In this document: one piece after another, positions 1 to 40,706 of the stretch
Numbering within the stretch: position 1 is the stretch's first letter
Layout: every line of letters begins with the position of its first letter
Source of the DNA: an uncultured Ignavibacteriota bacterium
GTDB taxonomy: Bacteria; Bacteroidota; Ignavibacteria; UBA10030; UBA8401
DNA: 40,706 bases
NCBI GenBank assembly: GCA_903861125.1
Contig: CAIOTF010000020.1
Span: 1-40,706, forward strand
Direction of reading: 5' to 3'
The notes under the pieces: model-generated
Seen by the model: only the letters and a program-made list of their open reading frames with translations
The model's database searches: none
What the model was told of the DNA's origin: nothing
Position numbers and translations under genes: made by a program

Positions 1-29
1 CCGAGGGGTCAGACACGCCAATCCGTTCA

Positions 30-1190
30 ATGTTAGACCAGTTAATATTGCTTGGAGCCCAGAAAATGATCGAACAAGGGCTCGAAGCAGAGTTGCAAGA
101 GTATCTGGGACGTCAAAAATACGAGCGACAAGAAAACGATACGAAGAAACAGTATCGTAACGGATATTCCAAAGAACGCACGGTAACTGCGTCAATCGGG
201 AGCATGTCGGTTCGGACACCCCGACTGCGGGAAAGGTTTGAGTCGCAGATATTAGGCCGGTATCAACGGCTCTCAGGGCAGATGCAAGCGCTTGTTCCGG
301 ATTTGTATCTGCACGGGTTATCATCGGGAGATTTTCAGCAATGCTTCCAAGGGATACTCGGTGATTCAGCACCGCTGTCTCAGACAAGCGTTCTGAGGAT
401 GAAGAAAGACTGGGAAGCTGAATATCAGCTGTGGAAAAAGCGCCGTTTAGAGAAAGAATATCTGTATGTGTGGGCCGATGGAGTATATCCGAAAGCCGGA
501 CCCAAAGACGACTCAATGGCAGTGTTAGTGCTTGTAGGAGTGCGCCGAAATGGGGAAAAAGAGATCCTTGCCCTGGAAGAGGGATACCGTGAAAGCGCAG
601 AGTCATGGAGTGACCTCCTGCGTAATATTAAAAAACGTGGTGTAGAATGGATCGGTATGGTGATTGCTGACGGCGCTCTGGGGTTGTGGAAAGCTCTCAG
701 GAATGTTTTTCCAACAACTAAACGCCAGCGGTGCTGGATTCATAAAATGCGTAATGTGCTGGATAAAGTCTCCGCACGCCATGAGGATGATGTCCGTGAA
801 CTGCTTCGGCAGATGTATCACTCGCATTCGGCTGATCATACGAAAACTCTCATGAAGATATTTAGGCAGAGATATTACACGCTGTATCCTAAAGCGGTGG
901 AATGCTTGGAAGACAACCGTGAGATGCTCTTGACCTATTTTCAGTTCCCGAAGAAGCATTGGAGAAGTATTAAATCCACAAATGTTATTGAATCGATGTT
1001 TTCTACTGTTAAACTTAGAACGAACGCTGCCAGACGTATTCCACGTCGAGACAGTGCATTATATTTAGTGTTCAAACTATTAACGACTTTACAAACACGG
1101 TTGAAGAAACTACACGGTTATAAACTTGTTGCTCAAACAATTGATAGGTTGCATCCAAAGAAACAATCTAAGTTACGGTTAGCGGCTTAA
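30..1190 (+). CDS. IS256-family (mutator-type) transposase, possibly cut at its 5' end by the window
   Basis: DDE transposase that cuts and pastes its own insertion sequence. The acidic triad is visible as D150 (WADGVY), D214 (IADGALGLWKAL) and E321 (NVIESMF), with the family's C235-x2-H238 motif (RCWIHK) between the second and third residues. The order and spacing fit the IS256/mutator family. The 386 aa from ATG 30 are slightly shorter than the usual 390-420 aa. The frame stays open upstream to the window edge, so the true start may lie outside. The gene seems intact from here to its stop. No other insertion-sequence gene is present. The family assignment is secure; whether the element is complete cannot be judged because its left end is outside the window. 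Confidence 0.9.
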   Translation: MLDQLILLGAQKMIEQGLEAELQEYLGRQKYERQENDTKKQYRNGYSKERTVTASIGSMSVRTPRLRERFESQILGRYQRLSGQMQALVPDLYLHGLSSGDFQQCFQGILGDSAPLSQTSVLRMKKDWEAEYQLWKKRRLEKEYLYVWADGVYPKAGPKDDSMAVLVLVGVRRNGEKEILALEEGYRESAESWSDLLRNIKKRGVEWIGMVIADGALGLWKALRNVFPTTKRQRCWIHKMRNVLDKVSARHEDDVRELLRQMYHSHSADHTKTLMKIFRQRYYTLYPKAVECLEDNREMLLTYFQFPKKHWRSIKSTNVIESMFSTVKLRTNAARRIPRRDSALYLVFKLLTTLQTRLKKLHGYKLVAQTIDRLHPKKQSKLRLAA

Positions 1191-1225
1191 AATTATTTAC
1201 ACAACTATTGACTATGTCTCGAGAA
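1191..1225. mobile_element. probable right terminal region of the IS256-family element
   Basis: Directly after the transposase stop comes an AT-rich stretch with TTTACACAACTATTGAC and then TGTCTC. IS256-family ends typically carry a TGTGTAAA-type inverted repeat close to the transposase stop. The left end is not in the window, so neither the repeat pair nor a target duplication can be confirmed. The exact boundary is uncertain by about 10 bases. Confidence 0.45.
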
Positions 1226-1268
1226 AAAATATATTTTACGTAAATAGCTGAATAATAAATTGTTCTAT

Positions 1269-1297
1269 AATGCCGGTCTTATGTCCGGCATTTTTAG
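1269..1297 (+). terminator. intrinsic terminator hairpin
   Basis: An 8-bp perfect stem (AATGCCGG at 1269-1276 and CCGGCATT at 1285-1292) encloses an 8-base loop and is followed by a T run on the plus strand. It lies beyond the insertion-sequence end, so it may have ended a gene that stood upstream before the element inserted. The remaining sequence up to 1430 shows no gene. Confidence 0.65.
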
Positions 1298-1434
1298 TTA
1301 ATGAAACCGTCTGCATGATAGAATGTCCCAAATGAATCAGGTGCAAAAAACTAAATGCGATATAAAAGTCTTGAATTACTCCATACCGTAATAATCATAA
1401 TTATCTGTTATTTATGATAGTATTTTTGAATATG

Positions 1435-1447
1435 ATTCTCAGAGAAT
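1435..1447. promoter_or_regulatory. palindrome upstream of argF, possible operator
   Basis: A perfect inverted repeat (ATTCTC, one centre base, GAGAAT) lies about 60 bases before the argF start in an AT-rich stretch. The position suits an operator, and ArgR-type boxes are AT-rich palindromes of similar size. The match to a published ArgR consensus is only partial, so the regulator is not identified. Confidence 0.3.
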
Positions 1448-1507
1448 AGTCATTATATTTTTTATCATACATCATTCACTTGTCTCTTAAATAGAAGGAG
1501 CCGCTCC

Positions 1508-2434
1508 GTGAAAGCCCACGATTTTCTTACCATCCGCGATATCACCAAAGAAGAAATGCATGAAACATTCGCCATCGCACGCGATATGAAAGCCGACCGT
1601 AGCAAATATGCAGAAGCCTTAAAGGGGAAATCACTGGCACTCATTTTTGAAAAACCATCGCTCCGTACACGAACGTCGTTCGACATCGGCATTCAGCAGC
1701 TCGGCGGATTTTCTCTCTATCTTTCTCCCAATGAGATCAGTCTCGGCAAGCGCGAATCGGTCTATGATGTGGCAAAAAATCTCGAGCGAATGGTGCAGGG
1801 TGTGATGATCAGAACATTCGCACATCAGATCGTTATTGATTTTGCAAAACATGCTTCCATACCGGTGATCAACGGACTGACTGATTATTCGCATCCATGC
1901 CAGGCAATGGCGGATTTCCTGACGATACTGGAAAAGAAAAAGAAATTAGAAGGACTGAAAGTTGCATACGTCGGTGACGGAAATAACGTAGCCCACTCGC
2001 TGATGTTTGCCGGCGCGCGTCTTGGTGTTCATGTTTCGGTTGTATGTCCGCCTGATTTTGAACCGAATGCCGTTGCAATGCAGCAGGCAGTTGAAGATGC
2101 TAAGGCAACCGGTGCTGTTATCGAGATAGTGCACGATCCTGTTGCCGGCGTTAAGAATGCTGACGTAATCTACACCGATACATGGGCATCTATGGGGCAG
2201 GAAAGCGAAGCGGAAGCGCGAAAAAAAATATTCCATCCGTATCAGGTGAACGCAGCGCTGATGTCGCATGCGAAGAGCGATGCCTTGTTCATGCATTGCC
2301 TTCCTGCGCACCGCGGCGACGAAGTGACGGATGAAGTGATCGATTCAAAACAATCGGTGGTATTTGATGAAGCGGAGAATCGTTTGCATGTTCAGAAAGC
2401 GATCATGTATCAGTTGATGAAAAATGTGAAATAA
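1508..2434 (+). CDS. argF: ornithine carbamoyltransferase
   Basis: Transfers the carbamoyl group between carbamoyl phosphate and ornithine, giving citrulline and phosphate; the reverse (phosphorolysis of citrulline) is also possible. The carbamoyl-phosphate site SLRTR is at residues 51-55 and HPCQ at 129-132. The ornithine-binding DTWASMG loop is at 223-229 and the HCLPAHRG loop at 262-269. The HCLPAHRG form marks true OTC rather than the N-acetyl- or N-succinylornithine enzymes of many Bacteroidota. Length is normal at 308 aa. The GTG start is supported by AAGGAG seven bases upstream. The stop touches the start of carbamate kinase (ATAATGA), so the two are translationally coupled. That coupling, with ornithine aminotransferase downstream, favours a catabolic role, but an anabolic one is not excluded. 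Confidence 0.93.
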   Translation: MKAHDFLTIRDITKEEMHETFAIARDMKADRSKYAEALKGKSLALIFEKPSLRTRTSFDIGIQQLGGFSLYLSPNEISLGKRESVYDVAKNLERMVQGVMIRTFAHQIVIDFAKHASIPVINGLTDYSHPCQAMADFLTILEKKKKLEGLKVAYVGDGNNVAHSLMFAGARLGVHVSVVCPPDFEPNAVAMQQAVEDAKATGAVIEIVHDPVAGVKNADVIYTDTWASMGQESEAEARKKIFHPYQVNAALMSHAKSDALFMHCLPAHRGDEVTDEVIDSKQSVVFDEAENRLHVQKAIMYQLMKNVK

Positions 2435-3375
2435 TGACAAAAACTGCACTCATAGCGATCGGCGGAAATTCTCTTATCCGTGCCGGTGAACGCGGAACAA
2501 TTGATGAGCAATTGAAAAATGCACACGCCACGGCACGCTGCATTGTACAAATGGTTGCACACGGTTGGCGCATCGTCATCACACATGGCAACGGACCGCA
2601 GGTCGGCGCCGCGCTGCTGCGCTCGGAGCGTGCGGCCGGAGAAGTGTATACGCATCCGCTTGATGTCTGTGTTGCCACAACGCAAAGCGAGATCGGCTAC
2701 ATTATCCAGCGGGCAATGGAATTTGAACTTCGCGAAATAGGTTTACTGACGCCTGTAATGACCGTGCTGACGCAGGTAAAAGTGGATGAAAATGATCCGG
2801 CGTTTAAAAATCCTACAAAACCGATCGGTCCGTTTTATTCAAAGGCGGAAGCGGAACAAAAACAGCGAACACTCGGCTGGCACATTATTGAAGATGCCGC
2901 GCGTGGATACCGTCGTGTTGTTCCATCGCCGGAACCGGTGGAAGTTTTCGAGCAGGAGATTATCAGAAAGATACTCGACTTGAATATGATCGTCATCGCT
3001 GTCGGCGGAGGCGGAATTCCGGTGATTGAACGCGACAAGTATCTGGTGCTTGGCAGGGAAGCGGTGATCGATAAGGACCGTGCCTCAGCGCTTCTTGCAA
3101 CGGGACTTGGGGCAGATTTGTTTGTGATAAGCACTGATGCGGAAAAAGTGTTCATCGATTTTAAGAAGCCATCCCAACGTGGTATTGATAAAATCACAGC
3201 TGATGAATTACAGAAATATTACGACGAGGGTCAATTCCCGGCCGGCAGCATGGGACCAAAGGTGCAGTCTGCGATCCGGTATCTGCGCAACGGCGGAAAA
3301 GAGGTCATCATCACCTCATACGAATTTTTAATTGATGCGTTGGACGGCAAAGCGGGTACGCATATTGTTCCATAA
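2434..3375 (+). CDS. arcC: carbamate kinase
   Basis: Catalyses carbamoyl phosphate + ADP = carbamate + ATP, normally the ATP-yielding last step of arginine or citrulline fermentation. Family marks are the N-terminal AIGGNSL, HGNGPQVGAAL at residues 51-61, the VGGGGIPVIE loop, EAVIDKDRASALLA and the C-terminal GSMGPKVQSA segment. Length of 313 aa is typical. Its ATG overlaps the last base of argF, which implies coupled translation. No arginine deiminase or arginine/ornithine antiporter gene follows, unlike a classical arc operon. Citrulline or carbamoylated amino acids may therefore be the direct source. Running the enzyme backwards to supply carbamoyl phosphate is an alternative, since no carbamoyl-phosphate synthetase is seen in the window. 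Confidence 0.94.
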   Translation: MTKTALIAIGGNSLIRAGERGTIDEQLKNAHATARCIVQMVAHGWRIVITHGNGPQVGAALLRSERAAGEVYTHPLDVCVATTQSEIGYIIQRAMEFELREIGLLTPVMTVLTQVKVDENDPAFKNPTKPIGPFYSKAEAEQKQRTLGWHIIEDAARGYRRVVPSPEPVEVFEQEIIRKILDLNMIVIAVGGGGIPVIERDKYLVLGREAVIDKDRASALLATGLGADLFVISTDAEKVFIDFKKPSQRGIDKITADELQKYYDEGQFPAGSMGPKVQSAIRYLRNGGKEVIITSYEFLIDALDGKAGTHIVP

Positions 3376-3396
3376 CATTTTAAGAGTGAGCAAAGC

Positions 3397-4314
3397 ATGA
3401 AATTACAGCATGTCATTGAATCGCAGCAGTTCACTGTTCCGTTGCTGATGGAACTCTTTGACCGGACTCGCCGCATGGAAAAGATCGTCGCCCGCGGCGG
3501 TACGCAGGACTATGAACACAAGGTGATGGCGACATTATTCTATAAATCGTCTACGCGGACCAGATTTTCGTTCGAGTCCGCAATGTACCGTCTTGGCGGC
3601 CGGGTATTATCTACGGAAAACGGAAAGGAATTCTCTTCGGAAATAAAGGGTGAATCGCTGGAAGATACCATCCGCATCATTGCCAATTATTCCGATGTGA
3701 TCGTTCTGCGTCATACGGAAGAAGGGGCTGCAAAACGTGCCGCACTCATATCACCGGTTCCGATCATCAATGCCGGCGAAGGAAATGGCGGCCAGCATCC
3801 GACCCAGGCGCTTCTCGATCTTTATACGATCTATAATGAGTGTAAAACGATCAACGGATTGTCGGTGGCACTGATCGGGGCGCTCGATAACGGACGGACG
3901 GTCCGTTCTCTGACCTATCTCCTCAGCAAATTCGACCGGATCAAATTTTATTTTATTGCGCCGCCGGAGATGCAAGTGAAACCGGATATTCTTGCCTATC
4001 TGGATAAATACCGGGTCCACTATGAACTTGCCGCCGATCCTGAAAAAATAATTTCGCAGGTTGATGTTGTTTACCAGACGCGCATCGATCGTGAACGTCT
4101 GAAACGGAGCGATATCGACCTTTCAGCATATAATATTGATGCAAGTGTTCTTAAAAAAATGAAATCAAATGCCATCATCATGCATCCATTACCCCGGTCG
4201 GTCGAGATCGATCAAACGATCGATGATGATCCGCGCGCGGTCTATTTCCGCCAGTCACGAAACGGTCTGTTCGTACGTATGGCATTGCTGACAATTTTGT
4301 TCGACAAGGAATAG
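3397..4314 (+). CDS. pyrB: aspartate carbamoyltransferase, catalytic chain
   Basis: Carbamoylates aspartate to N-carbamoyl-aspartate in the pyrimidine pathway, or the reverse. The active-site set is complete and falls at almost the same numbers as in the E. coli chain: STRT 52-55, K84, R105, H134, Q137, R167 and R229, plus HPLPR at 263-267. At 305 aa it is a plain catalytic chain with no regulatory (PyrI) or dihydroorotase partner nearby. It lies 21 bases after arcC in the same direction. Finding it between carbamate kinase and ornithine aminotransferase, away from other pyr genes, is unusual and suggests that the cluster shares a carbamoyl-phosphate pool. The intact active site argues for real ATCase chemistry rather than a drifted paralogue. 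Confidence 0.85.
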   Translation: MKLQHVIESQQFTVPLLMELFDRTRRMEKIVARGGTQDYEHKVMATLFYKSSTRTRFSFESAMYRLGGRVLSTENGKEFSSEIKGESLEDTIRIIANYSDVIVLRHTEEGAAKRAALISPVPIINAGEGNGGQHPTQALLDLYTIYNECKTINGLSVALIGALDNGRTVRSLTYLLSKFDRIKFYFIAPPEMQVKPDILAYLDKYRVHYELAADPEKIISQVDVVYQTRIDRERLKRSDIDLSAYNIDASVLKKMKSNAIIMHPLPRSVEIDQTIDDDPRAVYFRQSRNGLFVRMALLTILFDKE

Positions 4315-4414
4315 ACCAATGGCCCTTATTGTATACTTCTTAAACTTGTTGTGACGCCTCTCTTCTTCGTCCATTCATTTCACTAAAACATTTATTTCTC
4401 AATGGGGATTGAAC

Positions 4415-5611
4415 ATGAAAACGCAAGAATATATTGCGCTCGAAGAACAGTACGGTGCGCATAATTATCATCCACTCGATGTCGTCATTCAAAAAGCGGA
4501 AGGGGTTTGGGTCACCGATGTTGAAGGAAACCGGTTTCTCGACTGCCTCGCCGCTTATTCCGCCGTTAACCAAGGACATTGTCATCCTGCTATCCGGAAA
4601 GCATTTATTGAACAGGCGGACAAAGTAACGCTCACCAGCCGCGCATTCCGTAATGACCAGTTGCCGCTACTGTATAAAGCGCTCCACGATATGACCGGTT
4701 TCGAAATGTCGCTGCCGATGAATTCCGGTGCCGAAGCAGTGGAGACCGCTGTGAAGGCTGCGCGCAAATGGGGATATAAAGTAAAAGGTATTCCGGAAGG
4801 AAAGGCAGAGATCATCTGCGCAACGGATAATTTTCACGGCCGCACTACAACCATCGTCAGTTTCTCTACCGACGCACAATACCGTGACGGATTCGGTCCG
4901 TTCACTCCGGGATTTCCGATCGTAAAATACGGCGACATCAATTCGCTGAAGGCTGCCATCAATCCGAACACAGCGGCATTTCTCGTCGAACCGATCCAGG
5001 GCGAAGCGGGTATTGTTGTTCCGCCGGAAGGATATTTAAAGGAAGCGGCCCGTCTCTGCAAAGAGAATAACGTGCTGCTGATCTGCGACGAAATTCAAGC
5101 CGGACTCGGCCGGAGCGGAAAGATGTTCGCGTTTGAATATGACAATATCCGTCCGGATATGGTCATTATCGGTAAAGCGTTAAGCGGCGGATTTTATCCC
5201 GTCTCTGCTGTCCTTTCGTCCAAAGAAGTGCTTGGCGTATTTAAACCGGGAGATCACGGCTCCACATTTGGCGGCAATCCTCTCGCGGCGGCGGTTGCAT
5301 GCGCTGCGCTGAAGGTGCTGAAGGATGAAAAACTGATTGAGCGTTCGTTCGAACTCGGAAATTATTTTATGGGAAAACTGAGAGCGATCAAAAGCAAACA
5401 CATTGCAGAGGTCCGAGGCCGTGGTTTATGGATCGGATTTGTACTCGATACAAAAGCGCGTCCTTATTGCGAACGGCTGATGAAAGAAGGAATTCTGTGC
5501 AAAGAAACACATGAGAATGTCATCCGTTTTGCACCGCCGCTAGTGATTACGAAGGAAGAGATCGACTGGGCATGCGAACGGATCGAGCGTGTGGTATTGT
5601 CGCTGGATTGA
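4415..5611 (+). CDS. rocD: ornithine aminotransferase (class-III PLP enzyme)
   Basis: Moves the delta-amino group of ornithine to 2-oxoglutarate, giving glutamate-5-semialdehyde and glutamate. Class-III marks are MNSGAEAVETAVK, the PLP-contacting LICDEIQAGLGRSG, the Schiff-base lysine near residue 254 (IIGKALSGGFYPVSAV) and GSTFGGNPLAAAVA. Overall similarity is closest to the RocD/OAT group rather than acetylornithine aminotransferase. I chose ATG 4415 because GGGGA lies six bases upstream; the TTG at 4409 would sit on the ribosome site. Length is 398 aa. The gap of about 100 bases after pyrB may hold its own promoter. With OTC and carbamate kinase it forms a route from citrulline to glutamate semialdehyde plus ATP. 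Confidence 0.88.
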   Translation: MKTQEYIALEEQYGAHNYHPLDVVIQKAEGVWVTDVEGNRFLDCLAAYSAVNQGHCHPAIRKAFIEQADKVTLTSRAFRNDQLPLLYKALHDMTGFEMSLPMNSGAEAVETAVKAARKWGYKVKGIPEGKAEIICATDNFHGRTTTIVSFSTDAQYRDGFGPFTPGFPIVKYGDINSLKAAINPNTAAFLVEPIQGEAGIVVPPEGYLKEAARLCKENNVLLICDEIQAGLGRSGKMFAFEYDNIRPDMVIIGKALSGGFYPVSAVLSSKEVLGVFKPGDHGSTFGGNPLAAAVACAALKVLKDEKLIERSFELGNYFMGKLRAIKSKHIAEVRGRGLWIGFVLDTKARPYCERLMKEGILCKETHENVIRFAPPLVITKEEIDWACERIERVVLSLD

Positions 5612-5741
5612 ACCTTATACTGTAGAACATTCAACTTTTAGTTGTTTCACGGGAAAAAATGGTCACGCGTTGAAGCATGGATAAAGTGGCCTCTTTTTAT
5701 AAAATATTTTATAATCAAATTTTAACTTGAAAGAATATCAT

Positions 5742-7079
5742 ATGTCAAACACTAAACCAATTATTACACTTATTATCGGAGCAGCCGGCAGAGATTTCCA
5801 CAATTTTAATATGATCTACCGCGATAACCCGCCATATAATGTTGTTGCGTTTACGGCAGCGCAAATTCCGGATATTGCCGGACGTAAATATCCGGCCGCA
5901 CTTGCCGGATCGTTGTATCCTAAAGGGATCCCGATTTTCGAGGAGAAGAATCTTGAAGAACTGATCGCAAAATATTCAGTTCAGGAAGTTGTTTTCTCCT
6001 ACAGCGATGTAACCTATCGGCATGTTATGAGCATTGGTTCACGCGTTACGGCCGCCGGTGCCGATTTCAAGATCCTGAGTGCGGGCAGGACTATGATCAA
6101 AAGCAAAAAGCCTGTTATTTCGGTCTGTGCTGTGCGAACCGGAAGCGGCAAGAGTCAAACAACACGGAAAGTGTCCGCTATTCTTCAGGGTATGGGATAT
6201 AAAGTTGCTGCTGTGCGGCATCCGATGCCCTACGGCGATCTGGAAAAACAAAAAGTACAGCGCTTTGCAACCGTTGCCGATCTGAAGAAACATAATTGTA
6301 CTATAGAAGAAATGGAAGAGTATGAACCGCATATTTCAAGCGGAACGATCATCTATTCCGGTGTTGACTATGCGGCAATTCTTACACAAGCCGAGAAGGA
6401 AGCCGATGTCGTTCTGTGGGACGGCGGCAATAACGATCTTCCGTTCTATGCACCGGACATGCATATCGTAGTTGCCGATCCGCTTCGTGCCGGCAATGAG
6501 TTGACATATTATCCGAGTGAAGCGAATCTTCGCCTGGCCGATGTTGTCATTATCAACAAGATCGATTCGGCTTCGCCGGAATCGGTCAATCTTCTTCGGG
6601 ATAATATCCGTTCAGTGAACACTCATGCACGCATCGTCGATGCTGCATCACCCATCGGTATTGAACACAGTGAAAAAATAATGGGGAAGAGAGTTCTTGT
6701 TATTGAAGATGGTCCGACATTGACGCACGGCGAAATGAAATTTGGTGCCGGCACAGTTGCCGCTAAGAAATACGGCGCTGCGGAGCTTGTCGATCCTCGT
6801 CCGTATGTTACCGGTGAGATCAAAAAAACGTACGACACATATCCGAAGATTGGTATTCTTCTGCCGGCTATGGGATACAGCGATAAGCAGGTGAAAGATC
6901 TTGAAGCAACCATCAACAAGGTGCCGTGCGATGCGGTGATCATCGGAACGCCGATCGATTTAAATCGGATCGTCAAGATAAAAAAGCCGGCATTCCGCGT
7001 GACCTATGAACTGCAGGAGATCGGTGAACCGAACCTTACCACGATCCTGAATGAGTTCGTCGCAAAAATAAAAAAGTAA
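5742..7079 (+). CDS. P-loop NTPase related to cyclic 2,3-diphosphoglycerate synthetase (COG2403 type)
   Basis: The protein has an N-terminal Rossmann-like part (IIGAAGRDFHNFN, then VVAFTAAQIP and the YPAALAGSLYP stretch). A P-loop domain follows, with Walker A RTGSGKSQTTR near residues 131-142, a DGGNND switch-like element and a VIINKID motif typical of SIMIBI-class GTPases and ATPases. This layout matches predicted GTPases annotated as cyclic 2,3-diphosphoglycerate synthetase. Bacterial members have no proven function that I know of. ATG 5742 is preferred to the TTG at 5727; length is 445 aa. It closes the carbamoyl-phosphate cluster and is followed by a strong terminator. Its place suggests a part in making or using an acyl-phosphate or carbamoyl intermediate, but that is inference only. 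Confidence 0.75.
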   Translation: MSNTKPIITLIIGAAGRDFHNFNMIYRDNPPYNVVAFTAAQIPDIAGRKYPAALAGSLYPKGIPIFEEKNLEELIAKYSVQEVVFSYSDVTYRHVMSIGSRVTAAGADFKILSAGRTMIKSKKPVISVCAVRTGSGKSQTTRKVSAILQGMGYKVAAVRHPMPYGDLEKQKVQRFATVADLKKHNCTIEEMEEYEPHISSGTIIYSGVDYAAILTQAEKEADVVLWDGGNNDLPFYAPDMHIVVADPLRAGNELTYYPSEANLRLADVVIINKIDSASPESVNLLRDNIRSVNTHARIVDAASPIGIEHSEKIMGKRVLVIEDGPTLTHGEMKFGAGTVAAKKYGAAELVDPRPYVTGEIKKTYDTYPKIGILLPAMGYSDKQVKDLEATINKVPCDAVIIGTPIDLNRIVKIKKPAFRVTYELQEIGEPNLTTILNEFVAKIKK

Positions 7080-7093
7080 GTGAATAAAAACAG

Positions 7094-7128
7094 AAACGCC
7101 CGTTTCGAATTGTTCGGAACGGGCGTTT
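7094..7128. terminator. bidirectional intrinsic terminator
   Basis: A perfect 11-bp GC-rich stem (AAACGCCCGTT with AACGGGCGTTT) has A and T runs on its two sides. It stands between the plus-strand gene ending at 7079 and the minus-strand gene ending at 7152, so it can serve both. Confidence 0.85.
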
Positions 7129-7151
7129 GTATTTAATTTTCTCTGATGACC

Positions 7152-7586
7152 TTAGAATGTATCCTGATAATTTCTTGTTGTGAACACCCGCACCTGTTTC
7201 CAACGTCCGTTGTGGAACTGATATACTGCCGTCTGCGTTACTGCCCGTGTTACCTTCACCACTCCGCCTACCACCGTTGCATGTGATGCTACGGAAACAA
7301 CCTGCGTCTGCGATGCCGGGAAACCTGCCGGATGTGTTGCCGAATACCGGACAGTATCACTTCCGCTGACGTATGTTCTTGTTGCAAAATTATTGCGGCT
7401 GGCATCGTTGGCCATGTAACCGGAAGCTAATGAAAGACCGGTCTGAGCCAATTGCCCTTCCTGTGCCAATGTAGCCGTTTTTACGGAAGCTTTGAACATC
7501 GATTCGTCGGCATGGTTAAATGCCACCGTATAGAAACCGAATATCAGATACACCCCTGAAAGCATGATGATTTTTGACGAGCCCAT
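7152..7586 (-). CDS. small membrane-anchored or exported protein, pilin-like N-terminus
   Basis: Not assigned to a known family. The 144-aa product starts with a hydrophobic segment (about residues 5-22, IIMLSGVYLIFGFYTVAF). A Ser/Ala/Thr-rich helical stretch and a beta-rich, Thr/Val-rich remainder follow, ending in NYQDTF. One N-terminal hydrophobic helix running into a polar helix is seen in pseudopilins and TadE-like proteins, but no prepilin peptidase site is clear. GAGGA about nine bases before the ATG supports the start. It is a single gene pointing towards the terminator at 7094. A secreted or surface-anchored role is likely; anything more specific would be a guess. Confidence 0.6.
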   Translation of the reverse strand: MGSSKIIMLSGVYLIFGFYTVAFNHADESMFKASVKTATLAQEGQLAQTGLSLASGYMANDASRNNFATRTYVSGSDTVRYSATHPAGFPASQTQVVSVASHATVVGGVVKVTRAVTQTAVYQFHNGRWKQVRVFTTRNYQDTF

Positions 7587-7831
7587 TATCGTGTTCCTCT
7601 ATTTTTGTTAGCTTCACTATATGTATTTACCATCTTCATCTCACTACAAATATACGTTCTATGGATCCGGAAGCAAGTGTTTCAGCGTTAGACTATGTTA
7701 ATAACAACATTAGATGGTTCTCATGCCGTGACAAAATGCACATCATGGAAAATACCATACGTACCTGCTGTATTTTCTGCATGTTGATTCAATAAGAATC
7801 TATTCTGAAAGGGATTGAAAAGATGTATACC
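7587..7831. other. intergenic region, nothing recognised
   Basis: This is the left part of the gap between the divergent genes at 7586 and 7929. It must hold the promoter of the minus-strand gene, but I see no convincing -35/-10 pair, hairpin or repeat. Confidence 0.5.
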
Positions 7832-7860
7832 TTGACAAATCAGACAAAATAGTCTACTTT
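7832..7860 (+). promoter_or_regulatory. candidate promoter of the MDR oxidoreductase gene
   Basis: A perfect TTGACA (7832-7837) is followed after 17 bases by TACTTT (7855-7860), about 70 bases before the start at 7929. The same arrangement, with TTGAAT and TACTTT 17 bases apart, stands before nikR in this window. Confidence 0.5.
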
Positions 7861-7928
7861 GCAATCGCTTAAATCATGATAATTTTTACCCTCTTTCAAA
7901 TGAATATACCAAAAACCACGAGACAGAA

Positions 7929-8915
7929 ATGAAAGCAATTGTCTTTGAAAAATATGGTTCTCCCGATCTCCTCAAATATTTGGATGTTGAAAAACCAATT
8001 CCGAAAGAGGACGAAGTATTAGTAAAAATTCATGCAGCTTCTGCAAATGCAGCAGATTGGCACCTTCTCAGAGCAGATCCGTTCCCGGTCCGTTTCATGA
8101 CCGGTCTTTTCAAACCTAAATACAAAATTCTCGGGTGCGACATTTCTGGAGTGGTTGAATCGGTAGGTAAAAACGTTCATCAGTTTCGGTCCGGTGATAT
8201 GGTATTCGGGGATCTGTCTGTATGCGGTTGGGGAGGTTTTGCCGAGTATGCGTGTGCCCGTGAAAATGCTATGTCGCTGAAACCGAAAAATATTTCCTTC
8301 GAAGATGCTGCGTCAGTTCCGGTAGCGGCAGTTACTGCACTTCAGGGACTTCGTGACAAAGGGAATATCCGGTCCGGACAAAAAGTATTGATCAATGGTG
8401 CTTCCGGCGGCGTCGGTACATTTGCGGTGCAAATTGCAAAATATTTCGGCGCCGAAGTGACCGGTGTCTGCAGTACGGGAAAAGCTGATATGGTGCGATC
8501 GATAGGAGCCGATCATGTTATTGACTACACCAAAGAAGATTTCACAAAAAACGGCAAGCAATACGATCTGATTTTTGCCGCTAATGGATTTCATCCCATC
8601 TCGGCATATAAAGGTGCACTCAGTTCAAACGGAATTTATGTTATGGCGGGAGGTTCAACGTCTCAAATGTTTCAAGCCATGCTTCTGGGTCCCTGGCTCT
8701 CGAAGACCGGCGGACGAACCATGAGGAATGTGATGGCGAAACCGAATGCAAAAGATTTAATTATTATGTCTCAGCTTCTTGAGACTGGAAAAGTTGTTCC
8801 CGTTATTGATAGACGCTATCCATTATGTGATGTTGCTGATGCTATTCGTTATCTGGAAGAAGGACATGCTAAAGGGAAAGTAATTATCACCGTGGAGCAG
8901 AAGAGCCAACAATAA
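7929..8915 (+). CDS. NAD(P)-dependent MDR-superfamily oxidoreductase (quinone-oxidoreductase type, zinc-free)
   Basis: Reduces a quinone or enone-type substrate with NAD(P)H, judged by family. The GroES-like N-terminal half contains GCDISGVVESVGKNVHQFRSGDMVFG. The nucleotide-binding half has INGASGGVGTFAVQIAKYFGAEVTGVCS, the AxxGVG-type dinucleotide motif of this family. The Cys and His ligands of catalytic and structural zinc are absent, which places it with quinone oxidoreductases rather than alcohol dehydrogenases. Length of 328 aa is normal. The start is the first ATG after a plausible TTGACA promoter. The following genes are separate small stress-type genes and do not reveal its substrate. 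Confidence 0.85.
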   Translation: MKAIVFEKYGSPDLLKYLDVEKPIPKEDEVLVKIHAASANAADWHLLRADPFPVRFMTGLFKPKYKILGCDISGVVESVGKNVHQFRSGDMVFGDLSVCGWGGFAEYACARENAMSLKPKNISFEDAASVPVAAVTALQGLRDKGNIRSGQKVLINGASGGVGTFAVQIAKYFGAEVTGVCSTGKADMVRSIGADHVIDYTKEDFTKNGKQYDLIFAANGFHPISAYKGALSSNGIYVMAGGSTSQMFQAMLLGPWLSKTGGRTMRNVMAKPNAKDLIIMSQLLETGKVVPVIDRRYPLCDVADAIRYLEEGHAKGKVIITVEQKSQQ

Positions 8916-8946
8916 AATATGGTGATGTGGTTGCGCTGGAGGCTTG

Positions 8947-9132
8947 ATGGTTCAAAAAAGAGAAAATAATAATTCAATCAGCCGCCGATGCGCAATATGT
9001 AATGGTGGTAAATATCCCAACAAGAAAGTTCTTCACGACATCAAAATAAAAATATATACCCAATCTACTCCTGGAATAATGTCTTTACGTTTAGTTCCGG
9101 TTGTTCGTTCACCAACTCTAAAAGCACTATGA
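8947..9132 (+). CDS. doubtful 61-codon ORF coupled to the lipocalin-like gene
   Basis: The ATG at 8947 is preceded by GGAGG four bases upstream, and its TGA overlaps the ATG of the next gene (ATGA at 9129-9132). The next gene has no ribosome site of its own. That pattern suits a translated leader or small gene. The product is basic, has one CAIC pair and resembles nothing I recognise; its composition is not clearly protein-like. It may be chance. Confidence 0.25.
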   Translation: MVQKRENNNSISRRCAICNGGKYPNKKVLHDIKIKIYTQSTPGIMSLRLVPVVRSPTLKAL

Positions 9133-9596
9133 ATAAAAATTCTCTTCCAACGCCAACCAAAGGTCTTGCATCCGGAATTCTGGGCATTTGGAAACTGAAG
9201 TCACGCGAAGATGTGGACGACAAGGGTCAACTCCGTATTGATCCGTTTCTCGGCAAGGATCCGCTTGGCATACTTTGTTTTGCGCCGGATTATTTTTCAG
9301 CTCAATTTATGAAACGGGATCGGTCCGCTCCGGATAGTATGGTACGATCAGTTCAAGGCAGCAATAACAGCAGTGCTGTGAACGGATATGATGCATATTT
9401 TGGCAGTTACAATGTGGATGAAGTAGCAGGTACTCTTACCGTGCATCTTGACGGATCAATTTCGCCCGGCAACGTCGGCAATACGTATATCAGAGACGTT
9501 CGTATCATTGAGGATCAACTCATAATACAACTGGCTACGACCTCCATAGATGGTGCAGTGGTAACACGAACCCTTACACTTTCTCGTATTGGATAG
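9129..9596 (+). CDS. lipocalin-like domain protein
   Basis: A 155-aa protein whose N-terminal half (GILGIWKLKSREDVDDKG, then GILCFAPDYFSAQFM) follows the pattern of the lipocalin-like family PF13924: a G-x-W strand, an acidic turn, then a strand describing the sample. The C-terminal half is beta-rich with short YxGSYNVDE and TRTLTLSR strands, in line with a small barrel. No signal peptide is seen, so it is probably cytoplasmic. The ligand is unknown. The ATG at 9129 lacks its own ribosome site but overlaps the stop of a 61-codon ORF. Family assignment is moderate. Confidence 0.65.
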   Translation: MNKNSLPTPTKGLASGILGIWKLKSREDVDDKGQLRIDPFLGKDPLGILCFAPDYFSAQFMKRDRSAPDSMVRSVQGSNNSSAVNGYDAYFGSYNVDEVAGTLTVHLDGSISPGNVGNTYIRDVRIIEDQLIIQLATTSIDGAVVTRTLTLSRIG

Positions 9597-9734
9597 ATGC
9601 AGTTTTGGTGTGATGCCAATGATTGAGTTAAATGATTATGTCTTCCGCAAATTACTCTTTTGCCGGTTCTTACGATTGATGCATCTAAGATTTGTATCAG
9701 CCTTTAGGCACCTCATAAAATAAAAAAGGAACGT

Positions 9735-10247
9735 ATGAATACTGAACAACTTCAGTCCGTCCAATCACCTTTAAAAAAGGCATATAAGGAAAATCCCGGC
9801 AAGGCATTTTATACATTAAAAGCACGCGGAACAATCGGCGAAGGAATATCCTGTAAAGTTGAGACAGGAAAAGCACTTGTTGAGGCTGGCTTACATTCTG
9901 CAACGGGTGGGAATGGATTGATGGCTTGTTCCGGAGATATGCTGCTTGAAGCGCTCGTTGCCTGTGCCGGTGTTACGCTGAATGCTGTTGCAACCGCAAT
10001 CGGAGTGCAGATTGAAGAAGGTATCGTAAGGGCAGAAGGAGATTTGGATTTTAGAGGAACATTAGGTGTGTCTAAGGAGATACCGGTAGGTTTTCAAAAC
10101 ATCAGACTCTTTTTCGATCTTAGATCGAACGCTTCAGAAGAACAATTGTCCACGCTGATTCGCCTTACGGAACGATACTGTGTAATCTACCAAACACTGG
10201 TTCATTCACCCACTATTGAAATAAAGCAAACAACAACAAAGTTCTGA
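9735..10247 (+). CDS. OsmC/Ohr-family thiol peroxidase-like protein
   Basis: OsmC-family proteins reduce organic hydroperoxides with a pair of cysteines. Both are present: the first in ALVACAGVTL (helix after LMACSGDMLLEAL) and the second in ERYCVIYQTL near the C-terminus, at the positions of the family's catalytic residues. Length of 170 aa is slightly above the usual 135-150 aa, the extra being N-terminal. AAAGGA precedes the ATG. It stands alone between two hypothetical genes. A role in peroxide or electrophile defence is likely, but OsmC relatives of unknown substrate exist. Confidence 0.8.
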   Translation: MNTEQLQSVQSPLKKAYKENPGKAFYTLKARGTIGEGISCKVETGKALVEAGLHSATGGNGLMACSGDMLLEALVACAGVTLNAVATAIGVQIEEGIVRAEGDLDFRGTLGVSKEIPVGFQNIRLFFDLRSNASEEQLSTLIRLTERYCVIYQTLVHSPTIEIKQTTTKF

Positions 10248-10333
10248 TCATTTATCTATTTTTACCTTGTCAGCTTGAGACATTAATTCACAAATATTGT
10301 CAGTTCTGACCGTAGTCCGAACCAAGAGGTCGT

Positions 10334-10849
10334 ATGAAGAAACAAATTATGATGATAACTATTGTTGCAACCGCTCTTTTATTGAGCTTTTTCTACAGCA
10401 TTATCCTCGCAGATTCGAGCAAAACCAGCGGTGATTTGGCGGGAGCATGGCGCGGAAAGGTTCAGCTCAATACAAGCGTTTTTTCCTCCATGAAGGATCT
10501 TGAATTCATGTATGTTTTTAATGCAGGGGGCACGATGACGGAATCATCTAATTACGATGCTGCACCTCCCGGTCCTCCCGCGTATGGCTTATGGAAGAAA
10601 ACCGGACCGGGTCATTACGAATCAAAATATCTGGTCTTTCAGACAAAAGCTGTTTCGATTCTTGACGAGATCGGCAAGGGGGGCGGATGGATTCCGGACG
10701 GATATGGAGTGCTGACTGAAAAAATTACCCTCTCACAGGATGGCGATATTTTTGATTCAACGATCAAGTTCGAAATATTCGATCGCGACGGCAAAATAAC
10801 AGCAAAGGGAGGTGAAGGAGTAGTTAAAGGGACAAGGATAAAATTTTAG
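10334..10849 (+). CDS. exported protein of unknown function
   Basis: The 171-aa product begins with a clear signal peptide: basic MKKQ, a hydrophobic run to about residue 26, then an ILADSS cleavage region. The mature part starts with LAGAWRGKV and shows repeated beta-strand patterns. These include FNAGGTMTESS and a Pro/Gly-rich PPGPPAYGLWKK, resembling the small lipocalin-like or Calycin-fold exported proteins, but the match is not good enough to name. AGAGG stands a few bases before the ATG. It is an isolated gene. Confidence 0.65.
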   Translation: MKKQIMMITIVATALLLSFFYSIILADSSKTSGDLAGAWRGKVQLNTSVFSSMKDLEFMYVFNAGGTMTESSNYDAAPPGPPAYGLWKKTGPGHYESKYLVFQTKAVSILDEIGKGGGWIPDGYGVLTEKITLSQDGDIFDSTIKFEIFDRDGKITAKGGEGVVKGTRIKF

Positions 10850-11353
10850 ATAATAAAATCGAGATCGCTGAAAAACAAGTTGTTCATTATCACTTTCCCG
10901 AAGTGGCTCCTTTGGGGAAATGACATTTATGTGAGGTTTTTCAGATGTTTTAATATTGGTTTCTCCTGCAAAAAAAATCAACTGCAATACTTACCGGCCG
11001 CATAGACAAAGCGGAATACCAAAATATCCGCGTATGACTGCTTAAAAGTTTACACATCCCGATTTGCTTAACGAATTCCCCCCGAGATGACCGATGCTTA
11101 CTCTTTGCATGGTTGAGTAGATACTGTAGAATGTAGAAAGTTCATTTGCGGTGCACCTTCACGATGAATTTCAACTTTGATTTAAAACAAAAATAGTGGC
11201 TTAACATTTGCACCATGTTTTACATCAAATAAATATTTTGCATTGCATGTATTGGCAGATGATTGTACTTACAGTGAGAGAAAATGATCTCTTCGTCAAC
11301 TGCATACCGCACTTGTAACGCGGCAAGAAATTTTGAAACAAGGGAACAATATT
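10850..11353. other. 504-base non-coding stretch upstream of motA
   Basis: The region is AT-rich in its right half. I find no tRNA, convincing promoter, terminator or conserved ORF. It holds one copy of the 11-mer ATACTGTAGAA (11121-11131) also found in two other gaps of this window. The promoter of motAB must lie here. Confidence 0.5.
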
Positions 11354-12232
11354 ATGATCGTTATTCTTGGATTAATTGTTGTCATTGTCGGTGTTTTAGG
11401 GGGATTTGTGCTTGCGGGAGGGCCGCTTTTTGTTCTTATTCAACTTCCGGAATTTATTATAATGGGAGCTGCAGCCATAGGGTCATTGCTTATCGGAACC
11501 CCTTTTTGGCTGTTAAAAAGATTGCCGTCGAAGATCGGTCAGTTATTGAAAGGTGATCCTTATACTCAGGAAGTATACCTTAATCTGCTGCAAACAATGT
11601 ATGAATTGTTTTTGGTTTCAGACCGTTCCGGACTCATGTCTATAGAGCAGCATGTTGAAGAGCCAAATACCAGTTCAATATTTAAGAAAAATGGTTTTTT
11701 AATATCACATAAAACGTTCCTCAATTATATTAGCGATACGCTGAAATTGACGATAAGCGGAGGTGTGTCCGAGCAGGAACTTGAATATTTGCTTGATGCT
11801 GATATCGAAACCCATCACGAGGAGATGTCCGGATTTTCAACAACACTGTCGAAAGTAGGCGATGCACTTCCGGGATTGGGAATTGTTGCCGCTGTTTTGG
11901 GAATTATTATTACCATGGGCTCCATCGGCGGTTCACCGGAATCTGTCGGCGAGAAGGTGGCAGCGGCTCTGGTCGGAACATTCATCGGAGTTTTAGCATC
12001 ATATGGATTTGTGAGTCCAATCGCGAATGGATTAGAATTTAATAGTCAGTCAGAACAAAGGTATATGATGTGTATAAAAACAGGTATAGTTGCTTATACC
12101 AAAGGGAATGGAGCCGTTATTTCCACTGAAATAGCGCGACGCGCAATATACAGCCATGTAAAACCAAGCTTTCAGGAATTGGAAGAGGCGTGTCATAAGA
12201 TACGAACCGGAATGAAAACGTTGACTGTATGA
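11354..12232 (+). CDS. motA: MotA-type flagellar motor stator protein
   Basis: Membrane stator subunit that with MotB conducts ions and turns the flagellar rotor. Two membrane segments stand at the N-terminus (VILGLIVVIVGVLGGFVLAG and a second after LPEFIIMGAA). A cytoplasmic domain of about 110 aa follows. The C-terminal pair is VGDALPGLGIVAAVLGIIITMG and the AALVGTFIGVLASYGFVSPIA segment, the characteristic MotA/TolQ signature. ATG 11354 is chosen because AAGGGAA lies about eight bases upstream; the TTG at 11333 would overlap that site. Length is 292 aa. The stop overlaps the motB start by four bases. No other flagellar gene is in the window. Confidence 0.9.
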   Translation: MIVILGLIVVIVGVLGGFVLAGGPLFVLIQLPEFIIMGAAAIGSLLIGTPFWLLKRLPSKIGQLLKGDPYTQEVYLNLLQTMYELFLVSDRSGLMSIEQHVEEPNTSSIFKKNGFLISHKTFLNYISDTLKLTISGGVSEQELEYLLDADIETHHEEMSGFSTTLSKVGDALPGLGIVAAVLGIIITMGSIGGSPESVGEKVAAALVGTFIGVLASYGFVSPIANGLEFNSQSEQRYMMCIKTGIVAYTKGNGAVISTEIARRAIYSHVKPSFQELEEACHKIRTGMKTLTV

Positions 12233-13002
12233 AAAAGATCAACAAATCAATCCCAATTCGTATTGTAAGGAAAAAAGTTCATATGCGTGGCCACCATGGC
12301 GGTGCTTGGAAGGTTGCCTATGCTGATTTTGTCACGGCGATGATGGCGCTCTTTATCGTATTGTGGATAATAGGACAGAGCAAAGAGGTAAAAGATTATG
12401 TTGGTGAATATTTTATTGATCCTATCGCTTATAATCAAAAAATGAAATCAGGTGTTTTGGAAAAAAACAAAGGAACGCAGCTGATCAATAAACTGCACCC
12501 AAAACAGGCTGAGGATGAGATAGCGAAATTCAAACGGCTGGCAGAAAAGATTAAAGAGAATCTTATTAACAAGATTCAGGTTAAGAAATTACAAAACCAA
12601 ATCATCATTGAAATTGTCAAAGAAGGTATGCGCATTGAGTTGATGGAATCTTCTGAGGCATTCTTCTTTGATATTGGCACCGCCAAATTAAAACCTGAGG
12701 CGGAAGAAATACTGTCCGTTATTGCGGCAGAGTTACGTCGACTGCCCAATCATATTATTCTTGAAGGACACACCGATAGCCGGCCTTATGCTTCTACTGA
12801 CGGATACACAAACTTTGAACTGAGTTCGGACAGGGCCAATGCGGCACGTCGCGTATTGATAAAGTCAGGTATTGATTTCGGGAATATTGATCAAGTCCGC
12901 GGGTATGCAAATACAATGTTGCGGAATAGTCAGAACTCTTATGATGTAACCAATCGCCGGATCAGCATAATCGTAAAATATGAAGGGAAAGGTAGCGAGT
13001 GA
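12229..13002 (+). CDS. motB: MotB-type stator protein with OmpA-like peptidoglycan-binding domain
   Basis: Partner of MotA, holding the stator to peptidoglycan. The N-terminal motif HHGGAWKVAYADFVTAMMALFIVLWIIG contains the conserved Asp of the single membrane helix (YADF), the ion-binding residue in MotB. A linker and an OmpA_C domain follow (about residues 140-250, EGHTDSRPYASTDGYTNFELSSDRANAARRVL in parts). Length of 257 aa is typical. ATG overlaps the motA stop (ATGA), so the two are coupled. Its TGA overlaps the GTG start of the next gene in the same way, making one three-gene operon. Confidence 0.92.
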   Translation: MKKINKSIPIRIVRKKVHMRGHHGGAWKVAYADFVTAMMALFIVLWIIGQSKEVKDYVGEYFIDPIAYNQKMKSGVLEKNKGTQLINKLHPKQAEDEIAKFKRLAEKIKENLINKIQVKKLQNQIIIEIVKEGMRIELMESSEAFFFDIGTAKLKPEAEEILSVIAAELRRLPNHIILEGHTDSRPYASTDGYTNFELSSDRANAARRVLIKSGIDFGNIDQVRGYANTMLRNSQNSYDVTNRRISIIVKYEGKGSE

Positions 13003-14195
13003 AAAAGAAACCAATTATTGTACTTGTAGAAGATGAACCCCTTGAACTCGTGCTCCTTACGCAGATATTACAGCATAATTCCGAATACGAAATTCACCAG
13101 GCACTCAACATCGGGCAAGCGTATGAAATATGCGAGCGCGTCACTCCGGATATCATCATCAGCGATTATAACATGCCCGGCGGGAACGGCTATGAATTCT
13201 GCAATAAAATAAAGAAGGATCCCGTTCAGAAAAAGGCATTCTTTATCATGTTGTCTGGTATCAACCAGGTGGATACAATAATTGACTCGCTGCATATTGG
13301 TGCCGATGATTATCTGACAAAACCATACCACGCAGAAGAATTACGGTCACGGGTGGATGCGTTCGTCAGAATAAAGACATTGCAGAATACGGTTGAAGAA
13401 AACAATATTCATCTGCTCACGTTGAATCAGGCTCTGGATGAGAGTTTCCGGGGAGTTATCGAACTGCTCAGCGATCTGATGGAACTACGTGTTCCCAATG
13501 CGTCATATCGCAGTAATCGCGCCAAATCCATCGTCGGCTGGCTGTGTACGAAATTGGATATTCAGAAGGACCAGATTGATCATTTGCATTTTGCTGCACT
13601 TTTGCACGAGATCGGGAAGATATCGTTGCCCGATGTATTGCTCAATAAAAATATAAATGATTTATCAAGAGAAGAACGCATTGAATTGGATAATTATCCG
13701 ATTCGCGGACAATTGTTGATGCAGGATATTCCTCTTTTACGTCCGGTTGCTCCGATCCTGCGCCATCAATTGGAAAATTACGACGGCACAGGGTACCCGG
13801 ACAGGCTGCAGCGTGAAGAGATACCACTTGGTTCCCGTATTCTCAGGATCATTAATGCAGTAGAAATGGGCCTCCAAAATTCGCACAGCACTATTCAGTT
13901 GATAGAAGATGAACTGATGTCGAAAAAAGGAATTTATTACGATCCTCAACTTCTCATTCTTATCATAGATTATTTGCACGCAAATGAAAATACAGTAGAA
14001 ACAGAAAACCTTGTAAGAATATCCGTTCCGGATTTGATGCAAGGAATGAAAATAGCGCGGTCACTGTTTACGAGTTCCGGTAAAAAATTGCTGGCAAAGG
14101 ATGCTGTGATTACGGAAAAAAATATCAGCTATATCAATACATACCATCAAAAGGATCCTATTCTTGTTGGTATTTACGTCTATAAGAATTCGTAG
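12999..14195 (+). CDS. response regulator with a degenerate HD-GYP domain
   Basis: The receiver domain (residues 1-120) is complete: EDE 11-13, phosphorylation site D56 (ISDYNMPGGNG), S86 and K108 (DYLTKPY). A coiled linker leads to an HD-GYP-like domain (about 145-320). In active HD-GYP phosphodiesterases the metal is held by H, HD, H and HHE motifs. Here they read RSNRAK, HE (203-204), NYP and QLE before DGTGYP, so most ligands seem lost while the fold signature stays. It is therefore probably a c-di-GMP-binding or protein-binding output rather than an active enzyme. GTG start overlaps motB by four bases. Coupling to the stator suggests control of motor function; no histidine kinase is adjacent. 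Confidence 0.85.
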   Translation: MKKKPIIVLVEDEPLELVLLTQILQHNSEYEIHQALNIGQAYEICERVTPDIIISDYNMPGGNGYEFCNKIKKDPVQKKAFFIMLSGINQVDTIIDSLHIGADDYLTKPYHAEELRSRVDAFVRIKTLQNTVEENNIHLLTLNQALDESFRGVIELLSDLMELRVPNASYRSNRAKSIVGWLCTKLDIQKDQIDHLHFAALLHEIGKISLPDVLLNKNINDLSREERIELDNYPIRGQLLMQDIPLLRPVAPILRHQLENYDGTGYPDRLQREEIPLGSRILRIINAVEMGLQNSHSTIQLIEDELMSKKGIYYDPQLLILIIDYLHANENTVETENLVRISVPDLMQGMKIARSLFTSSGKKLLAKDAVITEKNISYINTYHQKDPILVGIYVYKNS

Positions 14196-14275
14196 CAGTA
14201 ATAAAGGCTGTTGATATTTGATTGTGGTGCCGTCATGAAATTAGATGCAGAATATTTTGAAAAGAAGATTGAAAA

Positions 14276-15103
14276 TTAAACAATAGTCATTGTAATGCTT
14301 GGTTTCTGAGGATGTGTTTCACAAACGGTTGTTTCGCCCATTCCGTGTTTTTCCATCGCCGAAAAAGTGCAATCATATGCCAGCGTGTTCGTATTACATT
14401 GCCTGCTGACGTGAGCCAGAGCAATCATCTGCGGAAGAATCTGCGACCGGTTCAAAATCTGCAGCATCGATTCTGCACATTGATTATTTGAAAGATGCCC
14501 GCCAACCCGTATGCGGTCTTTCAGCCATTTCGGACGGCCTGACCGTTCCAGCATTTCCTCATCATAATTGGATTCAATTACGATAACTTCTGAATTGGCA
14601 ATATGCTCAAGTGCTGATGCAGTCACTTCTGCCATGTCCGTTGAAACGCTAATCTTCTTTGTCTTACCGGCAAGTTCTCCGAACACATTATAACCGAAAC
14701 ACCCTCCATCGGAATCATGGGGCACTTCAAATGCACGGATAGACAGTGTATCCAATTCGATATCTGAATTATTTATTACGTTAAGAAACTTCTCTTTTTT
14801 TACATCGGCAATGGATCTATATTTTTTCAGCAAGTGCGGTTCTATTTGAGAAGGACAAAACATCGGAATACAGTGTTTGTGCAGATTCCTAACGGTAGCT
14901 TCATTCACATGGTCGCTGTGAATATGAGTTAGAAAGACACCGTCAAGATCTTCCATTCTTAACCCTAATTCCAGTAATTGTTCTTTGATATATACAGGAC
15001 CTAAACCGCAATCAATAAGAATGGAAGTTGTATCATTCCAAATGGCTGTTGAATTACCGCTGCTTGAACTGCCAAGGACGCAGGTTGATAGATGATTTTT
15101 CAT
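14276..15103 (-). CDS. metallo-beta-lactamase-fold hydrolase, YycJ/WalJ type
   Basis: Zinc-dependent hydrolase. The YycJ pattern is clear: LGSSSSGNST near residues 10-19, ILIDCGLG, the metal motif HIHSDH at 60-65, VPHDSDGGCFGYNV, STDMAE, ESNYDEEML, GHLSNNQCAE and LAHVSRQCN. All expected metal-site His and Asp residues are present. YycJ relatives have been linked to DNA end processing and repair, and this gene stands back to back with the recCBD operon, which fits a nucleic-acid role without proving it. Length of 275 aa is normal. It converges with the response-regulator gene; no terminator hairpin is seen in the 80-base gap. Confidence 0.82.
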   Translation of the reverse strand: MKNHLSTCVLGSSSSGNSTAIWNDTTSILIDCGLGPVYIKEQLLELGLRMEDLDGVFLTHIHSDHVNEATVRNLHKHCIPMFCPSQIEPHLLKKYRSIADVKKEKFLNVINNSDIELDTLSIRAFEVPHDSDGGCFGYNVFGELAGKTKKISVSTDMAEVTASALEHIANSEVIVIESNYDEEMLERSGRPKWLKDRIRVGGHLSNNQCAESMLQILNRSQILPQMIALAHVSRQCNTNTLAYDCTFSAMEKHGMGETTVCETHPQKPSITMTIV

Positions 15104-15250
15104 ATAAGAATTGTCGAGAACGAAACCTTTATGATTACGAATCCTTAATATAGATGAGAATAGTTACATCTACAACGTTTCGACCTGAAATGTATCAAAC
15201 GCAATCGTGTACCAAAATGATATGCAGCCGTATTTAGGAAGAATCCGATT

Positions 15251-15415
15251 ATGAAAAAAATATCATTGAATGATATTGAAGCAAATATACAGTATGATTA
15301 TTATGATACGGCGAAATCATGGCAGCCATGGCCGAACACGATCTCCTTCAAATGTCACGATTATCCGCTTAATGGGATGGAATATATGATTTATGTATCA
15401 GGATGGTCTGAATGA
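15251..15415 (+). CDS. 54-codon small gene coupled to recC
   Basis: This ORF starts at ATG 15251 after AGGAAG about seven bases upstream, and its TGA overlaps the recC ATG by four bases (ATGA at 15412-15415). The product has an acidic, aromatic-rich sequence: NDIEANIQYDYYDTAKSW, then PWPNTISFKCHDYPLNGMEYMIYVSGWSE in parts, ending in a polar tail. There is no signal or membrane segment. It resembles no family I know. The good ribosome site, the exact coupling to recC and the protein-like composition suggest a real gene, perhaps a RecBCD accessory or a translational leader. Confidence 0.55.
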   Translation: MKKISLNDIEANIQYDYYDTAKSWQPWPNTISFKCHDYPLNGMEYMIYVSGWSE

Positions 15416-18400
15416 GTTCTGCAATGCTAAATAATGATCAAGTTCAAAGACTGAATGTGTTTACACATTATGATCTTGATGTTCTGGCTGATCATTTTGC
15501 TGAGAAGATAAAACAGCGTAAAAATTCAACCGACCTTTTTTCACCCGAATATCTTGTGGTCCAAACCTCCGGCATGAAACGATGGCTGGCGCTGGAATGT
15601 GCAAAACGAAACAGCATTGTTGCACAAGTAACGGCAATGATGCCCCGCCAGTTCATCATGCGTCTGGCATTCTTAATGCTGAACGTAAGGGAAAAAAGTT
15701 CAACACTGGACCGAGAGATATTGCCTTGGGCTTTGTACCGCATTATTGCGGAAGATTTGAAAAATAATGTGAAGGAATTAGATGAGTTGAAGGGATATCT
15801 CGGCGGTGAGAATGTAGAGATGAAATTATTCTCGCTCTCCGATAAGATCGCCGATGTTCTGGACCAATACATGCTTTATCGCAGCGATTGGCTCCAGCAA
15901 TGGGCATCCGGAAAAAGACTCTTCCCGGAACAGAGCGCGGAAATATGGCAGCAATATCTTTGGCAGAGACTCACTTCAGAACTCGGTCGTTCTGATGCCG
16001 AGGATCCTTCCGCCATGGTTCGTTCACTCATAAAAAAATTGCAGCACCTTAGTGAGGAAGAGAAAGAACGTCTACCTCAACGTGTGTCCCTGTTTGGTAT
16101 GTCGCTGCTTCCCCCGTTGTATCTTGAAGTATTCAAAACACTCGGTCAGGTGACCGACGTGTCGCTCTATCTTGAAGTGCCGACCATATTTTTTATCGGA
16201 GACACGTTGACCGACCGGCAGATTCAATGGCGCGAGCAGCATGATGCACGGTTCAGGGAACTGGGACTGAAGAACATCTTCACCGAAAACCGGCTTCTTC
16301 GGAACCTTGGAAGTACGGCAAAGGAGTTTATGAACCTGCTGTTACAAGGGGACGAACCGAAGGAGTTATTTGAGTACAGCGAATTGATCGACAATGAAAA
16401 TATATCCGACTCACTTCTGAAGCGCACCCGGACGGACATTATTCTTTGCACCGAATCGGCATCCGAGCCCGTTCAGATCACTGAAAAGAACTGGAGCATC
16501 CGTTTCGCAAAATGCCATGATGCGCTGCGTGAAGTGGAGGTGGTGTATGACCTTCTTCTTGAATGTTTTGCCCGCGACAAATCTCTTACGCCATCCGATG
16601 TTCTTATTGTAACGCCGGACATCGCGCGATATGCTCCGTATGTTCAAATGGTTTTTGGTGATGCCGAGGAACGAAGCGGCGCTCATCTTCCGTTCACGAT
16701 AGCAGATCAGTCATTCATTAAAGAAGATACTGCTGCCAGATTTGTGAAGGATGTGCTGGAAATGGTCTCCGGAAGATTCGAATCATCGGTGATGATAGCA
16801 TCCTTCGAGCGTTCCTGTGAACTGTCCGGAAACCCCTTGTCCGATGATGAGCGCGACCAATTGGCGCGATGGTGCGAAAAGAGCGGCATCAGATGGGGCT
16901 ATGACAAACACCATAAAAAAAATCTGGAACTGCCGGAAAGCGAGGCGTTCACATTCCGTCATGGTATTGACCGGCTCATTGCAGGTTTCGTGATGGATGA
17001 TGAAGAAAGACTTTCTTCAGGTATCTTCCCCGCGATCGGTGCAGAAGGGACCGGTGCGGTGTTGCTGGGCAGGTTCGCGGAGTTCGTTGATTCCATGGCA
17101 ACACTTTCATCAAGCGCAAAGGAATTGAAGACCATTGATGAATGGAATGGAACAATCGCATCAATGATCCGCACAATGTTTGTTGTGCGAAACGGAGAAG
17201 AAGAAGAGGACACAGCGTATTCGCTTATTGGTCGGGCTCTTTCCACGTTGCGCGAGAGAGCGCATATTTCCGGTCTTGCACTTCAAAAGATTCCCTTCCA
17301 AGTGTATGTCAGCGGCATGAATGACCTGCTTGAAGATAGTGATGGAAGCAAAGGTTTCTATAACGGTGCTGTTACGGTTGCCGGCATGGTTCCGATGCGG
17401 TCCATTCCGTTCCGCATTGTTGCAATGCTTGGTATGAACCGCGGTACTTTTCCGCGCCAGTTGCAGCGGCCGCTGTTCGATCTTATGACGCAGGAGAAGA
17501 AAAGAGAAGGCGACAGGAATGTTTTGCAGGGGGACCGCTACCTTTTTCTGGAGACGATTCTTTCTTCGAAGGATGCATTGATCATTACTTGGACCGGTTA
17601 TGACGGCAGCACGGGTGATGAAAAACCCCCCTCAGTATTGGTCAGCGAGTTCATCGATCATCTTGACCGTGAATATTCTTTTGAAGGAGGGAAAAAAGCG
17701 GGTGCGCATGCAACGGTGAAATATCCTCTTCAGCCATTTTCACCCCGCTATCGTTCCAGTCACCCGGACGATATGAACGTGATCACGTGGAATACATCAT
17801 GGTTTGAAAAAAGAAAGGATCTTGCGAAACGAAGTTCGATATTCTTATGGCACAATTCCAACGTGAAAAAACGGATCGGGGATTCTATTGACGGGAACAT
17901 GTTAGTAAAGGTACTTTCAGATCCGATGAAAGCATTCCTGGAGTCGTGCCGGATTGATATGTCAACGTACGAACAGAACATCAACGACGAAGAACCATTT
18001 GCTGTTGACAATCTTGGTGAATGGAGATTGCGCGAGGCGATCGGGATGGAAATATTTTTTAATGACCGAAATGCGATCGAAAGGTTGAAAGCGGATGGTA
18101 TCATTCCCGCCGGTGTTCCCGGTAACATTGCTGTTGAATCGGAACGAAGGCAATTTCAATCACGTATCGACATGGTGCATTCGATCGATCCTACTCCAAT
18201 CTTCACAACATTTAAGGTAAGAACTGAGATCGGTCAGGTTCAATACAAGATGGATATCGAAAATGTGTCGGTCAATAATACACCGGCGCAAGGAAAAAAG
18301 AGCGACGCAATATTGATCGAATACGGGAATATCAACGCGAAGAGAAAACTACGGCTGTGGTTGAGTCATTTGTATTTGAATTTGCAGGGTGAAGTCCGGA

Positions 18401-18786
18401 CAACGCTTGTTGCTCTCGATGATACAATCCGGCTTGTTCCGCTCACACCGGCCAAGGCGCGCACCTATATCGATGAGATGCAAAAAATTGTAGAGCAAAA
18501 TGCAGAGGTATTGATTCCTTTGTTCCCGGATGTTTCAATGACATTTGCGGAGGAGGAAGCCGATATTGGTAAGGCAAGAAAAAAAGCGTGGGAAAAACTT
18601 GAAGCATTATTCGGACGTGTATTCAATCAGGAATATAAACTGAATGTTTGGGTCCGCGATGCATTTGATGATGCGGAGAGTTGGGATGCCGCAATGACGA
18701 AGATACCGGGGGGAGAGGCGCGATTTGTTGAGGTATTACACACGGTCTTTTCTCCCATGGCACAATATCGGGCAGGCGACGAATGA
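15412..18786 (+). CDS. recC: exodeoxyribonuclease V, gamma subunit
   Basis: RecC holds the RecBCD complex together, splits the duplex and scans the 3' strand for Chi. The 1124-aa protein starts with the family pattern (LNVFTHYDLDVLADHFAEKI, then VQTSGMKRWLALE and RQFIMRLAF). It continues as an inactive helicase/nuclease-like scaffold with RIVAMLGMNRGTFPR and LFDLM in the middle, as in RecC. Length matches the usual 1050-1150 aa. The start overlaps a 54-codon ORF and the stop overlaps recB (ATGAGA), each by four bases. Full-length and free of visible frameshifts. Confidence 0.92.
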   Translation: MSSAMLNNDQVQRLNVFTHYDLDVLADHFAEKIKQRKNSTDLFSPEYLVVQTSGMKRWLALECAKRNSIVAQVTAMMPRQFIMRLAFLMLNVREKSSTLDREILPWALYRIIAEDLKNNVKELDELKGYLGGENVEMKLFSLSDKIADVLDQYMLYRSDWLQQWASGKRLFPEQSAEIWQQYLWQRLTSELGRSDAEDPSAMVRSLIKKLQHLSEEEKERLPQRVSLFGMSLLPPLYLEVFKTLGQVTDVSLYLEVPTIFFIGDTLTDRQIQWREQHDARFRELGLKNIFTENRLLRNLGSTAKEFMNLLLQGDEPKELFEYSELIDNENISDSLLKRTRTDIILCTESASEPVQITEKNWSIRFAKCHDALREVEVVYDLLLECFARDKSLTPSDVLIVTPDIARYAPYVQMVFGDAEERSGAHLPFTIADQSFIKEDTAARFVKDVLEMVSGRFESSVMIASFERSCELSGNPLSDDERDQLARWCEKSGIRWGYDKHHKKNLELPESEAFTFRHGIDRLIAGFVMDDEERLSSGIFPAIGAEGTGAVLLGRFAEFVDSMATLSSSAKELKTIDEWNGTIASMIRTMFVVRNGEEEEDTAYSLIGRALSTLRERAHISGLALQKIPFQVYVSGMNDLLEDSDGSKGFYNGAVTVAGMVPMRSIPFRIVAMLGMNRGTFPRQLQRPLFDLMTQEKKREGDRNVLQGDRYLFLETILSSKDALIITWTGYDGSTGDEKPPSVLVSEFIDHLDREYSFEGGKKAGAHATVKYPLQPFSPRYRSSHPDDMNVITWNTSWFEKRKDLAKRSSIFLWHNSNVKKRIGDSIDGNMLVKVLSDPMKAFLESCRIDMSTYEQNINDEEPFAVDNLGEWRLREAIGMEIFFNDRNAIERLKADGIIPAGVPGNIAVESERRQFQSRIDMVHSIDPTPIFTTFKVRTEIGQVQYKMDIENVSVNNTPAQGKKSDAILIEYGNINAKRKLRLWLSHLYLNLQGEVRTTLVALDDTIRLVPLTPAKARTYIDEMQKIVEQNAEVLIPLFPDVSMTFAEEEADIGKARKKAWEKLEALFGRVFNQEYKLNVWVRDAFDDAESWDAAMTKIPGGEARFVEVLHTVFSPMAQYRAGDE

Positions 18787-21700
18787 GACCATTACAGATC
18801 GAAAAATTTCCGTTGAACGGAACCGTATGTATCGAGGCCAGCGCCGGTACGGGAAAGACATACACTATCGGGTTGATTGTTATTCGATTGGTGATGGAGC
18901 GTGGACTTGATATGGGCACGCTTGCGGTTGTCACATTTACCGAAGCGGCAACGGCAGAACTGGCCGAACGCATCGCCGATTTCCTGCGTGCAGCACAAAA
19001 CTATCTGAAAGACGGTATCCGGTCAGAGGAAAAAAAGTTCCGCGGCGTGTATGACCTGGTTGATAGTGCAAAAATATCTCATCCGCACGACGATGTTCAA
19101 CGTCACCTCAATGATGCCTTGCTGAACATCGATCTTGCACGTATCGTAACGATCCATGGTTTCTGCACACGCATACTTGATGAGTTTGCCTTTGAAACGG
19201 GAAGCAGTTATGGTATGGAGGTTATCACCGATCAGGAGTATTTGATCGATCAGATTTTAGCGGATTATTGGAGAAGAGAGGTTGCAGAACTTCCTTCCGC
19301 TTTGTTCGCACTCGTTCAAGATATTACTCCGGCATCGCTGAAGGCGAAGTTGCAAAGGCTCCTGCAATTTCCGGGTATTGCTGTACGCGGACCCGCCGTA
19401 ACAAAAGAGCAATTCCAACTGGTGACGAAAAAACTTCAATCTCAATATACAGATCACAAAAAAGATGTTTTGGCACTGATCAAAGGCGCTTCGGGAAACT
19501 TGAACGGGAAAACATATTCAAATACGCGATTGGAAAAGATCCTTCCGGAATTTGAAAACCTGATCACCGGTTCGGCCAAACCGGACCTGAAAATAATAGA
19601 ATTGTTATCGCCGGAAAAAATTAAGAGTGCGCGGCTTGCCAAAAGCGTTACCGAGTTCACGTCGCCGTTGTTCGTAACCATACAAGAATATCTTGACTTC
19701 GCCAATTCCTTTGCCGATTCGATCCATGCATCGGCATACCACTACCTCACTCAGGAACTGAAACGGCGAAAACGCACGCTGCGTCTTCGGTCGTATGACG
19801 ACATGATCACCGATCTTGCCGATGGGCTTGAAAAAGGGAAAGAGAGAACGGCATCGGTCATCCGTAAAAAATTCTCGGCGGTGCTTGTGGATGAGTTTCA
19901 GGATACTGATGCGCTCCAGTATAGAATATTCCGCTCACTGTTCTTCAACCGCGACGATGTTTTCTTTGCTCTTATCGGCGACCCAAAACAGGCCATCTAT
20001 CGTTTTCGCGGAGGCGACATTAAAACATATGTCAATGCGAGAAACGAGATACCGGAATTAAATCGATACACAATATCGGTGAACTATCGTTCAGAGCAGC
20101 GATTGGTCAGCGCATTAAACGGTATCTACGAACTCAACAAGGAAATCTGTGACAAAAAGGGACCATTCCTGACCACCGATATCGGATACTTTCAGGTTAC
20201 CTCTGAGCAGGAACTGCAGCCTCCGACGCAGGGTACAAATACGCTTCCTCCTGTTGTTCTGTGGCATACTCCGGATGGTGTACGACCGGATGAAAAATAT
20301 ATAGGAAAAAGAATTGCGCATTCGATCATCGGTTTTATGGATCAAAAAAGTCCGCTGATGCTCGGTCCGGAAAAGAAAAGAAGAGCATTGCAGTTCAAGG
20401 ATATAGCGATCCTGGTAAATTCACATTCCACGGCAAAGGTGTTTAAGAGGATCTTGGCGCAGTACGGCATCAGATCGGTGATCGCTAAATCCGGTTCTGT
20501 TCTGCAGAGCGATGAATCGGATGAAATTCTGACCGTCTTGCAATCGATACTGAATCCTGGCCGCGAAAAAATTCTTCGCGCACTCCTTGCCTCAAAGCTC
20601 TATGGATATGACCTTGCAGCATTGGAAACATGGGAACATGATGAACCCCGTCGGAACGCAATGCTCGAGAATTTGAATAATGCTAAAGACCAATGGATGA
20701 ACGATGGTGTGGCAACCGCATTGAATCGTTTTTTAACCGCGACCGGAGTCTTTCATCTTTCCGATGAACCCGAACGCGAACTTCTTCAGGAACGTTCCAT
20801 CACCAACTATCGTCACATCATCGAACTGCTTCATGCAGAAGAGCTGCGGATAGGAAAATATCCGGAGCGTTTGCTGAGTTCATTCATTCACATGCGTTCA
20901 ACAAATGATGCCGGTTCGGGTGAAGGAACAGAACAACGATTGGAATCGGATCTCGATGCTGTATCAATCGTTACGATGCATAAGGCAAAAGGTCTCCAGT
21001 GGCCTGTAGTGTATGCGCCCGATCTAATAAAGGATGGACTCTTCTCAAACAGTTCATCGATTGATGTCTATTATGATGGAAATGAAAGAGTTGCAAACAT
21101 TGCAAGCCAAGAAAAAAATATCGTTAAGCCTCTTGTAGAAAACGAGATCAGCCAGGAACGGATGAGAGTAGCTTATGTGACGCTGACCCGTGCAGAGTCT
21201 TTGGTTTTTGTTGTAACCGCAAAAGACTGGAAAAAGAAAAAGGGAAGTGAGATCGATCTCTCACCGGCGGCCTTGTTGCTCCGCTCCCCAGATCTTTCGT
21301 TACTTGCAGACGACAAAGGAGCGCTTGTCTTATCGGAACCGTTGGATATAAACGGTGAGTTCAAACGGTACAATAGTCAGAAGCTGAATGATAGTGACCG
21401 TTCTCTGCCCGTGTGGAACAAAGACCGCGACCTTGCTGAACCGTGGAGCATTCAAAGTTATTCCGGCTTAACGAAAGGGAGCACTTTTCCCGTTAAAGCA
21501 ATGGTGGCGGATGAACAACCGGCCGCAGGCGTCTTTGCATTTCCAAGAGGTGCAGAAGCAGGCACCGCGCTCCACTCAATATTGGAGCGGATCGATTTCA
21601 TCGATGCCGGCAAGGCTGGCGATACAATTCCCGACGGAGTCAGATCGTTGATCGAAGGGGTTCTGACCGATTCCGGACTTTCGCCGCAGAAGGAACCGGA

Positions 21701-22271
21701 ACGTCTGCAGCAGGCGTGGAGTATGGTAAAAAATGTGTTGCATTGTCCCATTCCGCAGATCTCTCCCGATTTTTGTTTCGGGGAACTGCGCAGGGAGGAT
21801 CGCGTGTCGGAGATGGAATTTTTCCTTTCCGCCGGCCACACGCAAACCGGAAAGAAAAAGATACAAGAATCACATCTGCGCAAGATCCTCGGCGATGATT
21901 GCGGAAGGATCGGGAAAGGGAAGTCCATCCATGGATATCTCAATGGTTTCATCGACGTTGTTTTCAAATATCGGGACAAGTGGTATATAGTGGACTGGAA
22001 GTCGAACCATCTTGGAAATTCTGCCGACCGGTACGACGCGGCCGCACTTGAACATGCAATGAAGGAACATAACTATCATCTGCAATATCATTTATATTCC
22101 GTTGCACTGTATCGTTATCTTGCCGTTGCATCCGGAGGGAAACTGAACTACAAGGATAATTTCGGAGGAGTGATCTATCTGTTCCTGCGCGGGGTCGATG
22201 GAAAAGGGAATGGCATTTACTTCGCACGCCCCGAGCATGAAACAATAAAGAAACTGGAGGAACTTCTGTGA
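18783..22271 (+). CDS. recB: exodeoxyribonuclease V, beta subunit (helicase-nuclease)
   Basis: 3'-5' helicase and the nuclease of RecBCD, acting on double-strand ends. Superfamily-1 motifs run in order: Walker A EASAGTGKTYT (about 18-28), VDEFQDTD (369-376), GDPKQAIYRFRGGD, NYRS, VTMHKAKGLQWPVVY and RVAYVTLTRAES. The C-terminal RecB-type nuclease has GFIDVVFKYRDKWYIVDWKSN (about 1053-1073, with D, D and K in place) and YHLQYHLYSVAL. At 1162 aa it is full length. It overlaps recC and recD by four bases, so the three subunits are coupled and likely made together. Confidence 0.95.
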   Translation: MRPLQIEKFPLNGTVCIEASAGTGKTYTIGLIVIRLVMERGLDMGTLAVVTFTEAATAELAERIADFLRAAQNYLKDGIRSEEKKFRGVYDLVDSAKISHPHDDVQRHLNDALLNIDLARIVTIHGFCTRILDEFAFETGSSYGMEVITDQEYLIDQILADYWRREVAELPSALFALVQDITPASLKAKLQRLLQFPGIAVRGPAVTKEQFQLVTKKLQSQYTDHKKDVLALIKGASGNLNGKTYSNTRLEKILPEFENLITGSAKPDLKIIELLSPEKIKSARLAKSVTEFTSPLFVTIQEYLDFANSFADSIHASAYHYLTQELKRRKRTLRLRSYDDMITDLADGLEKGKERTASVIRKKFSAVLVDEFQDTDALQYRIFRSLFFNRDDVFFALIGDPKQAIYRFRGGDIKTYVNARNEIPELNRYTISVNYRSEQRLVSALNGIYELNKEICDKKGPFLTTDIGYFQVTSEQELQPPTQGTNTLPPVVLWHTPDGVRPDEKYIGKRIAHSIIGFMDQKSPLMLGPEKKRRALQFKDIAILVNSHSTAKVFKRILAQYGIRSVIAKSGSVLQSDESDEILTVLQSILNPGREKILRALLASKLYGYDLAALETWEHDEPRRNAMLENLNNAKDQWMNDGVATALNRFLTATGVFHLSDEPERELLQERSITNYRHIIELLHAEELRIGKYPERLLSSFIHMRSTNDAGSGEGTEQRLESDLDAVSIVTMHKAKGLQWPVVYAPDLIKDGLFSNSSSIDVYYDGNERVANIASQEKNIVKPLVENEISQERMRVAYVTLTRAESLVFVVTAKDWKKKKGSEIDLSPAALLLRSPDLSLLADDKGALVLSEPLDINGEFKRYNSQKLNDSDRSLPVWNKDRDLAEPWSIQSYSGLTKGSTFPVKAMVADEQPAAGVFAFPRGAEAGTALHSILERIDFIDAGKAGDTIPDGVRSLIEGVLTDSGLSPQKEPERLQQAWSMVKNVLHCPIPQISPDFCFGELRREDRVSEMEFFLSAGHTQTGKKKIQESHLRKILGDDCGRIGKGKSIHGYLNGFIDVVFKYRDKWYIVDWKSNHLGNSADRYDAAALEHAMKEHNYHLQYHLYSVALYRYLAVASGGKLNYKDNFGGVIYLFLRGVDGKGNGIYFARPEHETIKKLEELL

Positions 22272-24163
22272 AAAAGAATATCGCCTCCGCTTCGATAGAT
22301 CTCGCAAGAAAACTTGAAACTCCGTCGTTCAGGGCAATAGACAGACAGTTTGCCAAGTTCCTTATGTCCCGTTGCAATGCCGATGAGTTGACCTCGCTTG
22401 CCGGTGCGGTAGCATCGGCTTTGGTCGCATCCGGTCATAGCTGTCTTTTGCTTAATGAACTTTCCGGAACAGCGTGGGGCGAAAATCCTGACAATACCTT
22501 TCTGCTTCCCGCAAAAGATGAATGGAAGAATGCGCTTGCCAATTCCGGCGCCGTAGGAAAGCCGGGTGGAGAAAAGCTGCCGCTAATTCTTGATGGTGAC
22601 CGGTTATATATGTACCGGTATTTCAATTACGAAAATATCGTAACACAACGGCTGCTCCGTTTGTCTGCACCGCATCCCATCGAAATTCCTTTCGGAGTGA
22701 TTGAACTTGCCAAAATTCTTTTCGATGAACGAAAGGATCTTTCAGCATACGGCGGTCATTTACAGGCCGCAGGTGCATTCCTTCCGTTCTTTTCCCGATT
22801 GAGCATCATCTCCGGCGGACCCGGAACCGGAAAAACGACCGTGCTTTCAAAGATGCTTGCGTTGCTCTGTAAACGGTCGGTGGACAAGCACGAGAGATTG
22901 CCTAACATTAGACTTGCTGCTCCGACCGGTAAGGCCGCACAGCGGATGGGGGAGTCACTTCTTCAAGCCGCATCAACAATATCCGACGTGAAGATCAAGG
23001 ATCACCTTTCATCCATTACACCATCAACGCTCCATCGTCTATTGGGTATGACAGGTTTCACGCCGACACCGAAACACAATGCAGAAAATCCGTTGGAGGC
23101 AGACATTGTGGTGATCGATGAGAGTTCGATGATGGATATCACTTTGTTCACACGTTTGGTGGAAGCATTGCCGGACGACGTGCATCTGATCATTCTTGGC
23201 GACCGTCATCAGCTTGCTTCCGTTCAGGCAGGTTCTGTTATGGCAGATATTTGCGATGCATTTTCGCCGAACTCATTCACAAAAGAATTTTCCAATTTGG
23301 TTAATTCCGTGATCGATGGAAAGCAGAATGCCATAACTCATTCGGTGAAGTCACAGATTCTTTCACCTCTGGTTGAATTACAGTTCAGCTACAGATTTGA
23401 AGGAGAGAAACCGATCGGAAGGGTCAGCAAGGCGGTCAACCAGGGTTCCGCCGATATGGCACTTGAAGTACTCAATTCCGTTCAATCGACGGATGAGCAT
23501 TGTGTGATCGCAGCTCATCCGGGCGACGAGGCCATTGCAAAGATCATCCTAGATGGATACGCCCCGTTGTTTACATCGAAGGATCCTTCAGAGGCGCTCG
23601 ATCGGTTGGGAAAGTTCATGGTTCTAACCGCGCTCAATGAAGGTAGGTTCGGCCGGGAAGGTATTAAACAGCTGGTATATAAAACGTACTACAAAGATCC
23701 TCCTGTCCGGCCGATTAAGATAACTGAAAATTCACCGCAGCATTCTCTTTTTAACGGCGATATGGGTGTGATTATGAGTACCCGCGATGGCGACGGAAAA
23801 ACCAGAGAATATGCATGGTTTCCGGCTGTTACAAATAACGCTGAGAGTGATCAGCAAAACGTCAACTCGCCCCGGTCTTTTCTTGTTGGGAATCTTCCCG
23901 GTTATGTGGATGCATTTGCGATAACCATCCATAACAGTCAGGGCTCCGAGTTTGATAAAGTGATCATAGTACTGCCGGAGAAGGAAAGTGCGTTACTCAC
24001 GCGGGAGCTTTTATATACGGCGGTGACGAGAGCAAAAAGTAAAGTGCACATTTATGGAACAGAACAAGTTTTAAGAAAATCAATCGAAACAAAAACTATG
24101 CGTCACTCTGGTCTGTCGGATAGGTTAAGGGAGTCTACGAAAAATCATAAATCAGAAAAATAA
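22268..24163 (+). CDS. recD: exodeoxyribonuclease V, alpha subunit (helicase)
   Basis: 5'-3' helicase of RecBCD. Walker A is ISGGPGTGKTTVLS near residues 180-193, followed by APTGKAAQRM, VIDESSMMD (about 282-290), LGDRHQLASVQAGSV, LQFSYRF, the ITIHNSQGSEFDKVIIVLP motif V and LYTAVTRAKSKVHIYG motif VI. Length of 631 aa fits. The N-terminal region (about residues 1-100) is the RecD domain that contacts RecBC. GTG start at 22268 overlaps the recB stop by four bases. The last gene of the operon; no hairpin terminator is evident after it. Confidence 0.95.
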   Translation: MKKNIASASIDLARKLETPSFRAIDRQFAKFLMSRCNADELTSLAGAVASALVASGHSCLLLNELSGTAWGENPDNTFLLPAKDEWKNALANSGAVGKPGGEKLPLILDGDRLYMYRYFNYENIVTQRLLRLSAPHPIEIPFGVIELAKILFDERKDLSAYGGHLQAAGAFLPFFSRLSIISGGPGTGKTTVLSKMLALLCKRSVDKHERLPNIRLAAPTGKAAQRMGESLLQAASTISDVKIKDHLSSITPSTLHRLLGMTGFTPTPKHNAENPLEADIVVIDESSMMDITLFTRLVEALPDDVHLIILGDRHQLASVQAGSVMADICDAFSPNSFTKEFSNLVNSVIDGKQNAITHSVKSQILSPLVELQFSYRFEGEKPIGRVSKAVNQGSADMALEVLNSVQSTDEHCVIAAHPGDEAIAKIILDGYAPLFTSKDPSEALDRLGKFMVLTALNEGRFGREGIKQLVYKTYYKDPPVRPIKITENSPQHSLFNGDMGVIMSTRDGDGKTREYAWFPAVTNNAESDQQNVNSPRSFLVGNLPGYVDAFAITIHNSQGSEFDKVIIVLPEKESALLTRELLYTAVTRAKSKVHIYGTEQVLRKSIETKTMRHSGLSDRLRESTKNHKSEK

Positions 24164-24578
24164 ATACAATTAGTCTACATGCATCATCATGGATTCTAAC
24201 AGCATATGAAATTCTTGTTGTTAATAAAATATCTGCGACAGAAGTTTGAGAATAATTCATCTGAATAATCTCACATCAATCTCTTTACGCCTGCGGCATG
24301 TCTACGACCCATAGTGTCGAGAAGAGCGCAATCCAATATTCTTCTTCTTCTGCCAACGGCATCCCCTCGGGAGATACATCCCGGATGGTTAAATATTCGA
24401 GACTTTCCCAGGATGATCAATAATTGCGACACGCGCCGAAGCATTGTCATACGTTAAAATGACAGCATTGGCGGTCAGATGGGTAATCCGGCTTTTCTCT
24501 GAATTTGAAATGTGAGATTTCTTGAAATGATAATGACCTTTTAATTTTTCAGAAGTCTCAATTATTTAAATAATCCTT
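24164..24578. other. intergenic stretch with a possible decayed coding fragment on the minus strand
   Basis: There is no intact gene. On the minus strand between about 24510 and 24285, two adjacent frames read like protein: one includes ITHLTANAVILTYDNAS, the other LEYLTIRDVSPEGMPLAEE and ends at a TAA (24285-24287). A frameshift would be needed to join them. This may be a decayed gene; the evidence is composition only. Confidence 0.25.
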
Positions 24579-24618
24579 GCGCTCAATTAAATTATTTATT
24601 AACTTTGTAAAACAAAGT
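24579..24618 (+). promoter_or_regulatory. Bacteroidota-type promoter overlapped by a palindromic operator
   Basis: TAACTTTG (24600-24607) matches the Bacteroidota -7 element TAnnTTTG exactly, with TTG (24579-24581) 18 bases upstream as the -33 element. The palindrome ACTTTGTAAAACAAAGT (24602-24618, 6-bp arms) covers the -7 element. A repressor bound here would block transcription; the winged-helix regulator encoded two genes on is the natural candidate. The gene start follows AAGGAG. Confidence 0.55.
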
Positions 24619-24636
24619 GCTTTATAAAGGAGAGCC

Positions 24637-25236
24637 ATGAACGAATTAAATGCTGAGCAAGAACTTCAATTTATTAAACAAATAATGGAAGATAGCCGAA
24701 AAGTTGTTGATGACGGCCGGGATATGATTGTATGGGGAGTATTGGTCGCTGCCGGAATGGTGATCAACTTTATCAATTTCGAATTCCAACAGATTTGTTC
24801 AGACATAATTCTATGGATTTTTATTATTGCTGTTGGCTGGTTCTTTTCGTTTTGGAGCTGGAAACGCAAACAAAGAACGAAACCGGTGCGGACGTTTGGT
24901 GTAAAAATACTTAGCAATGTATGGCTCTCCTGCGGTATTGCGATGACAATAATCGGTTTTGTGTTTCCGCTTAGCGGAATGGTCAGCGACCAAAGTATCA
25001 TGCCATTGTTGGCAATGATTCTTGGCATCGGGTATTTTATTTCGGGAGCCGTCCAGGATGAACGCTGGGTGAAAAATCTTGCATTTGGTTGGTGGGGTGG
25101 AGCAATGTGTATGGTTGCAATCCAAGGGGCATATATGTATTTGTTATTTGGAGCAATGATCACTCTTTTCCAAACAATTCCCGGAGTGATTTTCTTTAAG
25201 AATGTTCACTTTTCAGCTTCAAAGGAAAACAAATGA
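24637..25236 (+). CDS. multi-pass membrane protein of unknown function, paired with a regulator
   Basis: A 199-aa protein with a charged N-terminal cytoplasmic stretch (about residues 1-28) and about five or six hydrophobic segments, including MIVWGVLVAAGMVINFI, IILWIFIIAVGWFFSFW, WLSCGIAMTIIGFVFPL, MPLLAMILGIGYFISGA and two near the C-terminus. No enzyme motif is visible. AAGGAG precedes the ATG. Its stop overlaps the next gene by four bases. Membrane proteins of this kind are often co-encoded with small winged-helix regulators. It may sense or modulate the regulator, but this is inference. Confidence 0.75.
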   Translation: MNELNAEQELQFIKQIMEDSRKVVDDGRDMIVWGVLVAAGMVINFINFEFQQICSDIILWIFIIAVGWFFSFWSWKRKQRTKPVRTFGVKILSNVWLSCGIAMTIIGFVFPLSGMVSDQSIMPLLAMILGIGYFISGAVQDERWVKNLAFGWWGGAMCMVAIQGAYMYLLFGAMITLFQTIPGVIFFKNVHFSASKENK

Positions 25237-25532
25237 CGGATTTCGATCATCAGCAATTAGATGATATTATCCATTCCAGGATCCGTTTGGCGATAATGGC
25301 GGTATTGGCCTCTGTAGAGTCTGCCGAATTTACCTATTTACGCGAAAAAGTTAACGCAACGGATGGAAATTTAAGCGTTCATCTGAAAAAACTGGAAGAG
25401 GCAGAGTATATTAAAGTGAATAAAAGTTTTGTTGATAGAAAACCTGTCAGCTCTTATATGCTGGCATCAAAAGGAAGAAAAGCCTTTGAGATCTATATCG
25501 GGAAATTAGAATCATTATTGAAAATTAAATAA
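25233..25532 (+). CDS. winged-helix transcriptional regulator
   Basis: A 99-aa protein made almost entirely of a winged helix-turn-helix. Helix IHSRIRLAIMAVLA, then FTYLREKVNATDGNLSVHLKKLEEAEYIKVNKSF contain the recognition helix (GNLSVHLKKLEEAEYI), and the wing is RKPVSSYMLASKGRKAF. This is the PF13601 (HTH_27) type, related to MarR/ArsR folds. No metal-binding cysteines are seen. ATG overlaps the membrane-protein stop by four bases. It probably binds the palindrome at 24602-24618 and controls this operon including the TonB receptor that starts 23 bases later. Confidence 0.85.
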   Translation: MTDFDHQQLDDIIHSRIRLAIMAVLASVESAEFTYLREKVNATDGNLSVHLKKLEEAEYIKVNKSFVDRKPVSSYMLASKGRKAFEIYIGKLESLLKIK

Positions 25533-25555
25533 TCCACCAACTAATATAAAGTGCA

Positions 25556-28096
25556 ATGAAACATTTATTATCTATCGTATTGGCAACTTGCTTACTCAAT
25601 GCGGTTCTGGTTTCGCAAGAAAAATTTTATGGTTCCATTTCGGGAATTGTTATCGACGGCACCACTCAGCAACCGCTTCCCGGCGGGAATATTGTTGTTG
25701 TAGAACTTCAGTCAATTGGTTCGGCCACCGATGAAAATGGTGATTTCCAAATCTCCAAGCTGCCTGTTGGAGAATACAGTCTTCGGGCGACATTGATCGG
25801 CTATAAGCAGACAGTTCTCACGAATGTTGTTGTTTCAACAGGACGAAGCACGAAAGTAAAATTTCGACTGAATGAAGAAGCAGTGAATGTTGGTGAAGTT
25901 GTTGTCCAGGCCGACTATTTCAGCAGTGAAGGGAGTATTAGTCCTGTCTCTGCCATTGGATTAAACGGTGCAGAAGTAAAACGCTCTCCGGGATCGGCTC
26001 AGGATATGCAGCGCATCGTGCAGAATCTTCCCGGCGTTGCCAATGGGAATGATCAAACGAATGAACTTATTGTCCGCGGCGGTGCACCGGATGAGAATCT
26101 GACTGTTATGGATTACATTGAAATCCCTTCAACAAATCATTATCCGAATCAATTTAATTCCGGCGGACCGATCAATATGATTAATGTTGATATCATCGAG
26201 GATCTACGGTTCTCTACCGGTGCGTTCACTGCTAATTACGGGGACAAACTTTCTTCGGTGATGGATATTTCCCTGCGTGAAGGGGACAAACAAAGAAATA
26301 TTTCAGGGCAAGCAGGGTTCAGTATGGCTGGAATAGGAACTTTACTTGAAGGGGGATATGCTGACGGAAAAGGAACATGGATTTTATCGGCACGTCAAAG
26401 TCTGCTGCAATTTGCCGACAAAGTAGTAGGAATCTCATCAATTGGTCTCACCGCCATTCCAAAATACTACGACATTCAATTCAAATCCACGTACGAACTC
26501 TCGCCCACGCAGAAATTGATTGTGAACGGCATTTATGGCGATGATAAAATATTGTTTGAAGGAAAACCGGATGCCGAAAATGATCAGAAGATCAATAAAA
26601 AGGATTCCTCGGCAGCGGAAACAGTCGATTTTGGCAGTAAACAGTATGCCCTTGGCCTGAGTCTGAAATCGTTGTGGGGCACAAGCGGATATTCGGTACT
26701 TTCGCTTTACACTGTCAGTAATACGTATAAAGCGGACGTCAGTGACGAATTTGCATATCATGAATATGATGGCAAAGGGAAAGTAAAAAATTATTCGGTT
26801 CTCAGCACATACCCAGTCTATAAAAATGATTCGGAAGAGAGAATGCTCTTTATGAAATATGATGCGGTATGGCTTCCGGACAAAAGAAATGAAGTGAACT
26901 TCGGTGCGCGGATTGGAACCAATATGATATTTAAGAACAATTTATTTTTTAACAGCGATACTTTGCGGTATGATTTTGACCGGAATGGAACGTGGGATAC
27001 TACAACGACTTTTTATAATGCAAGGGTCCACTTTACTTTAAATAATTACGAACAATATAAAGTTGGTATGTATCTCAGCGATAATGTTCATATCACATCG
27101 GCACTTTCGGCAATCATAGGTGCTCGGTATGATTATTTCACCTATTCAAAAAAAGGAAATATCTCTCCCCGCATTACGCTGTCCTATGAACTGCAGCCGA
27201 TGCTTACCAAACTGAATCTCGCATATGGTGAATTCTATCAAACTCTCCCTTTCCCCACATACGGCGATATATTGATGACAGATAAAAACCGGAACCTTGA
27301 AAACAGTCATGCCCGGCACGCCGTTGTTGGTATTGAACATGTTTTTGATGAAGGATTAAAAGGAAGTATTGAAGCGTATTACAAAGAATACGATCATTTA
27401 CCCGTCGAGGAGACATTTATTAATTCTGCGGATAAGTCATTCCGGTCTGATAAAATGCTCAGTGTCGGAAAGAGAACTGCCAAAGGAATCGATTTTTTCC
27501 TGCAGCAGAAGCAGGTTGCCGATTATTACGGAACAATAAGTTTTACCTATTCAAAGACAAAGGAAATTGATCCGCGAAAAAATCTATCCGGATTTTCGGC
27601 AATCAATGTCGGTTCCTATTCATCGCTGTACGATTACCCGTATCTGTTCACGTTTGTGGCAGGAAAAGTCGTCAAGGATTTCCGCTCGTATTTGGATGAT
27701 ATGCCGTTTTTTATTAAATATCCGACAATGATCTTTCCTTTTTCCAATGATATGGAAGCAAGTGTCCGTTTCCGGTATGCCTCGGGTGCACCCTACACGC
27801 CGAAAATATTTGATCCTACAATCCAAAAGAGAATCGGCAATGTTTCATGGTCCGGCGGTACATGGTCAAACAGCGCCGAAATAAACTCTGCCCGTTTTGA
27901 TGACTATCAGCGGTTGGATATTCAATGGTTAAGTCGCTGGCATTTAACAAGCTGCAACATCGTCGTTTTTCTGGAAATTGAAAATCTGTTGAATCATAAA
28001 AATATCGCCGGTTATCAATATAACAGTGATGGGACGAAAGATATCGTATATCAGTATGCATTTTTTCCGGTGGGTGGAGTTAATATAGAATTCTGA
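25556..28096 (+). CDS. TonB-dependent receptor with N-terminal carboxypeptidase-regulatory-like domain
   Basis: Outer-membrane receptor that imports a ligand with TonB energy. Signal peptide to about residue 21 (LLNAVLVSQ). A CarboxypepD_reg-like domain spans about 25-110 (GSISGIVIDGTTQQPLPGGNIVV, then LPVGEYSLRATLIGYK). The plug covers about 130-240 (SPGSAQDMQRIVQNLPGV and ELIVRGGAPDENLTVMDYIEI). A beta-barrel runs to the C-terminal Phe (GGVNIEF), the usual signal for insertion. The 846-aa length is normal. The substrate cannot be read from the sequence; no transporter or lipoprotein partner follows. The start lies 23 bases after the regulator gene, so it probably belongs to that operon. Confidence 0.88.
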   Translation: MKHLLSIVLATCLLNAVLVSQEKFYGSISGIVIDGTTQQPLPGGNIVVVELQSIGSATDENGDFQISKLPVGEYSLRATLIGYKQTVLTNVVVSTGRSTKVKFRLNEEAVNVGEVVVQADYFSSEGSISPVSAIGLNGAEVKRSPGSAQDMQRIVQNLPGVANGNDQTNELIVRGGAPDENLTVMDYIEIPSTNHYPNQFNSGGPINMINVDIIEDLRFSTGAFTANYGDKLSSVMDISLREGDKQRNISGQAGFSMAGIGTLLEGGYADGKGTWILSARQSLLQFADKVVGISSIGLTAIPKYYDIQFKSTYELSPTQKLIVNGIYGDDKILFEGKPDAENDQKINKKDSSAAETVDFGSKQYALGLSLKSLWGTSGYSVLSLYTVSNTYKADVSDEFAYHEYDGKGKVKNYSVLSTYPVYKNDSEERMLFMKYDAVWLPDKRNEVNFGARIGTNMIFKNNLFFNSDTLRYDFDRNGTWDTTTTFYNARVHFTLNNYEQYKVGMYLSDNVHITSALSAIIGARYDYFTYSKKGNISPRITLSYELQPMLTKLNLAYGEFYQTLPFPTYGDILMTDKNRNLENSHARHAVVGIEHVFDEGLKGSIEAYYKEYDHLPVEETFINSADKSFRSDKMLSVGKRTAKGIDFFLQQKQVADYYGTISFTYSKTKEIDPRKNLSGFSAINVGSYSSLYDYPYLFTFVAGKVVKDFRSYLDDMPFFIKYPTMIFPFSNDMEASVRFRYASGAPYTPKIFDPTIQKRIGNVSWSGGTWSNSAEINSARFDDYQRLDIQWLSRWHLTSCNIVVFLEIENLLNHKNIAGYQYNSDGTKDIVYQYAFFPVGGVNIEF

Positions 28097-28172
28097 TCTT
28101 CTCTTATGTATTTGTCGGTCATATTCGTCATGAATCAAAAGTGAAGATTTCGCATTCATTCAACATCTTGAA

Positions 28173-28208
28173 AAAACAAATGGCAACCTTTCGGATGCCA
28201 TTTGTTTT
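28173..28208. terminator. terminator-like hairpin 1 of 3
   Basis: A 13-bp perfect stem (AAAACAAATGGCA with TGCCATTTGTTTT) has a 10-base loop. A and T runs make it usable in both directions. It can end the TonB-receptor transcript. A copy of GTGCCCGGG follows at 28212. Confidence 0.7.
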
Positions 28209-28211
28209 TAA

Positions 28212-28239
28212 GTGCCCGGGCTCCCGCCTGCGGCGGGAC
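28212..28239. repeat. tRNA-Leu 3'-end fragment (short) plus CCCGCC-GGCGGG palindrome
   Basis: GTGCCCGGG (28212-28220) equals the complement of the 3' end of the tRNA-Leu gene at 38616. It is followed by CTCCCGCCTGCGGCGGGAC, a GC-rich palindrome repeated in variant form at 28351-28369. Confidence 0.5.
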
Positions 28240-28300
28240 TTCGCTTTAGGAAAAAATATGAGCTCAGCTGGACGGAAGAACATATCGGTAACATTTAGAA

Positions 28301-28330
28301 ATCAAAAAGCGCCTTTCGGCGCCTTTTGAT
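28301..28330. terminator. terminator-like hairpin 2 of 3
   Basis: Stem ATCAAAAAGCGCC with GGCGCCTTTTGAT (13 positions, one mismatch), four-base loop, T run after it. Followed seven bases later by a tRNA 3'-end copy. Confidence 0.6.
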
Positions 28331-28336
28331 TTTTAC

Positions 28337-28369
28337 GTGCCCGGGACTGGCTCCCGCCTTTGGCGGGAC
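28337..28369. repeat. tRNA-Leu 3'-end fragment (14 bases) plus GC-rich palindrome
   Basis: GTGCCCGGGACTGG (28337-28350) is identical to 38615-38628, the complement of the last 13 bases of tRNA-Leu plus one flanking base. The palindrome CTCCCGCCTTTGGCGGGA follows. Confidence 0.55.
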
Positions 28370-28420
28370 CTCACAAAAAACGCTCGGCTTGAATCGGTAT
28401 ACATCCAACAGCCATTAAAC

Positions 28421-28450
28421 AACAAAAGCATCCTTGCGGATGCCTTTGTT
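28421..28450. terminator. terminator-like hairpin 3 of 3
   Basis: Stem AACAAAAGCATCC with GGATGCCTTTGTT (13 positions, one mismatch) and loop TTGC, then GTTT. Followed six bases later by another tRNA 3'-end copy. Confidence 0.6.
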
Positions 28451-28456
28451 GTTTGA

Positions 28457-28470
28457 GTGCCCGGGACTGG
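28457..28470. repeat. tRNA-Leu 3'-end fragment (14 bases)
   Basis: GTGCCCGGGACTGG again, identical to 38615-38628. This is the copy nearest the metal-uptake region and lies 10,158 bases from the tRNA gene copy in direct orientation. Confidence 0.6.
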
Positions 28471-28523
28471 GCGAACACTTACTGCGAATTTGATCGTAGT
28501 TAAGGAGATGAAATACTGATGAA

Positions 28524-28602
28524 AATCGTAATCGTAAGATAATCGTAATTGCTTAAGTGGTTGCTGCTACTTGGGTTGTTACGGCTTCTTACGATTACGA
28601 TT
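28524..28602. repeat. long stem-loop built of ATCGTAA units (left copy)
   Basis: A perfect 15-bp inverted repeat (AATCGTAATCGTAAG at 28524-28538 and its complement at 28588-28602) encloses 49 bases, with one more AATCGTAAT inside. It lies just beyond the stop of the minus-strand ATPase gene. A similar stem-loop lies at 38453-38522, beyond the other end of the metal-uptake region. Confidence 0.65.
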
Positions 28603-28604
28603 AT

Positions 28605-29363
28605 TTAGACCAAATTCGGAATGATGAACGATTTATTCCCATCAGAAAGGACTTCGAACGAAGGGATGATCTTTTTTAATAGTGGGCTTTCCCATGGAGT
28701 ATGCTCTCCATCTCTAACCACTATTTTTTCGTGCACAAAAAGAATGTCATCGCCGAATAGGAATGCCATATTAGGATCGTGAAGTGCGCTAATGATTGTA
28801 ATACCTTTTACTACTAACGATTTGGCCAAAGTGAGAATACGTGCTTGATTAGTAAAGTCAAGATGATTTGTCGGTTCATCCAATAAGAGTATTGATGGTT
28901 TACTTACTAATGATCGGGCAATAAGAATCAATTGTTGTTCGCCTCCGGATAATTCTGTGTAGACCCTGTTTCGCAAGGAATTGAGATCTAAATCGTGAAT
29001 GATCTCATCAACAGCATTGTGATCTTTTTCGGAAGGTAAGAAATTTACAAAACCGGCTCTTCCGGTGAGGATTACATCTTCAATTGAAAATGGAAATACC
29101 GGTCGGTGATGTTGTCCGAGATAACTGACAGTCCGTGTAAATTCTTTATTATTCCATTGAGATAATTCTTTTCCAAGACATTGCATAGAACCGGAATAAC
29201 CTGACAATAATTTAGCACACAATCGCAGCAATGTAGATTTCCCTGAACCATTACGTCCAAGAAGAACGGTGAATTTACCCTGTGCAATATCGATGGTTAC
29301 ATTGTCTATCACTTTCTGTTGAGAATATGAGTACGACACGTTTTGTAGATTAAATGCACTCAT
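28605..29363 (-). CDS. ABC transporter ATPase for metal or metal-chelate uptake (FepC/BtuD type)
   Basis: ATP-hydrolysing subunit of the importer encoded just upstream. Walker A is LGRNGSGKSTLL, the Q-loop follows in SYLGQHH, the signature is LSGGEQQ, Walker B ILLLDEPTNHLD and the switch His is in ISALHDPN. The pattern is that of iron-chelate and cobalamin transporter ATPases. The start at 29363 overlaps the permease stop by one base (TAATG on the minus strand); an in-frame ATG at 29375 is possible. Length is about 252 aa. Last gene of the operon led by nikR, hence most likely nickel or a nickel chelate. Confidence 0.9.
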   Translation of the reverse strand: MSAFNLQNVSYSYSQQKVIDNVTIDIAQGKFTVLLGRNGSGKSTLLRLCAKLLSGYSGSMQCLGKELSQWNNKEFTRTVSYLGQHHRPVFPFSIEDVILTGRAGFVNFLPSEKDHNAVDEIIHDLDLNSLRNRVYTELSGGEQQLILIARSLVSKPSILLLDEPTNHLDFTNQARILTLAKSLVVKGITIISALHDPNMAFLFGDDILFVHEKIVVRDGEHTPWESPLLKKIIPSFEVLSDGNKSFIIPNLV

Positions 29364-30355
29364 TAATAATTCCATCCAATATGATTCTTTTTCATCAGAA
29401 ATAAAAAGATAGGTGCGCCAATGAGCATTGTGAAGATACCAATTGGTAATTCAAATGACATCAGTGATCTGGATATATCGTCGATAATCACAAGGAAACT
29501 TCCGCCCAGTGTGATACAGAGTGGAATAAGTTTTTTATTGTCTACACCGACTATCATTCGGACAATGTGTGGAACAATTAATCCATAAAATCCAATGATA
29601 CCGGCAACAGCAACTGCTGCAGAGCATGCAATAGAAATGACAAGCAGTAATATCAGCTTATCTCTTAGCACATGAACACCGCTTGATTGTGCTTCATCGT
29701 CACCCAACGCTAAAACATTCAATCGCCAGCGATACATTAATAACACAATTAATCCGGCAGCCATTGGAAGAACGGAAATCTGAATTTTCTCCCAGCTTGC
29801 CGTATGAAAGTTTCCCATTGTCCATTGAACGATACTTTGCAACTTAAAAGGATCGCTGATGAATTGAACAATCGTTAAGAGGGCAGTAAAAATACCGTTG
29901 ACTACTACACCGGATAATATAAGTGATACTGTTGATACTTCTTTGTTTTGCATTGCTGCAAAATAACTTGTTCCCGCTGCAAGAATGCCAAAGATAAACG
30001 CTGATGGAATGAGAGGTAGCAGATGAAACGAAACAGATAGTGCCGCACCGAATGCAGCTCCTGAAGATAAACCGAGAATGAATGGATCGACAAGCGGATT
30101 TCGGAATACTGCTTGCATCGCTCCGCCTGATGATGAAAGAACAGCCCCGACGAGGAACACCAGAAGAATTCGAGGTATGCGTATATCAAACAATACTATC
30201 TGAGCAGATTCAGAAAGAGTGGAATGAGACACTGTGTAATATTGCCAAAGATCTGCCAATGAAATATGGAATGCAGATCCAATAAATAAAGAACCGATGA
30301 TGACCGGAATTGGAATGAGATATAATGACATAACGACCATTTTTCTCATATTCAT
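29363..30355 (-). CDS. ABC transporter permease, FecCD/BtuC family
   Basis: Inner-membrane channel of a metal-chelate importer. The 330-aa protein has about ten hydrophobic segments. Family marks include DIRIPRILLVFLVGAVLSSSGGAMQAVFRNPLVDPFILGLSSGAAFGA in parts near residues 50-105 and the GIIGFYGLIVPHIVRMIVG motif near 250-270. The start follows the binding-protein stop after one base, so the two are coupled. With the ATPase and lipoprotein it forms a complete importer. The FecCD family carries iron-siderophores, haem, cobalamin and, next to NikR, nickel; the regulator suggests nickel. Confidence 0.92.
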   Translation of the reverse strand: MNMRKMVVMSLYLIPIPVIIGSLFIGSAFHISLADLWQYYTVSHSTLSESAQIVLFDIRIPRILLVFLVGAVLSSSGGAMQAVFRNPLVDPFILGLSSGAAFGAALSVSFHLLPLIPSAFIFGILAAGTSYFAAMQNKEVSTVSLILSGVVVNGIFTALLTIVQFISDPFKLQSIVQWTMGNFHTASWEKIQISVLPMAAGLIVLLMYRWRLNVLALGDDEAQSSGVHVLRDKLILLLVISIACSAAVAVAGIIGFYGLIVPHIVRMIVGVDNKKLIPLCITLGGSFLVIIDDISRSLMSFELPIGIFTMLIGAPIFLFLMKKNHIGWNY

Positions 30356-30356
30356 T

Positions 30357-31349
30357 TCAGAATGGTTTTCCGTATAAGAATGTCATTATTGAATTTCTCT
30401 TAGATCGCAATGACTCGACAGAGTAAGAATTATTGTATGCTGATTCGTGCAGGAATGCGACAGCAAATTGATATTTCAGAGTCCAAAGGTCGCAATCAAA
30501 AGCACTTGGAAGTTCAAATATCTTTTTAGAACGAACTGCTTTTACCATCCGAAGAGATGAATTGTTCATGACATCTGTTGGATCATGAGAATCACTGCTC
30601 CAAAGAAGAATAACATCCGGGTTCCACTTGATCAGTGTTTCGGCATTGATGGAAATATGTTCTTGTTCTGATTGACACGCATTGATGCAGCCTGCAGAGA
30701 CGATGACATTATTCACCGTGCTTTTCAATCCGGCTGTTTCAAACATTCCCGATGACCATAAAAAATACACACTCAGTGGATTGTTGGCTGTTTTATTTAT
30801 GGAAGCAATCTGATTCTTCGTGAATGTAATCAGAGTGTCTGCCCGTTCTTGTTTATTCAACAGAATTCCAAAATCGGTTATCTCTTTGTAGATATCATCG
30901 ACTCCATTTAACATTACGGCATAGACTGGAATATGATGAGATTCCAACGCTTCTATAGCTTCATTTTGAGATGACCAGACAATGACAAGATCCGGTTGAA
31001 GAGCAATCACACTTTCTAAGTTGACGAAATCCCAATTGCCGGGGACGGGAATAGATTTATTCTTTATCCTGTCATCGAGTGCTGCATAATATGGATACAG
31101 TGATGAACTATACATGTTTGTTGAAACTCCAACAAGTGTTGTTTCTGCGTGCAGCATGTATATGCCTGAAGTAGCACTTTCAAGTAAACAGACAATTCGT
31201 TGAACGGGTTTTTCAAAAGAAAGTGTCTTACCGCGAAAATCAGTTACAGAAATAGCTTGTCGTTTGTCTTCATGTGCATCGTTATTTCTGCATCCAAAAC
31301 ATAAACAGCAAATACCAAATAATATGTAAGCGGCTCTTTTGATTATAAT
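30357..31349 (-). CDS. substrate-binding lipoprotein of the metal importer, apparent non-AUG start
   Basis: BtuF/FepB-like binding protein. The first ATG (31157) would remove the export signal. Reading upstream in frame, the sequence gives a basic start (IKRAAY), a hydrophobic stretch and the lipobox LCFGC, then VTDFRGKTLSFEKPVQRIVCL, the usual N-terminal strand of these proteins. The frame has no ATG, GTG or TTG in reach. ATT 31349, ATA 31346 and ATC 31343 stand 2, 5 and 8 bases after AAGGTG, a strong ribosome site inside the end of the TonB-receptor gene. From ATT the product is 330 aa, a normal length. The mature part has NLESVIALQPDLVIVWSS and WNPDVILLWSS. A missing base in the assembly is the alternative. 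Confidence 0.8.
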   Translation of the reverse strand: MIIKRAAYILFGICCLCFGCRNNDAHEDKRQAISVTDFRGKTLSFEKPVQRIVCLLESATSGIYMLHAETTLVGVSTNMYSSSLYPYYAALDDRIKNKSIPVPGNWDFVNLESVIALQPDLVIVWSSQNEAIEALESHHIPVYAVMLNGVDDIYKEITDFGILLNKQERADTLITFTKNQIASINKTANNPLSVYFLWSSGMFETAGLKSTVNNVIVSAGCINACQSEQEHISINAETLIKWNPDVILLWSSDSHDPTDVMNNSSLRMVKAVRSKKIFELPSAFDCDLWTLKYQFAVAFLHESAYNNSYSVESLRSKRNSIMTFLYGKPF

Positions 31350-33355
31350 GTCACCTTCAAACCGCCGGTAATACCAATACCGGTATTCTTAAACTGCCAC
31401 GGCATCTCATATTGATTGTCGGTAAGATTTGAAACCAACAAAAATAGAACGGTTGAATATCCTTCGCCCTTCGCAATCGTTTGTGTTGCAGAAAGATTAA
31501 CGATAGCTCCCTGAGTGAATGCTTTGCGTCCGGATTTGGAATTGCTGTCATAGAAATCCGAGCTATAATTCACATAAGGATGAAGTTGCAACCCAAAATC
31601 AAACGATAAATCGAATCCGATATTTGCGATGTTTGCCGGAGCAAAAGGAATTTCTGTCCCACCTTGATCAACATTTGATGAATTATCAATACTTGTGTTC
31701 AAATATGTATAATTTGCAAACCAAGCGATGGTAGAACTTAGCTGTTGGGATGCTTCAATTTCAAATCCGCTCGAATGAGATTTTCCTGCATTAATGGATT
31801 GCGATTGTGAAGGATTAACACTGACAACATTATCAATGATTGCATCATTCACAGTAAGCATAAATGCGCGAAGTCCAAACGACACAGTTGAAAGAACCTT
31901 GATGTCTGTTCCAAGATCAACGCCTATTCCTGATTCAGGTTTAAGATTTGGGTTTGGTAATTGTCCATTCTTTCCAACAATACCTTTGTCGGATAGTTTT
32001 ATTGTTCCACCAGTTGATTTAAGTCCAGGGGCAATGAAACTATTCCCTGCATTAGTATAGAAGGCAAAATCGTTATCAAGACGGTATCGAACACCTACGC
32101 TCCATAGTAAAGAGTTCCAGTGTTCAGAATGCTGCCCCGGTGCATTACCATCTATAAGGTCAATTGCATTCTCCGTGTAGGAATATCGTAATCCTCCTCG
32201 TAACGTAACATTACTGAACCTAAATTCTTCCTGTCCATATATACCGGCTTGTGTCCCATTGGATTTGTTTCCGAATTGCTGATACCCGAGCATTGGATCG
32301 GTCCATGTTGAATATCCGGCGTGTTGATAATCAGTGCCAAGAATTAGCAGGCTGTTTTCCCCATGCTTGATGCTCAGACTTACATCGACAGGTATGATGT
32401 TTTGAACAACCCCGTTATTTGATTTCAAAGTATCAATGATTCCAAAATTACTTTCCTGCCAACTTCTGTTATATTGTCGAAGTCCAAAATGAGATTGAAG
32501 AGAAATTGCATCTGAAAGAGTTAAAGAATAACCGGCGTTAACCAGCGTGTAATCATTATCGAATCCACGATATACTCTTCCTGCGTCACCGGTATGAAAT
32601 ACCTTGTTCACAAATAACGTGAAATGTTGCTTTTCATCTACTGCAACTGTAGCACCACCAAAAAGTTTTGTTTTTGTGTATTCAGGATTCTTCTTCATGT
32701 TTAACCAAGAATTTGTCACGCCATAATCGGTGTAATCTGATTTCTCGTAAGTTGCCCCAACAAAATAATTCACGTTCTTTGAATTATCATGATGAAAGAA
32801 ATGATTATTGATTGTATTGTAAGAACCAAATGAAGTTGAAGCGGTCGTTTGTTGCCTATCAAAATTATCTTTGAGTATAAGATTAATCGTGCCGGTTAGC
32901 GGACTTTGATTTCCTGCAAAATCTTGTGAAAGATAGTTTGGATACAATACCGATGCGGGACCACGTTGCACTTCAATCCTTGATATTGCAGAAATATCAA
33001 GAGCCATCGGATCAACGAACGCATCTATTGGTAAACCTTGCAGCATATATGTGCTATACTTTGGACCTATCCCGCCGTATGTTCCCCAATTAGCATCATT
33101 TCGGGAAAGAGGACGAATTGCATTACCGGGTTGCATACCCACAGCTTCCGATAAATTATTATTGGTGAGGACAATAGAAGAAAGAGCGCTATCTGTAACA
33201 ACATCGATCTTTTGAGTGACATTACCTTTTGATTCAATTTGTTTTGATGCGGTAACTACTACTTCAGACATTGGAACTATTATCTTTTCATCTTGTCCGT
33301 AAGCAAATGAAAATAAAAGAGTGGATAAAACCAAAAAATTGAAATAATGTTTCAT
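31343..33355 (-). CDS. TonB-dependent receptor of the nickel operon
   Basis: Outer-membrane receptor. ATG 33355 gives a clean signal peptide (MKHYFNFLVLSTLLFSFAYGQ); the upstream TTG at 33367 is less likely. The plug begins after SEVVVTASKQIES (TonB-box-like) with NLSEAVGMQPGN and IEVQRGPASVLYPNYLSQ. The barrel runs to the end, 670 aa in all. The gene follows nikR with near overlap, so the NikR-type regulator probably controls it. Homologous receptors under NikR control bring nickel or nickel-metallophore across the outer membrane. The ligand is inferred from context. Tandem with a FecCD importer, this gives a whole outer-to-inner-membrane route. Confidence 0.85.
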   Translation of the reverse strand: MKHYFNFLVLSTLLFSFAYGQDEKIIVPMSEVVVTASKQIESKGNVTQKIDVVTDSALSSIVLTNNNLSEAVGMQPGNAIRPLSRNDANWGTYGGIGPKYSTYMLQGLPIDAFVDPMALDISAISRIEVQRGPASVLYPNYLSQDFAGNQSPLTGTINLILKDNFDRQQTTASTSFGSYNTINNHFFHHDNSKNVNYFVGATYEKSDYTDYGVTNSWLNMKKNPEYTKTKLFGGATVAVDEKQHFTLFVNKVFHTGDAGRVYRGFDNDYTLVNAGYSLTLSDAISLQSHFGLRQYNRSWQESNFGIIDTLKSNNGVVQNIIPVDVSLSIKHGENSLLILGTDYQHAGYSTWTDPMLGYQQFGNKSNGTQAGIYGQEEFRFSNVTLRGGLRYSYTENAIDLIDGNAPGQHSEHWNSLLWSVGVRYRLDNDFAFYTNAGNSFIAPGLKSTGGTIKLSDKGIVGKNGQLPNPNLKPESGIGVDLGTDIKVLSTVSFGLRAFMLTVNDAIIDNVVSVNPSQSQSINAGKSHSSGFEIEASQQLSSTIAWFANYTYLNTSIDNSSNVDQGGTEIPFAPANIANIGFDLSFDFGLQLHPYVNYSSDFYDSNSKSGRKAFTQGAIVNLSATQTIAKGEGYSTVLFLLVSNLTDNQYEMPWQFKNTGIGITGGLKVTL

Positions 33356-33363
33356 TGTAATTC

Positions 33364-33807
33364 TCAATGGTTATGATGGTGTTTTTGTTTGTTTGATGAT
33401 TTTACGGGAGTCGTGATGGTCAATTTACCATGCTGGACTCCTTTAATGCTTAAGAGCTTTTCAGAGAGCGTTTTAATTACTTTCGCTTTTCCTTGGAGTA
33501 ATATCACTTCAAGGCAACTGTCATGATCAACATGAACATGCGTGGTTGAAATGATATTCTGAAAGAATTCATGCTGAAGCGAAGAAAGGGATTTTTCGAG
33601 GTTCCGCTTATGATGATCGTAAATATAAACGAGTGCAGCATAGATGTGTTCATAGGGGGAGGAAGTATTCTCCTCAACAAGTTTTTCGCGAACAATGTCG
33701 CGGATAGCTTCCGATCTGTTGCTGTATCCTTTATGAGAAATTAGATGATCGAAGTTATCGAGCAGGTCTTGTTCCATTGAAATACCGAATCGAACGAGTT
33801 TTGTCAT
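33364..33807 (-). CDS. nikR: NikR-type nickel-responsive regulator
   Basis: Ribbon-helix-helix repressor with a C-terminal ACT-like nickel domain. Residues 1-45 form the DNA-binding part (RFGISMEQDLLDNFDHLI, then GYSNRSEAIRDIVREKL). The nickel ligands of E. coli NikR (H76, H87, H89, C95) have counterparts at H79, H90, H92 and C98 with the same spacing (HVHVDHDSCLEVILLQG). The C-terminus is His-rich (KQKHHHNH), an extra metal-binding tail. Length is 147 aa. It heads the operon with TonB receptor, binding protein, permease and ATPase and probably represses it when nickel is plentiful. GGAGA precedes its ATG. Confidence 0.93.
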   Translation of the reverse strand: MTKLVRFGISMEQDLLDNFDHLISHKGYSNRSEAIRDIVREKLVEENTSSPYEHIYAALVYIYDHHKRNLEKSLSSLQHEFFQNIISTTHVHVDHDSCLEVILLQGKAKVIKTLSEKLLSIKGVQHGKLTITTPVKSSNKQKHHHNH

Positions 33808-33816
33808 GTATTCTCC

Positions 33817-33823
33817 GTGTTAC
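33817..33823 (-). promoter_or_regulatory. candidate NikR half-site before nikR
   Basis: GTGTTAC on the plus strand (GTAACAC on the gene strand) equals the half-site reported for many non-enterobacterial NikR boxes. It lies between the candidate -10 and the ribosome site. A second half-site at the expected 14-16 base spacing is weak, so the box is incomplete by eye. Confidence 0.4.
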
Positions 33824-33833
33824 GATTATGATA

Positions 33834-33862
33834 AAAGTAGCACTATTTCTAACGGAATTCAA
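33834..33862 (-). promoter_or_regulatory. candidate promoter of the nikR operon
   Basis: On the minus strand TTGAAT (33862-33857) and TACTTT (33839-33834) are 17 bases apart, about 27 bases before the nikR ATG. The candidate NikR half-site lies just downstream. Confidence 0.45.
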
Positions 33863-33942
33863 CACATGAGAAAATTGGAAAGACAAACTATTGGAGGGAA
33901 ATACTGGTGAAGTTGAAAAATGAATGCTGTTGAACTGCTATC

Positions 33943-35925
33943 TTAGAATGATAGCAGTGTTGAAATATAAACATTTCTTCCTGGTCGGGGAATGTTTCCC
34001 CAGTCCAAGTGATCCCGATAATTGGCATCAAAAAGATTCTCTACCCCGCCGTTCAGAGATATTTGAAGATTTTCAATCAGTAAAATATAGCTTGCCCTGA
34101 TATGTGCAAGAAGATACGATGCGGTTGGTTGTTCACCGACAGATGTTCTAATGCTGTTTTGTGATGAGGCATATTCCAATTCACTTTGGACCGTGATATT
34201 CTCGAATCGATATCGGACAGATGTAAGATTTTTTAATGGCGGAATAAGTTGCAAAGGTTTTGAATCATTATCGGTTCCTTGAACATATTTTGTTGTTGAT
34301 ATTATTTCAAGATTATCTTGAGGATGAAGAATCAATGAAAACTCTAAACCCCTCATTGTTGCGAATGGAAGGTTGTTGAATAGTTTCACACCATGAGCTC
34401 CAATCGTCATTGCACTTAATGTCCCATCCTTAGCACCGATAATGAAATTGTTGATTCGATTGAAAAAGCAAGTTCCTTTTATCTGCATGAACTCTGTTTG
34501 AAAGCGTCCCGATATTTCTGATTGTAAAGATTGTTCATTCTGGAGTTCCGGATTTCCTACATAATCAAATCCATCAAAACGGTTGTAAAGGTAGAATCCA
34601 TACGATTCATTGATTGTCGGCATCCGCTCGGCATACCCAACAGAAAAAATCGCATTAATATTTTCTGAAAAACGATTGGTCAGATTCATCGTTCCGCTTT
34701 TTAACAAAGTATTTATTGCATTTTCTGTGTGATATCCAAAAACAGAAAGTTGTTGTCTACCAAATTCTGAAGTTACTAACGAATTGGTGTTTTCTAACCT
34801 TCCATTAAACGAAGCATTAATGTCGTTTGAAATATCCCATTCATCCTTAACAAAGATTGCCCCCGATATACGGCGTGCATCCGGCAGTGTCAGCATGAAC
34901 ATTGGAAGGCCGATGGGAGGATACATCGTCATTTCGGCACGAACAAAAGTTCGATAGAACTCTGCCCGTAATTGTGTCAAGTGATTGTCAAGAAAATCAA
35001 ATTGAGTATTGATATAGCTGCCATACGTTGTGCTCCAACCCGGCATATCCATATGCATAGGAATAGACGGACGATGTGTATCATCCATAAAATGAGTGAT
35101 GTCGTTTCGGTAAGCTTTAACTTCGCATTGTGAAAGAATATTGTCGTTGTTTGTAAAGTTGTATGACAGTGAATATATTCTTGCTTTCGCATATCCTACA
35201 TCCATCGTTAAAGCAGGATAGCCAATGTTCCATCCGTCATCAAAGAGCATATCAGATTTTAGTTCGTCATTCTCCGAAAGTTGATATCTTCCCGCAAGCG
35301 ACAGATTTGTTTTCTCATAATACGAAAAGGGAATTGTTGCGCCATTTCCGGCATTGTAATTATTACTCTTCCTATAAACACCATTGATCAAAAGAGCATA
35401 TTGAGATGTGCCAGTATTTACTGAGATATTGCCATTATATGCTTTTGCTGATGACTGATATCCAGAACCTGCCGAAACCTTTGTTTCAGAAAACATTGGT
35501 TCAGCAAGTTGAACATTCACTGCACCGCCAAGTGAAGAGCCAAATACGAGACCGTTTGTGCCTGTGGCGATATCAATACTATAGAGATTTTGCGGTTCGA
35601 CATAAATCGTGATCGGATCCATTTTATCGGTGCAGGCGCCATGGATATGCATTCCATCAATGGTAAGACTTACTTGTCCGGCGGAAAAACCGCGAATACT
35701 TGGTTCAAGTCCATAATTCCCTCGTCGGATCATTTGCACGCTTCCGGAGCGAGAAAGAATTTCTTCTGTTGTTGCAGAAGTATTCGCCTTGTAAAAATCA
35801 ATTGTGGTATCGCGGTGTTCAGAATTTCTGATGACGATTACCTCATTTAACGGATAGATTTTTGCTGTATCAGGTTGTTGAGCAATAACAACTTCAAACA
35901 GAAAACAGATGATGATATATTTCAT
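33943..35925 (-). CDS. TonB-dependent receptor of the OprC-like copper group
   Basis: ATG 35925 gives a signal peptide (MKYIIICFLFEVVIAQQ); the ORF extends 12 codons further without a good start. The plug includes IRGFSAGQVSLTIDGMHIHGACTDKMDP. Its C98-x3-M102 (CTDKM) matches the CxxxM motif that binds copper in OprC of Pseudomonas. A Met/His cluster (PMHMDMPGW) lies in the barrel. Length is 660 aa with a terminal Phe (STLLSF). It follows a YtkA/FixH-like lipoprotein gene with Met/His-rich copper-like sites. Copper is the best guess for the ligand; I have not aligned it with OprC, and the family motif was recalled rather than searched. Confidence 0.85.
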   Translation of the reverse strand: MKYIIICFLFEVVIAQQPDTAKIYPLNEVIVIRNSEHRDTTIDFYKANTSATTEEILSRSGSVQMIRRGNYGLEPSIRGFSAGQVSLTIDGMHIHGACTDKMDPITIYVEPQNLYSIDIATGTNGLVFGSSLGGAVNVQLAEPMFSETKVSAGSGYQSSAKAYNGNISVNTGTSQYALLINGVYRKSNNYNAGNGATIPFSYYEKTNLSLAGRYQLSENDELKSDMLFDDGWNIGYPALTMDVGYAKARIYSLSYNFTNNDNILSQCEVKAYRNDITHFMDDTHRPSIPMHMDMPGWSTTYGSYINTQFDFLDNHLTQLRAEFYRTFVRAEMTMYPPIGLPMFMLTLPDARRISGAIFVKDEWDISNDINASFNGRLENTNSLVTSEFGRQQLSVFGYHTENAINTLLKSGTMNLTNRFSENINAIFSVGYAERMPTINESYGFYLYNRFDGFDYVGNPELQNEQSLQSEISGRFQTEFMQIKGTCFFNRINNFIIGAKDGTLSAMTIGAHGVKLFNNLPFATMRGLEFSLILHPQDNLEIISTTKYVQGTDNDSKPLQLIPPLKNLTSVRYRFENITVQSELEYASSQNSIRTSVGEQPTASYLLAHIRASYILLIENLQISLNGGVENLFDANYRDHLDWGNIPRPGRNVYISTLLSF

Positions 35926-35984
35926 AGTGTTTTTAATAAGAAGCGAGGGAAGGCAAAACACCTTTCCTCGCTGTATTATTCCCT

Positions 35985-36815
35985 TTATAATGTAACGTCG
36001 AAATACATAGTTGTGTCTACAACGGCTCCATTTTTATAAATATCGAGATTAATTCTCCAGTCACCGGTCATGGTAAAATTCACTTTCCCTTTGTAATGCC
36101 CATTTGCTGTATGGGTTGGATTGACATTGTTCGGTGAACCATGTCCCATGGAAGGCATTTCCGGTGTGATGACAACAGTGTATGTTGAATCAAATGGAAA
36201 TGACATCATTGCCATGCTTTTATGGATTGCAATTTCAAAATCATTGATGCCGACTTTAAGACTTGAAGGGCGCAGATAACTAATAAATAGTTTTGCACTG
36301 TCATTTTTAGCCACAGTAGATTTTAAAATAGCGGGAGTTTTATCCGCTACTGTAACCGGTAGAGTTGCTATGCCTTCGAGATTGGAGGTATGATTATGAA
36401 CTTCAACATCGACAGTCCACGATCCGCCCATTGAAGCCATAAGAAAAACAATTTGACACGGGAAGAGGCTGTTTACTGCAATTGTGCTGGTAGGATTTTC
36501 ATATGGTGCAGAATGTTTCATCATTCCCATATCCATCATCGGGTCTAAATGAATATGTGCATCCGTGACCAATGTTCCTTTTGCAGAATCGAGCACCGCA
36601 ATGAAAACGTTATTATATCCTGTAAAGAGTGCAGTTTTAGACCAGAGCTGCACTTTCGTCGCCGCACCGGCCGCATATCCTTCAGCAATCTTTGTTAATC
36701 CTGCAAACGGGTCAGTAGGATTCACAGGAGCAAGTGGGTTATCTTCCTTCTTACAACCTGAGAAAACAATTAGTGCAAAAAACAGTATAGCAAATACTTT
36801 TTTCTGTAAAAGCAT
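35985..36815 (-). CDS. lipoprotein with YtkA/FixH-like domain, Met/His-rich
   Basis: Lipoprotein signal with lipobox VFSGC near residues 17-21. The mature part has two beta-rich regions. The first includes YNNVFIAVLD and an unusual HIHLDPMMDMGMMKHSAP stretch (about 90-107). The second includes FEIAIHKSMAMMSFPFDSTYTVVITPEMPSMGHGSP and ends HYKGKVNFTMTGDWRINLDIYKNG. The second is close to the YtkA/FixH pattern (MPSMGHG, then G-x-Y-x-G-x-V-x-F-x-M-x-G-x-W). Such Met/His clusters commonly bind Cu(I)/Cu(II). It sits before the OprC-like receptor in the same operon, and probably binds copper in the outer membrane or periplasm. AAGGAA supports the start. Confidence 0.75.
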   Translation of the reverse strand: MLLQKKVFAILFFALIVFSGCKKEDNPLAPVNPTDPFAGLTKIAEGYAAGAATKVQLWSKTALFTGYNNVFIAVLDSAKGTLVTDAHIHLDPMMDMGMMKHSAPYENPTSTIAVNSLFPCQIVFLMASMGGSWTVDVEVHNHTSNLEGIATLPVTVADKTPAILKSTVAKNDSAKLFISYLRPSSLKVGINDFEIAIHKSMAMMSFPFDSTYTVVITPEMPSMGHGSPNNVNPTHTANGHYKGKVNFTMTGDWRINLDIYKNGAVVDTTMYFDVTL

Positions 36816-36866
36816 AGAAGTTCCTTTTCTAATAAATAAATAGAGATAAATAGTTGAAATAGAATT

Positions 36867-37271
36867 TCAGCTATTGGTTACGGAGTTTTGGAGTAAAACA
36901 TTATAAATAGAGTGATGTTTCGGAGGTTGGTTAATATCGTCTGGAAAACCGGGGTGTGTATCGCCAATTGAAATATCGGCGAATGTAATATCTTCTTCGC
37001 TTTTGAGTGAACTGAATTCTAATTCTAACGCTATAAACGAGAGAAGCTCTGGTGTTCGAACCTCAATTTTAGGGGATTCATTTTTTGGTGTTTGATCTTC
37101 AACTTCTCGAACGTGACACTGACCACAGCAATCCGGATTTTGTTTGTTGACGCAATATGTTTCGGCAATATAATCTTTGTATACAAAGTAGGTCGCCCAA
37201 ATAATAGGACCACTCAAGACATACATCGAAAAAAAGAATAACAAAATTGCCGAGAAGAATTTTTTCATCAT
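36867..37271 (-). CDS. small membrane-anchored protein with a Cys cluster, copper-operon leader
   Basis: 134 aa. One N-terminal membrane helix (about residues 5-30), then YKDYIAETYCVNKQNPDCCGQCHV with C40, C48, C49 and C52. This resembles the short motif C-x-N-K-x(4-6)-C-x-G-x-C found in small proteins near copper TonB receptors in Bacteroidota. A His pair (PPKHHSIYN) is at the C-terminal end. It stands first in the minus-strand group with the lipoprotein and OprC-like receptor. A role in binding or handing on copper is plausible. There is no named family I can give with confidence. Confidence 0.65.
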   Translation of the reverse strand: MMKKFFSAILLFFFSMYVLSGPIIWATYFVYKDYIAETYCVNKQNPDCCGQCHVREVEDQTPKNESPKIEVRTPELLSFIALELEFSSLKSEEDITFADISIGDTHPGFPDDINQPPKHHSIYNVLLQNSVTNS

Positions 37272-37465
37272 ATCATTGGTAAATTATCGAAAACTTCAAA
37301 TAGATGCAATGTATTCTCTCGTGCATGATGACATACAAACTCATGATATTGATTTATCGGTTTGATGTAGTTACATTAATCGAAATTAAAAGATCATTTT
37401 CATATAAATACGAATTGTTAATGTTTCAAGTTCACCATAAATATTTTAGCGAGTAGGATGTGTCT

Positions 37466-38254
37466 ATGAAAATAAACAGAGCAATGTCAATAATTTGTAT
37501 TCTAGGTTTTTGCTTTAAATTTGTAATTGCGCAAGATCGTCCATTTCTTTTCACCGTAGTTCCATCATCAGATGCAACTACACGTCAATTAAGTTTACAA
37601 TATGATGCAGTCTACGGACGTGAAACATTTGAGCCTATCGGTGGTGATAATGTTGAACAAAAAATTGGTATGCAAACCAGTTTGAATGAATCAATAACAC
37701 TTGTTGGCAAAATTGGTTTTGCGATGAATAATATATCAACAAACTCTTCACAACATATTGAATTGCTTACCCAATTATTGAAATCACAAGATAGTAAAAT
37801 TGATTTATCAATCGGATCAGGATTCCTTCACGAATATAGAGGAACGAATGTTCTTTTTGGAAGAGTAATTGTCGGAAGACGGTTTGAATCATGGCAGTTA
37901 TTCGGAAACGTTCTTGTTGAAAAACCATTTTCACAGACCCGTGACCAACTTGATCTTTTCCTTACCACCGGTTTGTCCTATAATTATTCTCCATCAATCC
38001 AATTAGGAATTGAAGCTGTAGGTCAAGATCTTGAAGGATTCTGGGATGAGACTGAAGCGGAAGGTGGGGCAACAATGTTCATTGGACCAACAATGGTGGC
38101 GGCGATTCCTGCTACTTCATGGACTTTTACTCTTGGTGTTGGTCCAATTATTCGCGCCACTCAAAATATTTGGACAAGTATTGCTCCTAGGTATTTTAAT
38201 GCAACTAAAGACAATGGGTATATCATCCATGGAGCCATAAATATTGTAATGTGA
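37466..38254 (+). CDS. exported beta-barrel-like protein, divergent from the copper operon
   Basis: ATG 37466, preceded by TAGGATG, gives a signal peptide (SIICILGFCFKFVIAQ). The 262-aa product has many alternating strands with aromatic and glycine residues (LSLQYDAVYGRETFEPIGG, VGKIGFAMNN, GLSYNYSPSIQLGIEAVG, WTFTLGVGPIIRAT). These suggest a small outer-membrane barrel, as in the PF13557-type transporters or unknown porin-like proteins. It ends without a terminal Phe (INIVM). It starts 195 bases from the first gene of the divergent copper-type operon and may share its control. Substrate unknown. Confidence 0.65.
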   Translation: MKINRAMSIICILGFCFKFVIAQDRPFLFTVVPSSDATTRQLSLQYDAVYGRETFEPIGGDNVEQKIGMQTSLNESITLVGKIGFAMNNISTNSSQHIELLTQLLKSQDSKIDLSIGSGFLHEYRGTNVLFGRVIVGRRFESWQLFGNVLVEKPFSQTRDQLDLFLTTGLSYNYSPSIQLGIEAVGQDLEGFWDETEAEGGATMFIGPTMVAAIPATSWTFTLGVGPIIRATQNIWTSIAPRYFNATKDNGYIIHGAINIVM

Positions 38255-38269
38255 AAAAGAATACAAAAA

Positions 38270-38418
38270 TTGGGTCCCAACCTTTTAAGTCTTACATCGG
38301 ATCCAAGTGGTTGCTTCTACTTCGACATGGGACGAGGTAGCCGCCGAAGCAGGATCGTCGGAGTATTCTCTGGTTTTATTTTTTGGTTTTTAGAAATAGC
38401 CCTACTGCAAAAATTACG
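38270..38418. other. unassigned stretch after the barrel protein
   Basis: No intact gene. One frame reads IQVVASTSTWDEVAAEAG for about 30 codons then stops, which resembles the start of a metal-binding ABC lipoprotein (VVASTSxW). This is too short to call and could be chance. Confidence 0.2.
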
Positions 38419-38445
38419 ATGCCACTCTCACGAGTGGCATTTTTA
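38419..38445 (+). terminator. intrinsic terminator
   Basis: Nine-bp stem ATGCCACTC with GAGTGGCAT around TCAC, followed by TTTTTATTT. It ends the transcript of the gene at 37466. Confidence 0.8.
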
Positions 38446-38452
38446 TTTATCG

Positions 38453-38522
38453 TAATCGTAAAATCGTAATTCAAGTATTTGCTGTTAATACTGTAGAATA
38501 TGTTATTACGATATTACGATTA
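38453..38522. repeat. long stem-loop built of ATCGTAA units (right copy)
   Basis: TAATCGTAAAATCGTAAT (38453-38470) pairs with its inverse at 38505-38522 in 17 of 18 positions, loop 34 bases. It uses the same ATCGTAA unit as 28524-28602. A copy of the ATACTGTAGAA 11-mer lies in the loop. Confidence 0.6.
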
Positions 38523-38581
38523 TCTCTCCGAGAAGAGTGTGAACGGAACAGTTGAGTGTTGATGCCCGGGTTTAAAATAAA

Positions 38582-38611
38582 ATCGGCCTAATCTTTTCAA
38601 ATTAGGCCGAT
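38582..38611 (-). terminator. terminator of tRNA-Leu
   Basis: A perfect 11-bp stem (ATCGGCCTAAT with ATTAGGCCGAT) lies immediately after the tRNA on the minus strand, followed by a T-rich run in that direction. Confidence 0.85.
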
Positions 38612-38615
38612 CCCG

Positions 38616-38699
38616 TGCCCGGGACTGGACTTGAACCAGCACAACCTTGCGGTCACAGGCTTCTGAGACCTGCGTGTCTGCCAATTTCACCACCCGGGC
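38616..38699 (-). tRNA. tRNA-Leu (anticodon CAG)
   Basis: On the minus strand the sequence begins GCCCGGGTGGTGAAATTGG and ends CCCGGGC plus discriminator A, giving a seven-pair acceptor stem. The D-arm is GTG-AAATTGGCAGA-CAC. The anticodon arm is CAGGT-CTCAGAA-GCCTG with CAG as the anticodon. There is a long variable arm (GACCGCAAGGTTG), as expected for leucine tRNA, and a T-arm with TTCAAGT. Total 84 bases. The CCA end is not encoded. It is the only complete tRNA I see in the window. Confidence 0.93.
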
Positions 38700-39155
38700 A
38701 TTTGAAACAAGAAGATTAAATAAAAGAACAAGCCAATTTTGGAGTCCCGATCATGCGGTTTAATTCATTATCGGGACGACATCCCGCCGCGTTGTTTTTT
38801 CCCGGATGCGGGACACCACCCGGGCATTTGAAACAAGAAGATTAAATAAAAGAACAAGCCAATTTTGGAGTCCCGATCATGCGGTTTAATTCATTATCGG
38901 GACGACATCCCGCCGCGTTGTTTTTTTCCGGATGCGGGACACCACCCGGGCATTTGAAACAAGAAGATTAAATAAAAGAACAAGCCAATTTTGGAGTCCC
39001 GATCATGCCATTTAATTCATAATCGGGACGACATCCCGCCGCGTTGTTTTTTCCCGGATGCGGGACACCACCCGGGCATTTGAAACAAGAAGATTAAATA
39101 AATGAACAAGCCAATTTTGGAGTCCCGATCATGCGGTTTAATTCATTATCGGGAC
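38695..39155. repeat. tandem repeat of 126 bp, about 3.7 copies, upstream of tRNA-Leu
   Basis: Copies begin at 38695, 38821, 38947 and 39073, exactly 126 bases apart, and are almost identical; the last stops at 39155. Each copy contains the first 13 or so bases of the tRNA-Leu gene (ACCACCCGGGCA on the plus strand), the AT-rich region before it, and two inverted repeats. One of these is GTCCCGAT with ATCGGGAC about 18 bases apart; the other is ATCCCGCC/GGATGCGGGA type. The first copy is the tRNA itself with its real upstream region, so the array repeats that region. Copy 3 differs at a few bases. Confidence 0.9.
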
Positions 39156-39498
39156 ACTACTCATATATAAACACTGGAATAATATACGAAGAAACCTTTT
39201 TTCTTCCAAACAGGTTCAAATAAGAAATATTTGGGGCGCAAAAATTGCAGAGCATTGCTTCAGTCTGAAGTAAAAGACTTCAACACGTGTTCTCAAATAC
39301 GCATCACTATTCAAGATTGCGTTCTAAAGTAAGATCTGTGCAGAATTAGTGTTAGTACACAGCTGCTATTATCATATTACATATAAATATTAAATCTGGC
39401 TGCGGACAAACCACATCTATTTAATCGTGTTGAATCAGCCCTACGACCGCTAATGATTATCAACCGATGTAACGTCACCGTTACTTCGCCAATTGGCA
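39156..39498. other. intergenic region, nothing recognised
   Basis: AT-rich sequence between the 126-bp array and the next gene. I see no intact ORF, hairpin with a T run, RNA gene or repeat. Confidence 0.5.
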
Positions 39499-39750
39499 TT
39501 ACAATTCTTCTGCTAAATACTTTAATACCTCTTGTGAAAAATAATCATCTAATAGATAATCAAATATTTGCTGTATTTGTTCGGCGGGCAAAATTATGGA
39601 AGGATTAAATAAAAAAATATCTAACTCATCTTTTCGATGTTGAGTATCAAGATTTAATATTTCAACGAGAATAGTTCTTAGCTCTGGGTTTTGTTTAATA
39701 ATGTTTATAAATGCAGAAAATACATTTTGCGCGGAATTATCTTCAATCAT
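39499..39750 (-). CDS. small hypothetical protein
   Basis: 83 aa, acidic and largely helical by composition (QNVFSAFINIIKQNPELRTILVEILNL, LPAEQIQQIFDYLLDDYFSQEVLKYLAEEL in parts). No signal peptide or membrane segment. The amphipathic repeats resemble small helical proteins, but I recognise no family. A weak GAAAG stands before the ATG. Composition is protein-like, so a real gene is likelier than chance. Confidence 0.5.
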   Translation of the reverse strand: MIEDNSAQNVFSAFINIIKQNPELRTILVEILNLDTQHRKDELDIFLFNPSIILPAEQIQQIFDYLLDDYFSQEVLKYLAEEL

Positions 39751-39935
39751 AAATTTCTTTCGCAGATAAACTTCCAGAATCAGAAAGACAATATTGAATT
39801 AATTACTCAAATCTAACTAGAATTATCTTACATAATTATCCAACAATTTGCTATAACATAAACGTGCAGTTTTTTCAATTCATCGGAGGTATATGTCCAT
39901 TATGCAAAATCTCGTTTTTCGTAAAATTCAAAGAG

Positions 39936-40029
39936 ATTGCCCCGCTTCTTGGTTTCCGCCATGTACTGGGTTCAAAATGCGGAACTTCGTCGCTTCGCTC
40001 CTCGTCCCGAAGGGCCCCTTTGGGGCAAT
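39936..40029. repeat. inverted-repeat element (ATTGCCCC ... GGGGCAAT)
   Basis: An 8-bp perfect inverted repeat (39936-39943 and 40022-40029) bounds about 94 bases of GC-rich sequence within an AT-rich gap. The inside has smaller palindromes (GGGCCCCTTTGGGG). It looks like a short intergenic repeat unit. The ORF that could be read across it is best explained as chance. Confidence 0.45.
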
Positions 40030-40050
40030 GACTTTTTCAGATGTCTCATA

Positions 40051-40482
40051 TTATCTATTTTTAGCTGCTACAAATATTTTTCGAATATCATTTAAGTGTT
40101 TGTCGGTTTGAGCCACTAAATCCTCTGCAACTTCATTCACTCGATTCGTGCCACAGGTGCCAACCATTGAAGTAATGTAAAACGGTAATGGCTGTTCAGG
40201 GTTATTCCATACCCATGTTGCCGAATATACTGTTAAGTAAGAATTTGAGGAGTTTGGTTCTAAAGTTACAAGGATTAACTGCATTCTTGCAATCGTTTCA
40301 TCAAATGTTAAAGCCATAGACTTAGACTCTCGTATTTCTTCATTTATTTTGTATCCCAATCTCGTACCAATCGCATCGTCTCCCGAATGGCTAAACTCAA
40401 TTGGTAATACACTATAGTCTTGTGCAAGAAGCAAAGACTGAAATGTAAAATAAAATATTAATCCGAATTGTTTCATGTGCAT
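40051..40482 (-). CDS. exported protein of unknown function
   Basis: About 143 aa with a signal peptide (KQFGLIFYFTFQSLLLAQ) and a mature part of mixed strands and helices (DETIARMQLILVTLEPNS, YLTVYSATWVWNN, ITSMVGTCGTNRVNEVAEDLVAQTDKHLNDIRKIF). GGAGG lies 10 bases before ATG 40482 and four before the TTG at 40488, so either may be the start. No family recognised. Likely periplasmic. Confidence 0.6.
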   Translation of the reverse strand: MHMKQFGLIFYFTFQSLLLAQDYSVLPIEFSHSGDDAIGTRLGYKINEEIRESKSMALTFDETIARMQLILVTLEPNSSNSYLTVYSATWVWNNPEQPLPFYITSMVGTCGTNRVNEVAEDLVAQTDKHLNDIRKIFVAAKNR

Positions 40483-40571
40483 TTTCAATTTTCCTCCTTT
40501 GTTTATAGGTTACCGATTTTTAGATAAAATAATGTAAGGGAACACGATTCATTGCGCAACTACGTATCAGG

Positions 40572-40620
40572 TGTACCCCATTGACTGGACAGTTTTAGGT
40601 GAAAGTTAAGGTGGACAATG
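40572..40620. mobile_element. possible end of an IS3-like insertion sequence
   Basis: The stretch begins TGTACCCCATTGACTGGACAG and goes on to AAGGTGGACAATG. The TGGACA...GGTGGACA layout is common at the left end of IS3-family elements before their first gene. No transposase ORF follows before the window ends, so this is tentative and may be a decayed end. Confidence 0.3.
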
Positions 40621-40706
40621 TATCGTTAAGTAATACTGTAGTCAAGGTCGTTCTTTGAAAATAGTTTTTTAAAAAGTGTTCTTTTCATAAAGTTGGTGTT
40701 CCAGAG

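Follow-up and report, generated by a model that had tools for sequence, protein, structure and literature searches.

Three neighbouring genes on the minus strand of the window, as we call the whole analysed stretch of 40,706 nucleotides from an uncultured Ignavibacteriota bacterium, very probably enable this bacterium to take up copper. They encode, in the order of transcription, a small protein with a cysteine cluster, a YtkA-like lipoprotein, and an OprC-type TonB-dependent receptor (Table 1). The whole is best explained, at a probability of roughly 0.7, as a copper-acquisition operon of a type that is widespread in Bacteroidota and that is headed by a regulatory leader. All three open reading frames (ORFs) lie where an earlier note on this DNA had placed them and carry the motifs that it had read in them: CTDKM in the receptor, MMDMGMM and MPSMGHG in the lipoprotein, and C-x7-CC-x2-C in the small protein. 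The small protein is taken to be the first gene because the next ORF upstream (37460, plus strand) is divergent; the lipoprotein gene follows on the same strand after a gap of 51 nt. The adjoining nickel system that the note mentioned has a genuine NikR (NF003381; E = 2.7e-51).

Table 1. Features of the operon in window coordinates
Feature	Coordinates	Strand	Remarks
Leader protein	36867..37271	-	134 aa; N-terminal hydrophobic segment, Cys cluster, Pro-Pro then 17 residues
Leader Cys cluster C40-x7-C48-C49-x2-C52, putative metal sensor	37116..37154	-	C-x-G-x-C in 88/90 relatives
Leader Pro-Pro codons (residues 116-117), putative arrest site	36921..36926	-	64 residues past last Cys
Local hairpin, predicted, spanning leader stop codon	36849..36875	-	region z -2.2, modest
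YtkA-like lipoprotein	35985..36815	-	276 aa; all-beta model; lipid Cys = residue 21, then KKED
Lipoprotein MMDMGMM (residues 93-99)	36519..36539	-	M94, M96 invariant (n=45 lipoproteins); H101 just after
Lipoprotein MPSMGHG (residues 220-226)	36138..36158	-	M220, M223, H225 invariant (n=45 lipoproteins)
Stem-loop between lipoprotein and receptor genes	35942..35972	-	12-bp stem, 5-nt loop
OprC-type TonB-dependent receptor	33943..35925	-	from probable start ATG 35925
Receptor CTDKM (residues 110-114; C110, M114), plug half of predicted copper site	35620..35634	-	
Receptor HFM (residues 290-292; H290, M292), barrel half of predicted copper site	35086..35094	-	

The receptor ORF (33943-35961; 672 aa from GTG 35961) matched Pfam families PF00593 and PF07715; by position and sequence, the ATG at 35925 is the likelier start. 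At an E value of 0.001, its PDB sequence matches were OprC entries only (best, 2.2e-14), and the best 28 of 844 Foldseek matches to the receptor model were all OprC (TM about 0.8); in the structural alignment, sequence identity to OprC was about 19%. The best NCBIfam model was TIGR01778 (TonB-copper), with a score of 150 bits against an equivalog cut-off of 472; the receptor is OprC-like and falls outside this equivalog. The CTDKM motif, for which the earlier note had proposed a comparison with OprC, aligned with the copper site of that protein, and the alignment added the second half of the site, HFM. All four site residues and further Met were invariant in 43 receptors (alignment A7, comprising 34 of the 80 named receptors plus eight others), and none of the 22 ORFs of at least 600 aa in 20 own-genome loci (19 of them picked as receptor loci) had both CxxxM and HxM. 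A chance origin of the copper site was rejected on the OprC alignment, the invariance, the own-genome control, and the Foldseek result. Three receptors from profile-searched loci failed the motif count, two of them in a matched frame that breaks early. Judged by its sequence, the protein is an OprC-type receptor with both halves of a predicted copper site.

The window receptor shares its fold and the full set of four copper ligands (CxxxM-HxM) with OprC of Pseudomonas aeruginosa and with NosA; unlike theirs, its gene stands with genes for a YtkA lipoprotein and for a leader with Cys and Pro-Pro (PP). A role for NosA in serving nitrous oxide reductase has been proposed, though a later report found no effect (PMC8610252). 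Sequence cannot reveal a substrate, and another soft metal or a copper chelate might be imported rather than free copper ions; CrtA imports copper in chelated form (PMC12914433). CrtA, however, has no conserved Cys or Met (PMC12914433), whereas here the four ligands and further Met are invariant, and we regard such a substrate as very improbable.

The lipoprotein matched PF13115 (YtkA-like; E = 1.8e-12; 48.2 bits against a gathering cut-off of 25.9), and a structure search with it gave generic matches, many of them Ig-like, at TM <0.35. Its two Met/His motifs are conserved in alignment A6 (every second of 75 lipoproteins plus six others), and the protein probably binds copper through Met and His. 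The K-K-E-D after its lipid Cys resembles a published surface-export signal, so that the protein may sit outside the cell; a K-(D/E)2-type signal at this place, loosely defined, occurs in 15 of 45 family members. With this possible signal, the protein can be compared with BtuG of Bacteroides, a surface lipoprotein working with an outer-membrane uptake system (PMC6143338); BtuG has another ligand, and the window lipoprotein is instead YtkA-like with Met/His.

With the receptor as bait, 75 of the 80 named Bacteroidota loci yielded a leader and 79 the lipoprotein (by profile; a strict text pattern detected 49), and 75 showed the order leader-lipoprotein-receptor. The leader pattern was found in 0 of the same 80 loci on the minus strand and in 0 of 80 downstream. 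The module occurs in Flavobacterium, Pedobacter, Pontibacter, Brumimicrobium, Aquimarina, and other named genera; the earlier note had counted a lack of such co-occurrence elsewhere as a refutation, and it had also proposed a check against copper enzymes. Similarity to nos genes (nitrous oxide reductase) flanks 10 of the 20 fetched loci of the window's class and 5 of the 80 named loci, with NosZ, NosL, and NosD confirmed by Pfam at one locus (L257), and matches in the bacterium's own genome include one to nosZ, two to COX1, and others of SCO type. Together with the OprC-type site, these copper-linked loci give good support to the uptake role that the note had assigned.

We depart from the earlier note over the small protein, which it took for a periplasmic copper carrier and which, from its sequence, resembles a carrier less than it does a switch sensing metal during its own synthesis. 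The window's leader had no match in Pfam or NCBIfam, and a PDB search with the leader profile gave none. Of 92 matches fetched in a phylum search that did not ask for PP, two (L047 and L065) were omitted because a stop within the match opens their frame, and all 90 usable relatives carry PP near the C terminus. In 82 of the 92, the search alignment stopped short of it, and 4 of 683 other genes have PP within the last 9 residues. The ORFs of two shorter loci (L018 and L032) also carry PP. Two relatives (L093 and L122) keep PP and have lost part of the Cys cluster, leaving no Cys motif by our pattern; in the 88 with a recognised motif, the last Cys lies 62 to 74 residues from PP, and the intervening sequence is variable. 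Cys-cluster ORFs just upstream of the lipoprotein in named loci, again taken without asking for PP, end in PP in 74 of 75 cases. At the single exception (L147), the Cys-cluster ORF lies in another frame, beside a PP leader.

These two sets are the evidence that is free of PP selection. The pattern that picked the leaders of the named loci required three Cys, a spacing of 40 to 95, and PP among the final 27 residues, so the invariance of Cys and PP in the leader profile and in alignment A5 (built, after removal of near-copies, from 69 of the 74 leaders that have a start codon; C40, C48, G50, C52, P116, and P117 invariant) is partly built in. The residues before PP are mostly F-H in relatives, giving an F-H-P-P ending, and all four Pro codons are in use at PP. 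One to five residues follow it in 69 of 75 relatives, at most 8 in 74, and 14 in one. The Cys patterns vary, with CxACC and CHCGESCGCGC forms. By hydropathy only, a strongly hydrophobic stretch precedes the Cys cluster in 62 of 74 leaders, and 12 of 74 fail the export-segment test.

A Cys cluster, this hydrophobic N-terminal stretch, and adjoining copper genes in many loci would also suit a secreted or membrane-anchored copper chaperone, loaded by the receptor or lipoprotein. A chaperone, however, offers no evident role for a terminal PP held at a narrow distance from the Cys across variable sequence. The gene moreover heads copper operons of differing content, being first in MbnP and SCO1 operons too (neighbours of leader genes include receptors, MbnP, MauG, SCO1, and PepSY_TM), and it is absent from four loci that have receptor, lipoprotein, and 5 kb of upstream sequence. 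Shared Cys and PP at a constrained spacing, and these variable surroundings, tell against the carrier proposed earlier, and we consider a chaperone improbable. Cys clusters take disulfides or zinc too, and with Cys patterns differing within the family, such a leader might report thiol redox state, secretion status, or another metal; we think this quite unlikely against downstream genes that are repeatedly copper-related (MbnP, MauG, OprC-type receptors, and SCO1).

A regulatory leader is our preferred reading. Against it stand the four loci that lack the gene, 9 of 20 loci of the window's class in which no leader was found, the two relatives with an incomplete Cys cluster, and the 12 leaders that fail the export-segment test. 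The window's own copy is atypical as well: N-Q replaces F-H before PP and 17 residues follow, for which reasons arrest may be weak. The altered residues and long tail would fit a leader that decayed after horizontal transfer, the operon now being constitutive or otherwise controlled; the receptor also groups with named Bacteroidia receptors, apart from 17 of its own class, and absence from two same-genus and six same-family genomes points the same way. Yet the reading frame is unbroken, the Cys cluster and PP are intact with their spacing of 64 residues, and a class member (G208; loci L129 and L261) shares the long tail with 18 residues, which leaves decay unlikely.

No known RNA family was found in the region at the gathering threshold. 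The window's predicted hairpin is local to the leader stop codon, and the stem-loop nearer the receptor lies 16 nt ahead of the receptor ATG. In 42 of the 47 related loci with a measured gap, the lipoprotein and receptor genes are likewise separated by stems of at least 9 bp. Complementarity between leader stop and lipoprotein start was stronger within loci than across them (75 loci; 59 non-redundant; 54 loci of another set). We set this aside at first because the lipoprotein stop and the receptor start (56 loci), taken as an initial control, were complementary to an equal or greater degree, which may be explained by the separate stem-loop there. A better control, other same-strand gene pairs (75 of 90), gave a difference of -0.48, with 150 of 5,000 permutations as good, against -1.93 and 0 of 5,000 for the leader-lipoprotein junction, where the effect is thus larger than at other gene junctions. 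A CutF-like stem at the lipoprotein start is possible in relatives.

By its sequence features, the leader is built like CruR and CutF, two nascent-chain regulators that respond to copper, and the earlier note's suggestion that no pathway of this form had been described was too strong, with OprC/NosA, CruR-BfrG, and the "CutF-like" lists as close precedents. The CruR-BfrG(CrtA)-bp2921 operon of Bordetella pertussis likewise has the leader first and a copper receptor behind, and CruR also combines a Cys motif with a C-terminal PP at conserved spacing (PMC9426467). CruR is a DUF2946 protein with CXXC and RAPP about 45 residues apart, against 62 to 74 residues and mostly F-H before PP here; the Bordetella operon encodes a receptor of a different family and a PepSY_TM protein and lacks a lipoprotein of this kind (PMC12914433). 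Membership of the leaders in DUF2946 was rejected: at an E value of 0.1, 70 leaders together matched 19 Pfam families, and DUF2946 was none of them (assuming its model to be in the library).

CutF and the "CutF-like" set are exported small proteins with a Cys motif and a C-terminal PP whose genes precede copper genes; many members of the set are from Bacteroidota, and TonB-type neighbours occur in it (PMC9973294). CutF differs in its spacing of 45 residues and in switching on a multicopper oxidase in response to copper. Fusions with its proline motif alone gave no stalled form, a result that speaks against the arrest proposed here (PMC9973294). At 134 aa, the window leader is below the 150-aa limit of the CutF-like filters, and its same-strand downstream gene, 51 nt away, is within their 1,000 nt; its 17 residues after PP put it outside their requirement of PP in the last 15 residues. 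These lists may well include some of the present leaders. Our literature search, of open-licence papers, found no title or abstract start describing a leader-lipoprotein-receptor operon and no description of copper uptake by Bacteroidota. Bacteroidota "CutF-like" proteins are already in print, and the leaders are new in having no DUF2946 match, a mostly F-H-P-P ending, and a longer spacing. A survey of RAPP/RGPP leaders reports that copper-related ones are missing from Bacteroidota, a gap that the FHPP ending could explain (PMC12992588).

From the gene order, the receptor fold and site residues, the conservation of lipoprotein and leader, and the spacing, all of which are read from the DNA, we infer metal binding, arrest, periplasmic sensing, and the sign of control. 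The receptor would bind copper at its CxxxM-HxM site and use TonB energy to bring it through the outer membrane, and the lipoprotein, binding copper by Met/His ligands beside it, would either catch copper at the surface or take it over in the periplasm. During synthesis and export of the leader, the ribosome would slow at the C-terminal PP, and the Cys cluster, some 65 residues beyond it on the way out, would clear the ribosome and SecY and meet periplasmic copper; CruR and CutF, with 45 residues, sense in the cytoplasm or SecY vestibule. With little copper, the stalled ribosome would keep the downstream genes on; copper binding would release it and turn uptake off.

The module links copper uptake to nitrous oxide reductase clusters, and the copper ligands predicted in the receptor are ready targets for mutation. 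We give about even odds to a phylum-wide Bacteroidota class of nascent-chain copper sensors with an ending of its own (mostly F-H-P-P, no RA), a sensor 62 to 74 residues from the arrest site, fully periplasmic reading, and copper import switched off at sufficiency. If this is true, periplasmic copper sufficiency would switch import by OprC-type receptors, YtkA lipoproteins, and MbnP/MauG, and the leader's 62- to 74-residue geometry would directly predict where copper is sensed. Lineage-specific Cys sensors joined to a constant ending and spacing would then form a modular switch for periplasmic metal that works at the level of translation.

The three open reading frames (ORFs) that the earlier note had proposed as a copper uptake operon lie where it placed them, all on the minus strand, and are transcribed in the order small protein, lipoprotein, receptor, with an intergenic gap of 51 nt and a second of 59 nt, assuming that the receptor starts at the ATG at 35925. 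As the nearest upstream ORF is divergent, the small protein (here, the leader) heads the unit; the divergent neighbor encodes a 264-aa protein with no match in Pfam or NCBIfam. On the 3′ side lie NikR and then another receptor and genes with the appearance of ABC transporter genes, which look like a separate nickel-type unit. Since nikR is on the same strand, 135 nt past the operon, transcription could to some extent continue into the nickel genes.

Coordinates of the copper operon and adjacent features in the window
Feature	Positions	Strand	Remark
Leader (small protein)	36867-37271	-	134 aa
YtkA-like lipoprotein	35985-36815	-	276 aa
Stem-loop between lipoprotein and receptor genes	35942-35972	-	12-bp stem
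OprC-type receptor	33943-35925 (probable start)	-	
Gap between operon end and nikR	33808-33942	-	
Divergent neighbor	37460-38254	+	

Among NCBIfam models, the receptor best matched TIGR01778 (TonB-dependent copper receptor) at E = 9.5e-44; its score of 150 bits falls short of the cutoff of 472. A PDB sequence search yielded six distinct sequences, every one of them OprC, and the 28 best PDB matches to the predicted structure (mean pLDDT, 88.2) are OprC chains. The reading of CTDKM as an OprC-type CxxxM motif agrees with the alignment, in which GACTDKMD pairs with OprC GACPNRMD and THFMDD with DHIMDN, so that the HxM half of the published CxxxM-HxM site (C143, M147, H323, and M325 [PMC8610252]) is present too. 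The corresponding C110, M114, H290, and M292 are invariant in 43 receptors, as are M104, M253, M304, M306, M344, and M346, six further methionines reminiscent of the methionine track of OprC. Both motif halves were found in receptors at 77 of 80 named Bacteroidota loci (L131-L210, the top 80 of a longer list) and in none of 22 control ORFs of at least 600 aa from 20 loci of the window's own genome (19 chosen as receptor loci and one oxidase locus).

The lipoprotein is YtkA-like according to Pfam, and its model is all-beta past the signal (pLDDT, 92.7). Foldseek returned generic matches to this model and nothing more specific, and a PDB sequence search gave one weak match (E = 0.011), to a copper resistance protein. 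Across 45 relatives, the lipid Cys, M94, M96, H101, M126, M220, M223, H225, and M249 are invariant, which assigns MPSMGHG, but only part of MMDMGMM, to the conserved core; the earlier note had pointed to both motifs. In the window copy, the run C-K-K-E-D at the lipid Cys resembles the K-(D/E)2 signal for surface export described in PMC5080379, a loose version of which fits only 15 of the 45 lipoproteins; the protein may face outward, as BtuG is reported to do (PMC6143338), or inward.

Co-occurrence of the three families was tested in reverse by scanning named genomes with the receptor alignment and taking the best 80 loci of the longer list. The leader pattern comprised three Cys and a Pro-Pro in the last 27 residues, with a spacing of 40 to 95 residues permitted. 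Among these best 80 loci, a leader was upstream of the receptor at 75 (spacing found, 63 to 71) and a lipoprotein was present at 79, the exception having just 333 nt upstream; the order leader-lipoprotein-receptor was kept at all 75 leader loci, and the pattern occurred at none of the 80 on the minus strand or downstream. When Pro-Pro was not demanded, a Cys cluster ORF lay directly upstream of the lipoprotein at 75 loci, and 74 of the 75 end in Pro-Pro; the other, in L147, is in another frame, alongside a Pro-Pro leader. At four loci with 5 kb of upstream sequence, three from Sphingobacterium and one from a member of the Flavobacteriaceae, lipoprotein and receptor were present and no leader was found. 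This is a real, conserved copper-uptake operon, and copper, as first suggested, is probably the right metal.

A phylum search with the small protein (E up to 0.01) matched 76 of 296 genomes, its own included, and 92 other matches from 75 genomes, retrieved with downstream DNA (L039-L130), gave 90 usable ORFs. All 90 carry Pro-Pro near the C terminus, a feature not required in the selection and one that 82 of the 92 search alignments stop short of. The Cys motif was recognized in 88, and in every one of these the last Cys precedes Pro-Pro by 62 to 74 residues. By comparison, 4 of 683 other predicted genes of the named loci have Pro-Pro within the last nine residues. Phe stands at −2 in 55 and His at −1 in 49 of the 90 ORFs, and in 67 and 52, respectively, of the 75 leaders from the best 80 loci of the longer list. 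The latter use all four Pro codons in Pro-Pro, so selection acts on the amino acids. Invariant among the window leader and 69 others are C40, C48, G50, C52, P116, and P117, partly owing to how the leaders were chosen. No leader matched DUF2946 in the Pfam search, and none had a convincing match to another Pfam or NCBIfam family. The leaders at L246, L248, L249, and L231-L234 carry a different kind of Cys cluster (CxACC, CHCGESCGCGC, or similar) and keep the FHPP ending and a spacing of 68 to 70; the sensor part seems exchangeable. Those at L093 and L122 retain Pro-Pro, have partly lost the Cys cluster, and may respond to another signal.

CutF-like proteins with Pro-Pro near the end that head metal operons are already published, many from Bacteroidota and some before TonB-type genes (PMC9973294). 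CruR is reported to depend on RAPP for keeping its operon on in the absence of copper and on CXXC for switching it off when copper is present (PMC9426467), and RAPP arrest was later demonstrated in vitro (PMC12992588). CutF is sensed during export. Allowing ∼30 residues for the ribosome and 17 for the membrane, its authors assign its 45-residue spacing to the SecY vestibule (PMC9973294); on that reckoning, the leader's 62 to 74 residues would put its last Cys 15 to 27 residues past the membrane. The CruR sign of control would be the economical one for an operon that serves uptake. Going beyond sequence comparison, we infer every step of the mechanism: without copper, a stalled ribosome would keep the operon on, and with copper, release would turn it off. 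The role first given to the small protein, handing copper over to the periplasm, is probably wrong. Titles and abstract starts in the open-licence literature yielded no description of the leader-lipoprotein-receptor module with its OprC site, its long spacing, its nos linkage, or the receptor-proximal stem-loop.

Compared with other gene gaps, that between leader and lipoprotein is somewhat more structured (69 versus 90 gaps; P = 0.0002 by a Mann-Whitney test), and complementarity between leader stop and lipoprotein start exceeds that of other gene gaps in these loci, an earlier control (lipoprotein stop versus receptor start) having failed. In the 47 of the 75 loci from L131-L210 where the gap between lipoprotein and receptor could be measured, it contains a strong stem-loop (z of less than −2 in 91%), with a stem of at least 9 bp in 42 of the 47. 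The stem is sequence divergent, with 35 different 5′ arms among the 42 loci and the window. It lies a median of 15 nt upstream of the receptor start and is followed by a T-rich, terminator-like stretch in 19 of 47 loci; the stem-loop may favor synthesis of lipoprotein over that of receptor.

In the window's class, the receptor was found at an E threshold of 1e-40 in 31 of 245 genomes, its own included; neither of the 2 genomes from the same genus nor any of the 6 from the same family has it. A quick tree places the window's receptor in a set with 33 from named genomes (support, 98), apart from the 17 class receptors included, a placement that makes horizontal acquisition of the operon probable. 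Of 20 loci from other genomes of the class, 10 are flanked by NosL-similar sequence, with NosD, NosF, NosY, and often NosZ; Pfam, applied to L257 and to NosL of L261, confirmed NosZ, NosL, and NosD at L257. Lipoprotein and receptor lie within nos clusters between nosL and nosD at L254, L257, L258, and L261, a position that would suit a NosA-like receptor serving N2O reductase. Some nos similarity occurs at 5 of the best 80 named loci of the longer list (L206 weakly; L187 NosZ only), and the window's genome has nosZ, two COX1, and SCO-type matches elsewhere. A leader is present at 11 of the 20 class loci (that of L258, overlapping the NosL frame, is doubtful), some with the CxACC or CHCGESCGCGC cluster and unchanged ending and spacing; none was found at L254, L256, L257, or L264, each beside nos genes.

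Behind the leaders of the phylum search, the first gene (88 loci) encodes a receptor plug domain in 35, MbnP in 23, YtkA in 7, and SCO1 in 3, and the second (87 loci) a MauG-type protein in 23, a plug domain in 11, and PepSY_TM and SCO1 in 5 each. Within four genes downstream of the leader, 61 ORFs exceed 550 aa, and 34 of them have both CxxxM and HxM where expected. The leader thus accompanies copper genes of several kinds, and the frequency of MbnP and MauG behind it suggests that these proteins in Bacteroidota may share its control.
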